From Bacteroidota bacterium (GTDB lineage Bacteria > Bacteroidota > Ignavibacteria > Palsa-1295): a stretch of 64,000 bases of DNA. The notes below the pieces were generated by a model that saw only the letters and a list, made by a program, of their open reading frames with translations, was not told the origin of the DNA and searched no databases. Positions 1 to 64,000 of the stretch are shown here, piece after piece. Each line of letters begins with the position of its first letter. Position 1 is the first letter of the stretch. Made by a program: the position numbers and the translations under genes. The stretch covers positions 248,001 to 312,000 of the forward strand of contig JAJPIO010000018.1 in NCBI GenBank assembly GCA_021324735.1, read 5' to 3'.

Positions 1-282
1 CACTTTACGATCAGCCGGCCCGCTATTTCCAAGCACATCAAAATTTTATCCGAAGCCGGACTTATCCGCATTGACCAACGCGGACGCGAGCGCTATTGCG
101 AAGCAAAACTCGATGGACTGAATGAAGTCACCGATTGGATCGAAGAGTACAGAAAGCTTTGGGAAGCCCGCTTCGATCGGCTCGAACAGTATTTAGCAGA
201 ACTTCAGGCGAAAGAAGCTAAGTCCCCTGCTCCGAAGAACATATCACCAATAACTCCTAAGAAACATGGCCGCCGAACATAA
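1..282 (+). CDS. ArsR-family transcriptional regulator, 3' part
   Basis: The reading frame is open from the first base and ends in TAA at 280-282, so the 5' end lies outside the window. About 93 residues are visible. They hold the recognition-helix segment typical of ArsR winged helices (SRPAISKHIKILSEAGLI), then the wing (RIDQRGRERYCEAKL) and a C-terminal helix with WIEEYRKLWEARFDRLEQYL, which is the usual tail of ArsR proteins encoded beside AHSA1 genes. The AHSA1 gene starts inside its last codons. ArsR/AHSA1 pairing is a common arrangement; the ligand is unknown. No metal-binding Cys motif is visible in the part present. Confidence 0.85.
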   Translation, partial: HFTISRPAISKHIKILSEAGLIRIDQRGRERYCEAKLDGLNEVTDWIEEYRKLWEARFDRLEQYLAELQAKEAKSPAPKNISPITPKKHGRRT

Positions 283-838
283 TAAAATGAGTGTCGAACA
301 AAATAAGATGACCATTGAAATTGCAGATCGAGAAGTAATTATGACTCGAGTCGTCAATGCTCCTCGAGAATTAGTATTCGAGGTATGGACAAATGCAGAA
401 CACCTCTCTCGGTGGTTTGCCCCCCAGGGATTCGAGACCACGGCCGAAACCGATCCGCGACCTGGTGGCGCCTTTCGCATCGTGATGCACGCAACCGAAG
501 CATTACCACCGGAATTTGCTGGCGATTATCCAATGAAAGGTATCTATCAGGAGTTTGTACCTCCTGAACGCATCGTCTTTACCAGCGATCTTTCCGAGCA
601 CTCCGAGAAGTGGAAAGAACAATTGTTCGAACACTGTGGAACGAGAGGTGACGATGCCCTACTATCGGTGGCAACGGTAACGTTCGATGATCTTGGTGGC
701 AAAACAAAGATCACCGTACGATCGAGATTTGCCTCCAACGCAATTCGAGATGGCTACGTAAAGACTGGCATGAACGAGGGATGGGAGCAGACCTTCGATC
801 GACTTGCCTCATTGGTAAACGATCTTGCACGGCAATGA
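266..838 (+). CDS. AHSA1/SRPBCC domain protein
   Basis: A 190-residue protein with an AHSA1-type START fold. VNAPRELVFEVWTNAEHLSRWF opens the domain at about residue 30, DPRPGGAFRIVM follows, and GWEQTFDRLASLV forms the C-terminal helix. Family members bind hydrophobic ligands in a cavity; no enzymatic role can be assigned. The start at 266 overlaps the ArsR gene by 17 bases; in-frame ATGs at 287 and 308 are equally possible because the domain begins after them. The stop TGA overlaps the ATG of the next gene (ATGA), so the two are translationally coupled. An insertion around residues 75-135 makes it longer than the 150-residue paralog downstream. Confidence 0.9.
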   Translation: MAAEHNKMSVEQNKMTIEIADREVIMTRVVNAPRELVFEVWTNAEHLSRWFAPQGFETTAETDPRPGGAFRIVMHATEALPPEFAGDYPMKGIYQEFVPPERIVFTSDLSEHSEKWKEQLFEHCGTRGDDALLSVATVTFDDLGGKTKITVRSRFASNAIRDGYVKTGMNEGWEQTFDRLASLVNDLARQ

Positions 839-1305
839 GCGTAAAAAGCTGGCTGCATAACGAGCGTGGCGAGTGGTACGTGATCGTACAAATCGTACTA
901 TTAACAATAGTTATGGCCTCGCCAAAGTGGGATGCGCAGCGCCTTGAAACGCCGATCGTCATTGTTGGCGGAATACTTTGCGTTATCGGCGCGTGCTTCT
1001 CACTCATCGGTGTGGCCGGTCTTGGCAAGAATTTATCGCCCTATCCAAAACCAAAAGAGGAATCGGAATTGATCGAACGTGGAGTCTACTCCATCGTGCG
1101 TCATCCGATCTATTGTGGCCTTATTCTTTTCGCATTTGGGTGGTCGTTCGCATGGGGCAGTTGGAGCGCTTTCTTTTTCGCGGTCGCGCTTTTTATCTTT
1201 TTCGATCTTAAATCACGAAAAGAAGAAGTGTGGCTCGATAAAAAATTCTCAACGTACCAGGACTACCGTCATCGGGTAAGAAAGCTTATTCCCTTTATCT
1301 ATTGA
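835..1305 (+). CDS. ICMT/PEMT-like membrane methyltransferase
   Basis: A 156-residue integral membrane protein of the isoprenylcysteine carboxyl methyltransferase family. It has hydrophobic segments near residues 17-30, 40-60 and 95-125. The SAM-binding signature RGVYSIVRHPIYCG and the C-terminal KEEVWLDKKFSTYQDYRHRV...LIPFI are characteristic of the family. ATG 835 was chosen because it overlaps the upstream stop as ATGA; an upstream in-frame ATG at 781 would run through the AHSA1 gene and lacks similarity. Bacterial members have few known substrates, so the methyl acceptor is not assigned. Confidence 0.85.
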   Translation: MSVKSWLHNERGEWYVIVQIVLLTIVMASPKWDAQRLETPIVIVGGILCVIGACFSLIGVAGLGKNLSPYPKPKEESELIERGVYSIVRHPIYCGLILFAFGWSFAWGSWSAFFFAVALFIFFDLKSRKEEVWLDKKFSTYQDYRHRVRKLIPFIY

Positions 1306-1335
1306 TTAGTCGCTTAACTTTTTCGCTATATAAAT

Positions 1336-1788
1336 ATGGGTAATAGCAATCGCGAGATCCGTTCGTCACGTTTGCTCGATGCACCGCGCGAGCTTGTGTG
1401 GAAAGCATTCACCGATCCCGAGCACATTAAACAATGGTGGGGGCCGAACGGCTTTACGAATACCATTCACAAAATGGATGTACGGCGCGGAGGCGAATGG
1501 AATTTTATTATGCACGGGCCCGATGGCACTAATTATAGAAATGAGATCCATTACGTTGAAGTAACGGCTCCCGAGCGGCTCGTACTCTCTCACGGACCGA
1601 CTCCTCGGTTTCAAATGACCATTGAACTGTTCGACCGAGGTTCTAAGACAGAAGTACACTGGTGCAATCTCTTCGAGACCGAAGAAGATTATAAGCGGGC
1701 TGTCGAGGTATTTCACGCTATCGAGGGACAGAAACAGACGATCGACCGATTGGAAAGCTATCTCAGTTCTAATTTTCAACCACACTAA
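1336..1788 (+). CDS. AHSA1/SRPBCC domain protein
   Basis: A 150-residue AHSA1-family protein, close to the standard length. Visible landmarks are LLDAPRELVWKAFTDPEHIKQWW at residues 13-35, GPNGFTNTIHKMDVRRGGEWNFIMHGPDG, and the C-terminal AIEGQKQTIDRLESYL helix. It is the second of three paralogs in the first 3 kb, separated from the ICMT-like gene by 30 bases and from the reductase gene by 11. The function is probably binding or sequestration of a small hydrophobic ligand, inferred only from the fold and the neighbours. Confidence 0.9.
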   Translation: MGNSNREIRSSRLLDAPRELVWKAFTDPEHIKQWWGPNGFTNTIHKMDVRRGGEWNFIMHGPDGTNYRNEIHYVEVTAPERLVLSHGPTPRFQMTIELFDRGSKTEVHWCNLFETEEDYKRAVEVFHAIEGQKQTIDRLESYLSSNFQPH

Positions 1789-1799
1789 TACACAGCAAT

Positions 1800-2447
1800 A
1801 TGGCAAAAGTACGAGTAAACGGATTTACGTTATCGATCGATGGATATGGCGCAGGACCGAACCAGGACCTAAAAAATCCGCTCGGTATCGGCGGTCAAGG
1901 GTTGCACACCTGGATGATCGAGACGAAAACATTTCGGGAGGGCCACCTCGGAGAAGTCGGTGGGACGACCGGGACGGACAACGACATTACAATTCGCAGT
2001 ATGGAGAACATCGGAGCATGGATCATGGGCCGCAACATGTTCGCACCAAGCCGTGGTCCCTGGCCTGACGATGGATGGAAAGGCTGGTGGGGCCCAAATC
2101 CGGTTTACCATTGCGATGTGTACGTCCTCACGCACCACGCTCACCCATCGCTCGTGATGGAAGGTGGCACCACATTTCACTTCATCACCGATGGCATTCA
2201 TTCGGCACTTGAACGGGCGAAAGCGGTTGCCGGCGACAAAGATGTTCGTATTGGTGGCGGTGCATCGACAATACGCCAATACTTGCAGGCCGGACTTATC
2301 GATGAAATGCATCTGGCTATTTCGCCCATTCTGCTCGGCTCGGGTGAGCATTTGCTCTCTGGTATCGATCTGCTATCTCTCGGCTATGAGTGCACCGAAT
2401 ACATTCCGACCGATAAAGCAATGCACGTTGTTATCACTAAACAGTAA
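1800..2447 (+). CDS. RibD C-terminal-type (dihydrofolate reductase-like) protein
   Basis: A 215-residue protein of the DHFR/RibD-reductase superfamily. The N-terminal strand is VRVNGFTLSIDGYGAG; the middle has WIMGRNMFAP; the cofactor-loop motif is DVRIGGGASTIRQYLQAGLIDEMHL, followed by ISPILLGSGEHLL. These match the stand-alone reductase group often found beside AHSA1 and VOC genes rather than riboflavin-operon RibD, because there is no deaminase domain. Probably NADPH-dependent; the substrate is unknown. It starts 11 bases after the preceding AHSA1 stop. Confidence 0.9.
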   Translation: MAKVRVNGFTLSIDGYGAGPNQDLKNPLGIGGQGLHTWMIETKTFREGHLGEVGGTTGTDNDITIRSMENIGAWIMGRNMFAPSRGPWPDDGWKGWWGPNPVYHCDVYVLTHHAHPSLVMEGGTTFHFITDGIHSALERAKAVAGDKDVRIGGGASTIRQYLQAGLIDEMHLAISPILLGSGEHLLSGIDLLSLGYECTEYIPTDKAMHVVITKQ

Positions 2448-2478
2448 ATGCAGTCTCCCAACATTCTCAACTAAATCG

Positions 2479-2994
2479 ATGCAGAATAGTACCACCGAAG
2501 AAATTCAGACAAAGCCCTTTACGATCATCCATACGTTCGACGCCCCACGCGATCTTGTTTGGAACGTGTGGACAGATGAGAAGCACCTGAAAAATTGGTT
2601 CGGGCCGAAGGGCTCAACGATGCTCGTTGCGAAGATAGATTTCCGTCCCGGAGGTTCGTTCCTATATCAATCGCGGGAAGCAGATGGATCGGAAGAATGG
2701 GGTAAGTGGATGTTCCGTGAAATCAATCCGCCTGAAAAGATTGTGCTGGTGCAGTCCTTCTCCAATGCCACGGGCGAAGTGACCCGTCATCCCATGGCTC
2801 CGACATGGCCGCGCGAAATGCTCGCAACGACAACGCTCATCGAGAAGAATGGAAAAACCGAACTCACTCTTGAATGGGTACCGATTAATGCAAACCAGGA
2901 GGAGATCGCTACCTTCGAGTCTGCAGATCAAGGCATGAAGCAAGGCTGGAACGGTACATTCGAGCAGCTTGAGGATTATCTCAGAAGTCTATAA
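2479..2994 (+). CDS. AHSA1/SRPBCC domain protein
   Basis: A 171-residue AHSA1 protein. The frame is open upstream to 2164, but that part overlaps the reductase gene and is non-homologous. ATG 2479 gives a short N-tail followed by the domain start FDAPRDLVWNVWTDEKHLKNWF. GPKGSTMLVAKIDFRPGGSFLYQ and the final QGMKQGWNGTFEQLEDYL helix are typical. It is the third AHSA1 paralog of the run; the three differ enough to suggest old duplications. Confidence 0.9.
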   Translation: MQNSTTEEIQTKPFTIIHTFDAPRDLVWNVWTDEKHLKNWFGPKGSTMLVAKIDFRPGGSFLYQSREADGSEEWGKWMFREINPPEKIVLVQSFSNATGEVTRHPMAPTWPREMLATTTLIEKNGKTELTLEWVPINANQEEIATFESADQGMKQGWNGTFEQLEDYLRSL

Positions 2995-3110
2995 CTGCGA
3001 TCACGAGGAAGAGAAGCCGACGAACGACCGCCTCAACGGTTATGTCAAAGGCTGTCCGATCCGTCGCGTAATATTCGAAACGAAGATTCGTATAGATCGT
3101 ACTTCGGCAG

Positions 3111-3674
3111 ATGCCAATTTCCATTCTTGCCTTTTCGGGAAGTCTTCGAGCGTCATCATCGAATACTACATTACTTCAGGCAGCAGCAATGGTAGCGCCG
3201 GCTGATGCGAGCGTAATAATATACAAGGGCCTGGCAAATTTGCCGGCCTTCAATCCTGACGTTGAATCACAAGATCTACCGCAAACAGTAAAAGAACTTC
3301 GCAAACAGGTTGGCAATGCAGATGGCCTTCTTATTTCGAGCCCGGAATATGCTCATGGTGTTCCAGGCTCTCTCAAGAATGCTTTGGATTGGCTCGTCGG
3401 CGGCTTCGAGTTCATTGATAAACCGGTCGCGCTGCTTAATCCATCTCCGCATTCTCTATTCGCACATCCACAACTTATGGAGACAGTGCGAGTAATGTCG
3501 GGAAAACTCATCGAGGATGCGTGCCTTACACTACCCATCGCAGGAAAGAAATTGGACGCAACGGGTATCGCCAACGATCTGACTCTTGGACCACCATTAG
3601 CGCGAGCAATGCAAACGTTCTGCAACGCGATCAAGCAAACTTATTCCGATAATCGATCGGGGAAAGCCCGGTGA
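3111..3674 (+). CDS. NADPH-dependent FMN reductase family protein
   Basis: A 187-residue flavodoxin-fold protein. The phosphate-binding loop is FSGSLRASSSN at residues 8-18, and the flavin-contacting segment is SSPEYAHGVPGSLKNALDWLV near residues 76-96. Family members reduce FMN, quinones or azo and chromate compounds with NADPH; the specific substrate cannot be told. A gap of 116 bases separates it from the AHSA1 gene. Its 3' end overlaps the 3' end of the convergent AraC-type gene by 44 bases (3631-3674), so there is no room for an intervening terminator. Confidence 0.9.
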   Translation: MPISILAFSGSLRASSSNTTLLQAAAMVAPADASVIIYKGLANLPAFNPDVESQDLPQTVKELRKQVGNADGLLISSPEYAHGVPGSLKNALDWLVGGFEFIDKPVALLNPSPHSLFAHPQLMETVRVMSGKLIEDACLTLPIAGKKLDATGIANDLTLGPPLARAMQTFCNAIKQTYSDNRSGKAR

Positions 3675-4596
3675 TCTTTTTGAATGTCGTGCGGAATGCT
3701 TTAGTATCGGAATAACCGACGTCGTACATCACCTCGCTCACGGGCTTTCGGTTATGTTCGAGGCTTTTTTTCGCAGCTTCGATCTTTACGCGCTGAAGGT
3801 ACTCGACGACAGTATTTGACGTTGCTTTTTTGAAGCGTCGTTCGAAGGTGCGGCGGCCCATTGCGCAGCGGGCGGCTAATTCTTCCACGGTGATCTTTTT
3901 CTGGAAATTGCTTTCGATGAATGACTGCGCTTCCTTGATCGGCTCATCTTCGTGGTCCTTTTGACCGACGAAGATAATAAAGGGCGATTGCGTATCGCGA
4001 TCGACTTCGATCTCGTAGATCTTCGCACATGCGATCGCCACTTCGCGGCCGGCGTATTTATCGATCAGGTAGATGATGAGATTCCAGAACGAGTTCGCGC
4101 CGCCGCTCGAATAAATGCCACGTTCGTCGGTGATAACTTTTTCGGAGACGAGATCGACGTCAGGAAACATCTTTCGAAAATCATTTTGGAACATCCAATG
4201 GGTCGCACATTTTTTGCCTTCGACGAGGCCGGTCGCCGCCAGCAAAAACGCGCCGACGCACAGGCTCGCAACTTCAGCTCCATTTTTATATTGCCCAACG
4301 ATCCACGGAAAAAATTCGCGGTTGATCGAGATAACCTCATTCCATTCGCCATTTACAGCAGGAATGATGATGAGGTCCGCGCGATAATCGTCCTGCGTCG
4401 TGATATCAGGCTGAATGCTGACGAATCGGTCGTATCGTTGCGGCTCCATCGTGAGCCCGACGAGTGTGATAGTAAAGAGGGGCGATCTCCCCATGCCGGC
4501 AAGCACTTCATTCGCACGAGAGAATCCGATATATGAGCCCTCGATGCACCCGACGGAGGCCGCGCCCTGTGGGACGAGAATGGCGATATTTTTCAT
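3631..4596 (-). CDS. GlxA-like AraC-family transcriptional regulator
   Basis: A 321-residue two-domain regulator. Residues about 1-190 form a DJ-1/PfpI-like domain (KNIAILVPQGAASVGCIEG at the start, ASLCVGAFLLAATGLVEGKKC near the middle). Residues about 215-320 form an AraC/XylS double helix-turn-helix (ITVEELAARCAMGRRTFERRF and SDTKAFRTTFKKITGLSPIDYR). The frame extends upstream to 4722, but those codons lie in an interspersed repeat; ATG 4594-4596 gives the expected N-terminus. It is the only gene opposing the left-hand cluster and may regulate it, which is an inference from position. The effector is unknown. Confidence 0.9.
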   Translation of the reverse strand: MKNIAILVPQGAASVGCIEGSYIGFSRANEVLAGMGRSPLFTITLVGLTMEPQRYDRFVSIQPDITTQDDYRADLIIIPAVNGEWNEVISINREFFPWIVGQYKNGAEVASLCVGAFLLAATGLVEGKKCATHWMFQNDFRKMFPDVDLVSEKVITDERGIYSSGGANSFWNLIIYLIDKYAGREVAIACAKIYEIEVDRDTQSPFIIFVGQKDHEDEPIKEAQSFIESNFQKKITVEELAARCAMGRRTFERRFKKATSNTVVEYLQRVKIEAAKKSLEHNRKPVSEVMYDVGYSDTKAFRTTFKKITGLSPIDYRNKFA

Positions 4597-4618
4597 TTGA
4601 ATTTTATCGATTTGATAC

Positions 4619-4761
4619 GTCATCCTGAGCGAAGTCAAACCGACGCAAGGAGGTTTGACGCAGTCGAAGGATCTGGTGTCGATGGCATGGCACATCCCGA
4701 ACAAGATCCTTCGACTCCGCAAGACTCCGCTGGCGCTCCATCTTGCTCCGCTCAGGATGAC
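4619..4761. repeat. interspersed inverted repeat (GTCATCCTGAGC element)
   Basis: The element begins GTCATCCTGAGCGAAGTC and ends GCTCAGGATGAC, with GAAGGATCT at 4667-4675 and AGATCCTTCGACTCCGC in the second half as further inverted arms. This is a common interspersed repeat in environmental bacterial genomes that is often mistranslated as peptides such as CHPERSKMERQRSLAESKDL. It sits between the divergent GlxA-like and GyrI-like genes, and the long hairpin could form in either transcript. It is non-coding here. Confidence 0.8.
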
Positions 4762-4862
4762 AGATGTTAAGAAAGATGGTATGCAAAGTTAAGGAATATT
4801 ATTGTCGCAATCAACCCCTCACAATGCCGTTTTTACGCCTCACATTCCCCGATCTTCATAGG

Positions 4863-4888
4863 TTATGTTTGTAACGTCAATAACATAA
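4863..4888 (+). promoter_or_regulatory. possible promoter box with overlapping operator-like dyad
   Basis: TATGTTTG at 4864-4871 matches the Bacteroidota -7 pattern TAnnTTTG, 37 bases before the GyrI-like start. It overlaps a 7-bp dyad, TTATGTT (4863-4869) with AACATAA (4882-4888), whose centre is 12 bases apart. A repressor or the divergent AraC-type protein could bind there. No clear -33 TTTG was found at the proper distance, so this is tentative. Confidence 0.35.
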
Positions 4889-4908
4889 GAGCACCTTTTA
4901 TTAAGAAA

Positions 4909-5397
4909 ATGAACGCAGAACCACTCTTTCAAACTCGGGCAGCTTTCAAAATCGTAGGCGTGGAGCGCTATACAGATAAAGGAATACCGGCGATCCAGGA
5001 AGCATGGGAAGAATTCACCAAGCGAAATCACGAGATCGTTAACGCTATCAAGCCCGGTGTCTTTGGTATCGAGGATTATTCGAGGGACTTCGATATGAAT
5101 ACGGGCGGATTTCCGAAGTACTATTATATCGCGGGGTACGAAGTAAGCGGTCTAAAGAACATACCGGCTGGAATGGTGGGCAAAGAAATTCCGGCAGCCA
5201 ATTATGCCGTCTTCCGATACAATGGAGCGATCAGCGGCATCCACGATTTTTTCGGATACATCTACCAGAACTGGATGCCAAATTCCGGTTACTCGATGGA
5301 TCCCAAGCTATCGCTCGATTTTGAACATTATTCTGAACCGAACATGAACATGAACGACGTGCATTTGGAAATTTGGGTGCCGATCGTGAAGGAGTAA
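4909..5397 (+). CDS. GyrI-like (AraC effector-binding domain) protein
   Basis: A 162-residue stand-alone effector-binding domain. Features are FKIVGVERYTDKG at the start, FGIEDYSRDFDMNTGGFPKYYYIAGYEV in the middle, IPAANYAVFRYNG, and the closing DVHLEIWVPIVKE, which is the standard end of GyrI-like proteins. It lacks a DNA-binding domain, so it probably binds or turns over a small lipophilic compound. A second gene of the family lies at 56633. The gene is divergent from the GlxA-like regulator across the interspersed repeat. Confidence 0.85.
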   Translation: MNAEPLFQTRAAFKIVGVERYTDKGIPAIQEAWEEFTKRNHEIVNAIKPGVFGIEDYSRDFDMNTGGFPKYYYIAGYEVSGLKNIPAGMVGKEIPAANYAVFRYNGAISGIHDFFGYIYQNWMPNSGYSMDPKLSLDFEHYSEPNMNMNDVHLEIWVPIVKE

Positions 5398-5415
5398 AAT
5401 ACAAGGACCAAGGTT

Positions 5416-5535
5416 ATGTCAGCTCGTAAATCCAACTCAGAGGAACCACGAAGAACCTCACGCATCTGGAGCAGTGCTGTGCGCTTCTTCTTCATTCTCG
5501 ATAGCGTCGTCGAGCTGATCATCTACGGGTTTTAA
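5416..5535 (+). CDS. possible 39-residue membrane-associated peptide
   Basis: A short open frame, ATG 5416 to TAA 5533-5535, lies 18 bases after the GyrI-like gene. It has a basic, polar N-terminal half (SARKSNSEEPRRTSRIW) and a hydrophobic C-terminal half (VRFFFILDSVVELIIYGF). An AAGG lies 10-13 bases upstream of the ATG. The charge distribution fits a small inner-membrane peptide, but the frame is too short to prove as coding. Confidence 0.35.
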   Translation: MSARKSNSEEPRRTSRIWSSAVRFFFILDSVVELIIYGF

Positions 5536-5589
5536 ATTATCTTAAAAGAGTCGTCTACATAAGAACATAGAACGAAAGGAAAATCGGAA

Positions 5590-6489
5590 ATGCAAACGCT
5601 TACATCTATTACACTTACTGCGCTATTCGCGGCGTTGTTGCCGGCGGCAGTGCTGGCCCAGCAAGCGCCGGGAAAGTATGCCGACGTCAATGGGATCAAG
5701 CTCTATTATGAGATTCATGGTACCGGCAGCGCGAACGGAGTGCCACTGGTACTGCTACATGGCGGACTCATGTCATCGAGCCTCTGGGGACCAACGCTTC
5801 CGGCCCTCGCCGCAGGCCGGGAAGTTATCGCGGTCGATCTGCAAGCGCATGGTCACACGGCCGACATTGACCGTCCGATTTCCGTTCAAGCGATGGGTGA
5901 TGACATCGCGGCGCTACTACAGTACCTAAAAATTCCGAAGGCCGATATTATGGGATATTCGCTTGGCGGCGGTGCAGCACTACAGGTTGCCGTTCGTCAT
6001 CCGGAATTAGTGCATAAGTTAGTTCTGGTTTCGACACCCATACGCCGCACGGACTTTTACCCGGATATTTTAAAACAGCAGGCAATGGTAAATGCCGGAA
6101 TGGCCGAGCAGATGAAGCAGACGCTGATGTACCAGACCTATGCAAAGGAGAATCCACGGCCTCAGGACTGGCCGCAGTTGCTTCAGAAGGTCGGCGACTT
6201 TATGAAGACAGACTACGATTTTTCGGATGAGGTCCGCGCGCTCAGAGTACCAACGCTTATCATTGCAGGCGACGCCGATATTTTTCCGGTAAAATATGCC
6301 GTGCGCACATTCGAGCTGCTTGGCGGTGGACAGAAGGACGGCGGCTGGGATGGCTCTGGCCGTGTGGCTTCGCAACTCGCGATCCTGCCGGGTGTCACCC
6401 ACTATTCAATGGGTGTGGCTCCGTCACTCGCACCGACTGCGATTGCCTTTCTCGATCCTTCGGTGACAGTTGCTAATGCAGTTAAATAA
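5590..6489 (+). CDS. secreted alpha/beta hydrolase
   Basis: A 299-residue alpha/beta-hydrolase-fold protein with an N-terminal signal peptide (hydrophobic residues 5-22, cleavage near VLAQQ). The oxyanion HGG is at residues 57-59, the nucleophile elbow GYSLGG places Ser124, the acid is probably Asp228 or Asp230 (LIIAGDADIF), and His271 lies in GVTHYSMG. All triad residues are present, so it should be active on an ester, amide, epoxide or related bond in the periplasm; the substrate is not known. It stands alone, 55 bases after the small peptide frame. Confidence 0.9.
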   Translation: MQTLTSITLTALFAALLPAAVLAQQAPGKYADVNGIKLYYEIHGTGSANGVPLVLLHGGLMSSSLWGPTLPALAAGREVIAVDLQAHGHTADIDRPISVQAMGDDIAALLQYLKIPKADIMGYSLGGGAALQVAVRHPELVHKLVLVSTPIRRTDFYPDILKQQAMVNAGMAEQMKQTLMYQTYAKENPRPQDWPQLLQKVGDFMKTDYDFSDEVRALRVPTLIIAGDADIFPVKYAVRTFELLGGGQKDGGWDGSGRVASQLAILPGVTHYSMGVAPSLAPTAIAFLDPSVTVANAVK

Positions 6490-6523
6490 TCTGAAATTCA
6501 AAACAATAATATAATACACGAAT

Positions 6524-7129
6524 ATGAGAAAACTTATAGTACTATCGTTTATTTCGCTCGACGGAGTCATGCAAGCGCCGGGCGGACCGCAAGAGGACAC
6601 CTCTGGCAATTTCAAATTCGGCGGATGGACATTTCCTTATTTCGACGAATTTGGTGGGAAGCAAATGGGTGAACAGATGGGACATGAATTCGACCTGCTG
6701 CTCGGTCGTAAAACGTACGATATCTTCGCCGCATACTGGCCGAAGGCTGATGCAAGCAATCCCGTCACCGGCCCGTTCAACAAAGCAACGAAGTATGTTG
6801 CATCGCGGTCGCCGTTAAAGCTCGACTGGGTCAATTCAGTTCAAATAGAAGGCGATGCGGCCAAGGGAGTACGGAAACTGAAAGCAGAAGACGGACCGGA
6901 ACTTCAGGTGCATGGTAGTGGGAATTTTATTCAAACCTTATTGAAGAACGATCTCGTCGATGAACTATGGCTAAAGATATTTCCGGTCACACTTGGTAAC
7001 GGCAAACGGCTATTCGCAGATGGAACACTTCCAGCGGCCTTCGATCTGACGAAGAGTGTCATATCACCGACGGGCGTCATCTTCGCAAATTATAAGCGGA
7101 ACGGCGAAGTAAAAACGGGATCGTTCTAA
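6524..7129 (+). CDS. dihydrofolate reductase-like (RibD C-terminal) protein
   Basis: A 201-residue DHFR/RibD-reductase-type protein and the second of its kind here. It starts MRKLIVLSFISLDGVMQAPGG, has FDLLLGRKTYDIFAAYWP, and ends with LQVHGSGNFIQTLLKNDLVDELWLKIFPVTLGNGKRLF. Compared with the gene at 1800 it is closer to the YyaP/YwjB-type subgroup. Presumably it is NADPH-dependent with an unknown substrate. Confidence 0.9.
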   Translation: MRKLIVLSFISLDGVMQAPGGPQEDTSGNFKFGGWTFPYFDEFGGKQMGEQMGHEFDLLLGRKTYDIFAAYWPKADASNPVTGPFNKATKYVASRSPLKLDWVNSVQIEGDAAKGVRKLKAEDGPELQVHGSGNFIQTLLKNDLVDELWLKIFPVTLGNGKRLFADGTLPAAFDLTKSVISPTGVIFANYKRNGEVKTGSF

Positions 7130-7212
7130 TGATTTAACAGCAATGTAATCAGGACAAGGTATTTTTGTAATCGCAACTAATTTTTGTCAACTCAACCGTA
7201 AAATTTAACACC

Positions 7213-7602
7213 ATGAATCCAGTAGTACACTTCGAAATGCCGGCCCAAGACCGCAAGCGCATGAGCGACTTTTATACCAAAGCCTTCGGCTGGAAGACGC
7301 AGCAGTTTGGCGAGGATATGGGAAATTATGTTCTGGTCGAGACTGCCGAAAGCGATGGCAACGGCAGGCCAAAGCAAGGCATCAACGGCGGCTTCTATCA
7401 GCGGACGGACGATCCCGTCTCGAATGCACCATCGATCGTCATCGGTGTCGAGAACCTTCAGGACCATATCAATAAAATAACGGCCGCCGGTGGTAAGATC
7501 ATCGGTGAACCGATGGAGATCCCGGGCGTGGGTATGTGGGTGTCGTTCTTCGATACCGAAGGCAACCGCGTCAGCTTGCTGCAGCCGAATTCAATGAATT
7601 AA
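7213..7602 (+). CDS. VOC-family (glyoxalase-like) protein
   Basis: A 129-residue vicinal-oxygen-chelate protein with two beta-alpha-beta-beta-beta modules. It begins NPVVHFEMPAQDRKRMSDFYTKAFGW and ends with MWVSFFDTEGNRVSLLQP, the glyoxalase-family C-terminal strand. Possible metal ligands are His5 and Glu in FDTEGNR. It probably acts in binding or detoxification of a small compound. The ATG is 83 bases after the reductase gene. Confidence 0.88.
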   Translation: MNPVVHFEMPAQDRKRMSDFYTKAFGWKTQQFGEDMGNYVLVETAESDGNGRPKQGINGGFYQRTDDPVSNAPSIVIGVENLQDHINKITAAGGKIIGEPMEIPGVGMWVSFFDTEGNRVSLLQPNSMN

Positions 7603-7611
7603 GCCCCAAAG

Positions 7612-7650
7612 CCCCCCTCCTAAAAAGGAGGGGGTTAGGAGGCCTCTTCT
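7612..7650. repeat. GC-rich hairpin repeat
   Basis: CCCCCTCCT (7613-7621) pairs with AGGAGGGGG (7626-7634) around AAAA, followed by TTAGGAGGCC. The layout (pyrimidine arm, short A-rich loop, purine arm, then a GGxxGAGG-like tail) recurs at 63542-63568, which suggests an interspersed hairpin family. It may also end transcription of the VOC gene just upstream, although no long T-run follows. Confidence 0.55.
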
Positions 7651-7684
7651 AAAGAAAAGCCTTCCCAGAAAGAAAAAAACTACC

Positions 7685-8203
7685 ATGCAAAAAATTAGTA
7701 CATGCCTTTGGTACGACACCGAGGCAGAAGAGGCCGCCAATTTTTACACGTCGATCTTTAAGAATTCGCGAATCCTACGCACCTTATATACGGACGCGTC
7801 ATTCAGCGAATCCGCTGCGGCGGCTGGCGTTCCAAACGAGGAGGTCGCAAAAGAAGGAAGTGTGCTGACCGTTGAATTTGAGCTTGATGGCCGGCCCTTC
7901 ATGGCACTCAATGGCGGACCGATCTTCAAATTTAATGAGTCAGTATCGCTCGTTGTAAACTGCACGTCTCAAGACGAGGTCGATTATTATTGGAATGCCC
8001 TTCTTGCCGATGGCGGCCAGGAGAGCATGTGCGGATGGCTCAAAGATAAATATGGGCTGTCGTGGCAGATCACTCCAACACGACTCATTGATCTCATTAA
8101 CGATCCGGATCGAGAGAAAGCGCATCGCGCTTATCACGCCATGCTATCAATGCGGAAGATCGATATTCAGCGAATAGAAGATGCTGCAGCGAATAAGAAA
8201 TAG
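7685..8203 (+). CDS. PhnB-like VOC protein (3-dmu-9_3-mt type)
   Basis: A 172-residue PhnB/3-demethylubiquinone-methyltransferase-like VOC domain. It begins QKISTCLWYDTEAEEAANFYTS, contains VEFELDGRPFMALNGGPIFKFNE, and ends with KDKYGLSWQITPTRLIDLINDPDREKAHRAYHAMLSM. These are the signatures of the group, which despite its Pfam label is not a methyltransferase. It is the first of four PhnB-like genes within 4.4 kb. Confidence 0.9.
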   Translation: MQKISTCLWYDTEAEEAANFYTSIFKNSRILRTLYTDASFSESAAAAGVPNEEVAKEGSVLTVEFELDGRPFMALNGGPIFKFNESVSLVVNCTSQDEVDYYWNALLADGGQESMCGWLKDKYGLSWQITPTRLIDLINDPDREKAHRAYHAMLSMRKIDIQRIEDAAANKK

Positions 8204-8272
8204 TCGCGTGGAACAGCACACGTTAATCTTAAACTTTTATTGTCGCACTTTTAAAACATTCAATAGGACCAC

Positions 8273-8686
8273 ATGAAACTCAATCCTTACCTTGGCTTTG
8301 ATGGCAACTGCCGCGAAGCAATGACATTTTATGCAAACGTCCTGGGCGGTAAGCTCACTGCTCTTATCGCGAACGGGGACACTCCGATGAAGGACCAATT
8401 TCCACCCGATCAGCAAGACCGCATTATGCACGCTCGATTGGAAGTAGGCGATCAGGTCATCATGGCCGGTGATGCTCCGCAAGGCATGCATTCACAACCC
8501 GCCGGATTTACGATCGCTGTTACGATCGAAGATAATAAAGAAGCCGATCGCGTCTTTGCAGAACTCCTTGAAGGTGGCAAGATCAACATGCCGATCCAAG
8601 AGACGTTTTGGGCAGATCGCTTTGGCATGGGTATCGACAAATTCGGTATTCCCTGGATGGTGAACGGAAAACAAAAACCTATGTAA
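8273..8686 (+). CDS. PhnB-like VOC protein
   Basis: A 137-residue single-domain PhnB-like VOC protein: LNPYLGFDGNCREAMTFYANVLGG at the start, HARLEVGDQVIMAGDAP in the middle, and FWADRFGMGIDKFGIPWMVNG at the end. It is twelve bases ahead of the tandem-domain gene and so likely co-transcribed with it. The spacing upstream (69 bases) may hold its own start signals. The substrate is unknown. Confidence 0.9.
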   Translation: MKLNPYLGFDGNCREAMTFYANVLGGKLTALIANGDTPMKDQFPPDQQDRIMHARLEVGDQVIMAGDAPQGMHSQPAGFTIAVTIEDNKEADRVFAELLEGGKINMPIQETFWADRFGMGIDKFGIPWMVNGKQKPM

Positions 8687-8698
8687 GGAGAAATTACA

Positions 8699-9565
8699 AT
8701 GAAAAATATTCAGACATTCATTTGGTTTAACGATCAGGCGGAAGAAGCCGCGAACCTTTATACTTCGACGTTTCCGAATTCGAAGAAGATCGGGTTAATG
8801 CCGGGGCCTGGCGGTAAACCAATGGCCGTTCCAGTCGACCTTAATGGCCATCAATTTATCCTCTTCAATGGTGGACCGCAATTCCATCCAACGCACGGAA
8901 TATCGTTCACGGTCTACTGTGCATCATCGGAAGAAGCCGAAAAGATCTGGAACAAGCTTTCGGACAGCGCAAACGTGATGATGCCACTTGCGGAATATCC
9001 GTGGAGCAAAAAGTATGGATGGATCGAGGATAAGTTTGGTGTGTCGTGGCAGATCACGACATCGGAAGAGAAGAATCCTGTCACTCCTTCCCTGCTCTTC
9101 GCCGGTAACATTCAAGGCAAGGCAGAGGAAGCGATCAATCTCTACACGTCGCAGTTTCCGAATTCCAGCATCAATTTTATCGCACGATATGAGCCAGGTG
9201 AACCGGGGCCGGAAGGACAAATTAAGTTTGCTTCGTTCACATTGAATAATCAGCCCTATATTGCGATGGATAGTGGCCATCCGATGGATAACACCATGAC
9301 GCCGGGCATTTCTTTCTTCATCAACTGCGAGACGCAGGAAGAAGTCGATCATTTCTGGGATGGCCTTTCGGAGGGCGGACATCAGGACCGTTGCGGATGG
9401 CTACAGGACCGGTTTGGAGTCTCCTGGCAAGTCGTGCCGATCGTACTCGGTCAACTGCTGTCGGATCCTGACCGAACAAAGGCCCAGAATGTCATGCAAG
9501 CGATGCTTCAAATGAACAAGCTGATCATTAGAGATCTTGAGGAAGCCGCTGAAGTGGCTGTTTAA
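8699..9565 (+). CDS. tandem PhnB-like VOC protein
   Basis: A 288-residue protein with two complete PhnB-like domains. The first starts IQTFIWFNDQAEEAANLYTS and ends KFGVSWQITTSE (about 1-120). The second starts PSLLFAGNIQGKAEEAINLY and ends RFGVSWQVVPIVLGQLLSDPDRTKAQNVMQAML (about 128-280). It is probably a gene fusion of two ancestral single-domain units. AAGGAG lies 8-13 bases before the ATG, an unusually good ribosome-binding site for this window. Confidence 0.9.
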   Translation: MKNIQTFIWFNDQAEEAANLYTSTFPNSKKIGLMPGPGGKPMAVPVDLNGHQFILFNGGPQFHPTHGISFTVYCASSEEAEKIWNKLSDSANVMMPLAEYPWSKKYGWIEDKFGVSWQITTSEEKNPVTPSLLFAGNIQGKAEEAINLYTSQFPNSSINFIARYEPGEPGPEGQIKFASFTLNNQPYIAMDSGHPMDNTMTPGISFFINCETQEEVDHFWDGLSEGGHQDRCGWLQDRFGVSWQVVPIVLGQLLSDPDRTKAQNVMQAMLQMNKLIIRDLEEAAEVAV

Positions 9566-9616
9566 GATCAGCATCGCTATCATTTCTTGTCGTCACAATT
9601 CTTGTCGTAAATACTA

Positions 9617-11104
9617 ATGACTGCTTCTCTTGAAGGTAAGAGAAAATGGTGGGCGCTCTATGTGTTATGCTTAGGCGCCCTCATGATCGTGCTCGATTCC
9701 ACGATCGTCACAGTAGCATTACCATCCATTCGGGCGAGTCTCGGGTTTTCCGAGACCTCGCTCGCGTGGGTGATGAATGCTTACCTACTTACATTTGGAG
9801 GCTTCCTTTTGCTCGGCGGCCGCTTAGGCGATCTCTTTGGTCAGCGAAAGCTCTTCTTACTCGGTCTTGCACTCTTCACAGTGGCCTCGCTAGCTTGCGG
9901 GTTGGCAACAACTCAATGGTTTCTCGTTACCGCCCGTGCAGCGCAAGGAATTGGCGGAGCCGTCGTCGATGCCGTTGCGCTTTCGCTCATTATGGGTCTC
10001 TTTACAGAACCCGCTGAACGCGCAAAAGCAATGGGCGTCTTCGGCTCTGTATGTGCCGGCGGTGGAAGTATCGGTGTGTTGCTCGGCGGCTTGCTAACAA
10101 GCGCACTGGATTGGCATTGGGTCTTTCTTGTCAATATACCGGTCGGTATCCTTGTCAGCATTCTTACGATGAGACTATTGCCGGCAATGGAGAACACCGG
10201 CCAACGGGTGCGTGTCGATGTTGGGGGTGCGATAACGATCACAGCATCACTCATGCTGGCAGTGTATGCGATCGTCAACGGTAACGATGCGGGCTGGACT
10301 TCAATCGAAACCATTGGCTTGCTCGGAGTATCGGTCGCACTGATGCTCATTTTCTTGCGGATCGAATCGACCGTTGCTTCCCCACTCGTACCGCTCGGAC
10401 TTTTTCGTTTGCGCAATCTCGCAACGGCAAACGCCATGGGTGTACTATGGGCCGCCGGGATGTTCTCGTGGTTCTTTCTTTCGGCGCTTTATTTACAAAT
10501 AGTGCTCGGCTACGATCCGATGCAAGTCGGACTCGCCTTCTTGCCGTCGAACCTGATCATGGCGGGATTATCCCTCGGCATCTCAGCGAAGCTCGTGATG
10601 CGATTTGGCATTAAGGCTCCGCTTGCCGTCGGTTTAGGGCTTGCCTCTATCGGGCTTTTACTTCTGGCGCGCGCTCCCGTCGGAGGCGTATTCACTATCG
10701 ACGTACTTCCGAGCATGTTATTGCTCGGCTTCGGAGCCGGTATTGCGTTCAATCCGATACTGCTGGCAGCGATGAACGATGCACCACAGCATGAATCGGG
10801 CCTTGCATCAGGGCTGGTTAATACATCGTTTATGATGGGCGGAGCATTAGGTCTTGCCATTCTTGCGAGTCTTGCGGCGTCCCGGACGGAGTCCTTGCTA
10901 GCGGTGGGAGTAAATCAAACGGCTGCAGTTAATTCCGGGTATCACATTGCGTTCGTTGTGGGCGCCTTATTCGCAATTGTTGCGACGCTACTCGGCACCT
11001 TCGTCTTACGTACCCCGAGTGTAGAATCAACTTCTTCATTAGAAGAAACGGCTGGATCAGCAAACGCTCCGGTAAATTTTCGAGTAGTCACTAACGAAAT
11101 TTAA
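9617..11104 (+). CDS. DHA2-family MFS drug exporter
   Basis: A 495-residue, 14-helix major facilitator of the EmrB/QacA (DHA2) group. Motif A is GGRLGDLFGQRKLFL near residues 60-75, the TM1 motif LDSTIVTVALPSI is at about residues 26-38, and the antiporter motif C region is GGGSIGVLLGGLL near residue 150. It would export hydrophobic compounds by proton antiport across the inner membrane. No membrane-fusion protein gene is adjacent. Its place among AHSA1 and VOC genes supports a detoxification role for the cluster. Confidence 0.92.
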   Translation: MTASLEGKRKWWALYVLCLGALMIVLDSTIVTVALPSIRASLGFSETSLAWVMNAYLLTFGGFLLLGGRLGDLFGQRKLFLLGLALFTVASLACGLATTQWFLVTARAAQGIGGAVVDAVALSLIMGLFTEPAERAKAMGVFGSVCAGGGSIGVLLGGLLTSALDWHWVFLVNIPVGILVSILTMRLLPAMENTGQRVRVDVGGAITITASLMLAVYAIVNGNDAGWTSIETIGLLGVSVALMLIFLRIESTVASPLVPLGLFRLRNLATANAMGVLWAAGMFSWFFLSALYLQIVLGYDPMQVGLAFLPSNLIMAGLSLGISAKLVMRFGIKAPLAVGLGLASIGLLLLARAPVGGVFTIDVLPSMLLLGFGAGIAFNPILLAAMNDAPQHESGLASGLVNTSFMMGGALGLAILASLAASRTESLLAVGVNQTAAVNSGYHIAFVVGALFAIVATLLGTFVLRTPSVESTSSLEETAGSANAPVNFRVVTNEI

Positions 11105-11128
11105 TCATCAATACTAAGGAGAATAATT

Positions 11129-11551
11129 ATGCGATTCATGGTCATCGTCAAAGCATCGAAAGCATCGGAAGCCGGTGAATTACCGTCCACAGAAATGCTT
11201 ACTGCAATGGGTAAATTCAATGAGGAGCTTGTGAAAGCTGGCATTATGTTGGCCGGTGAAGGCCTTCAGGATAGCTCCAGGGGCGCTCGTGTACGCTGGG
11301 AAGGCAAGAACCGGGTCGTCACGCACGGTCCATTCCCGAATCCGAAAGAACTCGTCGCCGGATATTGGATCTGGAAATGCGCTTCACTCGACGAAGCGAT
11401 AGAGTGGATCAAGCGCGCACCGTTCTTGGAAGGCGATGAGATCGAGATCCGTCAAATATTCGAAGCCGAAGATTTTGGCGAGAACTTCACGCCCGAACTT
11501 CGCGAGCAGGAAGCACAGCTCGGCAAGCAGATCGCCTCATACTCCAATTAA
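11129..11551 (+). CDS. YciI-like (DGPF domain) protein
   Basis: A 140-residue YCII-related protein of the PhnB-associated type. It begins MRFMVIVKASKASEAGE, has GEGLQDSSRGARVRW, then THGPFPNPKELVAGYWIWKCASLDEAIEWIKRAPF, and ends with ELREQEAQLGKQI. The family is usually encoded beside sigma-70 ECF factors or VOC genes and has no settled activity. AAGGAG lies 9-14 bases upstream of the ATG. The gap to the MFS gene is 24 bases, suggesting an operon. Confidence 0.9.
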   Translation: MRFMVIVKASKASEAGELPSTEMLTAMGKFNEELVKAGIMLAGEGLQDSSRGARVRWEGKNRVVTHGPFPNPKELVAGYWIWKCASLDEAIEWIKRAPFLEGDEIEIRQIFEAEDFGENFTPELREQEAQLGKQIASYSN

Positions 11552-11581
11552 CTCTTTTTTCTACTACTTTAACTATTTGAA

Positions 11582-12007
11582 ATGAAGCAGATCAATCCAT
11601 ATCTCAATTTCCTGGGAAATACCGAGGAGGCCTTTAACTTTTATAAGTCAATATTTGGCGGGGATTTCTCCTCGTTCGTTCGCTTCAAGGATGCTCCGGG
11701 CGCAGGTCCGGTGCCTGAAAAGGAAGCGAACGGCCTGATGCACGTCTCTTTGCCAGCCGGCAACACCACGCTTATGGCAACGGATACGCTCGAATCGATG
11801 GGACACACGCTTACCGTTGGTAACAACATTAATCTCTGCGTGGTAGCGGAAAGCCGCGAGGAAGCAGATAAGATCTTTAGTAAGTTAGCAGCGGGCGGCA
11901 AGGTCAGCATGCCTATTGCCGATATGTTCTGGGGCAGTTATTGGGGGTCGGTTACAGACAAATTCGGCGTGAACTGGATGGTGGATTACAACGCGCAGCA
12001 ACAATAA
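11582..12007 (+). CDS. PhnB-like VOC protein
   Basis: A 141-residue single-domain PhnB-like protein: INPYLNFLGNTEEAFNFYKSIFGG at the start, HVSLPAGNTTLMATDTLES, then MFWGSYWGSVTDKFGVNWMVDY near the C-terminus. It is the last gene of the left-hand cluster, 30 bases after the YciI-like gene and followed by a good terminator. The cluster therefore holds five VOC genes with six domains. Confidence 0.9.
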   Translation: MKQINPYLNFLGNTEEAFNFYKSIFGGDFSSFVRFKDAPGAGPVPEKEANGLMHVSLPAGNTTLMATDTLESMGHTLTVGNNINLCVVAESREEADKIFSKLAAGGKVSMPIADMFWGSYWGSVTDKFGVNWMVDYNAQQQ

Positions 12008-12025
12008 GACAGACTATTTCTTTTG

Positions 12026-12057
12026 AAGCACGAAGCCCCACGTCTTCGTGCTTTTTT
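12026..12057 (+). terminator. rho-independent terminator
   Basis: AAGCACGAAG (12026-12035) and CTTCGTGC (12044-12051) form the stem, followed by TTTTTT at 12052-12057. It closes the YciI/PhnB operon. The stop codon of the convergent small gene lies inside the T-run. Confidence 0.85.
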
Positions 12058-12340
12058 ATTTTCCCGTTGTAATTATCACTGCCCCGACCAACGCGCGAAG
12101 GTTCTCCGGCGTAAGTTTATGGAACGTCCCTGTTAGCTTACTATAAAATTCCGTGGTATGGAATACATCGCGGAGGGCATGTAACGGATCAGTCGCTTGT
12201 GCCTGCGCATGAAACATGGGACTCTCAACAATATAGAGCTTCCCTCTCCTCGTTAACGTCCCGAGCAGTTTTCCGGTCTCGTTCTCGCGGATGACCCACG
12301 CCGATTGAGAGTGATTCCGTTCAATTACGTATCGCGTCAT
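12056..12340 (-). CDS. hypothetical protein, 94 residues
   Basis: Not recognised. It starts MTRYVIERNHSQSAWVIRE and alternates short strands (LLGTLTRRGKLYIVESPMF) with a helix (DPLHALRDVFHTTEFYSKLTG). It has no signal peptide or membrane segment, so a small cytosolic alpha/beta protein is likely. It converges on the left-hand cluster, its stop lying in the shared terminator. The N-terminal WVI..NETGKLL pattern is loosely like the gene at 12700, which may share a domain of the DUF2188 kind. Confidence 0.6.
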   Translation of the reverse strand: MTRYVIERNHSQSAWVIRENETGKLLGTLTRRGKLYIVESPMFHAQAQATDPLHALRDVFHTTEFYSKLTGTFHKLTPENLRALVGAVIITTGK

Positions 12341-12699
12341 AATAAACTATAAGCAGTAATAGCAAACCTGAACTACACCGTAGTAACATAGCAGAAGCTC
12401 GATGAACCTAGATTATATCTAGAAGAGCAACACGAAGAGCGAAAGAAATACGGATCAGGAGAGCAGCGACCCGCAAGAGAAAATCATGGCGAGGCGGCCA
12501 CTGAACAGTTACGAGCGAACTATCCCTTGAAGAATTTTCTCTTAACGGCGTAATACAAGTGAAAAATCAAATGTGTTCTCGTAACCCAGTGATTCTGCCC
12601 TCGGCGATACATTTATTATTAAATTTGGAAAACACTGACCTAGCGCAAACCACTGTGTCCTATCAAATGTCGGCTCAGGATTTGTCCCCGTCGCGCGCT

Positions 12700-12918
12700 A
12701 TGACTACCTACGTCCTTTCGCAACACAACAATACCTGGTATATTCATCAGTACGGTGAGGACGTAAGCATGCTTGCGTCCAATATCCCAAGTGAAGAGGA
12801 AGCTCTGCAGATCGCATTACAAAATGCTCGACAGAAACGGCCATCCGAGGTCATCCGTATTGCCTTCACCGGAGAGAACCGTGTCGTCGCATCCTTTGCC
12901 TCAGAAGAGGGCGATTGA
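12700..12918 (+). CDS. small DUF2188-like hypothetical protein
   Basis: From ATG 12700 this is a 72-residue protein with the order TTYVLSQHNNTWYIHQYGE, then EEEALQIALQNARQK, then VIRIAFTGENRVVASFA. A strand pair, a helix and a closing strand pair fit DUF2188. The frame is open back to 12559 with ATGs at 12559 and 12667, but that stretch looks non-coding and the domain starts at 12700. The function is unknown. Weak upstream signals leave the start uncertain. Confidence 0.5.
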   Translation: MTTYVLSQHNNTWYIHQYGEDVSMLASNIPSEEEALQIALQNARQKRPSEVIRIAFTGENRVVASFASEEGD

Positions 12919-12963
12919 AGCGTGTATCCGGAGCGGTTATCCTCGCTCCTCGGTTCGTAAACT

Positions 12964-13473
12964 ATGTCTCTTAAGTTCTCAGCCGTCATTAAGATCATCG
13001 GGGTCAACCCTTATGTCTCCGTCAGTAAGACTCGAGCGTCCCAGATCAAGCTCAACTGGCGCAGGCCGATGCCGGTACTCGTACGTGTAAACGGGTTGCC
13101 GAAGAAAGCCTGGCATATCAACATGATGCCGAAAGGAGACGGCAGCTTTTACCTCTACTTACACGGAGACGTACGAAAGTCATCCACAACAAAGGTTGGA
13201 GATACGGTCGAGGTAGAAGTAGAATTCAACGAAACGTACCGCAACGGCCCCCTGCATCCCATGCCGAAGTGGTTTCGAAGTGCATTGACGAAGAATGTAA
13301 AAGCGAAGAAAGCCTGGGAAGCGTTGATCCCAAGCAGAAAGAAAGAGGTACTACGCTATTTTGCAGCATTAAAATCGGAGGAGGCACGTCAACGCAATCT
13401 CCTTCGAGCGATCGATGCCCTCTCGAACGACAATATTCGCTTTATGGGCCGCACGTGGAAGAACGGGAAATAG
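12964..13473 (+). CDS. DUF1905/YdeI-like (OmdA) protein
   Basis: A 169-residue protein. The first about 95 residues are a DUF1905 beta-barrel (LKFSAVIKIIGVNPYVSV, then VRVNGLPKKAWHINMMPKGDGSFYLYL, then GDTVEVEVEFNE). The C-terminal part (ALTKNVKAKKAWEALIPSRKKEVLRYFAALKS, then RNLLRAIDALS) is the YdeI/OmpD-associated helical region that ends many such proteins. Family members have been linked to bacteriocin or antimicrobial-peptide tolerance in enterics, but the molecular activity is not known. Confidence 0.8.
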   Translation: MSLKFSAVIKIIGVNPYVSVSKTRASQIKLNWRRPMPVLVRVNGLPKKAWHINMMPKGDGSFYLYLHGDVRKSSTTKVGDTVEVEVEFNETYRNGPLHPMPKWFRSALTKNVKAKKAWEALIPSRKKEVLRYFAALKSEEARQRNLLRAIDALSNDNIRFMGRTWKNGK

Positions 13474-13506
13474 GTCGGTGTGCTTCCTCGTGCTTCAAGA
13501 CTATGC

Positions 13507-13848
13507 TCAATCCGTAAACCACTCATCGATCAAACGCTGAGCTTCTTCGATCGCGAAGGTTGCCTGATCGGATGCTGCGGCTAACCGGCGAGTATTATAG
13601 CCGGCCAAAACTTCACACAACGCCATGGCCTCGTTTAGCGCCACTTGGGTATCACGAAGCGCTTTGAGTAGACGCGGGACCATATTTACCGAACGCACGA
13701 GCGCCTCGGCCGTCTGCTTGATATCGTTATCGGCATTGGAATCATGAAGTGCGATCTTCCCCTCGACCGCTATTCTGTTGGGATCGATGTATCCGAACGT
13801 GCAACCTTCCTGACTTACTTCGAGAATTTTAAGCTGGGTCGATCTCAT
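13507..13848 (-). CDS. hypothetical protein, tandem paralog A
   Basis: A 113-residue soluble protein. A short beta N-terminus (LKILEVSQEGCTFGYIDPNRI) leads into a long helical part (TAEALVRSVNMVPRLLKALRDTQVALNEAM) and ends YNTRRLAAASDQATFAIEEAQRLIDEW. It is clearly paralogous to the next gene: LKxLExxxxGCTxGYxD, the RxxNxxxRLLxxLxxxQxxL block, NTRRxAxAxDQxxFAxxxAxRxxxEW. No known family is recognised. Confidence 0.65.
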   Translation of the reverse strand: MRSTQLKILEVSQEGCTFGYIDPNRIAVEGKIALHDSNADNDIKQTAEALVRSVNMVPRLLKALRDTQVALNEAMALCEVLAGYNTRRLAAASDQATFAIEEAQRLIDEWFTD

Positions 13849-13893
13849 AATGGAGCTGACAATAAGTGATCACTTTAAAAGACTAAAAAGCGG

Positions 13894-14265
13894 CTATGCA
13901 ACCAGGTTCTCAACCGAGGACGGCTCATACCATTCTTTCATCATGCGATGCGCGTCATCGAGAGCAAACCGAATTTGGTCTTTCGCGGAAGCCCACCGGC
14001 GCGTATCGCAGCCAGTCGACTCTGCCATTGCGATCGATTCCAATAATGATTGTTGTGCATTTTCCAGCACTCCCAGCAAGCGTTGATACGCATTTACCTG
14101 CCGAACGATCACCTCGGCGTTTCGGCGAGCGTCAATGTCGGACCGTGGTCCGGTACGTGTCGGTTGTATAACAGCCGCAAGGTCGATATTACCGTTCTCA
14201 TCACAATAACCGATCGTGCAACCGTCGTTTGTCTCCTCAAGTACTTTGAGATGAGTCCAAATCAT
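13894..14265 (-). CDS. hypothetical protein, tandem paralog B
   Basis: A 123-residue paralog of the preceding gene in direct tandem, 45 bases upstream of it on the same strand. ATG at 14263-14265 aligns its N-terminus (MIWTHLKVLEETNDGCTIGYCDE) with paralog A; the frame extends to 14307 without similarity. The helix-rich C-terminus is DTRRWASAKDQIRFALDDAHRMMKEW. Compact helical proteins of this kind occur in phage and plasmid accessory regions, but nothing else here points to a phage. Confidence 0.65.
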   Translation of the reverse strand: MIWTHLKVLEETNDGCTIGYCDENGNIDLAAVIQPTRTGPRSDIDARRNAEVIVRQVNAYQRLLGVLENAQQSLLESIAMAESTGCDTRRWASAKDQIRFALDDAHRMMKEWYEPSSVENLVA

Positions 14266-14425
14266 AGCAAAAAAATGTTTAGTCGTTTGAACAGGACGAT
14301 GGAACAAGCAAACTGGAACGCTTGGACAACAGCATAGAACACCTCACAAGTGCCAGTCCGAATATCAAGTTTGCGGCATTTATTTGAATGCAGCATTTTC
14401 TTTCTGATTGTTTGTTGGGCTTGGA

Positions 14426-14968
14426 ATGACACAAGATTTTAAACGCCGTAATCTAAAAATTAAACGCCGTAACCTAAAGGTTACAGCTACGGTGGCCTTG
14501 CTACTGCTCTCTCCTGTTGCTTTGCTTGCAAAGCCAATATCCATTGGTATGACGAAAGCAGAGATCGCAAAGCTCTATCCATCCTTCGCTCAATATTTTC
14601 AAGACGAATCGCCTGCACTCCACCTCGTCCATTGGCCATTGCACGGAATGACCGGTGAAGCGGCATTTGCATTCGCAAAGGGCAAACTCCTCGTCTTTAC
14701 CTGGGAACACCCGAAGGACCATAAAGAAGGTATGACGAAGGCGGACATGAAAAATTATAACGCTCTCTTGCGTGGACTTCAATCGGATTGGGGCAAAGGT
14801 AAAACCCGCCGTTCGCCGTTCAATCCCTCCGTTACGGAAAGCACCTGGAGACTTCCCCATTCGAGAGCATCCATTCGTTACAATCTGGAAATGATCCGTG
14901 TCCAGCTCGTCGATGCCGATTACCTCAATCGAGCAAAGAGCCGAAAGCCGACCGATAAGCTGGATTAA
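14426..14968 (+). CDS. hypothetical exported protein
   Basis: A 180-residue protein with a signal peptide: a very basic n-region, a hydrophobic core VTATVALLLLSPVALL, and cleavage near LLAKP. The mature part begins ISIGMTKAEIAKLYPSFAQYF and has WPLHGMTGEAAFAFAKGKLLVFTWEHP, resembling small exported proteins of the SmpA-like kind in which a helix precedes strands; this is not a firm assignment. The n-region contains an exact-phase 21-bp duplication (14439-14480) encoding KRRNLKI KRRNLKV. ATG 14426 is used; an in-frame ATG at 14408 is also possible. Confidence 0.65.
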   Translation: MTQDFKRRNLKIKRRNLKVTATVALLLLSPVALLAKPISIGMTKAEIAKLYPSFAQYFQDESPALHLVHWPLHGMTGEAAFAFAKGKLLVFTWEHPKDHKEGMTKADMKNYNALLRGLQSDWGKGKTRRSPFNPSVTESTWRLPHSRASIRYNLEMIRVQLVDADYLNRAKSRKPTDKLD

Positions 14969-14981
14969 AGCGGTTGACAAG

Positions 14982-15236
14982 GTGTACTCGCGATCTCCGG
15001 ATCGCGAGACCCGCAGGTTGCCACAATGCCGGAGTGTACTCGTCCCCACGACCGGCGACCAGAGATCACCGGTACACGAATTACGGTGTACTCGAGTACT
15101 ACAAAAGTGTACTCGCGATCTCTGATCGCGAGACCCGCAGTTTGCCACAATGCTGGAGTGTGCCCCTCCCCACGACCGGCGATTGGAGATCACCGGTACA
15201 CGAGACACAGTGTACACGCGATCTCCGGATCGCGAC
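14982..15236. repeat. ~98-bp palindromic repeat cluster A (2.3 copies)
   Basis: Unit copies at 14982-15079 and 15107-15203 and a truncated copy at 15210-15236. Each full unit begins GTGTAC, has GATCTC ten bases in, and ends GAGATC....GTACAC, so its first and last 16 bases are near-perfect inverted repeats. Inside the left end an 8-bp dyad TCGCGATC/GATCGCGA is kept, with loop TCCG or TCT. The central part has GTTTGCCACAATGCTGGAGTG-like sequence. The copies lie downstream of the DUF457 gene, whose upstream side carries cluster B in the same orientation. Confidence 0.9.
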
Positions 15237-15237
15237 C

Positions 15238-15319
15238 GAGTCCGGAGGACGATAGATGCATAGCGAAGCGCTTTAGCGCTGGTAGTCGTTGCCTGGCGCG
15301 GAATGAGTCCGGAGGACGA
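15238..15319. repeat. direct repeat GAGTCCGGAGGACGA
   Basis: GAGTCCGGAGGACGA occurs at 15238-15252 and 15305-15319, 67 bases apart. The first copy begins within the truncated palindromic unit. Between them lies a small hairpin-rich stretch (AGCGCTTTAGCGCT). The whole stretch from 15204 to 15426 seems to hold no gene. Confidence 0.6.
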
Positions 15320-15426
15320 CAGACACCTCTGTTCGCCAAGCGCCAATATTCTTACACTGCCACTGCTACCCGGTGCTTATCTATCCAATAGGCAAGAATA
15401 ACGAAAAGCCATTGTGCTTGTGCCAT

Positions 15427-16008
15427 CTAGGCGATTGTTTCGCTATTGGGCGGAGGTGGCCCGACGAGCGAACTTACAAACGAGAGAACAAGCAGCAATA
15501 CCAACACCCAGAGTCCATAACTACCGATGCGGTCTTTAGCAGTGGTCGCACGTTGATAAAGAATAATGCCCGCGGCGAAGATCGCAAATTCAATGACGAG
15601 TTCTATTGCTCGGTAGTCCCACAATTTCCATCCTAAAAAGGTAGCCCCTCCCGGCACGATCGGCAGATCGGGATGATGCACGAACAGATCGAGCACCCAA
15701 TGACTTACGACGGCCAGAGCGAGTATGATAAATCCCTTCACGTCCCTGCGCAGAAGGAAGTAAATGCCGCCAACTACCAGTCCCCATACGATCGCCATAA
15801 GGAGACTGTGCGTCCAGGGATACGAAACGAAGTTGAGCGGGACGCTACTCGTCCCCGGCGGATTAATTTCCACACGCTCCCATCCGAGCAGCAAAAAGAG
15901 CGGCCATAAAAGATCGAGAAATTGTGCCGCAATAAACAAGGTACCTAACGACGCTTTAGGCTGCGCCCGCTTGACTCCAAACCCAACTCCAAAATGTCCG
16001 ATGAACAT
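15427..16008 (-). CDS. DUF457/YdjM-like membrane metal-dependent hydrolase
   Basis: A 193-residue integral membrane protein with about five hydrophobic segments. MFIGHFGVGFGVKR opens the protein; YPWTHSLLMAIVWG and SHWVLDLFVHHPDLPI carry the conserved histidines and aspartate of the LexA-binding, membrane-bound hydrolase-like family. The frame runs upstream to 16395, but residues before this ATG (16006-16008) are only translated repeat DNA, so the later start is chosen. The substrate is unknown. It is a lone gene wedged between the two repeat clusters. Confidence 0.8.
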   Translation of the reverse strand: MFIGHFGVGFGVKRAQPKASLGTLFIAAQFLDLLWPLFLLLGWERVEINPPGTSSVPLNFVSYPWTHSLLMAIVWGLVVGGIYFLLRRDVKGFIILALAVVSHWVLDLFVHHPDLPIVPGGATFLGWKLWDYRAIELVIEFAIFAAGIILYQRATTAKDRIGSYGLWVLVLLLVLSFVSSLVGPPPPNSETIA

Positions 16009-16088
16009 GCGAAAGACTCCTTCTAGTGGTAACACTACAGTGTCCCCACGAACTTGAGTTTCGCGAAGATGTGCTCGCGGACCACGTC

Positions 16089-16397
16089 GTGTACTCGCGA
16101 TCTCTGATCGCGAGATCCGCTGGGTTGCCACAATGCTGGAGTGTGCTTGTCCCCACGACCGGCGATCAGAGATCACCGGTACACGAGGCGGTGTGTACTC
16201 GCGATCTCTGATCGCGAGACCCGGCAGGTTGCCACAATGCTGGAGTGTGCCCCCTCCCCACGACCGGCGATCGGAGATCACCGGTACAAGAGCCGGTGTG
16301 TACTCGCGATCTCTGATCGCGAGACCCGGCAGGTTGCCACAATGCTGGAGTGTGCTTGTCCCCACGACGGGCGATCGGAGATCACCGGTACACACGA
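16089..16397. repeat. ~98-bp palindromic repeat cluster B (3 copies)
   Basis: Units at 16089-16186, 16193-16291 and 16298-16397, start-to-start 104 and 105 bases, with 6-base linkers. All carry GTGTACTCGCGATCTCTGATCGCGA at the left, broken here as GTGTACTCGCGATCTC plus TGATCGCGA, and GAGATCACCGGTACA at the right. They are closer to each other than to cluster A, which suggests recent local copying. The array lies immediately upstream of the DUF457 start on its coding strand and ends 77 bases before the secreted Asp-box gene on the other side. Confidence 0.9.
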
Positions 16398-16474
16398 GAT
16401 CCTAAGTAGTTTTTGAGTATCCGTATTTGCAACCTCGACCCATACGGCGTGTTCTTAGGTAAAGAGGTGTCCCG

Positions 16475-18286
16475 ATGACGAAGATCGCTGTATTCCTTTT
16501 GCTCGCATGTTTAGCAACCCGGGTCGTTGCACAAGAGCAGCACGTTACGTTACCGAATGATTTTTATAAACGTATTCTTGCTCGCGAGCAGGAAGAACTC
16601 TTCCGTCATCCGGCAAGCGAAGAGGCTCTTCGCCATACCAATACTCCCCTCTCCAGTGATAATGATCGTTCGATCACTCCGGATGGCGTACCAGAATCTG
16701 AAATACACGCAGCTATCAACCCCATGGATTCGTCCAATATCGTTGTGTCTGCCATGCGGCAAAAGTCCTTCACGACCGGTAACGCACTTAATTTCCCGAT
16801 CTATTATACTAAAGATTTTGGCAAGACATGGAATTTGAGCTCGTTCAAGCCAGGCCCGTTTGAGAAGAACACGTTTTCGCTTGGCGGAGGTGATCCGATG
16901 TTTGCGTTCGATGCTGATGGCAAGCTCTATTTTATGTGGCTGAGCATCTATTCGGTGAATCTGTCTGATCGAATGATGCGATATGGAATGTACTGGGCTT
17001 CCTCGACGGATGGAGGCGAAACCTGGACGCGAGATACCTCCAACGTGATCGAATGGAATGCTTCAACCGATCCAATGGCCCTCATCATGCCGGATAAAGA
17101 ATGGATGGCAATCGATCGAGGAAATACTCCGTGGCACAACAACGTCTATGTGGCATATGCCTATGTCGATGCAGAGCACGCCGTTGTGCAAGTGCTTCGT
17201 AAGCGTCCACAGGATAAGAATTTCAGCGTGACGGCAACGGTCTCTTCGCCCGATCTTGCGTTTGCACAATGGACCACTATCGGTGTTGAACGAAATGGTG
17301 ATGTGCATGTCGTTTTTACCGGCACGTCGGATACCGTTAACTATGCGTTGTACCACGTCGTCTCGCATGATGGCGGCTCGATCTTCTCGCCGGAGCAATC
17401 GGTAACGCCGATTCATCTCTGGTGGCCACCGCGTAAGCCCGATGAGGATTCTATCGTCGGACTTCGCCACAGTGATAACTATCCGTGCTCTCATCTTGCG
17501 ATAGATACGGCACACGATGGGAACATGTACCTTGTCTGGTCCTCCACCGGCGTTCATGTTAACGAGCATCATGGTTCGCAGATCTATTTTACACGCTCGA
17601 CGGATCACGGTACAACCTGGAGTCCTCTAACGACGCTAACCGATGACGGCCTAGCGCACTATACTCATCATTTTTATCCAAGCATAGCGATTAATAAGAA
17701 TGGTGCGCTCAGTGCCAGTTGGTACGATCGAAGAGATGACCCAAATAATCTCCTCACGAATTATTATTGCGCTATCTCAACCAATGCCGGACTCTCGTGG
17801 GGCAAAAACGTGCGCGTATCTTCTGCGCCCACCGATTTTGCGACTACCGGTGAGAAGAACGATCTCTTCAGCATCGGCGAATACACACAATTGCTGACAA
17901 CCGATCACTGCCTGATCCCTATTTGGACCGATGGACGTACGCAGGATGGCTCGTTAAAGATCTATTACGCGATCCAACCGCTCGATGCCAGCGCAGCCGT
18001 ACAAATGGCTCCAATAACCGATGAGTTTGCTCTGCTTGATATTTCACCTAATCCCGCAAAGAACCATGTAACGATTCGCTACCGTCTAAAAAACGCCAGC
18101 CCTATTTCCTTAACGTTAGTCGATGCGTCCGGTAAAGCAGTTCGAACGTTGAGCGAGACCACGATCGCGAGTGGCGAGCACTCGACAACAATGGAGCTAA
18201 GTGGATTACCCACCGGTGGCTACTTTTTGCGTATCCAAACGAATGTTGGTACGGCAACAAGAGCTATCTCGATAGTTCAACACTAA
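16475..18286 (+). CDS. secreted Asp-box (sialidase-like) protein with T9SS sorting domain
   Basis: A 603-residue exported protein. The signal peptide is residues 1-19 (FLLLACLATRVVAQ). Several Asp-box/BNR motifs are spread over the beta-propeller: YTKDFGKTWN, SSTDGGETWT, RSTDHGTTWS, STNAGLSWG. The last about 80 residues (LLDISPNPAKNHVTIRYRL...GGYFLRIQT...AISIVQH) are a type A type IX sorting domain. It should be secreted to the cell surface. Catalytic residues of true sialidases (the FRIP arginine triad) are not evident, so the enzyme activity is doubtful. AAAGAGGTG lies just upstream of the start. Confidence 0.88.
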   Translation: MTKIAVFLLLACLATRVVAQEQHVTLPNDFYKRILAREQEELFRHPASEEALRHTNTPLSSDNDRSITPDGVPESEIHAAINPMDSSNIVVSAMRQKSFTTGNALNFPIYYTKDFGKTWNLSSFKPGPFEKNTFSLGGGDPMFAFDADGKLYFMWLSIYSVNLSDRMMRYGMYWASSTDGGETWTRDTSNVIEWNASTDPMALIMPDKEWMAIDRGNTPWHNNVYVAYAYVDAEHAVVQVLRKRPQDKNFSVTATVSSPDLAFAQWTTIGVERNGDVHVVFTGTSDTVNYALYHVVSHDGGSIFSPEQSVTPIHLWWPPRKPDEDSIVGLRHSDNYPCSHLAIDTAHDGNMYLVWSSTGVHVNEHHGSQIYFTRSTDHGTTWSPLTTLTDDGLAHYTHHFYPSIAINKNGALSASWYDRRDDPNNLLTNYYCAISTNAGLSWGKNVRVSSAPTDFATTGEKNDLFSIGEYTQLLTTDHCLIPIWTDGRTQDGSLKIYYAIQPLDASAAVQMAPITDEFALLDISPNPAKNHVTIRYRLKNASPISLTLVDASGKAVRTLSETTIASGEHSTTMELSGLPTGGYFLRIQTNVGTATRAISIVQH

Positions 18287-18289
18287 TCG

Positions 18290-18327
18290 AATAAAAAAAT
18301 AAAAGCCGCAGCATAAGCCGCGGCTTT
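18290..18327 (-). terminator. rho-independent terminator of the opposing small gene
   Basis: AAAGCCGC (18302-18309) pairs with GCGGCTTT (18320-18327). Read on the minus strand the hairpin is followed by a T-rich run (complement of AATAAAAAAATAAA at 18288-18301). On the plus strand no T-run follows, so it mainly serves the 50-residue gene at 18359-18511. Confidence 0.75.
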
Positions 18328-18358
18328 GTCCCTAACACCAATTCCCCACTTAGATACT

Positions 18359-18511
18359 TTAATCTTCTTCTTCAACGATCTCCGTCTCTTCGATCACGCG
18401 CTCTTTAGGTCGCGGACGTTCGACGGTCTTCGTCTCACGGCGTGTAATTGTTTCTTCTCGCGAAGGTGACTCGCGCCGCGTCGTTGTCTCTTTCTTAATT
18501 TCCTTTTCCAT
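18359..18511 (-). CDS. 50-residue highly charged small protein
   Basis: A short frame ATG 18509-18511 to TAA 18359-18361. Nearly every residue is charged or polar: MEKEIKKETTTRRESPSREE at the start, four TRRE/SREE-like repeats, a basic ERPRPKERV middle, and an acidic end EETEIVEEED. AGAAGA lies 5 bases before the ATG, and a terminator with a T-run lies 31 bases after the stop, both on its strand. These signals make it a real transcription unit. It is probably disordered; the function is unknown. Confidence 0.65.
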   Translation of the reverse strand: MEKEIKKETTTRRESPSREETITRRETKTVERPRPKERVIEETEIVEEED

Positions 18512-18918
18512 ATTCTTCTATATATTTTTCTTATTTCTACACTTTTTTCTGATAGCTTTGCTTTTAGCTTTCTACTACTTACCACACAAGAGTTACAATT
18601 CCGTGCCGACCTGATTCCGCAGGAACTCCGGTATAGGTGCTTTTTCGTTGAAGCTCATGCGTTCTTGCCACTTTTCCCATATTTCCATACGGTGAAATAT
18701 TCCTCCGCATATTTCTAGAGTTTTGGGAACTCAAGGGAACTCGATGTTCATGAAAACAAAACTCAATTCTCACGCTGCCTCAAGAAAGGCACCCCAAAAC
18801 GGCGATGCGTCCTAAATTTTCGAACTCAACGCCGGGCACACGGGTTAACAGCGCGCCTCGACTCGGGCAGGGCGAGGCCATTATTGTATTTATTAATATT
18901 TAGCCACAGGAAGAGTAA
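18512..18918. other. 407-base intergenic region before rpsL
   Basis: No gene is supported here. The only frame of note (18579-18773, minus) has no family resemblance. The region must hold the divergent promoters of the 50-residue gene and of rpsL. GCCTCG (18855-18860) and CGAGGC (18873-18878) form a hairpin, and an AT-rich stretch TTATTGTATTTATTAATATTT precedes the rpsL start, with AGGAAGAG as its likely ribosome-binding site. Confidence 0.5.
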
Positions 18919-19290
18919 ATGCCAACGATCAATCAGTTAGTCAGGTTAGGCCGTCAGGAGCTGACCTATAAGTCGAAATCTCCCGCACTTAAGAACAGCC
19001 CGCAGCGTCGCGGCGTCTGCACCAGAGTTTACACAACGACCCCGAAAAAGCCGAACTCGGCGCTCCGCAAAGTAGCCCGCGTTAAGCTGACGAGCGGAAT
19101 GGAAGTAACCGCCTACATCCCAGGCGAGGGCCACAACCTGCAGGAGCACTCGATCGTGATGATCCGCGGCGGCCGTGTTAAGGATTTGCCTGGTGTCCGC
19201 TATCATATCATTCGCGGTACACTGGATACGCAAGGCGTACAGAATCGCAAGCAGGCTCGCTCGAAGTACGGTGCAAAGCGGCCTAAGTAA
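18919..19290 (+). CDS. rpsL: 30S ribosomal protein S12
   Basis: A 123-residue protein with full-length S12 features: [13 protein letters not shown] at the N-terminus, [17 protein letters not shown] (Lys43 and Lys44), [28 protein letters not shown] (Lys88, Asp89) and the basic C-terminus. Lys43 and Lys88 are wild type, so no classic streptomycin-resistance substitution is visible. It is the first gene of a short str operon. Confidence 0.98.
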
Positions 19291-19297
19291 GCGATAG

Positions 19298-19341
19298 AAT
19301 TTTAATAGGAGCCTCGAAGAAATTTTATTAGGAGCCTCGAA
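19298..19341 (+). repeat. 23-bp tandem duplication in the rpsL-rpsG spacer
   Basis: AATTTTAATAGGAGCCTCGAA (19298-19318) recurs as AATTTTATTAGGAGCCTCGAA (19321-19341) with one mismatch. Each copy carries AGGAG, but the rpsG start is 85 bases beyond the second. The spacer of 135 bases is long for this pair. Confidence 0.8.
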
Positions 19342-19425
19342 AGAGGTGGTGGTTGAAGGCAATGCGCGAACAATTTCGAAGCAGCCGATCAACTCGAATC
19401 AGTAACAGATAAGAAGCTATAACAG

Positions 19426-19893
19426 ATGAGAAAGCGCAAATCAGAATTACGGCCCCGGATCCCAGATCCGAAATTTAACGATATCCTCGTATCGCAGTTT
19501 ATCAACTCGCTGATGTTCGAGGGTAAAAAATCGATCGCACAGCGTATCATGTACGATGCGTTGGATGTGATCCAGGAGCGTACGGGCCAGTCAGGTCTCG
19601 AAGTATTTAAGAAGGCGATGACGAATGCTTCGCCGCTTATCGAGGTCCGCAGCCGCCGCGTTGGTGGCGCAACCTACCAGGTCCCGACCGAAGTCCGCCC
19701 GGAACGTCGTACGGCGCTTGCAATTCGCTGGCTTATTACTTATAGCCGCGCGCGCGGTGAGAAGTCGATGGCGCAGCGCCTCGCGAATGAACTCATCGCA
19801 GCGAGCAACAACGAAGGCACGACGGTGAAGAAGCGTGACGATACGCACCGTATGGCCGAGGCCAACAAGGCATTCGCCCACTTCCGGTTCTAA
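19426..19893 (+). CDS. rpsG: 30S ribosomal protein S7
   Basis: A 155-residue S7 of normal bacterial length. It has RRRxxxR-like N-terminal [43 protein letters not shown], the rRNA-contacting [30 protein letters not shown], and the end [14 protein letters not shown]. It nucleates the 30S head and is the usual autoregulator of the str operon. A terminator follows directly and fusA is not present downstream. Confidence 0.98.
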
Positions 19894-19914
19894 CAATTGA
19901 GATTTTATTCTCGG

Positions 19915-19945
19915 CCTCCTTTACTGATAAAGTAGAGGAGGTTTT
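19915..19945 (+). terminator. rho-independent terminator after rpsG
   Basis: CCTCCTTTAC and GTAGAGGAGG form an imperfect stem (19915-19941) around TGATAAA, followed by TTTT. It closes the rpsL-rpsG unit. Confidence 0.75.
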
Positions 19946-20017
19946 GATTTGGGTGAGGTTTATACATCCTCACCTGGATTAAAACAAGCAGCGGCCTAAG
20001 CGATGTGATAAAAATGT

Positions 20018-20605
20018 TTAGCGATGCGGCAAGCCATCGATATTGATCTGCATGGAGCTTGCAGGAGTATTGCAGGCCTCGGGACCATTATCGATCGCTC
20101 CATAGAGTATGGTGACGGTAGGACGAAGGAAATGGATCTCTGCTGAATCTGTGGTTTGGCGAGAAAAGCGAAAGTACATGTAATCTAAATTCGGATGTGT
20201 ATCTCGAGTCACACAATTCGAGAGATTAGGATAGGTGTACTTTGCATTGATCGTGATAGAGTCCTGTGCTAGTAGCGGAGTTTTAAATAATACGGTCTGC
20301 CCTGCCGGAACATGTTTCGTTATATCGAATCCTCCGTCGGCTATGCGATACTGCAACGTGTAGTCGTCGTCCTGTGAACCAGTGTTCTGGATCCCGAACG
20401 TGTAGATCGGAAAATAAGCAGAGTCAGCAGTTACTGCTCCATCACAAATTTCGGCAAGATCGACATCTCGGCCATAGGTTTCCTGAAACGTAGATGCGAC
20501 GACCTGTGGCGTGGAATCCTTATGTGCTGGCTCGCAGCAGGAAGATAAGGAGGCAATTCCTATTAGGCTGAGTAGTGAAATGACAAGATTTATGTTGCGG
20601 ACCAT
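20018..20605 (-). CDS. hypothetical lipoprotein
   Basis: A 195-residue protein with a lipoprotein signal (NLVISLLSLIGIASLSSCC, lipid Cys at about residue 22). The mature part has FGIQNTGSQDDDYTLQYRIADGGFDI and VPAGQTVLFKTPLL, suggesting a CARDB- or immunoglobulin-like beta-sandwich. The frame extends to 20809 and would overlap the LptF/G gene; ATG 20603-20605 is chosen because the signal peptide starts there. It follows the permease by 49 bases on the same strand. The function is unknown. Confidence 0.75.
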   Translation of the reverse strand: MVRNINLVISLLSLIGIASLSSCCEPAHKDSTPQVVASTFQETYGRDVDLAEICDGAVTADSAYFPIYTFGIQNTGSQDDDYTLQYRIADGGFDITKHVPAGQTVLFKTPLLAQDSITINAKYTYPNLSNCVTRDTHPNLDYMYFRFSRQTTDSAEIHFLRPTVTILYGAIDNGPEACNTPASSMQINIDGLPHR

Positions 20606-20654
20606 AAATAATGAACCCCTGGTGCTGGAGAAAAGGTGCGCTGCATTTCGAAAC

Positions 20655-22088
20655 TTATGCAAGAGTAGTGCTAACGCTCGCATTCTCTTTCTTTTTTCTA
20701 AAGGTGTTAGCCCAGACCTCCTTAAGCCATCTGGCAAATGCCGTTGGTCGTTCTGCAGCCACTCGCCATGTAAGTACGATACCAACCAGCAAAAGGATGA
20801 GATTGCCACCCCACATTCCCCAAAATGGAGTGATCACGGCGCGGTCGGCTAATTTTTCACCGCCAATGAGGAAGACCCAGTAAAGCACGAAAAAACCGAT
20901 AGAAAGTCCGGTACCAGCACCGACTCCACTGCGCTTTGCCAATGCTCCCAACGGCACGCCGATCAACGCAAATATGATGCATGAGGCAGGGATCGCATAT
21001 TTTTTATGCGTCTCGACCAGGTAGTTATCGCGGTCTTCTTTCGTTTGCTGCATCATCGTCTGGTCGTTCTGCACGTTTAATTGATGCGGTGTTACCATTG
21101 AGCGCATACGAGTACCAAGCGTAGCATTCGGAGGTATCGCCGGCAATTTGATTGGAGACGATATGATCTCCATCGCAAATTGATTTAGATGCTGTCGCAA
21201 GTTCGCAGTCTCTTTTGCGTTCGCTGTATCGTCGGCCCGGACCTTCTTCATTAGGTCATCGGCCGATAATTCTCGACCGCTGCGCTCCGATTCTTCCGCA
21301 TGCATAAAGTCATAACCACTTGTTGGCACCTCCACGATATAGGTGCCAAAGTGACCGCGGCGATAATCGGCAGGTTGAGCAGCTTGCACTTGATGGATTT
21401 CACCATCGTAAAGTGTAAGAACGATATTACGAAAATCTGGAGTAAATGCAATATGCGCTTTATGGGCGGTCATCACTCGCGACTCATTCGTCTGCGCGTG
21501 ATCGTAGATCGTTACTTCACTGAGGTCCCCTGTCTTGGGATCGGCCTGACGAGCGAGAATAGAATAGCCGGGAATCTCATCACCAGTTGTAAACGTACCA
21601 GGCTGGACCACAAGGGAAGGCTTCTTCCGGTTAATGTCCGTCATAAGGTCCTTCGCTTTATGGTTAGCATCCGGCAAAATGATATTATTGAATTGAAGAT
21701 CGAATACAGCGATAAGCACGCTCAGCACTATTACCGGAAATAGCATCCTGCCAAGGCTAACACCGGCGGCCTTCATTGCCGTAAGCTCGTTAGCTGCTGC
21801 CATAGAGCCAAAAGCCATGACACCAGCAACCAATACCGCCATTGGGACAGCAAGCACAACCATCCAGGCAAGATTAAAAACGATCAGTTCGATGATCGTC
21901 CAAAAGGTCAATCCCTTCCCGACAATGCGGTCGATAAAACGCATCAGAAATTGCAACAAGAAGACGAACATAATGACCGCCAGCGCCATTAGGAATGGTC
22001 CTATGAACTCGCGCACGATGTAATCCCATACGTGCATCGATATCTTCCACCAACGATGGACTAACTTACGATCGATTATTGCATTCAT
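20655..22088 (-). CDS. LptF/LptG-family lipopolysaccharide export permease
   Basis: A 477-residue YjgP/YjgQ-family protein. Three N-terminal membrane helices lie between about residues 30 and 125 (with the conserved ELTAMKAAGVSLGRML), a large periplasmic beta-jellyroll spans about 130-360, and three C-terminal helices follow (KKYAIPASCIIFALIGVPLGALAKRSG, and SIGFFVLYWVFLIGGEKLAD). It belongs to the LptB2FG ABC extractor that lifts LPS out of the inner membrane. It is longer than the usual 360 residues, as in many Bacteroidota. Only one copy is here, so whether it is F or G cannot be told. The start could also be ATG 22037. Confidence 0.9.
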   Translation of the reverse strand: MNAIIDRKLVHRWWKISMHVWDYIVREFIGPFLMALAVIMFVFLLQFLMRFIDRIVGKGLTFWTIIELIVFNLAWMVVLAVPMAVLVAGVMAFGSMAAANELTAMKAAGVSLGRMLFPVIVLSVLIAVFDLQFNNIILPDANHKAKDLMTDINRKKPSLVVQPGTFTTGDEIPGYSILARQADPKTGDLSEVTIYDHAQTNESRVMTAHKAHIAFTPDFRNIVLTLYDGEIHQVQAAQPADYRRGHFGTYIVEVPTSGYDFMHAEESERSGRELSADDLMKKVRADDTANAKETANLRQHLNQFAMEIISSPIKLPAIPPNATLGTRMRSMVTPHQLNVQNDQTMMQQTKEDRDNYLVETHKKYAIPASCIIFALIGVPLGALAKRSGVGAGTGLSIGFFVLYWVFLIGGEKLADRAVITPFWGMWGGNLILLLVGIVLTWRVAAERPTAFARWLKEVWANTFRKKKENASVSTTLA

Positions 22089-22239
22089 TTCAGTCTACAA
22101 CGGCTGCGGGGAGAACGAGTTTCGTCCAGCATTTAGAAGTATGGAAATCTATCCGTTCGAGTCACCGTTCGAAACAGGCAATATCTCCTGCGCGCACTGC
22201 CCGGCGCAGATTGAGCTAACTGATTCTTCACTTTGTCTT

Positions 22240-22878
22240 ATGAATAACCTTCGCATCCCTGTTCTATTTGCTGCTGCTTTTTTGGCTTTCACTACTTTTG
22301 GTTGTAAGAGCGATTCTACATCGACCGGAAATTCCGGAACGTCCAGCGTGCCGAGCGCTGGAACGACGTTCACCATTTCTTCGGATGATGGCGGTTTCCT
22401 CGATCGGGAAATATTTACCGTTCGAGCCGCAGACATGTCACACCTGACCAGTTCAAAGGTTATTAAAGCCGTCGGCGTTCACGATAATAGCCAAGTCGAT
22501 AGCACTTACTATGCTTACGAAAGCAATGGCGATGTTTCGCTCTTTTCTACCTCCTGGGCACAAGGCGTGTGGGCTACACTTCCTGTTGGTACCCATTCGG
22601 ATATTTCGGTCTCGGCCAACGGTGGTGGTGGAGTAACAATACAATCGGTAGCACATTATGAAGGTGCTGGTGCAAAATATTCCCTGAATGGACAGCAATA
22701 TTCGACCGATAGTGTAACGGTCACGCAAACATCGGTTTATCAGGGATCTCAGATCGCGGTAATAAAGGAGCACTACTCCTTCATCTCTTCGATTGGCCTC
22801 ATAGCGATCGATCACATCGATGCAGCCAGCAACACGACGGCCAGCGTGAGTACCCTCACTGCGTACTCGCCGAAATAA
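22240..22878 (+). CDS. hypothetical lipoprotein
   Basis: A 212-residue protein with lipobox FTTFGC (lipid Cys about residue 22) after MNNLRIPVLFAAAFLA, then a Ser/Thr/Gly-rich linker and an all-beta mature domain (SKVIKAVGVHDNSQVDSTYYAYESNGDVSLF, VAHYEGAGAKYSLNGQQYSTDSV). ATG 22240 is preferred to the in-frame 22141 since the signal peptide begins there. No family is recognised. It is divergent from the LptF/G gene. Confidence 0.7.
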   Translation: MNNLRIPVLFAAAFLAFTTFGCKSDSTSTGNSGTSSVPSAGTTFTISSDDGGFLDREIFTVRAADMSHLTSSKVIKAVGVHDNSQVDSTYYAYESNGDVSLFSTSWAQGVWATLPVGTHSDISVSANGGGGVTIQSVAHYEGAGAKYSLNGQQYSTDSVTVTQTSVYQGSQIAVIKEHYSFISSIGLIAIDHIDAASNTTASVSTLTAYSPK

Positions 22879-22933
22879 GCGAAATCGTACTTCCGAGGAG
22901 AATGTTTGTGTGCCGCTAACCTTAAAGCGGCAC

Positions 22934-24664
22934 ATGGATATTAAAGAAAAACGGGTCCTCGTATTAGGTGGGTTTGGTTTGGTCGGTCAGGCGGTTATTA
23001 AGCGCCTGATGCGTGAAGACGAGCGTTTAAAGAACGGCTCGTCCCGCCCTTCCCATATTATAATTACATCTCTCAAACAAAGCGAAGCCGAAGCGGCTGT
23101 CGAATACTTCGAGAAATTATACCCTGGTGGCGAAACAACATTCGAAGCATTCTGGGGTAACTTATTCGTCCGCGAAGAGTGGAAGGACCATTCTCGAGAA
23201 ACGATTTTAGAAGACTCCGCGAAGCGAGATTTGCTTATCGAAGATACATTGGGAGAGCTGACCGAGGCCTCTCTTAAAACGAGCACTCTCTATAATGCCA
23301 TCGAATGGGCGCGCCCCGATGCTATTATCGACTGCATCAATACATCGACCGCGCTTGCTTATCAAGACCTCTTTACGATGGGCAGACGCGTTCGAGCAGC
23401 GGTTAAAGCTGGTGCAAATGACTCGAGCGAACTGGTCGAGCGGCTGCTGGCTAGCCTTTACATTCCGCAACTCATTCGGCATGTTCAAATACTCCATCGG
23501 GCCCTGATCGACTTTAACGTAAATGCTTACGTCAAGGTGGGGACGAGTGGCACCGGCGGCATGGGACTCAACATTCCCTTTACGCATTCCGAAGAACGTC
23601 CGTCTCGAATGTTGCTCGCAAAATCTTCGATCGCCGGTGCTCATTCACTCCTTCTCTTCCTAATGGCGCGTACACCGCGCATGGCCGAGATCGTTAAGGA
23701 GATCAAGCCAACAGCAACGATCGGATGGAAAGAAATTAAGTATGGTCCTGTGCGCAAGGGTGGCAAAGCGATCGAACTTGAAGATATTTCATTCGTAAAT
23801 GCCGAGCCCTTGAGCTCAAAGCTGGAATTACTGAGGCATGGGAATAATAAGCCGTCAATCGATATGCTCGAAGCGGTCTATATCGATACCGGTGAGAATG
23901 GGATTTTCTCGAAAGGCGAGTTCGAGACGATCAGCGCACTGGGACAGATGGAAATGGTAACGCCCGAAGAGATCGCAGAGAATGTTGTCCGCGAGCTTAT
24001 TGGCGCGAGCACTGGTAAGGATGTAGTTTCCGCGCTCGATGCCTCGACAATGGGACCTTCGTATCGTGCGGGCTATTTGCGCGAATCAGCATTGCGCATG
24101 ATGAGCGCGTTGGAAGACGAGACGAAGACTTCGAGCGTAGCCTTTGAAATGCTGGGCCCGCCTCGCTTAGCGAAATTACTCTTCGAGTCTCACCTGCTTC
24201 GCCGTGCAGCAAAAGACTTTGGTGGTGCTCTCAGCCATTCCCCGGAAGAGCTTTCTAAGAAAGCCGAAGAGATACTGAAAGAAGACGATCGCCTTACGAG
24301 CCAGATCGTCTCCATTGGCATTCCGATCCTTCTTTCCGATGGTAAACGGCTTATTCGTGGCAAGCAGATCAAAATCCCGTCTCCGCGATGGAATGCAGAT
24401 GGCTCGACATGGGCTGAGCTTAACGACGAGAAGCGCGACACCTGGGCCCGAGATGGCTGGGTTGACCTTCGCTCCAAAAACATGGAATTATGGCAGCAGC
24501 GACTTTCGCTCATCCGTGATGAAGCGGAAGCCCACGGGAATGTCACCGGATCGGAGCCGGACCGATCCCCGGCTTATTGGGACGATTTCCAAACGCTCAA
24601 CGAGGGACGTCTCGCAGCATGGATCTTCAGCTTCGAAGAAGGCGGAGAGAGAATTAAGCGATAA
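22934..24664 (+). CDS. large Rossmann-fold protein of unknown function
   Basis: A 576-residue cytosolic protein. It opens with an NAD(P)-binding loop VLVLGGFGLVGQAVIKRL (GGxGxxG). Later segments, SLYIPQLIRHVQILHRALIDFNVNAYVKVGTSGTGGMGLNIPFTHSE and AGAHSLLLFLMARTPR, resemble an extended short-chain dehydrogenase/epimerase core: a GTSGTGGMGLN stretch follows the strand after the sixth helix. The remaining about 250 residues are helical and not recognised. A catalytic YxxxK is not apparent. It may be an oxidoreductase or an NAD-sensing protein; that is open. ATG 22934 gives the standard start just before the first strand. Confidence 0.6.
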   Translation: MDIKEKRVLVLGGFGLVGQAVIKRLMREDERLKNGSSRPSHIIITSLKQSEAEAAVEYFEKLYPGGETTFEAFWGNLFVREEWKDHSRETILEDSAKRDLLIEDTLGELTEASLKTSTLYNAIEWARPDAIIDCINTSTALAYQDLFTMGRRVRAAVKAGANDSSELVERLLASLYIPQLIRHVQILHRALIDFNVNAYVKVGTSGTGGMGLNIPFTHSEERPSRMLLAKSSIAGAHSLLLFLMARTPRMAEIVKEIKPTATIGWKEIKYGPVRKGGKAIELEDISFVNAEPLSSKLELLRHGNNKPSIDMLEAVYIDTGENGIFSKGEFETISALGQMEMVTPEEIAENVVRELIGASTGKDVVSALDASTMGPSYRAGYLRESALRMMSALEDETKTSSVAFEMLGPPRLAKLLFESHLLRRAAKDFGGALSHSPEELSKKAEEILKEDDRLTSQIVSIGIPILLSDGKRLIRGKQIKIPSPRWNADGSTWAELNDEKRDTWARDGWVDLRSKNMELWQQRLSLIRDEAEAHGNVTGSEPDRSPAYWDDFQTLNEGRLAAWIFSFEEGGERIKR

Positions 24665-24730
24665 TTCGTACTTGATATTGGGCAATAGGGCGCGATTTTT
24701 GACCTGTTTTTAGCAATAAAACCCGTGAAT

Positions 24731-24764
24731 TTTGCGTTAATCGATTGTCAGGGTTGTATATTTA
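24731..24764 (+). promoter_or_regulatory. probable Bacteroidota-type promoter
   Basis: TTTG at 24731-24734 and TATATTTA at 24757-24764 (one mismatch from TAnnTTTG), separated by 22 bases. The ATG at 24775 begins 10 bases after the box, so the leader would be very short. It is placed right before the fibronectin-like gene. Confidence 0.4.
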
Positions 24765-24774
24765 CGGTCTGAAC

Positions 24775-25215
24775 ATGAAGAGTCTTCTCATTTTTTTCGC
24801 ATCCCTTGCATTGGTTACAGTGCTTGGCTTTGATTATGCCGGCGGGATCGACTCCTTCTCCGCACGCCCTGATGGCGATGGTATTACGCTCGAGTGGCGC
24901 TCTCAATCAGAGGCTGGAATCAAAAGTTATTCGATCGAGCGGGCCGATATTCACAGCACCAATGATTTCCAGGAAGTCGGCACTGTTGCCGCCACCGGCA
25001 GCTATACCTATTATAAATATCACGATGGCCATGTAAGCGCAGCTCCGCTTGCCGGCCAATCGGGCAATATTCGCCCGATGTCTGACGCGTTTCGCTACCG
25101 CCTCCGTATGAATCTCGCCTCTGGCGATATCTCCTACTCTCAATCGATCAGTGTGACCAAGCCTTCCAGTGGCGTTCGCCGCACCTGGGGCATGATCAAG
25201 GAGATGTTCCATTAA
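24775..25215 (+). CDS. small exported fibronectin type III-like protein
   Basis: A 146-residue protein with a signal peptide (KSLLIFFASLALVTVLGF). The mature part is a single Fn3-like beta-sandwich: GIDSFSARPDGDGITLEWRSQSEAGIKSYSIER at the start, YRLRMNLASGDISYSQSISV at the end. In related Bacteroidota such domains usually form parts of longer surface proteins; here it is alone, without a sorting tail. The role is unknown, perhaps an adhesin or cell-surface component. Confidence 0.7.
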   Translation: MKSLLIFFASLALVTVLGFDYAGGIDSFSARPDGDGITLEWRSQSEAGIKSYSIERADIHSTNDFQEVGTVAATGSYTYYKYHDGHVSAAPLAGQSGNIRPMSDAFRYRLRMNLASGDISYSQSISVTKPSSGVRRTWGMIKEMFH

Positions 25216-25370
25216 GGATTAAGTGCTTAGTCCTGAGTTCTAAGCGAGCTCCTTTTTCTGCTATCCATCGTACAGCTACAAAAGCTGGCTGAACGCTATT
25301 TTTATCTCTTCCCTTGTTGGAACGGCGAAAATCCTGCTGAAGTTTAAATTTTGGATAGACGTGTGGTTGC

Positions 25371-25961
25371 ATGAAAGTTATTTTCGCTTTTACGTTATTA
25401 TTGCTTTGGGGAGCGCCCAAATCGACGTTTGCCGGCGGGGAGCCTCGTCTTGCGAATAAGTTGGGTCGTGATTCCACGATCTTTTCGATGAGCCTAATGC
25501 CTAAGCAGATGCCTAAGGTCGGCAAGACGTTCAAAGTTAAAATACACGTTACCCCACACGGCGACTGGCATGTCTATAGCTCAAAAATGAAGAATGAAGA
25601 GGGGCTCACTCCTCTTACGCTTCAGGTGCCTCCACAACTGGAAGATTTTTTCGAGATCGAAAAGATCGAGGAGACCGGTAACCTTCATACCGCCTATGAC
25701 TCTAACTTTATGACGGTAACCATGGCGCATTATTCGCCATACGATATTATCGTTACAATGAAGGTCAAGAAGAAATCGGAAGGCGTTGTACCGTTTTATC
25801 TCTATTTGCATTACCAAACGTGCAACGAGACGATGTGTATGCCTCCACGCACTTTTGCTGTGCCGATGACGGTAATCGGCGAGCAGCCACTAAAGGTCAA
25901 AATCGCTGAGGCTACCGAACTACGACTAAGGAATTATGGTACTGCCTACCGGACGAGATGA
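25371..25961 (+). CDS. stand-alone DsbD N-terminal domain protein (paralog 1)
   Basis: A 196-residue exported immunoglobulin-like protein homologous to the DsbD periplasmic N-terminal domain. The signal peptide is residues 1-21. The conserved Cys pair, Cys151 and Cys156, lies in YQTCNETMCMPPRTFAVPM. In DsbD this pair passes electrons from the membrane domain to periplasmic partners. Its stop overlaps the ATG of paralog 2 (ATGA at 25958-25961). Both precede dsbD, so the three form one operon. Confidence 0.85.
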   Translation: MKVIFAFTLLLLWGAPKSTFAGGEPRLANKLGRDSTIFSMSLMPKQMPKVGKTFKVKIHVTPHGDWHVYSSKMKNEEGLTPLTLQVPPQLEDFFEIEKIEETGNLHTAYDSNFMTVTMAHYSPYDIIVTMKVKKKSEGVVPFYLYLHYQTCNETMCMPPRTFAVPMTVIGEQPLKVKIAEATELRLRNYGTAYRTR

Positions 25962-26563
25962 AATATGCCTATCGACATATTCTCGTTTCTATTTTGCTAC
26001 TTAACATAGTAGCTTCTCCAGCACACGCCAAAGATCCTAAAAATATCTCGACGAAACTAGGCCCGGATTCGACCCACTTTACTCTCTCCGTTCCTAACAA
26101 GCACGTTTTGCACCGGGGTGAAACATTCAACGCTGTAATTCACATCACTCCTGGAAAAGGCTGGCGAATTTGGAGTTCTAAGATGTCCGATGAGGGGGGC
26201 TTGATTCCTTTGAAGGTAATGGTACCTGATTCTCTCGCTAAGTATTTTGCATTAAAAAGTTTTAGGGAAACGGGGGACATTGTAACTTCATATGACTCTA
26301 ATTTCTATTTCGCACCGGTAGCCCATTTAACCCCCTTTGATGTAATAGCGACCATCAAGGTAAAACATAGGAGTCCTATAGCGCTGCCTTTCTCCTTATT
26401 GGTTCTATTTCAAACAGTTGATTCCCAGTATTGCATGCCGCCGCGCACTTTTGCAGTTCCTATGACGGTTATAGCACAAAAGCCGGTCATGCTTAGATTG
26501 GCTAGTACAGAGGCAACGTATCGTTATCCAATTGATTTGGCGGTTTTGGGTGGATTGAGATGA
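25958..26563 (+). CDS. stand-alone DsbD N-terminal domain protein lacking one Cys (paralog 2)
   Basis: A 201-residue paralog of the preceding gene with signal peptide residues 1-24 (ILLLNIVASPAHAK). It aligns with it and with the dsbD N-domain along the whole length (PDSTHFTLSVPNKHV, WRIWSSKMSDEGGLIPL). The expected Cys pair reads FQTVDSQYCMPP: Val154 replaces the first Cys while Cys159 remains. A single Cys cannot form the intramolecular disulfide. The stop overlaps the dsbD start by ATGA. The gene is visibly more AT-rich than the dsbD core, as is the first 500 bases of dsbD. Confidence 0.85.
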   Translation: MKYAYRHILVSILLLNIVASPAHAKDPKNISTKLGPDSTHFTLSVPNKHVLHRGETFNAVIHITPGKGWRIWSSKMSDEGGLIPLKVMVPDSLAKYFALKSFRETGDIVTSYDSNFYFAPVAHLTPFDVIATIKVKHRSPIALPFSLLVLFQTVDSQYCMPPRTFAVPMTVIAQKPVMLRLASTEATYRYPIDLAVLGGLR

Positions 26564-28659
26564 TTGCAATTCGAAATATCACGTGGATTTTAATAGTGCT
26601 TCTGGGCAGCATGTGGGCCAGCACGTCCTTTGCCCGCGATCCAAAGCTTGCTGTAAAGCAATATCCTGACTCTGCTATTTTTAAGGCAAGCCTTGAAAAA
26701 GGTGAGGTACCTACCGCTGGTAAGACTTTCAAAGTACGCATTCATGTCAAAGTTCGGCAGCCCTATCATATTTGGAGTTCCACCATGGCTGACGAAGGTG
26801 GTTTGATCCCGTTACGGATTAAAATACCTGACTCTTTGAAAGAGTACTTTCAACTTGTGGATGTTAAAGAGCAAAGTAAACCTGTCATTGGGTATGACTC
26901 GAACTTTCAGCAAGTAACAAAGGCAATTCATAAACCTTTTGATCTTATTGCAACAATAAAGGTCCTTCGTAATTCAAAAACACCAGTCCCGTTCTTCGTA
27001 CATCTGATTTATCAGACTTGCGATGAAATACAGTGCCTGCCTCCTGCGATGTTCAATGTTCCAATGGATGTCATTGGTGACAAACCATTGATGATTAAGA
27101 TCGCATACGGCACACCAGATACCACTGCGCCATCGTTAACATCTCTCGATTCGGGTAGCAGCACTAGCCTCAACCGCGATTCCACTACTCGCATGGGACA
27201 AGTGGCAGGTGGTTCGTCGAGCGCTCCACCAAGTGCACCCAATGCGGCGGTTAAGGCAACAGCCACCGCTACGACGGGTGGTGTTGGCGGCTCATTATGG
27301 CAAGTAATACTTTTGGCAGCTGGTGGCGGCCTTCTGGCGTTGCTCACGCCCTGTGTATTTCCGATGGTGCCGATCACCATCAGCTTCTTTACTAAGCGGA
27401 ACGCCGGTTCAAAGAAAGAGGCAGCAAAGGATGCCCTGCTATATGCTGCCGGTATCATTCTTCCGTTCGTACTCTTCGGTTTTATTCTTACCCTGGTTTG
27501 GGGTGAAGGAGCGATCAATTCGTTTGCTGCAAATCCGGTAACTAATGTCGTTACATCGGTTATATTCCTTACGTTTGCGCTCAATCTGTTTGGCTTGTTC
27601 GAGATCGGCTTGCCGTCATCGGTCGTAACAAAGCTTAATATTTCCGCACAGCAGTCGAAGAGCCGGGTATTTTCGGTAATGCTGATGGGTGTTGTATTCT
27701 CGCTTACGAGCTTTACCTGCACGGTGCCGATCGTCGGTACGCTGATGTCAGCATTCTCGCACGGCGCATTCTTTTATCCGCTGATCGGAATGTTGGTCTA
27801 TGCGACGATCTTCGCTGCTCCGTTCGTCGTGCTTGCCTTCGTTCCGAATGCGCTCAAGTCGCTTCCACGCTCGGGCACGTGGATGAACAATGTAAAAGTG
27901 GTGCTCGGTTTTGTCGAACTCGGCGCAGCGCTGCTATATCTATCGAAAGCTGATTTCACGTGGTCGCTGCATCTTATCACTCGCGATATGGTGCTTGCCT
28001 GCTTGGTCGCACTTGCGATACTTATTACAGTATACGTCCTCGGACGATTCAGGCTTTCGCATGATACACCGGTCGAACATATCGGTGCTATTCGCGCTTT
28101 GTTCGCGGTATTCTTCTTATCAATTGGTATTTATCTGTATACAGGGTTCAATGGCCGCCCGCTTGGACAGTTCGATGGCTTCCTGCCTCCTGCTGATTAT
28201 GGCGATGGCTCACAATCGGTTGCTACGACAAGTACTAATGTGAAGGGTACTCCGACCGCGCAAGTTATAGAACAGTGGATTCCCTCCTACCCCACAGCAC
28301 TGGCAGAAGCAAAGAAGACAGGAAAGAACATCTTCATCGATTTTACCGGCTATAGCTGTACGAATTGCCGCGCCATGGAGGCTACGGTCTTCAGCCGGCA
28401 GGACGTCAAGCAGATGTTTCAAAACTTTGTGCTTGCTCGTCTCTACACGGATAAGGGCGATGCCTTAAACGATTCGAACCGCACGATGGAAGAATCGCGC
28501 TTCAATACGATCGCTCTTCCCTTTTATGTTATTGTCTCTCCGGATGATAAACCGTTAGCAACCTTCCCCGGCTATACGCGTAATGCCGAAGACTTCAAGA
28601 GCTTCCTGCGCCTCGAGCACCCGAATGCCGAGCCCGCGGTAGCGATGCTCACGCACTAA
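26560..28659 (+). CDS. dsbD: thiol:disulfide interchange protein DsbD
   Basis: A 699-residue three-part reductase. The N-terminal periplasmic domain is residues about 22-185 with Cys154 and Cys159 in YQTCDEIQCLPP. The eight-helix membrane domain has Cys265 (LLTPCVFPMVPITI) and Cys387 (SFTCTVPIVGT). The C-terminal thioredoxin-like domain has CTNC (Cys600-Cys603) in FIDFTGYSCTNCRAME. All six redox cysteines are present, so electrons can go from cytosolic thioredoxin to the periplasm. A Ser/Ala-rich linker separates the first two domains. It forms an overlapping operon with two N-domain paralogs. Confidence 0.95.
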   Translation: MIAIRNITWILIVLLGSMWASTSFARDPKLAVKQYPDSAIFKASLEKGEVPTAGKTFKVRIHVKVRQPYHIWSSTMADEGGLIPLRIKIPDSLKEYFQLVDVKEQSKPVIGYDSNFQQVTKAIHKPFDLIATIKVLRNSKTPVPFFVHLIYQTCDEIQCLPPAMFNVPMDVIGDKPLMIKIAYGTPDTTAPSLTSLDSGSSTSLNRDSTTRMGQVAGGSSSAPPSAPNAAVKATATATTGGVGGSLWQVILLAAGGGLLALLTPCVFPMVPITISFFTKRNAGSKKEAAKDALLYAAGIILPFVLFGFILTLVWGEGAINSFAANPVTNVVTSVIFLTFALNLFGLFEIGLPSSVVTKLNISAQQSKSRVFSVMLMGVVFSLTSFTCTVPIVGTLMSAFSHGAFFYPLIGMLVYATIFAAPFVVLAFVPNALKSLPRSGTWMNNVKVVLGFVELGAALLYLSKADFTWSLHLITRDMVLACLVALAILITVYVLGRFRLSHDTPVEHIGAIRALFAVFFLSIGIYLYTGFNGRPLGQFDGFLPPADYGDGSQSVATTSTNVKGTPTAQVIEQWIPSYPTALAEAKKTGKNIFIDFTGYSCTNCRAMEATVFSRQDVKQMFQNFVLARLYTDKGDALNDSNRTMEESRFNTIALPFYVIVSPDDKPLATFPGYTRNAEDFKSFLRLEHPNAEPAVAMLTH

Positions 28660-28732
28660 TAATCCTCTAAATCAGGTCAAATTCTACGCCTGGCGGGACA
28701 AAGCAGGCGGCCATAGCGTTCGTCATCCGGCT

Positions 28733-30622
28733 ATGCCAGCACTCGCCCAAAATACGGACACAGCAACCCTCGACCGCTTTTCTAAGCGGCTTCGAACGGC
28801 TGTTGCCCACCCCATCCTTACCGATGGATCCATGGCAGCAACGCTTCATGCAACCGGTCACACCGATCCGGTTATCGAGCGGTACAATCTTACCCAACCA
28901 ATTGCCGTCGAGCATGTGCATCATAGTTTCGCGGAGGCTGGCGCCGAGCTTATAATGACGAATACCGAGCATGCGAATCCCATAACGCTTGCTCGTCATA
29001 ATTTGGCGGAGAAAACCTATGAGATCAATCGTAAAGGTGTATGGCTGGCACGCACGGTTGCAAGTGAACATGGGTCGTTTGTTGCGGCAGCAGTTGGACC
29101 GGTCGGCAAATTTCTCTTCCCCGTTGGTCCGTTAAAGCATGATGATGTACGTCATGCATTTCACGAGCAAATTCTCGCGCTCGCCGATGGCGGACCCGAT
29201 GCGCTGATCTTAAAGAGCTTTATCGATCTCACCGAACTAGAGATCGCGATCGAAGAAGCACAATCCATCGCACCGCACCTTCCGATCATTGCGCAAAAAA
29301 CTTTCCCGGAAGATGGCGCTCTTTTGGCGACAGACTTTGCACGCAAAGTCGCAGAGAAGTTAGTCTCTTATAACTTGGCCGCTATTGGAACAAACGGCAC
29401 CGTCGGCCCTAACCGAATGCTCTCCATTATTCAAGCTTTTGCACTTCCGGGTATTCCTATCAGCGCGCAGCCCGATATTGGAATTCCCACACTGGTGGAA
29501 GGGCGCGCAATTTATCATGCCACACCAGAATACTTAGGCGAGAGCGCAAAGCGGTTGGTCGAAGCGGGCGTTTCTATTATCGGAGCGTATGGAGGTGCAT
29601 TACCCGAGCATATTGCGGCTATTCGAGATGCGATCGAAGGCGTACCGGCAGGAGAAATTCACATCGCAGAGATAAAGCTCAAACCTGAACAACGCAACGG
29701 TAAGTCGAACGAGGAGAAGTTTTCCAGGTTCAAGCAAAAGCTTGGCAAAAAGTTTTTAGCAACGGTCGAGCTCGACGTTCCCCGAGGACTCGATATGTCG
29801 AGTGTAACGGAAGGTGCTTCTTACCTCGCCAAAGCAGGCATCGACGCGGTAAATATTTCGGATGGTGCTCGTGCTCGACTCCGTATGAGTTCGATCACGA
29901 TCAGTCATTTGGTGCAGTCGCAATGCGGCATTGAAGCAATGACTCATGTTGCATGCCGCGATCACAACATGGTGGGATTGCAATCGGAGTTACTGGGCGC
30001 AGACGCACTTGGCGTTCGCAATATCCTTTGTGTAACGGGCGACCCAGCGCAGATCGGCGATTATCCCTACGCCACAAGCGTCTACGATATTGATGCGATA
30101 GGTCTTATTCGTGCGGTAAAGTCGATGAATGAAGGCGGTGACCTCATGGGTAATCCGATCGCCGGCGAAGGCATTAACTGTACGCACTTTCTCATTGCAT
30201 GCGGATGCAATCCCGTAGCGGATGATATGGAGCGTGAACTTAACAGGCTCGAGCGCAAGATCGCAGAAGGCTGCGAAGTGATCTTTACCCAGCCACTCTT
30301 TGAAATGCCCGCGCTCGAACACTTTATCGAATTGGTAAAGCCATTCCAGGGTAACGCGAAGATCATGCTTGGCATACTGCCGCTTCGCAGTAAACGACAT
30401 GCCGAATTCCTTCACTACGAAGTGCCGGGTATGTCGATACCGGATTGGATCCACAAGCGAATCTCGAAGCATTCGAGCGTAGAAGCGCAAAGTGCCGAAG
30501 GTATTGCTATTTGCGTCGAATTCTTGAAAGAGGCAAAATCATTAGTGGATGGTGCGTATCTGATGCCGCCTTTTAAGCGATACAATATGGCGGTCGAGGT
30601 CCTCGAAAAGATAGGAGTGTAG
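28733..30622 (+). CDS. Hcy-methyltransferase-like/MTHFR fusion protein
   Basis: A 629-residue fusion like B. subtilis YitJ. Residues about 20-300 are a homocysteine S-methyltransferase (S-methyl_trans) barrel, and about 335-629 a methylenetetrahydrofolate reductase barrel (FLATVELDVPRGLD, THVACRDHNMVGLQSELLGADALGVRNILCVTGDP, the FTQPLFEMPALEHF stretch), which looks intact. In the first domain every zinc-cysteine position is changed: the GxNC site reads AIGTNGTVGPNRM, and the GGCCG site reads IIGAYGGALPEHI. Classical Zn-dependent thiolate activation of homocysteine is therefore not expected. The overall fold signature (LTDGSMAATLHATG, MTNTEHANPITLARHNL) remains. Confidence 0.85.
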   Translation: MPALAQNTDTATLDRFSKRLRTAVAHPILTDGSMAATLHATGHTDPVIERYNLTQPIAVEHVHHSFAEAGAELIMTNTEHANPITLARHNLAEKTYEINRKGVWLARTVASEHGSFVAAAVGPVGKFLFPVGPLKHDDVRHAFHEQILALADGGPDALILKSFIDLTELEIAIEEAQSIAPHLPIIAQKTFPEDGALLATDFARKVAEKLVSYNLAAIGTNGTVGPNRMLSIIQAFALPGIPISAQPDIGIPTLVEGRAIYHATPEYLGESAKRLVEAGVSIIGAYGGALPEHIAAIRDAIEGVPAGEIHIAEIKLKPEQRNGKSNEEKFSRFKQKLGKKFLATVELDVPRGLDMSSVTEGASYLAKAGIDAVNISDGARARLRMSSITISHLVQSQCGIEAMTHVACRDHNMVGLQSELLGADALGVRNILCVTGDPAQIGDYPYATSVYDIDAIGLIRAVKSMNEGGDLMGNPIAGEGINCTHFLIACGCNPVADDMERELNRLERKIAEGCEVIFTQPLFEMPALEHFIELVKPFQGNAKIMLGILPLRSKRHAEFLHYEVPGMSIPDWIHKRISKHSSVEAQSAEGIAICVEFLKEAKSLVDGAYLMPPFKRYNMAVEVLEKIGV

Positions 30623-30627
30623 GTCCC

Positions 30628-31656
30628 ATGAAGAATGGAGAACGGAGTATGGAGAATGAGATAAAAGAAGAGAGAAATGGAGATCCCTCCACTCTTCACT
30701 CTTCCCCCTCTATTCAACAGTGGCCGCGTGTAGGCATTGTCCTCGTCAATTATAATAGTTACAACGACACGTCTCGCTGCCTGGAATCACTAGAGGCAAT
30801 GACGTACCCTAATGCGGAAATTATCGTTGTTGATAATGGCTCGCGCGATCACTCGGGCACGCGTCTGCAGGAAGAATTTCCAGGCACGACCTTTCTCTTC
30901 TCAAAAGAAAATACCGGATTCACTGGTGGTAATAACATCGGCACTGATTATGCCCTTGATGCGGGCTGCGACCACGTCCTGCTTCTCAATAACGACACCA
31001 TGGTCACGCCGGGATTTCTGGAGCCACTGGTCGAACGGATGGAGTCCGATCCAAAGATCGCAGCGGTAAGCGGAAAGATCTATTATGCGCCGGAACAGCG
31101 CAACGGCGAAGCAGACATAATATGGTACGCTGGCTGCTATCGCAAATGGCACATGGGCTATCACCATTATGGCGTCGAGGAAAAAGATACGGGTAAGTAC
31201 GAGGATGCTCGAGAAATCCCTTACGCTTCGGGCTGCTTAATGCTTATGCGAGGAAGCGTAATCCGCCAGCTTGGTACGCTCTGCGACGATTTCTTCATCT
31301 ATTGGGAAGAGGCCGATTGGTGCCACCGCGCTCGTGATGCCGGATATACCTGTGTCTACGAACCAAAGAGCATTATTTACCATAATTTCAAAAGTGCCGC
31401 CTTAGGCCACGAGACGCCATTCCACATGTATATGCAATATCGCAATGCTTTTATCTATGCGAAGAAGCATTATCATGGGTTCGAAGGTCTTCAGTATTGG
31501 CTGTTTTACCCTCTCTATATTGCCAATCGCATTCGCCTTGATCTCAGGGCAAAGAATACGCGTGCTGCCAAAGCCACCTTGTGGGGTGTGCGCGATTACT
31601 TCCGCGGCTTTAAAGGACGTAAAGGTCTCAAAGAGCGCGGTTTTTTGCAAGCTTGA
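30628..31656 (+). CDS. family 2 glycosyltransferase
   Basis: A 342-residue GT2 enzyme of the rhamnosyltransferase-like group. After a low-complexity N-tail, VGIVLVNYNSYNDTSRCLESLE and IIVVDNGSRDHSGT form the nucleotide-sugar fold; LLNNDTMVTPGFLE carries the metal-binding Asp (xDT). FFIYWEEADWCHRARDAGY is the usual EDxDxCxR-like acceptor motif. No membrane helix is clear, so it acts at the cytosolic face of the inner membrane. It is next to an epimerase, suggesting surface-glycan synthesis. The first about 30 residues derive from a purine-rich stretch (30628-30720) and may not be needed; no later good start is present. Confidence 0.85.
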   Translation: MKNGERSMENEIKEERNGDPSTLHSSPSIQQWPRVGIVLVNYNSYNDTSRCLESLEAMTYPNAEIIVVDNGSRDHSGTRLQEEFPGTTFLFSKENTGFTGGNNIGTDYALDAGCDHVLLLNNDTMVTPGFLEPLVERMESDPKIAAVSGKIYYAPEQRNGEADIIWYAGCYRKWHMGYHHYGVEEKDTGKYEDAREIPYASGCLMLMRGSVIRQLGTLCDDFFIYWEEADWCHRARDAGYTCVYEPKSIIYHNFKSAALGHETPFHMYMQYRNAFIYAKKHYHGFEGLQYWLFYPLYIANRIRLDLRAKNTRAAKATLWGVRDYFRGFKGRKGLKERGFLQA

Positions 31657-31718
31657 GAATCTGGCACCCCATCGTACTCGAGTACCTAAAGGAAATGAAT
31701 TTGCTACCATAATCTTTC

Positions 31719-32723
31719 ATGCCAACATCACTTGTTACCGGCGCTGCCGGATTTATCGGTTCTCACGTCGTAGATGCCTTGATTGCTCGCGGGCACAACG
31801 TTATAGCGCTCGACGATCTCTCAGGTGGCTTTGTCGACAATGTCAATCCTAAGGCGGTCTTTATCGAGGCCAGTTGTGTAGACCACACACGTCTGGACCG
31901 GCTGTTTCGCGAGTACAAATTCGATTATGTGTTCCATCTCGCCGCCTATGCAGCAGAAGGTCTTTCTCACTTCATCAAGCGATTCAATTATACGAATAAT
32001 GTGATCGGTTCGGTAAACCTCATCAACGAGGCTGTGAAGCATGAAGTAAAGAGGTTTATCTTCACGAGTTCGATCGCTGTGTATGGCAAGAACCAATTGC
32101 CAATGCGAGAGGACTTAGTGCCGGCACCCGAAGACTCCTACGGAGTGGCGAAGTATGCCGTTGAACTTGACCTCAAGGCGTCGCATGAAATGTTCGGCCT
32201 CGACTATGTGATCTTCCGCCCTCATAACGTCTATGGCGAGCGCCAAAATACCGGGGACAAGTACCGCAACGTGATCGGTATCTTTATGAACCAACTCCTT
32301 GCCGGCGATCCACTTACGATCTTCGGGGATGGAGAGCAGAAGCGGGCCTTCTCGTATGTTGGCGATGTGGCGCCGATCATTGCTGAAAGTGCGACGTTGG
32401 ATGCAGCACGGAATGAGGTCTTCAATGTCGGCGCTGATACTGTATATACCGTGAATCAACTTGCGGCGGAGGTGATGGACGCTATGAGTGCTAAGCAGTC
32501 GATCAATCATTTGCCGGCGCGTAATGAAGTAGTTGATGCCTGGAGCGATCACTCCAAGGTCCAGCGGATCTTTAGTATACATGAGGAGACTCCTCTTTCA
32601 GAAGGGCTCAGCCGGATGGTCGAGTGGGTACGTCAGGTCGGCGTTCGTAAATCGAAGCCATTCGAAGGTATCGAGATCGAGAAGAATTTACCGGGAAGTT
32701 GGCGGCAAACGACCCACGAATAA
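31719..32723 (+). CDS. NAD-dependent sugar epimerase/dehydratase
   Basis: A 334-residue extended SDR. VTGAAGFIGSHVVDAL is the NAD loop, LDDLSGG follows, and the catalytic site is Ser118 region (FTSSIAVYG) with Tyr141 and Lys145 (DSYGVAKYA). RPHNVYGERQN and RAFSYVGDVA are typical of UDP-glucose 4-epimerase/UDP-glucuronate epimerase relatives. It likely produces a UDP-sugar used by the adjacent GT2 gene. It starts 63 bases after that gene. The exact sugar is not determined. Confidence 0.88.
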   Translation: MPTSLVTGAAGFIGSHVVDALIARGHNVIALDDLSGGFVDNVNPKAVFIEASCVDHTRLDRLFREYKFDYVFHLAAYAAEGLSHFIKRFNYTNNVIGSVNLINEAVKHEVKRFIFTSSIAVYGKNQLPMREDLVPAPEDSYGVAKYAVELDLKASHEMFGLDYVIFRPHNVYGERQNTGDKYRNVIGIFMNQLLAGDPLTIFGDGEQKRAFSYVGDVAPIIAESATLDAARNEVFNVGADTVYTVNQLAAEVMDAMSAKQSINHLPARNEVVDAWSDHSKVQRIFSIHEETPLSEGLSRMVEWVRQVGVRKSKPFEGIEIEKNLPGSWRQTTHE

Positions 32724-32724
32724 T

Positions 32725-32758
32725 TTTGAAAGCTTCCGTCAGTCGTTTTGTAGTTTCG
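32725..32758 (+). promoter_or_regulatory. probable Bacteroidota-type promoter
   Basis: TTTG at 32725-32728 and TAGTTTCG at 32751-32758 (one mismatch from TAnnTTTG), 22 bases apart, 25 bases before the ATG at 32784. The arrangement equals that at 24731-24764. Confidence 0.4.
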
Positions 32759-32783
32759 TGGAAAATTACAAGATCCCGAGACT

Positions 32784-33947
32784 ATGAAAAAGCTGCTATT
32801 CCCTATTTTGTTTCTAGTTCTTTCGTTCGTTGATTCGATATACGGACAATCGATCTTATGGCACAAGCTAAGTTTGTCCGGCAGTCAATACGATCCCCAA
32901 GATCTCGCGTATGATGGAAAGCTTTATGCCGCCATGCAGGATGGTCTCTTCTGGTCGTCGGATTCTGGAAATACCTGGAATACCACTAAGGAATTCGAAC
33001 ATGAAGCAGTGTATAATGTCTTCTCCATTGATTCATCGGATTATGCCACGACTATTCCCCACTACGTTACTGACGTGTTTGTCCTTTCTCGTTCGAAAGA
33101 TCATGGACACACTTGGGATAGCCTCCAGTGGATTTCAACTGGTAATTTTTATCCTACAACACGTGGATGCGGTCAAATAGATTGGACTGGAGACTTTTAT
33201 TGGTTCTCTCAAGGCACATGGTACTCGCTCGATACCTCTTTTAGTCCTTTGTGGTATTACAATGCAGCTGCTAGTGATGACCTGCTGGTTGCGTTGCGCA
33301 ATGCGCGAAGCGGCAAACAGCTCGTAACGACCACCGACTTCAAAACCTGGAATAATGGGGTTATTCCTGATAGCTCGATGTGGTATCTCGCTGTGGATGG
33401 GAAAACAATTTGGGCAGGCGCAACATCTGGTCTCTACCGTTCAAATGATGGGGGCATCCAATGGGAGTTAGTAATGCCAAACTATCCAGTAAAGAGTCTC
33501 TTCAGTAGCCACAATGTACTCGCGGCCGGTTCGGATAGTGGCGTATTACTCTCTTTCGATCATGGCAAGAGGTGGATATCAGGCAATCAAGGCTTGCCGA
33601 GATTCCAGATTAAAGAATTTGTCGTAGGAGATGGAGTAATGTATGCAGGTCTCGATAGTACTATCTATCGAGCATTCGTACCAACGGTTTCCGTAAGCCA
33701 TGAAGATAGCCGCACAGGTAGGATAAATCTGTATCCGAATCCTACGAGTGGATTGATTACTTTAAAATGTTCTTCTCTCCCTGCTTCAATCGTGATAATA
33801 AATCCTGTCGGCAATATCATAATGACGACAATGCTGACGGAGCCGAGCGAGCAACTCGATCTTCACGAACTGCCAAGTGGAATCTATGTAATCAAAATAG
33901 GAAGTTCAAACGAATCTTATTTGGGCAAGATCGTTGTGGACCGATAA
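32784..33947 (+). CDS. secreted Asp-box protein with T9SS sorting domain
   Basis: A 387-residue exported protein. The signal peptide covers residues 1-21 (LLFPILFLVLSFVDSIYGQ). Asp-box motifs are SSDSGNTWN, RSKDHGHTWD, RSNDGGIQWE and SFDHGKRW, which fit a YCF48/sortilin-type beta-propeller. The C-terminus (NLYPNPTSGLITLKC...SGIYVIKIGSS...YLGKIVVDR) is a type A sorting domain. Likely exported by the T9SS and displayed at the surface. There is no catalytic signature. Confidence 0.85.
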   Translation: MKKLLFPILFLVLSFVDSIYGQSILWHKLSLSGSQYDPQDLAYDGKLYAAMQDGLFWSSDSGNTWNTTKEFEHEAVYNVFSIDSSDYATTIPHYVTDVFVLSRSKDHGHTWDSLQWISTGNFYPTTRGCGQIDWTGDFYWFSQGTWYSLDTSFSPLWYYNAAASDDLLVALRNARSGKQLVTTTDFKTWNNGVIPDSSMWYLAVDGKTIWAGATSGLYRSNDGGIQWELVMPNYPVKSLFSSHNVLAAGSDSGVLLSFDHGKRWISGNQGLPRFQIKEFVVGDGVMYAGLDSTIYRAFVPTVSVSHEDSRTGRINLYPNPTSGLITLKCSSLPASIVIINPVGNIIMTTMLTEPSEQLDLHELPSGIYVIKIGSSNESYLGKIVVDR

Positions 33948-34245
33948 TGCCGAGAACTTGCCTTGCAAGTCCATACTTTTTTCCAACTCTTAGATGATCT
34001 TCTTTGCGGCTTCAATAGTGTCTCAGGTCGCCCATTTTTTAGTAATTGCGTTGCTGGATGTCATCGCTTGAAGAGGATCATATTGGGCCGCCAGATGACT
34101 GTAAGTATAAGCCCGGGCATATTTTTCGGGATAGCTTCGTCGGTATGGATAGCGCACCAGAAGCCATATTGTGCGTGCATCTCCTGTTTTATTGTGCGTT
34201 ATAGCTCATCCGCAATCCTTCCTGGCCCCTTGGAGTTAGAAGGAC

Positions 34246-35808
34246 ATGAAGTGGTCGCTTGTCCTACTCTCACTTCTTTTAGTCGCTTGTACTCGTGAGG
34301 TTGCTACACCTCCACTAATTCGTGCGCAATCTTCGGGCTGCGAGCTCACGGGATGGATCATGCAGCAAAAGCCGCACAGTACGCGAACCCTTGAAGCCCC
34401 GCCCTCCGTCTTGCGGGACACGGTCATCACCGTAAATGGTACAGAGCATAAGATTTCGATCCCTGAAGGCTTCACAATGTCGGTCTTTGCGCAGATACCA
34501 TCCTGCCGCGGACTTGCTCTTTCTTCTGATGGCGTGATCTATGCGACGTCTTTCAATGGCAAGATCTACGCGCTTCCGGATCACGATCATAATGGTACGC
34601 CCGACAGTGTAATAATCGTAGCGACCGGACTTGGCCAGCCACACGGCATCGGCTTCATCGATAAAATGCTATACGCCTCGAGCGATCAGGGGGCGCTGTA
34701 TCATCTGATCACGCCCGCGACCAGTCGAGTCTCGACCGATCGATCGGTCGTTTCGCCGCTTCCGCCCCATGGCGATCATTTCACGCGCAATTTCGTCTTC
34801 GATTCCATTCACCAGAAGATTTACCTCCAGATCGGTTCGGATGGTAACATGGATACGACCACCAACTTCGTGCACCTTGCACAAATTGTTGAGATGAATC
34901 CTGATGGCTCGGGCTACCGGACATTTGCGCGCGGGTTGCGCAATGCGGTAGGCCTCGATCTCGATCCGCGTACGGACGCGTTGTGGGCGAATAATAATGG
35001 AATGGACGATATTTTTGGCAGCGGGACGGAGCTTACGGCAAATAATCCATCCGAGTCTATTTACATCATATGTGACGGAGCAAATTACGGCTGGCCATTC
35101 TGCTATGGTTTTCGAATGCGAAATCCGGTTTATCCGTGGTCGACTTTAGATACGAATATTGTGCAAACCTTCAGCGGGCCCGTTGCAGAAGTGCTGGCAC
35201 ATGAAGCTCCACTCGGTCTTCACTTTTATCGCGGTTCTACTTTTCCTGCGCTGTATCACAACGCGATATTTCAGTGCTATCACGGCTCCTGGGACCGCTC
35301 CCCGCCTGCGCCGCCGCGAATCACTGTTATGTGGGCCGATACCGACGGAAAAAATGCACGCGTTACTGATTTCGTAAATGGCTTCCAACCTGATTCGACT
35401 GATAATCGGTGGGGTCGTGTCGTTAGCATAATTGAAGGCGGCGATAGCGCCCTCTATGTTTCCGACGATCAGGCTGGTGTGATCTATCGCATCGCTTGGA
35501 CGGGACCACCTCAACAGCAGGCGGTTAACAGCACCCAAAACAGCGTCACATTCTCTTTAGGGATTCCCTCACCAAATCCGGCAACGAATGCTGTTGCATT
35601 TACTATTGACGTTGCACAGCCCGCTTCTATCTCGGTATATCTGCTTGATTTGCTTGGGCGACAGTTACGAAGTATACCAACACAAATAGCTGGCGTGGGC
35701 ACTACAACGTTTCATCTTCCTACCGATGGCCTGCCAAATGGTACGTATGTGCTGCGGGCCAGCTCGAATGGTCAGGTGGCTTCCCGACGTGTCGTTATTG
35801 AGCGATAA
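34246..35808 (+). CDS. sorbosone/glucose dehydrogenase-like beta-propeller with T9SS sorting domain
   Basis: A 520-residue exported protein. The N-terminus is a lipoprotein-like signal (LVLLSLLLVAC). The core resembles GSDH/L-sorbosone dehydrogenase: ISIPEGFTMSVFAQIPSCRGLALSSDGVIYATSF, GLGQPHGIGFIDKMLYAS, ARGLRNAVGLDLDPRTDALWANNNGMDDI, and EAPLGLHFYRGSTFP...ISDDQAGVIYRI-like blades. The C-terminal about 80 residues (SLGIPSPNPATNAVAFTIDV...[23 protein letters not shown]) are a type A sorting domain. Lipobox plus sorting domain is unusual, so the Cys may simply lie in a signal peptidase I leader. It overlaps the next, convergent gene by 37 bases. Confidence 0.85.
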   Translation: MKWSLVLLSLLLVACTREVATPPLIRAQSSGCELTGWIMQQKPHSTRTLEAPPSVLRDTVITVNGTEHKISIPEGFTMSVFAQIPSCRGLALSSDGVIYATSFNGKIYALPDHDHNGTPDSVIIVATGLGQPHGIGFIDKMLYASSDQGALYHLITPATSRVSTDRSVVSPLPPHGDHFTRNFVFDSIHQKIYLQIGSDGNMDTTTNFVHLAQIVEMNPDGSGYRTFARGLRNAVGLDLDPRTDALWANNNGMDDIFGSGTELTANNPSESIYIICDGANYGWPFCYGFRMRNPVYPWSTLDTNIVQTFSGPVAEVLAHEAPLGLHFYRGSTFPALYHNAIFQCYHGSWDRSPPAPPRITVMWADTDGKNARVTDFVNGFQPDSTDNRWGRVVSIIEGGDSALYVSDDQAGVIYRIAWTGPPQQQAVNSTQNSVTFSLGIPSPNPATNAVAFTIDVAQPASISVYLLDLLGRQLRSIPTQIAGVGTTTFHLPTDGLPNGTYVLRASSNGQVASRRVVIER

Positions 35809-37409
35809 GCAGCGGTACCCACTAAAAGGATTAGTATCCCTATCCCAACTTTACTTGCTACGGCGCCATTATCTTCGCTTGGAGACTCATACAGCTTTAA
35901 CGTGATAAGATAGTCGCCCGCAGGCAAAACGGCTGTAGCGAAGCCATTGGGATCGGGAGTTGTTACGATTTCCTCTCTCGCTCGATTGATCCTCCAATAA
36001 GGCCAATAAAATTGGTGAAACCGGACAGGTGTTTGACGAGCAAGGTGAACGTGATAGTCTTTGTCAATAGCAGTGTGTGAGACAAGGTTGATAGAATCAC
36101 CTGGCATCGTAATTCCGAGTGGTACAACAGTAGGCTCGTTCATCCATCGCAGCGTAATACCAAGCACCTCATTCGGATCGTTTGCTGCCCACTTTGTAGC
36201 ATATTCCGGTGCGTCCATTCGATAGGCATTTATCGGCAATCGAGGTTGTGCAAATAAATTACGAGAAAGAGTTAGCTCCGAAAGTAAGCTGACAAGGGCA
36301 AGACCAATGATGGTGCAATGTACTAAACTGTGTCGTTCTCGTACATAAATGATCGCAAGCGCAAGCAACAGTATTCCATTCCATCGCCAACCAAATTGAA
36401 CGAACGGCATTCCTGGAATAAATTGCCAGAACTGCTTACTGATAAACGGCAATTGAAAAAAGACCCCGATAATGAGGAGCCATATCCATGGCTGCAGACC
36501 GGAGGACGATCTTAGGCGCCACGTCGCAAAGATTGCAATCAGCGCAGCAATAACTGTACTGACGCTTAGTATTCGCAGCCAATCCAAATGCCCTCGAAAA
36601 AGATCGAGAAGTGCATAGCCAAATAAGCTGGCATTCATCGGCAAGTCAAAGAGGTGCCGCTGGTGTATGAGACCACGAAATGAGAACGCCGGCAATAAAT
36701 AGATAGCCCCAACAAGTATGGCTATAGCAAAGCCTGAAAGCTGATTAAGAATACTTGGAAAAGATCGACGGACAATAATTACAACGGCAGTCGAAATTAC
36801 TGCAAGATAGCTGATCGGAAGATTGGTAAGGAGCAACCCGGACCAACCTATCGCGCTAATAGCGATCGTTCGCAGTTTATCTTTGCCTTGGATAAAGAGT
36901 AAAGGAAAGAAAGCGAGTGCTGCATGCTCTGTTAAAGCATCCCGCACATAAACGTTGCCAAAATGGTATGCAACAAAAGCATACAGCATGGCTCCTGTCA
37001 CTGTTCGAAGCACCGATGGGCTATATCTCCGGAGTAGAACACCCGCAGCTAATACGGAAAGTAGCCCAAAGCTAAGCTGGACTACGTTATACAGGAGTTC
37101 TGCAGAGTGGATGCCAAACGAGTATAGAAAGCTCGCATACCAATAGACGAGCGGCGGATAAAAATAAAATGTTGGTGAGCCGTAGCCTCCAAATGAATCA
37201 GATAGCCATCGTGGGTAGCCTATGCCCTGGGCGCGTAGTCGTGAAAATTGATCGAGCCAATTGAGATGAACGTAAGCATCATGGCCGATCACGGGATAAT
37301 TGAGCAGACCAAAAAGAACGCTGATAGTCGAAACTATAAGGACCAGAACAAATGCGAGCCGATCGCTTGAACCGGCTTGCTTCCATTCCCCAATGAGCGT
37401 AGCAATCAT
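35772..37409 (-). CDS. polytopic membrane protein, PTPS-related domain
   Basis: A 545-residue inner-membrane protein with about ten to twelve hydrophobic helices. Near the N-terminus [17 protein letters not shown] and [27 protein letters not shown] match the 6-pyruvoyl-tetrahydropterin-synthase-related membrane family, which has a GT-C-like topology. The C-terminal about 120 residues are a periplasmic beta domain ([37 protein letters not shown]). It may handle a lipid-linked sugar, by analogy only. Its start overlaps the threonine aldolase stop (37406-37409). Confidence 0.75.
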
Positions 37410-38428
37410 CCAAATAATTTGACGATCGTCATCGCCGCTTGCTCGCAGTCCTGCATCGTCACATCAAGGTGAGTAATAGCCCGCGCAAGGCCATTCGCAC
37501 CAGCCGATAGTAAAACCCCGGCATCCTTTAGGCGAGCTAGCGTCGCATCGAGCGGAGTCTCGAATTGAAGCAGAACAATGTTCGTCTGTACCCGATCGAG
37601 ATCGATCCGAGCATTCTTCGATGACTCATGTATGATCTCCGCAAATCGGCGCGCCTTTATGTGATCTTCAACCAAACGTTCGCGATTGTTTCGCAAGGCG
37701 AACAGTGCTCCGGCGGCAATAATACCTGCTTGCCGCATACCACCGCCCCAAATTTTGCGGTATCGGCGGGCTTTTGCAATATTTTCCTGGGATCCTGTAA
37801 TAGCGCTTCCTACCGGAGCACCTAATCCTTTCGAGAAGCAGACAGAAACAGTATCGAAATTCTGAGCATAGTCTTTAGGCGATTTGCCTGAGTATGCGCA
37901 CGCATTCCACAGTCGTGCTCCATCTAAATGCATCAAAATGCCGTTCAAATGAGCGAATATACTGATCTCCTTTACTCGCTCGAGTGGATAGACCGTACCC
38001 CCGGCCCGATTGTGAGTATTTTCAAGGGCTATAAGACGGGTCACCGGCATATAATACGCCTTCTCTCGAATGGCAGGCTTAATTTCTTCTGTTGAAAGAA
38101 TACCGCGATCTCGTGCCTTTACCGGGTTAAGCTGAACCCGAGAGAGGAAGCTTGCAGCAGTCGTCTCATAATTAAAGATATGAGAATCCGCTTCGACGAT
38201 CACTTCATCGCCTTCGATCGAATGAATGGCTAAAGCCAACTGATTCGCCATACAGCCCGACGGCGTATAGAGGGCAGCTTCCTTACCAAGCAGTGCCGCA
38301 ACCTCCTCCTCGAGCTTTAGAACAGTTGGATCTTCCGAGAAAACATCATCGCCTACTTCAGCCTCGGCCATTGCCTTTCTCATGGCAGGCGAGGGCTTAG
38401 TAACAGTATCAGAACGAAGGTCTATCAC
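37406..38428 (-). CDS. ltaE: low-specificity L-threonine aldolase
   Basis: A 340-residue PLP enzyme. [20 protein letters not shown] is the diagnostic N-terminus; [13 protein letters not shown] and the PLP lysine Lys200 in [13 protein letters not shown] are clear, and the aldolase-family [13 protein letters not shown] is present. It splits L-threonine and allo-threonine into glycine and acetaldehyde in the cytosol. Its 3' end overlaps the membrane-protein start by four bases. It is divergent from the Lrp-type regulator, so it could be that regulator's target. Confidence 0.93.
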
Positions 38429-38462
38429 TTATCCACATTTATTTAATTAGGGAATTTATCTG

Positions 38463-38494
38463 CTTGACTTTACTTTTGAAAGTTTGTAACTTTG
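38463..38494 (+). promoter_or_regulatory. Bacteroidota-type promoter of the Lrp/AsnC gene
   Basis: CTTG at 38463-38466 as the -33 element and TAACTTTG at 38487-38494, an exact TAnnTTTG, 20 bases apart. A transcript would start near 38500. This rules out the upstream TTG start at 38464 and favours ATG 38530 (or 38503). Confidence 0.55.
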
Positions 38495-38529
38495 CAGACA
38501 GGATGTACGACATCCACACAAAATTACGC

Positions 38530-39054
38530 ATGGAGCGTCCGAAAACCGCCGATAACGCAAAAAGACCCAATATTCCGGCTATAGAGAGCCTTGGAATTGA
38601 CCGCACTGATCTAAAACTATTAGAGCGGTTACAGGTGCAGGGACGGACCAAGCGGAATGAACTTGCCGAGGAAGTGAGCCTCTCACTACCAGCCGTCAGT
38701 GAGCGAATGCGTAAGCTCGAAGAGCATCAGATTCTGGAAGGCGTGTATGCTAAGCTCGACCCCAAACGTATCGGCCTTGACGTTGCAGTCTTTATCACGG
38801 TGACGATCGAGTCGAGCAGCAAATACCCAGACTTCCTTCGTGTAGCAGAAGCGCACCCGGAAATTTTGGAGATTCATGCGATCACCGGCGACGGCTCCCA
38901 TCTCATTAAAGCGAGAACGTGGAATACATCGACACTCGAACGGCTGCTAAGTACGATCCAACAGATGCCAGGAGTAAAGCAAACTCGTACTAATGTAGTG
39001 CTCTCAACTTACAAAGAGACGATGGCGCTACCGATCGAAGAACTTAATAAGTAA
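38530..39054 (+). CDS. Lrp/AsnC-family transcriptional regulator
   Basis: A 174-residue protein. The winged-helix part is about residues 30-80: IDRTDLKLLERLQVQGRTKRNELAEEVSLSLPAVSERMRKLEEHQILEG. The RAM ligand-binding domain is about 90-170 (VFITVTIESSSKYPDF, ILEIHAITGDGSHLIKA, MPGVKQTRTNVVLSTYKET). ATG 38530 is preferred because a promoter ends at 38494. It lies between a threonine aldolase and glnA and may regulate amino-acid and nitrogen metabolism through feast-famine signals. Confidence 0.88.
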   Translation: MERPKTADNAKRPNIPAIESLGIDRTDLKLLERLQVQGRTKRNELAEEVSLSLPAVSERMRKLEEHQILEGVYAKLDPKRIGLDVAVFITVTIESSSKYPDFLRVAEAHPEILEIHAITGDGSHLIKARTWNTSTLERLLSTIQQMPGVKQTRTNVVLSTYKETMALPIEELNK

Positions 39055-39097
39055 TTTTTACAAACCGTTACCATCATCATCACTCGTTTCCACCGCT

Positions 39098-40432
39098 ATG
39101 ACTAAATCTGAAGTACTGTCGCTCGCTAAAGAACAGAAAGTAGCATTTATTAACGTCATGTTCACCGACCTGCTCGGCGTCATGAAGGCACTGACCATTC
39201 CGGTCTCGAAACTCGAGGATGCCATCGAGCAGAACGTCTGGTTTGACGGCTCGTCGATCGAAGGCTTTGCGCGTATTTCGGAGTCGGATATGTATTTGAA
39301 GCTCGACCTGAATACGTTCACCGTTATTCCATGGTCGAAAGGCACACGCGCAGTAACGGCACTTATCATTGCGGACGTCTACATGCCGGATGGCTCACCG
39401 TTCGAAGGCGATCCGCGCGGTATTCTCAAGCGCCAGATCAAGCGTGCTGAAGAGATGGGATATCAGTTCAATACTGGTCCGGAGCTCGAGTTCTTCCTCT
39501 TCAAGAAGAATGGTGATAGCCTTGCTCCACTTCCCCACGATACCGCTGGTTACTTCGACCAGACGACGGATCTTGCTTCTGATATCCGCAAAGAGATGAC
39601 CTTTGCACTTCATGAGCTCGGCATCGACGTCGAGGCCCTACATCACGAGGTAGCCATTGGTCAGCACGAGATCGACTTCAAATACGATAACGCCCTCCGC
39701 TGCGCCGATATCGTAATTATTATGAAGTATGCTCTCAAGTCGATCGCGATGAAGTATGACCTGCATTGTACCTTTATGCCGAAACCGATCGCCGGTATCA
39801 ATGGCTCGGGTATGCACGTTCACCAGTCGCTGTTCTCGCTCGATGGCAAAAAGAACCTAATGCACGATAAGGATGGCGAATACCAGCTTTCGGCTTTGGC
39901 AAAGCAGTACATTGCTGGCCAGTTAAAGCACATTAAGGCAATGAATGCCATCCTCAATCCGACGGTAAATTCGTACAAGCGTCTCGTCGTTGGCTACGAA
40001 GCTCCGGTGTACGTCGCATGGGGGCAGCGTAATCGCTCCGCGCTTATTCGTATTCCGCGCATTACCAAAGGACGTGAGAAGGCAGTACGCGCCGAACTCC
40101 GTTGCCCGGATCCAAGCGCAAATCCATATCTCGCCTTTGCGGTCATGCTCGCGGCCGGTCTGGATGGTATCGAGAAGAAGATGCAGGCCCCCGCGCCGGT
40201 CGAAGAGAATATCTTCGAATTCACCGATGAGACCGCAGCGGCGCGTGGCATCACGACCGTAGCGAAGAACCTGATGGATGCGATCGAAGAATTGAAGAAG
40301 GACCAGGTGGTCTGTGAAGCACTGGGTTCATTCACCGTCGAAAAACTCGTTGAAGCGAAGACCGCAGAGTGGGACTCCTTCCGTATGTCGGTTAGCCAAT
40401 GGGAGCTTGATCGCTATCTGGAGGTTTACTAA
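39098..40432 (+). CDS. glnA: type I glutamine synthetase
   Basis: A 444-residue GSI-alpha enzyme: N-terminal beta-grasp (VAFINVMFTDLLGVMKALTIPV), WFDGSSIEGFARISESDMYL, GPELEFFLF, catalytic core EVAIGQHEIDF and NGSGMHVHQSL, and the GTP-like ATP loop RNRSALIRIPR with RCPDPSANPYLAFA. The NLYDLP adenylylation-site region of GSI-beta is missing, so control by adenylylation is not expected; feedback or repressor control is likely. It follows the Lrp-type gene by 43 bases and ends at a terminator. Confidence 0.97.
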   Translation: MTKSEVLSLAKEQKVAFINVMFTDLLGVMKALTIPVSKLEDAIEQNVWFDGSSIEGFARISESDMYLKLDLNTFTVIPWSKGTRAVTALIIADVYMPDGSPFEGDPRGILKRQIKRAEEMGYQFNTGPELEFFLFKKNGDSLAPLPHDTAGYFDQTTDLASDIRKEMTFALHELGIDVEALHHEVAIGQHEIDFKYDNALRCADIVIIMKYALKSIAMKYDLHCTFMPKPIAGINGSGMHVHQSLFSLDGKKNLMHDKDGEYQLSALAKQYIAGQLKHIKAMNAILNPTVNSYKRLVVGYEAPVYVAWGQRNRSALIRIPRITKGREKAVRAELRCPDPSANPYLAFAVMLAAGLDGIEKKMQAPAPVEENIFEFTDETAAARGITTVAKNLMDAIEELKKDQVVCEALGSFTVEKLVEAKTAEWDSFRMSVSQWELDRYLEVY

Positions 40433-40452
40433 AGAGTAGGCCCCTGTTCTTT

Positions 40453-40486
40453 AAAGCCCTCTTCTGTTTGAAGAGGGCTTTTTAAT
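40453..40486 (+). terminator. rho-independent terminator after glnA
   Basis: AAAGCCCTCTTC (40453-40464) and GAAGAGGGCTTT (40470-40481) form a 12-bp stem around TGTTT, followed by TT-AATTT. The A-rich left side makes it bidirectional, and it can serve the convergent lipoprotein gene too. Confidence 0.9.
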
Positions 40487-40504
40487 TTCTGAGAGAGTTA
40501 GAAC

Positions 40505-41308
40505 TTAATGGAGAAAGAAATTCACCGTATCCATTCGGCTTCCTTCGATCTCGATCGGTGCCTGGTCCCGATAGTCGCTTCGCCAATCATATTCCCGTTG
40601 GGTGGCATCTTTTAATTGATCGATCGTCCAGCTATCGCGCCAAACTTTTACCGTATACTTGCCCGGAGGGATATTCGTGAGTGAATAGTGTCCATTGGAG
40701 TCTGTAACTGCAAAATAAGGATGCTCAGCAGCCATTACGAACGCACGCATCCAGGGGTGGATATCGCACTTTACGGTGTATAATCCCGGTAGGTTCAAGG
40801 GCACCTGCTGAGGCGGCGAACCTTCCGATTGCGCAATATTAGTGTTGGTTTTTATGTCCAACCAAAAATGAGCGTTATGCAGTACTTTATCACTATTCGA
40901 TACTGTGATGACCGCTCCTGCTTTTACTACCTGAACATGGGGAATAAATTCGCAGCCTTTTTGATCGAGCGTTGACGATAGTGGCAGATCGAATGGTTTG
41001 CCGGCGGTAATAGTATCGAGATAGACGATCGCGCCTCGAATGCCATCTCCATTGCCTGGTGCTGCCGGATTAGTATGCAGAGCCCCACATACGTCCCGAT
41101 CTTTTTCAATAATGATAGGAGCAGCTTCCGGCCTGGAGCCGGAAAATCGGACGTTGCCAGAAACACTGCCGCCATTCTTTACTTCGATGGGATGATACTT
41201 GAGCTGCGGCGGTCCTTGCGTCGAGCATGCCGCCAAAACGGTAATTGAGATAACGGCGAGATAAAAAAGCAAAGGACGAGCAGTGCCCGTCCTTAATTCG
41301 TCATTCAT
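40505..41308 (-). CDS. cupredoxin/carboxypeptidase-regulatory-like lipoprotein
   Basis: A 267-residue protein with lipobox ITVLAAC. The middle is a cupredoxin-like domain: VVKAGAVITVSNSDKVLHNAHF and GLYTVKCDIHPWMRAFVMAAEHPYFAVTD, where the CxxHPxM motif would bind copper. The end is a carboxypeptidase-regulatory-like fold (GHYSLTNIPPGKYTVKVW). Proteins of this type occur in methylamine-utilization and electron-transfer operons. The first ten residues (MNDELRT) come from a 21-bp repeat. The 5' end of the frame (to 41434) runs through the tRNA gene, so ATG 41306-41308 is used; 41311 is equal. Confidence 0.8.
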   Translation of the reverse strand: MNDELRTGTARPLLFYLAVISITVLAACSTQGPPQLKYHPIEVKNGGSVSGNVRFSGSRPEAAPIIIEKDRDVCGALHTNPAAPGNGDGIRGAIVYLDTITAGKPFDLPLSSTLDQKGCEFIPHVQVVKAGAVITVSNSDKVLHNAHFWLDIKTNTNIAQSEGSPPQQVPLNLPGLYTVKCDIHPWMRAFVMAAEHPYFAVTDSNGHYSLTNIPPGKYTVKVWRDSWTIDQLKDATQREYDWRSDYRDQAPIEIEGSRMDTVNFFLH

Positions 41309-41326
41309 CATTTGTAATTCGTCATT
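41294..41326. repeat. 21-bp tandem repeat at the lipoprotein start
   Basis: TAATTCGTCATT occurs at 41294-41305 and 41315-41326, period 21 bases, exactly seven codons. On the minus strand it encodes NDELQM and MNDELR heptads at the extreme N-terminus of the lipoprotein. Such NDEL-type peptides are a recurring artefact of intergenic mini-repeats in Bacteroidota. Confidence 0.65.
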
Positions 41327-41333
41327 GATGAAG

Positions 41334-41409
41334 TGGGCGCTGAGGGATTCGAACCCCCGACCTTCTCGGTGTAAACGAGACGCTCTAAACCAGCTGAGAC
41401 TAAGCGCCC
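41334..41409 (-). tRNA. tRNA-Val (anticodon UAC)
   Basis: A complete cloverleaf on the minus strand: acceptor GGGCGCT (41409-41403) with AGCGCCC and discriminator A at 41334; D-arm GTCTCAGCTGGTTTAGAGC; anticodon stem TCTCG/CGAGA with loop TTTACAC, giving anticodon UAC; T-arm GGGGG/CCCTC with loop TTCGAAT. CCA is not encoded. It follows the PorU2-like gene by 87 bases on the same strand. Confidence 0.95.
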
Positions 41410-41496
41410 TCCCTTTTTCCAATGGAATCCGCAAACTCCATCGTAGGGGTGCCTAACAGCAATCAGACACTAGTATACTCCCGATCGTGTAAAAAA

Positions 41497-44400
41497 TTAT
41501 CGGGAGCGAACCGCTCGTTCTGTAATACCATCGCTAAATGACGAACCGTCGGGATTCTTACCATTTATGACTACTCGGTAGAGATACGTCCCATTGCCCA
41601 CTTCATTGCCTCTCTCGTCGCGACCATCCCATTCAACGATATTAAGTCCTGCTCGCAACGAAGCAGGAATGAGCGTCCGAATCTTCCGTCCAGCGATCGT
41701 ATAAACGATGATCTTCAGGTCCGCTGGCGAATCGGAACGAAGGACAAATGTGAAATCGGTCTTATCCTTAAAGGGATTGGGATAATTCATTACGTGCTCG
41801 ATGCCATTCGTACTGCTGACGGTAAAGCACTGCTCGATCGTATCGATGTTTCCGCTGGCATCTTTGACATAGGCATGCACGAACCACTGTCCTGGCTGGA
41901 AGGACTGACCGGGGATAATCTTCAGCTGAGCCTGCAATGGCGATGGAGCCGGAGGTAATATGAACTGAACGGTCCAACCCGGAGGCACATCTTTCGTCGA
42001 CACCGGAAAGTATTGACTACTGCCTGTACCGCCAAAAAGAAAGTCGGCATGAATAGCACTGGAATCGGTCACTCGTACCGGATTCGTACTGGTAAGATTA
42101 ATGGTAATCCCAGACAGTTTGGAGACGTATCCACATTCGGGAATGTGCTGTTCTACCTGTTGTCCTGGATTCGTAAATAATACCTCGCCAAAGGGCCGCG
42201 CCGTATCGCGCTGAACGTTGTACGTCCCGGTAATTGTGTTGTTGACCAACAGCTGCTCGTTAATGCCTTCATTAGGATTGACCACAGCCATAAGTGAGAC
42301 CGGACCAATTTCGCCAAACGTTTGAACGGTGTCGCTAAACGCCAATGTGGAGTGACCCGAAAGGCTCGTAATAAAATGGCTCGCGATCGTATCGCTTTTG
42401 CCATGATATTGACGTAGCATAATAACGGTCGCAGAATCGGCTGGCGCACACGTGAGCGTCGCCACAGTGTATTTCGCAACCACCGCCGTTCCTTGGATCG
42501 TGCTAGCTGGCAGTACTGAAATAGAGTCCGTTTGAAAGTATAACTCCGGCGCCGCATCGTATTGCAGTTCGATCGATGAAAGACCAGGACTCTGTGCACT
42601 GTTTGAGCTTCGCATAAATATCATGCGAACAGCAAGTTGATCGTAAGTGCGCGCGTCGATATTTGACAGACTGAACGAGGAAGATTGTGATGCCTTAAAC
42701 GTATCAACCACATCAATGCCGCTGCCATTCCGTCGTGAACCGAGGACGGAAAAAGTGATGTCACTTCCACCTGGAATGGGAGTACCCTTCCAAATAAGCG
42801 AGCCATAACCTTTGGCTATGGCTGTAAATGGTGTCTGTGCTACACCCGCAGTGCCGGAGGTAAGTGCAGTATCAAATACACGAGCGCCAGTAGTACCAGG
42901 AGCAGCGGTCATTTCCTTCGCAGTACCTGGATTGCTTCCCTTCACACCGATCAAAGCATAGCTACCCTGTGAAGAAAGTCCACCTAGTCCATTCAGCGAT
43001 CCCAGGGATTGAAGCTCCGCTTTAACGGAATCTATAAAACCGGCAACATACGGCTGGCCAACGGTTACAATTGCCACACGTCTCCCTGGTTCGATCGATC
43101 GAATAACCGAATCGAATATTGTCCCAAGTGAATCACCAACTGAAACATTATATGCTTGGTCCCACGGTATTTGGAATTCATTTACACGTTCGATCTGGCT
43201 TCCATCCTTTGTGAATTGAGCGATGGAATATCCGACGCCCAGGGGAGCAATAAATTGATATGCCGAATGATCGTTGATTCGAATTTGGGCATAAGGACTA
43301 AAAGCAATACCACTATCATTCACCCCGTGAGATATTGCTTCATAGCGGATAGTGTCCTGCGTCGGCAGGAACAACATTCCCTGGTTATTGAGGCTCAACC
43401 CACTGATGATAGTGGAAGCAAGTTGCTCGGGTGAACTGTAACTAAACTCGGATCGATCGGCCGGAGCAATGCTGAACGTCGCGTATTGCCAGGCTGTCGT
43501 ATCACCAGATGAACGTACTATCCTCGTTCGCCACCAATAAACCGATGATAATGGAACGCTAGCAGGCGGTATAGTGACATCAAAAGCTACGTAGCTGGTA
43601 GATCCAATATTCGTCCGTTGGTCAAGAAGAATACGGGAGAACGCTTGCGTTGTATCGACTTGTAACTCTACTCGATCACTCGTGGTAGCACCCGGCGGCG
43701 TTAGCACTATAAAATGAACATTACTTCCGCTAATGTCACAAAATTGACGAGACCCTTCATAGGGGTAAAATGGATTCGTCGATAATCCATTGATAAGAAT
43801 ATGAACGCTCGCCGAATCATCAGGCCGATAGACCTCTTCAAAATGATTATCAGGATCGATAACGACCGAGATAGTGTGAGCACCGATCGATTCCGAATTA
43901 ATAGCGAATCGAGCAGAAACAAATGCGCTATCGTCCAATCGTAAAAGCGTATCATCCTTTGAGAATGGAAGCCCGCTGGGCCCTATATCAGTAATGCGGA
44001 TAATGACTGGCGTTTCAGCAGAGTATCCATAATTATGAATGAGTGCGCGAACCGTAAACGTGCTATCGCTGATACTGAATACATTTCGAGCATTCGTATC
44101 GACTCCGGAGTATGCGTGCACTTCATTGGCATACACTGCCAACTCTGGTTGCGGGCGCAATACAAACCCAGTAGCCGCATCACCCAACATGGAGTATTGC
44201 AAGCGCGCATTATGACCGACAAACCCGAAGCCGGACGCGCTTCCGGCTGCAACGAGCTTGGCTGCCGTCAGCATCTGCAGTGCGTTCATCGTCTCAGGTT
44301 TCGTCGTATCGTGAGAGCTACGATATGATTGCAATAATTGAAAGAATACTGTGGTAAGATCATGATCGTATCCCATTTCACCAAAACCGGTCGTTCCATA

Positions 44401-47400
44401 CGTTTGTACAGAACCGGCTTCGGGTACACGAACGTAAGATTCGTTTACTCCGAGAGAATTGGGCTCCGCAAAAGCACCCGTAGCACAGCTCAATGTAAGA
44501 AAGAGTGGGTAAAAGCCTTTATTATGTAGGAGGCTCGCATCGGGAAAGAGCACATCCGACGTAAACGTCGCACCATGACCGCTGAAATACATGAGCGATT
44601 GCCCGACCAGCAGCGCATCGAGGATATCTCCAACTCGCGTTGCATCGGGGCCTTGAAAATTCCGGCGACTGATGATAGTCCCTTGAATATTGGTAGGTGG
44701 CAGACGAAGACCCAATTGACCATTGCCAAGAGGTGGTGGGGGATTTAAATAGCTTGAATCCTGATATAAAAATTGATCGTGCTGATATCCGGAATCACCC
44801 CCGGCTACAAAAAGGAATCGACGGTTCCATTCGGCTGGCGGATCTTCTTCGTACTCCAGCAATTTCTTTACATAAGATTCAGCCTCGTCCGAAGTCGCGA
44901 TCGGGATGCGAGCAATCAACATCAGCGGCTCACTATCGAGGTTGCTATCTTCGGATAGCGTGTAATAAAAATCGCTAACGGGTTTACCAAATGCAGGTAC
45001 AAACGACCGTTGATCGCTGCCAGACAAATTAAACTTAGGATCCCATGAGGCATCTCCTAAAAGAGTCACGAACGAGACTGGAGTACCACTATAATTAGTA
45101 TAGGCGTAATTTAAGAAGCGGCGTATCGCCTCCGGCTCATTGCTGCCATAATCAAAGGCATTGAACACCTCATCGGTAGTAACCACTTTCGAGCGCATCC
45201 CCTGTGCCGTTCTTCGTGCTGCAAGCTTTTGTGCCGTATTAGAAAACAGCGGATGTGTGATGACCAAATAATCAGCACCATTGACGGGATTCAGGATAGA
45301 CCAATCCCGACCTGTGATATTCCAGGGTTGAATATTATCGCATTTGAGAAAAGAAGCCAAAGTTGCGGCCGCATATTCCGGAGATACACTTTTCGGCGCA
45401 TCCACAAACGCACCGGATTGCGGCACAATACGAGTCCCATCCGTCAAATTATAGACGTGTGGATCGCTTCCCGAAGCAAACGCCAATTGATATGCGGTTC
45501 CAGGAGCATCGACGCTAAAATGCCACTGTCCCTTTGTAATTCCGGTGTCAACACTAGGGGTAAGCGGCAACGGAAGATTGACCTCATAATAATCGAGATA
45601 GCTTGCGTCAAGCGTGGCCCCGCTCGCAAGAGAGAGAACCGTAACAACATTTGCCCCATTCGAGAGTTGCGAGAACGGTACATGGAACGTTGGACGATAA
45701 TATGAATATCCAAAGAATACTCCGTCGGAGACGTTATTACCATTTACCAAAATGCGAATTCGATGCGGAGTATTTGGTACATCTTTATCGAAAGAGGTCC
45801 CGCGAAAAACGAATTTGAAAGTCGCGTACTTTCCTACTGTATCACCCAGTTTTGCAACATAGAACGTGTCCGAAAACCGGGAATGAGTCGAATCGAGTAA
45901 TGGTCCGGCAAGATCTGCCCAGACGAAACGCTCCCCTCCCACGTATTCCGTTTTTTGCTTTGTTTCTGTTTCATCCACGAAGCCATCCCCATCATAATAA
46001 TTATGATCCTGTTCGTGATGAAGTATAACGGTCCCAATGGAATCAACAATACCATCAGCTGCAGGGGCTATGCCCTGATAGCGAAGCGGCACACCACCGG
46101 TCTTTACAGAAGCCGTCAGCCAATAGACATTCGTATCAGTTGCGACGTTATAATATTCGGAAAGTACTTGTTCTCCTAAGTTAGTGATCGCAAAAGAGTC
46201 CGTCGGAAGAGAAAAACCGGCGAGATGTTTGCCGTAAAATTCTATGGATGCGATATTCCCATTTACATCTGTATCGATCCACAGTGGTATTTCCTTGCCG
46301 TGGTTAATGCAGCGTAGATTGGCTGGATTCCAATGTGCCTGAGCGAGGGTGAATCCTTGTGAGCTGAAATTTAATTGGCTTGCATCGACGTGATATAATC
46401 CATCCCGCGTGACTGCTAAACGGACATACGGCGCGCTGGGATCGATCCAATTATAAATGGAATCGAATGATTGCGTGCTTGCCGCCGACCGAAGAGAAAG
46501 TGCCGTTTTTTTTGCTCGATGTAACGGGATAGCAAATCGTGCGAGGTCCGAAGCATTCGCAACGAGATGCGAATTCATCTCCGCAAACACCGGATCTTTT
46601 GCGCCAACTTGTAATGTCGAGAGATTTCCCTTAAATCGAATGCCGGCCACAAATTTTTGGAGAGCGGTTACGTTGCGGCCATTTTTGCTAAGAAGCGGGA
46701 TCTGAAGAGTGATGGTCCGTAACGAACGAAATGTCTGCGGCTTTCCGATGCTTACATTTACTGACTGCGAATAAGAAGCTGCATCATAAACTCGCTCCGA
46801 TATACCTTTTACATTCCTTTCGGATGGCGGCAGTGAAATATTACCAAGAGCATTATTCGAAATAGGCGTAACGATCGGAGCAATGCCTGTAACGCCATCC
46901 GGAATGGCAAATGTAATATTTAGTACCGGGATATCTTCCCTTCCCTCCGTGGCGCCAAGCAGATAAAAGCCATTGGGCATGGCATCCGAAAGCACCGGCC
47001 ACTGCACACGCGAGAAGACCATTCCATTCGGAGTATTCTTTACTGGTACACGAGAACGCTCTATTGAAGGACTCCCGATATCAATAGAAAATTCGATACT
47101 CCCCTGTGAAGCTGTTACCGAAGTCTTATGTGATAGAATAACAGATCGTGAGGTACCAAGAGTAAACCGTTTGACCGGTGCTTTAGCTATTAGAGTGCTG
47201 TGAGAGTATAGGTGGGCCTTCGATAACTGCTTTCCCTTCGTACTCGCGTTGGCATGAGTTCCTTGTATAGGAGCGGGCCTCGCTAAGCGAACAGCAGATT
47301 GCTTCGAAAGACGTACAGGGGCCTGCTGGGCATGCGCCATCATGGCCAACAGCATCATAACAGCTGTAAGCAAAGGCACCGCCTGGCGATGAATGAGAAT

Positions 47401-47418
47401 TCCGAGAGTACTCAACAT
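41497..47418 (-). CDS. type IX secretion sortase-like C25 peptidase (PorU2-type)
   Basis: A 1973-residue exported protein. After the signal peptide come a propeptide-like region and beta-domains. A gingipain-type C25 fold is at about residues 770-1060: GADYLVITHPLFSNTAQKLAARR, FLNYAYTNYSGTPVSFVTLLGDASWDPKFN, catalytic His948 in MYFSGHGATF and Cys978 in LSCATGAF. Further beta-sandwich domains (CARDB-like) follow, and the end (YPNPFKDKTDFTFVL...VYTIAGRKIRTL...NGTYLYRVVI) is a FlgD-like/sorting-type module. PorU cleaves T9SS sorting domains and attaches the cargo to A-LPS. Classical PorU is about 1150 residues; this length fits the PorU2 group. It fits the T9SS cargo seen in this window. Confidence 0.88.
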   Translation of the reverse strand: MLSTLGILIHRQAVPLLTAVMMLLAMMAHAQQAPVRLSKQSAVRLARPAPIQGTHANASTKGKQLSKAHLYSHSTLIAKAPVKRFTLGTSRSVILSHKTSVTASQGSIEFSIDIGSPSIERSRVPVKNTPNGMVFSRVQWPVLSDAMPNGFYLLGATEGREDIPVLNITFAIPDGVTGIAPIVTPISNNALGNISLPPSERNVKGISERVYDAASYSQSVNVSIGKPQTFRSLRTITLQIPLLSKNGRNVTALQKFVAGIRFKGNLSTLQVGAKDPVFAEMNSHLVANASDLARFAIPLHRAKKTALSLRSAASTQSFDSIYNWIDPSAPYVRLAVTRDGLYHVDASQLNFSSQGFTLAQAHWNPANLRCINHGKEIPLWIDTDVNGNIASIEFYGKHLAGFSLPTDSFAITNLGEQVLSEYYNVATDTNVYWLTASVKTGGVPLRYQGIAPAADGIVDSIGTVILHHEQDHNYYDGDGFVDETETKQKTEYVGGERFVWADLAGPLLDSTHSRFSDTFYVAKLGDTVGKYATFKFVFRGTSFDKDVPNTPHRIRILVNGNNVSDGVFFGYSYYRPTFHVPFSQLSNGANVVTVLSLASGATLDASYLDYYEVNLPLPLTPSVDTGITKGQWHFSVDAPGTAYQLAFASGSDPHVYNLTDGTRIVPQSGAFVDAPKSVSPEYAAATLASFLKCDNIQPWNITGRDWSILNPVNGADYLVITHPLFSNTAQKLAARRTAQGMRSKVVTTDEVFNAFDYGSNEPEAIRRFLNYAYTNYSGTPVSFVTLLGDASWDPKFNLSGSDQRSFVPAFGKPVSDFYYTLSEDSNLDSEPLMLIARIPIATSDEAESYVKKLLEYEEDPPAEWNRRFLFVAGGDSGYQHDQFLYQDSSYLNPPPPLGNGQLGLRLPPTNIQGTIISRRNFQGPDATRVGDILDALLVGQSLMYFSGHGATFTSDVLFPDASLLHNKGFYPLFLTLSCATGAFAEPNSLGVNESYVRVPEAGSVQTYGTTGFGEMGYDHDLTTVFFQLLQSYRSSHDTTKPETMNALQMLTAAKLVAAGSASGFGFVGHNARLQYSMLGDAATGFVLRPQPELAVYANEVHAYSGVDTNARNVFSISDSTFTVRALIHNYGYSAETPVIIRITDIGPSGLPFSKDDTLLRLDDSAFVSARFAINSESIGAHTISVVIDPDNHFEEVYRPDDSASVHILINGLSTNPFYPYEGSRQFCDISGSNVHFIVLTPPGATTSDRVELQVDTTQAFSRILLDQRTNIGSTSYVAFDVTIPPASVPLSSVYWWRTRIVRSSGDTTAWQYATFSIAPADRSEFSYSSPEQLASTIISGLSLNNQGMLFLPTQDTIRYEAISHGVNDSGIAFSPYAQIRINDHSAYQFIAPLGVGYSIAQFTKDGSQIERVNEFQIPWDQAYNVSVGDSLGTIFDSVIRSIEPGRRVAIVTVGQPYVAGFIDSVKAELQSLGSLNGLGGLSSQGSYALIGVKGSNPGTAKEMTAAPGTTGARVFDTALTSGTAGVAQTPFTAIAKGYGSLIWKGTPIPGGSDITFSVLGSRRNGSGIDVVDTFKASQSSSFSLSNIDARTYDQLAVRMIFMRSSNSAQSPGLSSIELQYDAAPELYFQTDSISVLPASTIQGTAVVAKYTVATLTCAPADSATVIMLRQYHGKSDTIASHFITSLSGHSTLAFSDTVQTFGEIGPVSLMAVVNPNEGINEQLLVNNTITGTYNVQRDTARPFGEVLFTNPGQQVEQHIPECGYVSKLSGITINLTSTNPVRVTDSSAIHADFLFGGTGSSQYFPVSTKDVPPGWTVQFILPPAPSPLQAQLKIIPGQSFQPGQWFVHAYVKDASGNIDTIEQCFTVSSTNGIEHVMNYPNPFKDKTDFTFVLRSDSPADLKIIVYTIAGRKIRTLIPASLRAGLNIVEWDGRDERGNEVGNGTYLYRVVINGKNPDGSSFSDGITERAVRSR

Positions 47419-47487
47419 GGTGACAACGCGCCGGCAAGCAGCAATGTCCCTTACGGACTCATTTTTGACCTATTCGAAAGCATTCTG

Positions 47488-48912
47488 TTATAAGGTTGCA
47501 CCAGCAGGAGCTACCTCAAACGGCCACTCTCTTCTCTTTTTTGCTCGAATAAAATAAACGACTGTACCTATCGAGATAATAGCAAGCGCTCCGAGAACGA
47601 ACTGTATTCCCGTATAATAAAATACGAAGAGCCAGATCAGGAGAGAAATAATTGCTGGTAGCGGAAATAGCGGCATCCTGTACGGCAGCGATTCTACATT
47701 TTTACGATCTCGGTGCCAAAGAATAAGCCCTATGGTCTGTCCGACAAACTGAATAAGAATTCGCATGGCGAGAATGGCGCTGATCACATCACTCATCCGG
47801 TTAAAGAATACGCTAAAGATGAATGCGAAGGCGGCTAAAACAAGGAGAGAAATGTGCGGAAATTGTTTTTTAGAGTGAAGTTGGGCAAAGACCGGAAAGA
47901 ATGCTCCCTCCTTTGCAGCGGCATACGGTATTCTTGAATACCCCAACGTTGCTGAGAACAGCGAGGACGCAGCAATGATAAGGATTAGAATGGTCCCTAC
48001 ATTAGCGGCGGCAGAGCCATATATATTTTCGAAGAACGTACTAAAAATGAATTGTGAGTGTCGCACCGATTGCCATGGGAGCGTACCAAGAATGCTAAGT
48101 TGCATCCCAATGTAGATCACGGCAATACCGACGATCGACCAAAACATGCTGAGCGGGATGTTCCTTTCTGGTCGCTCGATCTCAGCGCCGAGGTGGCAAA
48201 CATTATAGTACCCAAGATAACTATAGATCGACTTGCCCGTTGCACTGCCAAGCGCTACGAAGAAGACTGGCGAAAGTGACCAGGCATTTGGAGGGTAATT
48301 AAAAGCGAGCTTCGGATCGAAATGGGTCGCTCCGGCAAAAAGTATCCATCCTATGGTAAGCAAAAGGACGGTCCATAAGACGAGCGAAATCTTCCCCGCT
48401 GTTTCGATCCTTCGATAAAGAGCGATCGTAAGAAGGATGATAAGAAGACCCGAAATGGCCTTCCTGCCAATAAAACTCACCGGCAGAAGATACTCGAAGT
48501 GATCTGCAAAACCTATTGATCCAGAAGCAATTACGAGCGGAGCCTGGAAGACTGTTTGCCATACAAATAAGAATGAAAAGAACCGCCCCCAACTTGTCTC
48601 TCCATAGACCTTTCTCAAGAATACGAAGCTTCCTCCTGCCTCCGGCCAGCGAGCTCCCAGCTCGGCCCAGACCATCCCATCCAGCATCGAAAGAATAGCG
48701 CCGAGGACCCACGCAATTATACATTGTGGCCCCCCCATGATATCGATAGCCAGAGCCATGGTCACAAACGGACCAATACCGACCATTTCGATCATGTTGA
48801 GTGAGGTGGCTTCACGGAGTCCCAGACCGCGTACGAGCGTGATTGGGCGAGTCCCGGCGGGCGGAGGGTTTATCCGTTCGCCAAGCTTCTTCAGGACTCC
48901 TCTATCACTCAC
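47488..48912 (-). CDS. APC-superfamily amino-acid permease
   Basis: A 474-residue transporter with about twelve helices. The N-terminal RGLGLREATSLNMIEMVGIGPFVTMALAIDIMGG and MVWAELGARWPEAGGSFVFLRKVYGETSWG match the APC motif (GAxWAELGSRxPxxGG). It would move amino acids or polyamines by proton or sodium coupling. The exact substrate is not predictable. Its ATG overlaps the stop of the PIG-L gene (ATGA at 48909-48912), and PorU2 lies 69 bases after it on the same strand, so the three may share a transcript. Confidence 0.88.
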   Translation of the reverse strand: MSDRGVLKKLGERINPPPAGTRPITLVRGLGLREATSLNMIEMVGIGPFVTMALAIDIMGGPQCIIAWVLGAILSMLDGMVWAELGARWPEAGGSFVFLRKVYGETSWGRFFSFLFVWQTVFQAPLVIASGSIGFADHFEYLLPVSFIGRKAISGLLIILLTIALYRRIETAGKISLVLWTVLLLTIGWILFAGATHFDPKLAFNYPPNAWSLSPVFFVALGSATGKSIYSYLGYYNVCHLGAEIERPERNIPLSMFWSIVGIAVIYIGMQLSILGTLPWQSVRHSQFIFSTFFENIYGSAAANVGTILILIIAASSLFSATLGYSRIPYAAAKEGAFFPVFAQLHSKKQFPHISLLVLAAFAFIFSVFFNRMSDVISAILAMRILIQFVGQTIGLILWHRDRKNVESLPYRMPLFPLPAIISLLIWLFVFYYTGIQFVLGALAIISIGTVVYFIRAKKRREWPFEVAPAGATL

Positions 48913-49823
48913 TTTATTCCAGGATAAGTTAGCTCAGGATAATAATTGACGGCGAGCTTATCGAAGAGGACCTTCGTCTTTTCGCGGCCGCTCGGTGGAT
49001 TAATATCGTAATAGTAAAACAGCTCGATATCATCCTGATTATATCCAAGCTGGAGTGTACCTTGCGACTTATGCTCGGCAATCTCCCAATTCACGATCAC
49101 TTTATAGTTGAGCGCATGATGAAACCCGAAGCTTTGCGTTCGGTCGAACGAGAACTCAGGAATGCTATCAGTGATGTGAGTGATCGGGAATTCGCTGAGA
49201 CCACTGCATGGCAACGCCGGCTTGTCTTTCTTTCGGTCACTACCGCCTAAAACAATTGGATGAGGAATATTGGGAGGAAGATCGCGAACAGCCTCGAGCG
49301 CCAGTATCGTCGCGGCTTTATGATGGCCATGGGTCGAATCGGCTGGTATAAGGGTATATACGAAATCGTAATGACCGCCAGTCAATATTTTCTTCAGCTC
49401 TGACTTTACGAATGGGATATTCCAATTGCTATCCAAAACCTCGTGCGGATCCTTCGTATAGCGATTGTCCTTCTGGTTGAAGAAATAAATGTGATTGAGC
49501 CCGAGGATCTTACCTGCTGCAGTCAACTCCTTATGGCGGATGCCAGGCAGATATTTTCTGCCGACCTTCTCATCCGTCAGTTTCAAGTGATAGTATGGCT
49601 CAGCAAGTGTTGAGTACTTATACCCTGCTTCCCCATTGGTGATCACTACCAGGTCAACAGTGCCATGAAGATCATGAGTAACCTTGTATACGGTAGCAGC
49701 GTAGGCAGTCTCATCGTCCGGATGTGCATCAACGATGAGGATTCGAGGGCCAGCCAGTTTCGCGTAAACAGCGGATGATGTGGCGAGAATTATCAGGCAG
49801 AGAACGAAACGGTATTTTGACAT
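48909..49823 (-). CDS. secreted PIG-L/LmbE-family deacetylase
   Basis: A 304-residue protein with an N-terminal signal (FVLCLIILATSSAVYA). The zinc motif HPDDE is at residues 34-38 (His34, Asp36, Asp37), and the downstream ligand is likely in ADSTHGHHKAATIL (HxxxH). Family members deacetylate N-acetylglucosamine-linked molecules. Export suggests a cell-wall or LPS substrate. Overlap with the permease hints at a shared role, for example uptake of the product, which is inference. Confidence 0.85.
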   Translation of the reverse strand: MSKYRFVLCLIILATSSAVYAKLAGPRILIVDAHPDDETAYAATVYKVTHDLHGTVDLVVITNGEAGYKYSTLAEPYYHLKLTDEKVGRKYLPGIRHKELTAAGKILGLNHIYFFNQKDNRYTKDPHEVLDSNWNIPFVKSELKKILTGGHYDFVYTLIPADSTHGHHKAATILALEAVRDLPPNIPHPIVLGGSDRKKDKPALPCSGLSEFPITHITDSIPEFSFDRTQSFGFHHALNYKVIVNWEIAEHKSQGTLQLGYNQDDIELFYYYDINPPSGREKTKVLFDKLAVNYYPELTYPGIK

Positions 49824-49908
49824 CGCCGTTTCAACAACAATTACAGCTGGAGCGGTTGCATTCTGGCTCGAAACTGTAACTACCCGTTGGTCGTATTAGA
49901 GTTTATCT

Positions 49909-50085
49909 ATGGGAGCTATACTTTTTTTCTTACTTCTCGTCCTTATAGCGTGCGTCGTGATGATCGTGCTTGTCATCGTTGGCAAGATTCTCTTCACGCT
50001 GATTTCGCTTGCGTTGCCGCTGCTTTTAGCGATCGCACTGCTGCTCATCATTATTCGCCTTTGGCCACGACGAACGTTGTGGTAA
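49909..50085 (+). CDS. 58-residue two-helix membrane protein
   Basis: An open frame ATG 49909-49911 to TAA 50083-50085. Two hydrophobic helices (GAILFFLLLVLIACVVMIVLV, and ISLALPLLLAIALLLIII, each broken here) are joined by GKILFT and end with the basic tail RLWPRRTLW. It obeys the positive-inside rule for a hairpin with both ends in the cytosol. The gene is divergent from the PIG-L gene and 20 bases ahead of the convergent lipoprotein gene. The function is unknown, but the composition is unlikely by chance. Confidence 0.55.
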   Translation: MGAILFFLLLVLIACVVMIVLVIVGKILFTLISLALPLLLAIALLLIIIRLWPRRTLW

Positions 50086-50104
50086 AAAAATGGCCAGGAT
50101 GGGC

Positions 50105-50581
50105 TTACTGGCTATTAGATGGCTCTGCTATTCCACCCTCTGATGCCGCGCGTGAGATCACATTTCGAGCTATTTCCTGAAGCTCCTGCTGTTCCAGATC
50201 GTATGTGGCCTGATCGTCTGCCTCCGAAGCCGTTGCGTCATCCAGGTCATCGGTTAGATACCGACGGCTAAAGACAGTAAGGCTATCACCGACGATAGCG
50301 AACGAATACACTGTTTTACTGGTGATCTGCTCACTTCCATCTGCCGATTTTACAGCATCATACAATACTAACTCGTTAGGCCGAACCTGATCTAATTCCC
50401 GACCTTTGGAGAGATTATAGGAGGCTATTGCAACAGAAAGCTCCTTAACAATTGAACTAAGGTCTTTTACTTTTTCCTGGCGTAATGTAAGCTGTGGCTT
50501 CCCGGAGGGGGTATTCAGATGTCCAGAACCACTGCACCCGACGATACTTAAAAGAAGGCCAAATAACACGATCCGCTTCAT
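50105..50581 (-). CDS. hypothetical lipoprotein
   Basis: A 158-residue protein with lipobox LLLSIVGC (Cys16). The mature part has a helical stretch (QEKVKDLSSIVKELSVAIASYNLSKG), then VRPNELVLYDAVKSADGS and VYSFAIVGDSLTVFSRRYLTDDLDD, ending in an acidic helix EADDQATYDLEQQELQEIARNVI. No family is recognised. It is probably anchored at the inner or outer membrane facing the periplasm. Confidence 0.7.
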   Translation of the reverse strand: MKRIVLFGLLLSIVGCSGSGHLNTPSGKPQLTLRQEKVKDLSSIVKELSVAIASYNLSKGRELDQVRPNELVLYDAVKSADGSEQITSKTVYSFAIVGDSLTVFSRRYLTDDLDDATASEADDQATYDLEQQELQEIARNVISRAASEGGIAEPSNSQ

Positions 50582-50744
50582 GGCATAACGAGCATTTACC
50601 GATGAAGAATATCTAATTCCGTGCCTTTTATTAAGAGGACCGAAGAATCTTTCAAAGAGGCGAGGATTTTTAATCTTACTTCTCGAGGCGTTTTCTGCCT
50701 GAGGTGGGTAACAAATCTTACTGCCAGTAGTTATTCTATCGGAT

Positions 50745-51350
50745 ATGTCTTCTAAAACCTTTATACCGATCGTTCTAATCGTACTGCTGTGGGAAGGCTG
50801 CGGAACAGGTACGGATGTACCAAATTGTCCTTATGTTTATCAGCAACAGCAATTAAAGAACGTTTCCAGCACCCCAACGCCGCTCGGGAAATCCCGCACG
50901 AACGCTCAGGATGGTTATGCACCTAACTTTGAATGGAGGCGAAGCGATGGAACGCTGGACTCCTTATCCGCCCACCAGGGTACTGTTATACTCCTAAACT
51001 TTTGGGCTACGTGGTGTGGACCCTGCGTTTCCGAAATGCCAGCGATTCAAAGCGTTGCAGATGAAATGAAGGATTCCGTTTTAGTTATCGGAATTGATGA
51101 AGACCATGTGTGCGATCCGTTTCCCACGGTAAATAACTTCATTCAAGGCAAGGGAATTCGATATCAGATCGTGGTCGATTCGAATTACGAGCTTTATTAT
51201 CGGTACTTCCCCAATGTTCGTGAGAATCCGTCGTTATACGCTATCCCTCAATCATTCTTTATTGATCGCAACGGATCGATTCGATATGCTGAAGCCGGCG
51301 TTGGCGATAAAGCCGCGTTCGAGACGTTTATTCGCAACTCCTCAAAGTAG
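50745..51350 (+). CDS. TlpA-type thioredoxin lipoprotein
   Basis: A 201-residue lipoprotein: lipobox WEGC (lipid Cys19), then a thioredoxin fold with the active site Cys91-Gly-Pro-Cys94 in NFWATWCGPCVSEMPAIQSV. The typical TlpA insertion follows, and a cis-Pro stretch (YAIPQSFFIDRNGSIRYAEAG) is seen near residue 165. It likely reduces periplasmic thiols or cytochrome c maturation intermediates, using electrons from DsbD. Its 3' end touches the stop of the convergent sorting-domain gene without overlap. Confidence 0.9.
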   Translation: MSSKTFIPIVLIVLLWEGCGTGTDVPNCPYVYQQQQLKNVSSTPTPLGKSRTNAQDGYAPNFEWRRSDGTLDSLSAHQGTVILLNFWATWCGPCVSEMPAIQSVADEMKDSVLVIGIDEDHVCDPFPTVNNFIQGKGIRYQIVVDSNYELYYRYFPNVRENPSLYAIPQSFFIDRNGSIRYAEAGVGDKAAFETFIRNSSK

Positions 51351-54300
51351 TTAGCGAACCACCACAAAATCTCCTGTAACGATTCCCCTTCCCCCGTCGA
51401 TCGGCTGCAATCGATAATGATAAGCACCGCTCCGTATTGCGGTAGCGGGCACGATCATCGTTTTATCCCCGGCTCCTTTTGCATTATCGGTACTACTATA
51501 CACTTCTGCACCAGTGGCGTCGATGATCTGCAGTTTAACCGTCACATTACGGGTTGCATGATACGGTATAGAGAGTGATGCTCCTTCAGTTACAGGGTTG
51601 GGATGAGCAGAGCCGCGAGCGGGAGCTATGCCATCATTAAGAGAGAAGTTTGATCCCTCACGCAATTCCTTGTATAGTAAGGAATCCCCGCAATAAAATT
51701 TGAGATCGATCGTACCGGAATCGGTCACTGCTCCCAGCAAGCACTTATTAAATTTCAGGTCTGAATTATTAAGTATTATCTGGGCAACCCGGAAATCCGT
51801 CCAACCTGAATCCGATAATGTTATCAAGAATTGGAGCCGCGCAATATCAAGGTTAGAATCGAGCGATATATTATTACCACTAACATTGATGGGGAGTAAC
51901 TGTAGCTTTGTCCCACTCGGCTGCATTGGCCCAACCGTGGGAGTGGTTGCGCCCGGAAGATCCGTATGTACATTAAAGACATTCCATGGCGTCATCACAT
52001 CACCGTTATACTCGAGGATGACCTGTATGGAGTTAAGGCCTTTAGCATGGAAACTACCTGTTGCCTTAATTTCGATGGTCGAAGTGTCCCCTGGGTGAAC
52101 AGCTACATTTGTTGCAATTGCTTTAAATTTTATGGTATCTGTCGGATTGGCATACCCCAAGAGCGGGATAGACCGAACCGTGGCTGTAGTGTCATCCGTC
52201 GCGATCGTAACGGTTCCTCTGGAAGTACCGGTCACTGTTGGCACATACCGAACCGTAATAAGTGTCGACGTCGAATCGTACGGCTTGATGTTTATTGGCA
52301 GCGACGGTTGAGGCACGAATAGAAAGTTTGGATCGGAGAGCAACAACTGGCTAATGTGCAGCGTATCACAGCCATAATTTTTGATAAGGATCGTTGTATC
52401 GTGCGTTTGGCAGTAGGATATCGTATCGAAGCTTCGCAGCGAACTATCCAATCCAAGAATGCGAGAACCCGGCACGACAGTGATCCTATATGGTATCATC
52501 ATGGTCTGCTTTGTCTTTGCACCCTTGACACTATCACTTACCCGCAAATACCCTTGATACGGACCAAATACGGCGTGCTGTGGCTGAATGCCGAGTGGAA
52601 TTGGCGGCATTTCCTTCGTTACCCATCGAGGAGAAGGCGCATACCACTTAAAGAGCGAAGAAGATTGCGGATTTTTTGTAGTCGAGTCGAGCCATTCAAC
52701 TGATACCCATAAAGAGTCACAGCCTTGCTCGGATAACGTGTAAGCACGTATCGGAAAATTATCGCACCGGGTGAACGTACCAAAGTCGATCGCATTGGCA
52801 AGCGTTTGGCCATCCTGGTCCTTAAGAATTAGCTGTGGGTTATCTGGTACTCCAGTACCAGCAACCGGAAAGCTCATCCGCACCGGCCTTCCTAAGACCG
52901 ACAGATTTACGATCAGAGAATCTACATTTAATCCCTGCTGCGTTGGCGAAAATCGAACGGTAAAATTCTTCGTAGAAAAAGGCGGAATGGAGTCGTTCGT
53001 CCAGCCGGTATCGAGCACAAAATTCTGCCCGTACTTTAGCTGCGAACTCACGATCTTAACCGTAAAACAACTATCATTCGAAATACGGATCGTGGAATCG
53101 TGGCTCTCGCAGAGCGAGAGCGAGTCATATTGGATCTTTGATGTAAGCGCCCGAACAGGATTGTAGTACTTCATCGCTGAAGTTACAGTGAGCGTATCGA
53201 AGGCAAAGACTCCTTCGCGCATTATCGCAAGCGTTACACGCGTTTGATACACTCCGGAAAATGCGGCATGTAAACTCAGGCGAAGCTTTCCCGAGCTATT
53301 GGGCGGAATGATGATCGGGAATGACGGCGTCGTACCAGTCGTCGCGTCGAAGATGTCGAGCGGTGGTAGTGCCGGAGCATTTGCATCGATGATATAAATT
53401 GTGTCGCAGCCAAGATTCTTGATCGCGATCACCGTATCCTGTGGCGAACAAACATCGATGGAGTCAACTTTAAGAGACGCGGTTGGAAATTGAAATTGAG
53501 GGATCGAGCCATCACCACCATCGACGGTTTTCCATACATTTCCAGCATTGTCAAACGCATATATTACTTCACCTTTGCATCCCATTACTGCAAAGCGAGT
53601 ATCATTCTCATTGCCTGGCCCTCCGAGCGGAAACCAGGCAAGTCCTCCATCAGTCGACCGATAAATGCCACTGAATCCGTTATCGATTGGATCGGTGGAG
53701 CAAACTTGTACGAACAATGTCGATCCGAATCCAGCAATGTGGCCCGTTGTGCGAAATTGCAAATTGGAGACCTTTTGCCAGGTAGCTCCATAGTCCGTTG
53801 ATTTTCGAATGCTGGAAGGAATTGCACCTTGAACAGCAGGATATCCCTCTCCCGCTGTATAAAAATTGGGAGTTCCTTGTTGCGCGTAGACACTCCACGA
53901 TTCAATATCATCGGTAGCCGAAAGGCTGAGCCACGTTCTTCCTCCATCCAAGGTACGTGACCATATCTGCTGTTTATATGCTACAACAACTCCATAATTA
54001 TTATCAACAAAATCAACTCCGTTTGTCTTTGGGATTGCTGGCGTAAAAGATACACCCCCATCGGTAGAAATATAGCCGGTTGCTGCTTCGTCCCGTCCTG
54101 TAATTACGAGAGTGGTTGATGTCTGGTAAACATCGCTAAAGTGTCCATTAAGCACAGGTACCCAAGAAACACCACCATTGGTCGTTTTATACAAGCCTGG
54201 AAGTGCAGGATGAAGAGAGTCAGTGATAGGTTCACACGTGAGCCAACCGATGGCCGGGCTGGTCATCAAAATTTGTGTTACCAATCCACTCGGAGTAGAA

Positions 54301-54578
54301 CCGTCTCCGTATCGAGGAAATTTTGTTGGAGACCAGCTTTGTCCACCATTGGTAGTCTTATAAACACCATCATTTAGATTACCCGCGATAAGGCCGACTT
54401 TCTCACTAAAGAAGTAACAGGCTCTAAATCCGTTGCCAACCGGAGATCGATAAACAATCTGCCACGATGCATTACTCGTAGCAGCTAATAAGAATAACAG
54501 CGCAATCGCAAACAGCCCGACTCGCAGACGGATCGAGAGGACAGATAGCGTATGGGCAAAAATTTTTTCTCCGATCAT
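51351..54578 (-). CDS. large secreted protein: Asp-box propeller, ASH-like repeats, cohesin-like domain, T9SS tail
   Basis: A 1075-residue exported protein. A YCF48-like propeller is at about residues 40-370 (TTNGGQSWS, TTNGGVSWV, STDGGVSFT, TLDGGRTWL, STDYGATWQ, STDGGLAWF). Then three or more ASH/Hydin-like beta-sandwiches occur, each with a C(S/E/Q)xxDTxIxIxNxGCDT signature (three clear copies). A cohesin-like segment (FKAIATNVAVHPGDTSTIEIKA) follows, then a C-terminal sorting domain (ARGSAHPNPVTEGASLSIPY...GAYHYRLQPIDGG). It is probably displayed by the T9SS. The function is unknown, presumably adhesion or scaffolding. Confidence 0.85.
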   Translation of the reverse strand: MIGEKIFAHTLSVLSIRLRVGLFAIALLFLLAATSNASWQIVYRSPVGNGFRACYFFSEKVGLIAGNLNDGVYKTTNGGQSWSPTKFPRYGDGSTPSGLVTQILMTSPAIGWLTCEPITDSLHPALPGLYKTTNGGVSWVPVLNGHFSDVYQTSTTLVITGRDEAATGYISTDGGVSFTPAIPKTNGVDFVDNNYGVVVAYKQQIWSRTLDGGRTWLSLSATDDIESWSVYAQQGTPNFYTAGEGYPAVQGAIPSSIRKSTDYGATWQKVSNLQFRTTGHIAGFGSTLFVQVCSTDPIDNGFSGIYRSTDGGLAWFPLGGPGNENDTRFAVMGCKGEVIYAFDNAGNVWKTVDGGDGSIPQFQFPTASLKVDSIDVCSPQDTVIAIKNLGCDTIYIIDANAPALPPLDIFDATTGTTPSFPIIIPPNSSGKLRLSLHAAFSGVYQTRVTLAIMREGVFAFDTLTVTSAMKYYNPVRALTSKIQYDSLSLCESHDSTIRISNDSCFTVKIVSSQLKYGQNFVLDTGWTNDSIPPFSTKNFTVRFSPTQQGLNVDSLIVNLSVLGRPVRMSFPVAGTGVPDNPQLILKDQDGQTLANAIDFGTFTRCDNFPIRAYTLSEQGCDSLWVSVEWLDSTTKNPQSSSLFKWYAPSPRWVTKEMPPIPLGIQPQHAVFGPYQGYLRVSDSVKGAKTKQTMMIPYRITVVPGSRILGLDSSLRSFDTISYCQTHDTTILIKNYGCDTLHISQLLLSDPNFLFVPQPSLPINIKPYDSTSTLITVRYVPTVTGTSRGTVTIATDDTTATVRSIPLLGYANPTDTIKFKAIATNVAVHPGDTSTIEIKATGSFHAKGLNSIQVILEYNGDVMTPWNVFNVHTDLPGATTPTVGPMQPSGTKLQLLPINVSGNNISLDSNLDIARLQFLITLSDSGWTDFRVAQIILNNSDLKFNKCLLGAVTDSGTIDLKFYCGDSLLYKELREGSNFSLNDGIAPARGSAHPNPVTEGASLSIPYHATRNVTVKLQIIDATGAEVYSSTDNAKGAGDKTMIVPATAIRSGAYHYRLQPIDGGRGIVTGDFVVVR

Positions 54579-54751
54579 TTCCAGTAGAACTCCGAACCCT
54601 CAATCTCTTAACGTATCAGGACCGCAAAGCTCACAAATTTCTCCCTTCTTTTGTACACGGACCCATGAACTAACGTTCAGAAATCACGCGACAATAGAAT
54701 TTTCTACAAGCCGGAGGGGTTACAGGCCCGCTCATAGCATTACTATTCTGA

Positions 54752-55904
54752 ATGAACGAGATTACGACCACCCAAATCGCCGATCTGCGAGCGCGTCTTG
54801 CGGAGCTCGGCGACTCTCTTTGACCTCGCTACCAAACAGCGCCGGATCGATGATTTAGAGCGTACCTCCGGCGAAGCCAGCTTCTGGGATGACCCGAAAA
54901 AAGCCCAGAAGACCATGCAGGAGCTCTCCCGTCTTAAAAAGGAACGTGACGATTTCCAAAAGTTAAAATCCCGTGTCGATGACGCCGAGGAGCTGATCGA
55001 ACTCGCCCGCGAAGATGAATCACTGGTCGACCAGGTAAACGAGGAATTCACTCGACTGAGCGATGACCTTGCGGCGCAGGAAGTCGCCGTCATGCTTTCC
55101 AAGCCAGACGATCACAAAGATGCGATCGTGACGATCAATGCCGGACAAGGTGGTACGGAGGCGCAGGATTGGGCTGAAATGCTCGAACGTATGTACACCC
55201 GTTGGGGCGAGCGTCAAGGGTACAAAGTACGTCTCCTGGACGAACTCCCCGGCGAAGGCGCAGGCATTAAATCAGCGACGCTGGAAATTACTGGTGAGAA
55301 TGCGTTTGGTTATCTTAAGACCGAGAATGGTGTACATCGGCTCGTCCGCATTTCTCCCTTCGATGCTAATGCTCGACGCCATACCAGTTTCGCGAGCGTC
55401 TATGCTTATCCCGTGATCGAAGAAGATAACACGGAGATCGTTATCAATCCAGCCTTTCTGCAACGCGATACCTATCGCTCCGGCGGTAAAGGCGGACAGA
55501 ACGTTAATAAGGTCGAGACAGCCGTTCGGTTAACGTATAAGTACACCGATCCGGAAGGCGGCCAGCACACCGTCATCGCCGCATGCCAGGAAGAGCGATC
55601 GCAGTTGCAGAATGGCGAACGAGCAATGAAAATGCTCAAATCGCGTATCGCAGCTATCAATCGGGAGATCGAAGAAGCTCGTCTCGCAGCGATCGAAGGC
55701 TCCAAAAAGAAGATCACCTGGGGCTCGCAGATCCGGTCGTATGTCTTCCAGCCGTATACTATGGTTAAGGATCATCGCACAAAAGTCGCAAAAACAGACG
55801 TGCACGCTGTGATGGATGGTGACATCACCGAATATATGAAGGCCTATCTCCTCTTCGAGGGCGGCAAACTCAAGGTGACGGAATCGGCCGAAGAAGAACT
55901 GTAA
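54752..55904 (+). CDS. prfB: peptide chain release factor 2 (programmed +1 frameshift)
   Basis: RF2 in two frames. ATG 54752 encodes 23 residues (MNEITTTQIADLRARLAELG then DSL) to TGA 54821-54823. A +1 shift at CTTTGAC continues as DLATKQRRIDDLERTSGEA to TAA 55904, giving 383 residues. The stop-codon tripeptide SPF (ISPFDANARRHTSF) and the GGQ motif (SGGKGGQNVNKVETAVRL) are present. RF2 terminates at UGA and UAA. The frameshift reads UGA only when RF2 is scarce, giving autoregulation. Confidence 0.95.
54802..54824 (+). promoter_or_regulatory. prfB +1 frameshift site
   Basis: The slip site is CTT TGA C at 54818-54824, the same as in E. coli. The stimulatory SD-like element usually sits three bases before CTT; here only GGAG at 54802-54805 is present, about 12 bases before CTT. 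The signal is thus weaker, in keeping with the poor SD use in Bacteroidota. Confidence 0.85.
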
Positions 55905-56000
55905 GTCATTTTTCAACATACTCGGAACAAGCGACTACAAAGCTGGGTAGCACTGTTCCGAGCCTGTCGTTTCAGGCCCTACGTTCTTAAACAGTACCAT

Positions 56001-56516
56001 TTACTTTCTGGGAAAATGGCCATCGTTTTCGAAAACTGGTCTTCGAGGATTTCCGCGTAACCGTTTGTCGATCTGATCGGCAAGCCACTGAAAATACTCT
56101 CCGAGATATGGATCTGCAAATTTCTCCCGCATATTCATAAACATTGGCTGATAACGATTCCAGGCGCCGGTCACGAGAGAGCCAAGCGTTTTATCGACCA
56201 GGTCCATATCGATTAATTTGTCGGCGACGAGAATGCCGAGATGCTCCATCTGTTGAGAAAATTCGATAAAGATTATTCTTCGTTCTGCTGGAAGCTCTTC
56301 GAATTCTTCGCGGGTTTTTGGCATATCCGTCGTTGTCACATAATGGATCAGCTCGGCAAAATCACGAGTCTGAAAATTGCGAAGGGTTTCCAGGGTTAGC
56401 CTCTCTCGCCGGTCCTTGGCTGCGGCACGCACCTGTGCCAGGCCGAACACGACGGCTACTACGACAGAAAGTGTAAGGGCGATATTGGCAATGAGTGTGA
56501 TCGTCTCGTTGGACAT
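56001..56516 (-). CDS. DUF4760-type membrane-anchored protein
   Basis: A 171-residue protein from ATG 56514-56516 (an ATG five codons earlier, at 56531, is possible). It has one N-terminal membrane helix (TLIANIALTLSVVVAVVFGLAQV), then a charged coil (RAAAKDRRERLTLETLRNFQT) and a helical cytosolic domain (AERRIIFIEFSQQMEHLGILVADKLIDMDLVDKTLG), as in DUF4760 proteins. The function is unknown. It is divergent from the GyrI-like gene. Confidence 0.7.
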   Translation of the reverse strand: MSNETITLIANIALTLSVVVAVVFGLAQVRAAAKDRRERLTLETLRNFQTRDFAELIHYVTTTDMPKTREEFEELPAERRIIFIEFSQQMEHLGILVADKLIDMDLVDKTLGSLVTGAWNRYQPMFMNMREKFADPYLGEYFQWLADQIDKRLRGNPRRPVFENDGHFPRK

Positions 56517-56545
56517 AAAGCTTGACGACAAAGTATATTCGAGTG

Positions 56546-56553
56546 CAAAGATA
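56546..56553 (-). promoter_or_regulatory. possible promoter -7 box of the DUF4760 gene
   Basis: Read on the minus strand the bases give TATCTTTG, an exact TAnnTTTG, 15-30 bases before the DUF4760 start codons. A matching -33 element could not be placed with confidence. Confidence 0.35.
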
Positions 56554-56632
56554 CAATTGAGTTTTAAGCTGCCTTTGTTCGGATTCAGTAAATTTGAGGC
56601 GCTCTCAATCCAATTAACTCATCTTGTCTGTT

Positions 56633-57109
56633 ATGAAAATAGTGGAATCTCCGGAATTACATGTCATCGGTATCGGTGCTCGTACTAATAATGCCAAAGA
56701 AATGTCCGCCGAAGGCATCATTGGTCCGATGTGGGACCGCGCAGTCTCGGAAAACATGTTCGATAAAATTCCGAATCGCGTTGATAATACAGTTTTAGCG
56801 ATGTATACCGATTATGAATCGGATTCTAACGGAGAGTATACCTTCTTTATCGGCGCAAAAGTAACGACTCTGGACGTGATACCAGAAGGATTGCTCGGCA
56901 GAACAGTGGCAGCCGCTCGCTATTCTGTTATTACGTCAGAACGAGGACCGCTTTACGAGGTCGTACCCCAAGCATGGCAGCGAATATGGTCGATGAGCGA
57001 GGCCGGGTTGGGTGGCAAACGTGCATTCGTGGCGGACCTGGAGATCTACGATGAGCGAGCACTAAACCCAACAGATGCCGTAATGGAAGTTTGGGTGGGC
57101 GTGAAATAG
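56633..57109 (+). CDS. GyrI-like effector-binding protein
   Basis: A 158-residue stand-alone GyrI-like domain, paralogous to the gene at 4909: ELHVIGIGARTNNAKEM at the start, MYTDYESDSNGEYTFFIGAKV in the middle, IPEGLLGRTVAAARYSV, and the final DAVMEVWVGVK. It lacks a DNA-binding domain. The ligand is unknown. ATG 56633 is used rather than 56624 to give the standard start. Confidence 0.85.
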   Translation: MKIVESPELHVIGIGARTNNAKEMSAEGIIGPMWDRAVSENMFDKIPNRVDNTVLAMYTDYESDSNGEYTFFIGAKVTTLDVIPEGLLGRTVAAARYSVITSERGPLYEVVPQAWQRIWSMSEAGLGGKRAFVADLEIYDERALNPTDAVMEVWVGVK

Positions 57110-57123
57110 AAAAAGACGCTTCT

Positions 57124-58773
57124 TTAATGTTCAAAGAGGAGATGTATGAATCTATTACCACTCGACTGCTTGAGCGCTAAGAGATAACAACCTGAGGGGC
57201 ATAAACTCCCATCATCCATCCTTCCATCCCAAGATTGCTGGCCCTCCTTGGAGGTAAACACGCGGACACCCAATGAATTATAGACAGCGAATACAACGCC
57301 AGACTCGACGGGAGCTACGGTGATAGTATGAGAAAAGGGATTTGGATAGGCCATGACGTCCGCGACAGTCTGTCCATTTGAATTAACGCTCAACGGGGAG
57401 ACGATGCCGCTCACTCTGACATAGCCCACATCCCAAACTCCGCTATCAACGCCATCTGCATAGGATTGGCGAGCTTCGAAGAAACCAACAGCATACGGAT
57501 CGAAAATCACCGAATCAAAAACAGTTGATCTCGGTGGGACGCTAATAACCATTAGTGTGGCCTTCGAAAAGAAGTAGTTATGATTCAAATCACCAGCATG
57601 GAGCTCAATGGTATCCTTGCAGAGATTCCTTATCGGCACCCCTTCCATTACACGATGGCCAATGGTCGTTTTCACCAGTTCGGTGGTATCCAATGCAAAT
57701 CGAAAATCGGAGCAGCCTCCGAAAACCGGAATCGGAAGCGACGCTGATACCGTGTCCCACAATAAACTGAGCATAAGTGTATCGTGTATTCGCTTACGAT
57801 CAATAGAAGCATGCATCACCACCCGAATCAGACGGCTCGAATCGTGCGGAAGTATTTTGACCGGCTCAATTCCGCCTTCCGAAAAATCGAAATCACTGAA
57901 TGGTGTGCTGCTGATACGTGCAGTTTCGGAAGAATCAGATGGGTTGTATAGCCTTAGCAAAGCGACCGAACTGTCCGACGTGCGAATAATACCGAACTGG
58001 GTTGTTGAGAGATCGAGGTACTTTTCCGCGCATCCACCACTCAGACTCTGACGAAAGATAATAGGCGATCCGTAATTCTTTCCATCTCTTATTCGCTGGG
58101 CTATTATCGTTAGCGTGTCCAAAACTATTGGACGCTCGGGACGTGCTTGGAAAGTTACCCGAAGTGGGATACTTGAATCAAAAGCGCTAAGGGTCAAAGG
58201 GAGACCGAGCGAATCCGTGACACTAAAATCGGCGGGGCCACTAATCACATAGCTTATGACTTCTGAATCGAGAGTCCGATTAATGAGCCTAAACGCGGCC
58301 ATAGATGTGTCTCTTGGAGGGAGAACTCCGAAGGCTGACCGACTTATGTAATATTGGTTCGACGGCGCAATATATGTGATCGCGGTGAGAGCTATCTTTT
58401 GCTCATACGGCGGAGCCTCCGAGGTCAAGTCGATTATGATTTTCGAGGTATCTTCATACTTTGGTATGTACTGCAACGCGTAGGACCTGACGGTTTCGGA
58501 AGGTCCAAAATCGAAGGATGTAGGACCATACTTTGCAGGACTAAAGCCGTGCCCGAACAACGAGTCCTGTCGAACTAGAATCGGGCGAATATTGGTGTCA
58601 CGCCAACCATTTGGATAGCCAAACATTACCGTCGCCTGAATCGGAGAGCTGCCAAGAGGTACCATCACAACTTGATTGCCGCTCATAATCAACCAGGGCT
58701 GAACCACAACTTGCCATTGCCCCAATACTCGATTGGAGAGGAACAAGAATGTCAAGCAGAGCCAAGTTCTCAT
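57124..58773 (-). CDS. secreted ASH-like repeat protein with T9SS sorting domain
   Basis: A 549-residue exported protein with a signal peptide (LCLTFLFLSNRVLGQ). Beta-sandwich segments with FDFGPSETVRSYALQYIP, and a block CAEKYLDLSTTQFGIIRTSDSSVALLRLYNPSDSSE resemble ASH/Hydin-like repeats, similar in style to the gene at 51351. The C-terminus (VMAYPNPFSHTITVAPVESGVVFAVYNSLGVRVF...CYLLALKQSSG) is a type A sorting domain. Surface location is expected; there is no enzymatic motif. Confidence 0.8.
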   Translation of the reverse strand: MRTWLCLTFLFLSNRVLGQWQVVVQPWLIMSGNQVVMVPLGSSPIQATVMFGYPNGWRDTNIRPILVRQDSLFGHGFSPAKYGPTSFDFGPSETVRSYALQYIPKYEDTSKIIIDLTSEAPPYEQKIALTAITYIAPSNQYYISRSAFGVLPPRDTSMAAFRLINRTLDSEVISYVISGPADFSVTDSLGLPLTLSAFDSSIPLRVTFQARPERPIVLDTLTIIAQRIRDGKNYGSPIIFRQSLSGGCAEKYLDLSTTQFGIIRTSDSSVALLRLYNPSDSSETARISSTPFSDFDFSEGGIEPVKILPHDSSRLIRVVMHASIDRKRIHDTLMLSLLWDTVSASLPIPVFGGCSDFRFALDTTELVKTTIGHRVMEGVPIRNLCKDTIELHAGDLNHNYFFSKATLMVISVPPRSTVFDSVIFDPYAVGFFEARQSYADGVDSGVWDVGYVRVSGIVSPLSVNSNGQTVADVMAYPNPFSHTITVAPVESGVVFAVYNSLGVRVFTSKEGQQSWDGRMDDGSLCPSGCYLLALKQSSGNRFIHLLFEH

Positions 58774-58821
58774 AGTGTTGAGAAGTGACTTTGTCAGGCA
58801 ATAGTTTTAGCTATGCTGGGA

Positions 58822-58848
58822 ATAATAAAGCCCCTTTCTTGAGGGGCT
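58822..58848 (-). terminator. terminator after pnp
   Basis: AGCCCCT (58829-58835) and AGGGGCT (58842-58848) form a stem. On the minus strand it is followed by TTTATTATT. It ends the rpsO-pnp unit, 21 bases beyond the pnp stop. Confidence 0.75.
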
Positions 58849-58868
58849 CTGAATGACTCGCGTTTGTA

Positions 58869-61139
58869 TTAGTGTCTTCGGTCGCCGCCGCCGCGATGTC
58901 CGCCGCCATTGCGACGATCACCACCGCCTCTGCGGTCGCCACCACCACGATGTCCACCGCCGTTACGACGGTCGCCGTAACCACCACGATCACCGCCGCC
59001 TTCGCGACGCTCGCGTGGACGCTCTTCCCAACCTTCCGGTACTGGCAATAACGCCTTGCGCGATAAGGAGAATTTACCATCCGGCTTGACTGCGATAAGC
59101 TTCACGTCGAAGACGTCGCCGACCTGGATGACATCCGATACGTTATCGACGCGCTGGTAATCGATCTCCGAAATGTGAAGCAAGCCTTCCTTCTTTGGTA
59201 AGAATTCGACGATAGCGCCTAAGCCTTCACGGACCTGCGTAACGCGACCCGTGTAAACAGCACCCTCTTCCGGCTCAGCGATAAGTGCCATGATGAACTG
59301 CTTTGCACGGTCCGACGCCTCGCCTGAAAGCGCAGCGATCGTGACTGTTCCATCCTCCTCGATATTGATCTCGACACCCGCATCCTGCTGGATCTGACGG
59401 ATCGTTTTGCCGCCAGGTCCGATAACAAGACCGATCGCATCGACCGGCACTTTGACAGTTGTAAGGCGCGGAGCATACTGCGAAAGCTCGGATTTCGGAG
59501 TTGCAATGGCTTCATCCATCTTACCGAGAATGTGCATGCGGCCATCGCGCGCTTGCATAAGCGCCTTCTCAAGCAGGGTAAAATCAATACCCTTGATCTT
59601 CATGTCCATCTGGCATGCGGTAATACCATCACGGGTACCGCAGACCTTAAAGTCCATATCGCCGAGGTGATCTTCATTACCGAGAATATCGGAAAGGATC
59701 GCCACACGCTCTCCTTCTTTGATAAGACCCATCGCAATTCCACTGACCGGTTTCTTAAGCGGCACGCCAGCATCGAAAAGCGCGAGCGAACCGGCGCAAA
59801 CCGTGGCCATTGACGACGAACCATTCGATTCGAGGATATCGCTTACCACACGGACGGTGTACGGGAAATCAGATTCAGCCGGGATCAGATTTTTGAGCGC
59901 ACGCTCTGCAAGATTACCATGCCCGATCTCACGACGGCCCGTACCGGAATAACGACCGACTTCGCCAACCGAATACGGTGGGAAGTTATAGTGCAGCATA
60001 AAGCGCTTCGTCGTCTCGGGCTGTAACCCTTCGATCGACTGCTCATCACGCTTCGTGCCAAGCGTTGCACTCGAAAGGGATTGCGTCTCTCCACGAGTGA
60101 ATAGGCTCGAACCATGGACGCGTGGAAGAACAGCAACTTCGCAGGTGATCGGACGGATCGAAACGGAATCGCGACCATCGAGACGAATATTATTCTCGAT
60201 GATCATATTACGCATTTCGCGCTTTTCGATGTCATACAAAATGTGGTCGACATCGCCCTTGATGTGCTCATATTGCAGCTCACCGACCGATTCCATCACT
60301 GCCTTGCGCACTGATTCTTTCGCTTCGTGTGTCTGACGTGAACGCTCCTCTTTAGCAAGGACCGTACGCGCAAGTTCGCGAAGCTTCGCAGCCGCGAGAC
60401 CTTCGACCTGGGCAACCAGCGCAGCATCCATAACATGCTCATCCTGAACGCGCTTCGTCTTAGCAATACCGCATTCGCGGACGATCTTGTCCTGCCCTGC
60501 GCAAAGTTCGCGGACCGCATTCGCCGCATGTCGTAATGCGTCGACAAAATCTGCTTCACTGATCTCGTGTGATTCACCCTCTACCATGAGGATCGAATCC
60601 TTTGTACCTGCAACGACGAATTCGTAATCGGCCTGCTCTAATTCGGCGAAGGTCGGATCGATAATGACCTCACCGTTCACTCGTGCAACGCGCACTTCGG
60701 CAACGGCTTCTTCAAATGGAATATCGGAAAGCAACAGCGCAAGTGAAGCGCCCGTGGCCGATACTGTATCGGCATCATGCTCCTGATCAGAGCAGAAAAT
60801 TGTAGCTACTACCTGCGTCTCGACACGCCACTCTTTCGGAAACATTGGGCGAATCGGGCGATCGATCAGACGCGCGGAGAGAATCTCCTTCTCGGTCGGA
60901 CGACCTTCCCGCTTGAAGTATCCGCCCGGGATCTTGCCGGCTGCAGCCGCGCGCTCGCGGAATTCTACTTGCAGCGGCATAAAGTCAATGCCTTCCTTCT
61001 CGTGCTCTGCGGCGACGGCATTAACAAGGGCCATAGTATCTCCCAAACGGACCATCACCGATCCGTTGGATTGCTTTGCAAAGCGGCCAATGTCGAACGA
61101 CATCTTTTTGCCGCGTGCGTAATCTATCTCGTAGATCAT
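58869..61139 (-). CDS. pnp: polyribonucleotide nucleotidyltransferase
   Basis: A 756-residue PNPase with two RNase PH domains (FAKQSNGSVMVRLGDTMALVNAV, and LRPITCEVAVLPRVHGSSLFTRGETQ), a linker helical domain, KH (VDAIGLVIGPGGKTIRQIQQDAGVEINIEED) and S1 (GAVYTGRVTQVREGLGAIVEFLPKKEGLLHISEI). It degrades RNA 3'-5' with phosphate. The last about 42 residues form an unusual Gly/Arg-rich tail (GGGDRGGYGDRRNGG repeats). The start context is MIYEIDYARGKKMSFDIG. It is transcribed after rpsO. Confidence 0.97.
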   Translation of the reverse strand: MIYEIDYARGKKMSFDIGRFAKQSNGSVMVRLGDTMALVNAVAAEHEKEGIDFMPLQVEFRERAAAAGKIPGGYFKREGRPTEKEILSARLIDRPIRPMFPKEWRVETQVVATIFCSDQEHDADTVSATGASLALLLSDIPFEEAVAEVRVARVNGEVIIDPTFAELEQADYEFVVAGTKDSILMVEGESHEISEADFVDALRHAANAVRELCAGQDKIVRECGIAKTKRVQDEHVMDAALVAQVEGLAAAKLRELARTVLAKEERSRQTHEAKESVRKAVMESVGELQYEHIKGDVDHILYDIEKREMRNMIIENNIRLDGRDSVSIRPITCEVAVLPRVHGSSLFTRGETQSLSSATLGTKRDEQSIEGLQPETTKRFMLHYNFPPYSVGEVGRYSGTGRREIGHGNLAERALKNLIPAESDFPYTVRVVSDILESNGSSSMATVCAGSLALFDAGVPLKKPVSGIAMGLIKEGERVAILSDILGNEDHLGDMDFKVCGTRDGITACQMDMKIKGIDFTLLEKALMQARDGRMHILGKMDEAIATPKSELSQYAPRLTTVKVPVDAIGLVIGPGGKTIRQIQQDAGVEINIEEDGTVTIAALSGEASDRAKQFIMALIAEPEEGAVYTGRVTQVREGLGAIVEFLPKKEGLLHISEIDYQRVDNVSDVIQVGDVFDVKLIAVKPDGKFSLSRKALLPVPEGWEERPRERREGGGDRGGYGDRRNGGGHRGGGDRRGGGDRRNGGGHRGGGDRRH

Positions 61140-61473
61140 TATTCGTTATGTTGTGATCATTGCAAAAAAAGAGTAACCGGAACCTGCACCTGCGAGAGAT
61201 GTGGAACGATGGCCGCTATTTTATCGGCAATGATGATGTGATTCAAAATCCGCTCTTAGCTATTGGCCGCGCGCCGGCTGGTTGATCTGACTTCGTGTCC
61301 GAAGATAAGGCTGGAGACCTTCCTCGTCCGGCGCTTCCAGTACCCTGAGCGGTACGTTATTGTCAAAAAACACTCTGTGCGGCTACCCGAGCTCAATAAT
61401 GGCACATTCACCGCTATAAGCGCAGAGGGCGGGAGTATCGTCCAACGATTCTGCCCGCCCGCTACGAGAACAC
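61140..61473 (-). other. rpsO-pnp intercistronic region with a strong hairpin
   Basis: The region holds 334 bases without a gene. GGGCGGG (61427-61433) pairs with CCCGCCC (61454-61460), and ATCGT/ACGAT continues the stem around CCA, giving a long stable hairpin 13 bases after the rpsO stop. No T-run follows on the minus strand, so it is more likely an attenuator or RNase III processing signal than a terminator, as known for E. coli rpsO-pnp. The remaining 280 bases show nothing I can name. Confidence 0.65.
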
Positions 61474-61743
61474 TTATTTACGAATATCCAACTCCTGAAT
61501 GAGAGAGCGATATTTATTGACGTCTTTCTTTGCAAGATAATCGAGCAAACGGCGACGCTTACCGACCATTTTCAGGAGCCCGCGGCGCCCGTGATGGTCC
61601 TTCGGATTCTTCTCAAAATGAGGCGTGAGCGAATTGATATTGGCGGTGAGGATCGCGATCTGTACTTCCGCGCTCCCCGTATCGTTCGGCCCTTTGCCGA
61701 AACGGGCAGAAAACTGCTGCTTTAATTCTTTCGTAACTGGCAT
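61474..61743 (-). CDS. rpsO: 30S ribosomal protein S15
   Basis: An 89-residue S15 of standard length. It starts [23 protein letters not shown] and has [44 protein letters not shown], then [13 protein letters not shown]. The frame is open to a TTG at 61779, but the true start is ATG 61741-61743. It sits upstream of pnp, the usual bacterial pair. Confidence 0.97.
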
Positions 61744-61800
61744 GTGGATGTCGTTAATAGCGCTCTTGATAGCCTCCAAAGACCCCGCGCTATTAGCGCC
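61744..61800 (-). promoter_or_regulatory. structured rpsO leader (possible S15 autoregulatory element)
   Basis: The leader RNA contains GGCGCTAATAGCGC (61800-61787), then a 23-base loop with GGAGG, then GCGCTATTA (61763-61755), 11 bases before the ATG. TAATAGCGC and GCGCTATTA pair perfectly over nine bases, while the first segment can also fold on itself (GCGCTA/TAGCGC). Two mutually exclusive stems next to the start is the layout expected of an S15 translation switch. Confidence 0.45.
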
Positions 61801-61891
61801 TTAGGAGACTTTTTTCCAAAAATTGGGTCAATTCCCAGTGTAGAACGGCCAAAGAACGGCCACTAATAACCATTAATTCCACACCTTCCAG

Positions 61892-62611
61892 TCACGATCG
61901 CCTCATTTCCTGCGTCGGAGGGGCATCCCCACTGCTTCCTAAAAAGTCCACCGAACCGTCATCGGAGACCCTAAATTTCCAGTGCCTTCTGGAAATACAA
62001 CCTGATAGGCAATCGTCATAGCCAACCGAATAATCGAGTAAGTTAAAGCCAATTCCAAATGTAACCTTGACATGATCGCCCTCGCCTCCAAACGCGTTTG
62101 TCTCTGCACATACAGGATATCCTTGTCTGGGAAATCCCATTGCTTCGTTTATATCTCTGGCAACACTAATAATATTCAGTAATCGGTCACTCCGGTATAT
62201 CATGAATGGCAAATGGTAATCACGCACGAGCCCGTATCGGATGCGAATTGAATCTCAACCGGTACTGTCCTGACAGCCGATCACAACGCTGTGAAAGTCA
62301 TTATTCGCGCGCTCTTTTAGAGCATAGACATCGAATACCGTATCACGCTCTTTCAAGTTCGTGTCGAGCCAGAGTGCAGCTATCGCATTAAAGACACGTG
62401 TTGCCGCCCATTGCGGTAAAATGGCGGTGTCAAGGTAGTTGGTATCCTCCTGAACCGCAGCATAAAATCCAATGATCTGCGACTGATCCGTCAGCCAGAC
62501 TCTTACACTATCGGGAACGTTAGGTGGAGGGTTATTTAAAACCGTCACACTCGGAGAGCAGCTCGCGAACAGAAGCGTACTAACGAAGAGGATAGTGCGT
62601 ATCATGACCAT
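61892..62611 (-). pseudogene. lipoprotein gene interrupted by an in-frame TGA
   Basis: Two segments share one frame. The first (62611-62258) is a lipoprotein N-terminus with LLFASC, ending VVIGCQDSTG before TGA at 62255-62257. The second continues DSIRIRYGLVRDYHLPFMIYR to TAG/TGA-bounded 61892 and holds YDDCLSGCISRRHWKFRVSDDGSVDFLGSSGD, a known Bacteroidota C-terminal motif (DCxSGCIxRxxWxF). The joint length would be about 239 residues. The break is a sequencing error, a recent inactivation, or readthrough. A start at 62605 is also possible. Confidence 0.65.
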
Positions 62612-62665
62612 AAAGAATCCACAAGCACTTAATTATTACATGATTATGTTTTGAAAGAATCCGAT

Positions 62666-63160
62666 ATGATTATTCTCTCCATCCTCAAAACGCTCGCCCT
62701 CGGCATTTGGCTCGGGGCACTCATCATGCTTGGCTATGCTGTTGCAGGACCGATCTTCCAGCAATCGCCATCTAAAACGCTCGCCGGGACGATAAACGGT
62801 ATCATCCTCGGCCGGATGAATAACATCGAGTGGATCTGCCTAATTGTGGCACTTGCCCTATCAATTGTTCTGCTAATTCTCCATTGGAATGATGCCAGTC
62901 GCAATCTGCGAATCGCCGAAGTTCTTGCTATCTTCATTGCATCGGTCCTGTTATGGTCCTATGCCGCTAAAGTAACCGCCAAGATGGAGACGCTCCGCAC
63001 GACTATCGGGGATTTCGACCATCCTAAGCAGACAACGGAGTACGTCCAGGCTAAAAACGATTTCGACAAATTACATCATACCTATACAACTCTCGTTGGA
63101 ATAAACATGATCGTGATCCTCGGCTCGTTCGTTCTTTCCATGATGAACGCCCGCAAGTAG
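62666..63160 (+). CDS. DUF4149-family membrane protein
   Basis: A 164-residue protein with four hydrophobic helices: ILSILKTLALGIWLGALIMLGYAVAGPIF at the start, WICLIVALALSIVLLILHW, IAEVLAIFIASVLLWSYAA, and INMIVILGSFVLSMMNA. This layout and IWLGALIMLGYAVAGPIF are typical of DUF4149 (TMEM205-like). The function is unknown. ATG 62666 is used rather than the TTG at 62651. It ends two bases before the DUF1801 gene. Confidence 0.8.
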   Translation: MIILSILKTLALGIWLGALIMLGYAVAGPIFQQSPSKTLAGTINGIILGRMNNIEWICLIVALALSIVLLILHWNDASRNLRIAEVLAIFIASVLLWSYAAKVTAKMETLRTTIGDFDHPKQTTEYVQAKNDFDKLHHTYTTLVGINMIVILGSFVLSMMNARK

Positions 63161-63162
63161 CT

Positions 63163-63540
63163 ATGAAGCACTACAATAACACCGAAGAATATCTTGCGAC
63201 ACTTCCAGAAGAGAAGCAGATAATACTTCGGAAGCTTCGCGAAGTGCTCCGTAAAGCGTTGCCAAAGGCGGAAGAAGTTATAAGTTACAGTATGCCGGCG
63301 TTTAAGCAGGGAGGAATTATCTGCTGGTTCGCAGCCGCAAAGAATCACTATGCGATATATGTCTATCCGCGCGTGATGGGCGTCTTCAAAAAAGAACTAA
63401 AAGAATATTCCGGCACAAAGTCAGCGATCCATTTTGCTTATGACAAGCGAATGCCGGTTGGTCTTATCACAAAGATCGCTAAAGAATCTCTCAGGCAGAA
63501 TCTGACGAAGACCGCCCTCAAAAGATCAAGCAAAAAATAA
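63163..63540 (+). CDS. DUF1801/YdhG-like protein
   Basis: A 125-residue protein: NTEEYLATLPEEKQIILRKLREVLRKALPKAEEVISYSMPAFKQGG, then CWFAAAKNHYAIYVYP, then KSAIHFAYDKRMPVGLITKIAKE. This is the YdhG/YjhX-like fold of DUF1801, related to frataxin-like proteins. It is two bases after the DUF4149 gene and so is likely cotranscribed. The function is unknown. Confidence 0.8.
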   Translation: MKHYNNTEEYLATLPEEKQIILRKLREVLRKALPKAEEVISYSMPAFKQGGIICWFAAAKNHYAIYVYPRVMGVFKKELKEYSGTKSAIHFAYDKRMPVGLITKIAKESLRQNLTKTALKRSSKK

Positions 63541-63541
63541 A

Positions 63542-63568
63542 AATCCCTCTTCCAAAGGAAGAGGGATT
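63542..63568. terminator. bidirectional hairpin terminator
   Basis: AATCCCTCTTCC (63542-63553) and GGAAGAGGGATT (63557-63568) form a 12-bp stem around AAA between convergent genes. On the minus strand a T-run follows (complement of AAAAATAAAAA). It resembles the hairpin at 7612-7634, including a GGATGAGG tail. Confidence 0.75.
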
Positions 63569-63591
63569 GGATGAGGACTTCTCCGAATAAA

Positions 63592-64000
<409 letters not shown>

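Follow-up and report, generated by a model that had tools for sequence, protein, structure and literature searches.

Loss of the zinc site in an HMT/MTHFR fusion of a Kapabacteria-type clade points to a probably non-catalytic domain on the cell's only MTHFR

The window (the whole 64,000-nucleotide stretch of DNA that we analysed) contains a gene for MTHFR (methylenetetrahydrofolate reductase, which makes methyl-folate); its product begins with a homocysteine (Hcy) methyltransferase-like (HMT-like) barrel that has none of the expected zinc-binding cysteines. Is such a domain still a methyltransferase and, if it is not, why is it kept? Our analysis indicates that the first domain of the fusion is probably no longer a methyltransferase, and that it is a structural or regulatory part of the protein instead. 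We infer that it holds no zinc, that it transfers no methyl group, and that MTHFR depends on it.

An intact fusion gene with two predicted barrels

The gene and its domains are laid out in the window as follows:

28733..30622, + strand: HMT-like + MTHFR fusion gene, 629 aa, intact open reading frame
28811..29644, + strand: HMT-like (S-methyl_trans) barrel, residues 27-304, without cysteine
29645..29722, + strand: interdomain linker, residues 305-330
29747..30613, + strand: MTHFR domain, residues 339-627

The exact start is uncertain: the frame stays open for another 30 codons upstream, and homology starts at about residues 12-16. An earlier note on this DNA had identified the first domain as an S-methyl_trans barrel, and by Pfam searches we found the same, with a match to residues 29-300 at 162.9 bits (cut-off 22). 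The Pfam MTHFR family matches residues 339-601 at 113.2 bits (cut-off 24), and the profile NF006396 (bifunctional HMT/MTHFR) spans residues 25-627, in the order HMT then MTHFR, at 605.4 bits (curated cut-off 453). An AlphaFold2 model made with 38 sequences predicts two well-folded barrels (mean pLDDT 84.6), with a pTM of only 0.63 that leaves the packing of the domains unsure. The first predicted barrel resembles BHMT (1lt8; Z 34.0, 2.5 Å over 273 residues) and also matches MmuM, and the second resembles T. thermophilus MTHFR (8eac; Z 29.0, 2.6 Å over 268 residues).

Upstream of the fusion we found no riboswitch above Rfam thresholds. The downstream glycosyltransferase and epimerase genes are conserved in close relatives only and are uninformative as context. 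On the other side of the fusion there is a DsbD-like gene (DsbD_TM + thioredoxin; 25371-28659, + strand), preceded by two small secreted-looking proteins that are similar to the DsbD-like N-terminal domain; arrays of this kind also occur in the relatives L037, L038 and L070. A 584-aa protein without a Pfam match (22910-24664, + strand) has counterparts with 71-72% identity near the fusion in the genus relatives L037 and L038.

Loss of the zinc and homocysteine sites

In MetH, three cysteines hold the zinc, the first of them at the end of strand 6; the amino group of Hcy is bound by conserved carboxylates (PMC539065). The corresponding positions of the window protein are:

29381..29398, + strand: AIGTNG, residues 217-222, with Gly222 where the first zinc cysteine is expected
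29576..29596, + strand: IIGAYGG, residues 282-288, with Tyr286 and Gly287 where the second and third zinc cysteines are expected
29213..29215, + strand: Lys161, standing where a Glu is invariant at the Hcy amino site

Alignment with the PDB sequence of T. maritima MetH pairs G222 with the GINC cysteine, and Y286-G287 with the CC of GGCCG, which bears out the claim in the earlier note that all three zinc cysteines are absent. Other cysteines near the metal site, which would speak against that claim, are missing too: residues 27-304 contain none, and the fusion protein has its first cysteine at residue 398, within the MTHFR half. There is also a fourth loss, unreported in the earlier note. The acid of the IIETF motif is Lys161 in the fusion, a position that is always Glu in the two sets of Cys-bearing relatives compared (46/46 and 19/19). 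We take this Glu, from the MetH and BHMT structures, to be one of the carboxylates that bind the Hcy amino group.

A single loss in one clade

Our sample comprised 135 distinct fusions, drawn from 38 loci of our genome collection and from class- and phylum-wide searches. The Cys-Cys-Cys set is kept in 65 of them and lost in 68, and all 68 belong to one clade of uncultured bacteria (the loss clade), which covers about ten families with record names that include Candidatus Kapaibacterium and Ignavibacteria. The same losses thus recur in relatives, a check that the earlier note had proposed. Because 68 distinct sequences share the pattern, the missing cysteines are not due to sequencing error; chance is excluded likewise.

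Cys-bearing relatives are 48-52% identical to the window fusion. In a tree built from the MTHFR half only, and so without trait columns, one change suffices to account for the loss clade (SH-aLRT 94). The intact zinc site is likely to be ancestral, because three Bacillota YitJ-type fusions (from Niallia, Cytobacillus and Priestia) keep GxNC, GGCCG and Glu, and the wider Cys-bearing group keeps all of these residues as well. At the level of sequence, these data show a single loss of the zinc-site set, at the base of the Kapabacteria-type clade.

Part of the zinc site has also been lost independently, for a second time, in two further fusions, at the loci L166 and L167 (genomes G192 and G385). 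The ligand positions there are Ser, Cys and Leu/Val, the equivalent of Glu161 is kept, and both genomes have MetH.

Constraint on the altered domain

The MTHFR half was said in the earlier note to be intact, and its conservation agrees: 52 of its 54 core residues are kept at ≥90% in the loss clade. E346, D437 and Q520, which we take from their motifs to be the equivalents of the catalytic residues Glu28, Asp120 and Gln183 of E. coli, are invariant in 135/135 fusions. The same half has C408 (29954-29956) in every loss-clade sequence (68/68), whereas the Cys-bearing sister group mostly has Thr there.

In the Hcy half, only 34 of the 59 HMT core residues are kept at ≥90% in the loss clade. The other 25 are what would be expected of a dead domain drifting toward loss, but new residues have become fixed in the same half, as in these examples:

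28829..28831, + strand: Ser33, 68/68 in the loss clade; Ala or Gly in Cys-bearing relatives
29030..29053, + strand: helix residues 100-107, with the new invariant residues R100 and W104 (68/68), and also R107
29474..29476, + strand: Asp248, new and near-invariant, 67/68 of the loss clade

Altogether, twelve positions of the Hcy half are newly conserved at ≥88% in the loss clade, four of them in 68/68 sequences. Phe66 is invariant (68/68), and residue 161 is Lys in 60/68 and Arg in 5/68. At each of the positions of S33, F66, R100, W104, D248 and K/R161, Cys-bearing relatives usually carry another residue. The Hcy half has a median dN/dS of 0.071 among close pairs of loss-clade sequences, and the MTHFR half one of 0.062; both values are rough, because many pairs are close to saturation at synonymous sites. 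Purifying selection and new invariant residues both argue against decay, as do the lack of a separate MTHFR in any of the loss-clade genomes (0/58) and the single ancient origin of a trait now spread over about ten families, and we consider decay very improbable. Judging from the low dN/dS and the newly fixed residues, the Hcy half is not decaying.

Two further comparisons count against the main reading given below. The Hcy half diverges faster than the MTHFR half in the loss clade (ratio 1.24) and in the distant Cys-bearing group (1.26), but not in the Cys-bearing sister group (0.79). Since the distant Cys-bearing ratio is about equal to that of the loss clade, the rate alone is no sign of relaxed constraint, and we did not draw that conclusion. 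The changed positions are not clustered at the C-terminal rim of the barrel, under a rough definition of the rim (Fisher P = 0.56).

Most of the loss clade has Asp or Glu at position 286, and D248 is near-invariant, so D31, D248 and D/E286 might form a carboxylate metal site, and the domain might still be a methyltransferase that uses another metal or a non-thiol acceptor. However, the window protein's own family has Tyr, Ala, Ser, Cys or Phe at position 286, position 161 is Lys, and G35, T36, Y66 and Y271 of the HMT core have been lost in the loss clade. We regard a surviving methyltransferase of this kind as improbable.

Other methionine synthases in the same genomes

The assembly that contains the window (3.55 Mb, 100% complete by estimate) has the fusion as its only MTHFR. 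It contains three S-methyl_trans genes: the first half of a split MetH, a standalone HMT, and the window fusion. The Hcy domain of the split MetH keeps GMNC, GGCCG and the amino-site carboxylate, and the cysteines of the standalone HMT are intact. As to the split itself, the Hcy/folate and B12/activation halves of this MetH (L001 and L005 of genome G000) lie on separate contigs, C8 and C1, and the B12/activation half is an ORF of 637 aa.

We found exactly one MTHFR match in each of 58/58 loss-clade genomes, always in an open frame of 607-798 aa, which is the size of the fusion. The Hcy-like domain has therefore never been shed. A further Hcy domain is present in 53 of the 58 genomes, with the three cysteines and the Glu intact in all of the copies that we read (36/36). 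The remaining five genomes (G529, G540, G552, G570 and G627) form one family, with genome sizes of 1.8-2.0 Mb, and have a full-length MetE (755-866 aa), whose zinc-ligand motifs we read in four of the five. These five genomes lack MetH, whereas their loss-clade relatives use it.

A dependence of methionine synthesis on the fusion's domain is disfavoured, given that 58/58 genomes have another Hcy domain or MetE. The MetE-only family also still keeps the zinc-free domain. As it does so without MetH, the domain is not needed to dock MetH, and retention for docking is disfavoured too. Its role is instead most likely to be inside the MTHFR polypeptide.

Probable role of the domain

We consider it likely, on the sequence evidence, that the domain is a zinc-free pseudo-enzyme barrel that serves as a non-catalytic part of the cell's MTHFR, in either a structural or a ligand-sensing role. 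Of the two suggestions made in the earlier note, a structural or allosteric cap is the better supported, whereas use of another methyl acceptor has found no positive support. The cap is favoured because the zinc ligands and the acid at the Hcy amino site were lost together in one clade, and because the domain is under strong purifying selection, MTHFR is never separate from it, and another methionine synthase is present.

A purely structural barrel, that is, a ligand-free folding or oligomerisation partner of MTHFR, is a plausible form of this role that we hold tentatively. It would fit the obligate fusion in all loss-clade genomes, the new invariant helix residues R100 and W104, and a linker of almost constant length in the loss clade, where it has 24-28 residues and is shorter than in Cys-bearing relatives (27-44). 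The N-terminal barrel of MetE, which derives from an Hcy barrel and has no zinc or Hcy determinants, provides a precedent. However, S33, K/R161 and D248 are fixed at motifs of the canonical pocket, which goes beyond the obvious need of a buried filler.

Such new charged and polar residues favour a function for the pocket, and it is possible, though we think it somewhat less probable, that a compound of one-carbon or sulfur metabolism, such as methionine, AdoMet, AdoHcy or a folate, binds in the remodelled pocket and so tunes MTHFR. The attachment of the domain to the cell's only MTHFR, which catalyses the committed step, and its retention in genomes without MetH are consistent with an allosteric sensor. 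Against it, prokaryotic MTHFRs have been described as lacking SAM regulation (PMC13001107, PMC5995969), and a sensor would be new for that reason. That the Hcy domain was rebuilt into a ligand-sensing allosteric domain of a prokaryotic MTHFR, independently of the SAM-binding regulatory domain of eukaryotes, seems to us possible but less likely than not.

For a non-catalytic part of MTHFR, whether structural or sensing, we propose the following origin. The starting point would have been an active YitJ-type fusion, altered a single time, in the last common ancestor of the Kapabacteria-type clade. A separate methionine synthase was probably present in this ancestor already, so that the Hcy-activating site would have been free to go. 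The cysteines and the acid that binds the Hcy amino group were lost, and the top of the barrel would have been refilled by the new conserved set of S33, K/R161 and D248. The domain would persist because it is needed by the MTHFR half, be it to fold and assemble or to sense a small one-carbon or sulfur metabolite.

The clade appears to offer a clean and ancient conversion of an enzyme domain into an apparently non-catalytic one, with Cys-bearing sisters available for direct comparison, and the family that uses MetE without MetH is a natural control in which the domain is still kept. Retention of a non-catalytic domain on the sole MTHFR makes the lack of SAM control described for prokaryotic MTHFRs testable. 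For annotation, the automatic label 'bifunctional HMT/MTHFR' assigns an activity that is probably absent from the whole loss clade.

Comparison with known systems

The YitJ-type fusions described by NF006396 match the window protein in domain order, in length and in sequence from end to end (605 bits). By sequence, the descent and architecture of the fusion are thus those of the YitJ type, but the zinc-site feature that defines active homocysteine methyltransferases is missing: the three YitJ-type fusions from Bacillota keep the zinc cysteines and the Glu, whereas the window protein has lost all three cysteines and the amino-site acid. The Hcy domain of T. maritima MetH (1q7m, 3bof) is among the best structural and sequence matches to the fusion's first barrel, and here again the comparison is between a protein with Cys-Cys-Cys and the amino-site carboxylate and one without either. 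We found no open-access paper on zinc-site loss in HMT/MTHFR fusions, and one may exist elsewhere.

Eukaryotic MTHFR, like the fusion, combines an MTHFR barrel with an appended non-catalytic domain; for the fusion, regulation by this domain is a hypothesis. The SAM-binding regulatory domain of the eukaryotic enzyme is C-terminal and has an unrelated fold (PMC5995969), whereas the fusion's domain is N-terminal. The MesB-like proteins of Chloroflexales are relatives of methionine synthases in which, as in the fusion, the zinc ligands are not conserved (PMC7857596); unlike the window protein, they are related to MetE rather than to S-methyl_trans, and are not fused to MTHFR. By analogy, the closest precedent for a zinc-less barrel is the N-terminal barrel of MetE, which, like that of the fusion, derives from a zinc/Hcy barrel, has lost its determinants, and is kept alongside an active barrel as its partner (PMC539065). 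MetE belongs to another family with other zinc chemistry, and the partner in its case is an Hcy barrel, whereas in the fusion it is MTHFR.
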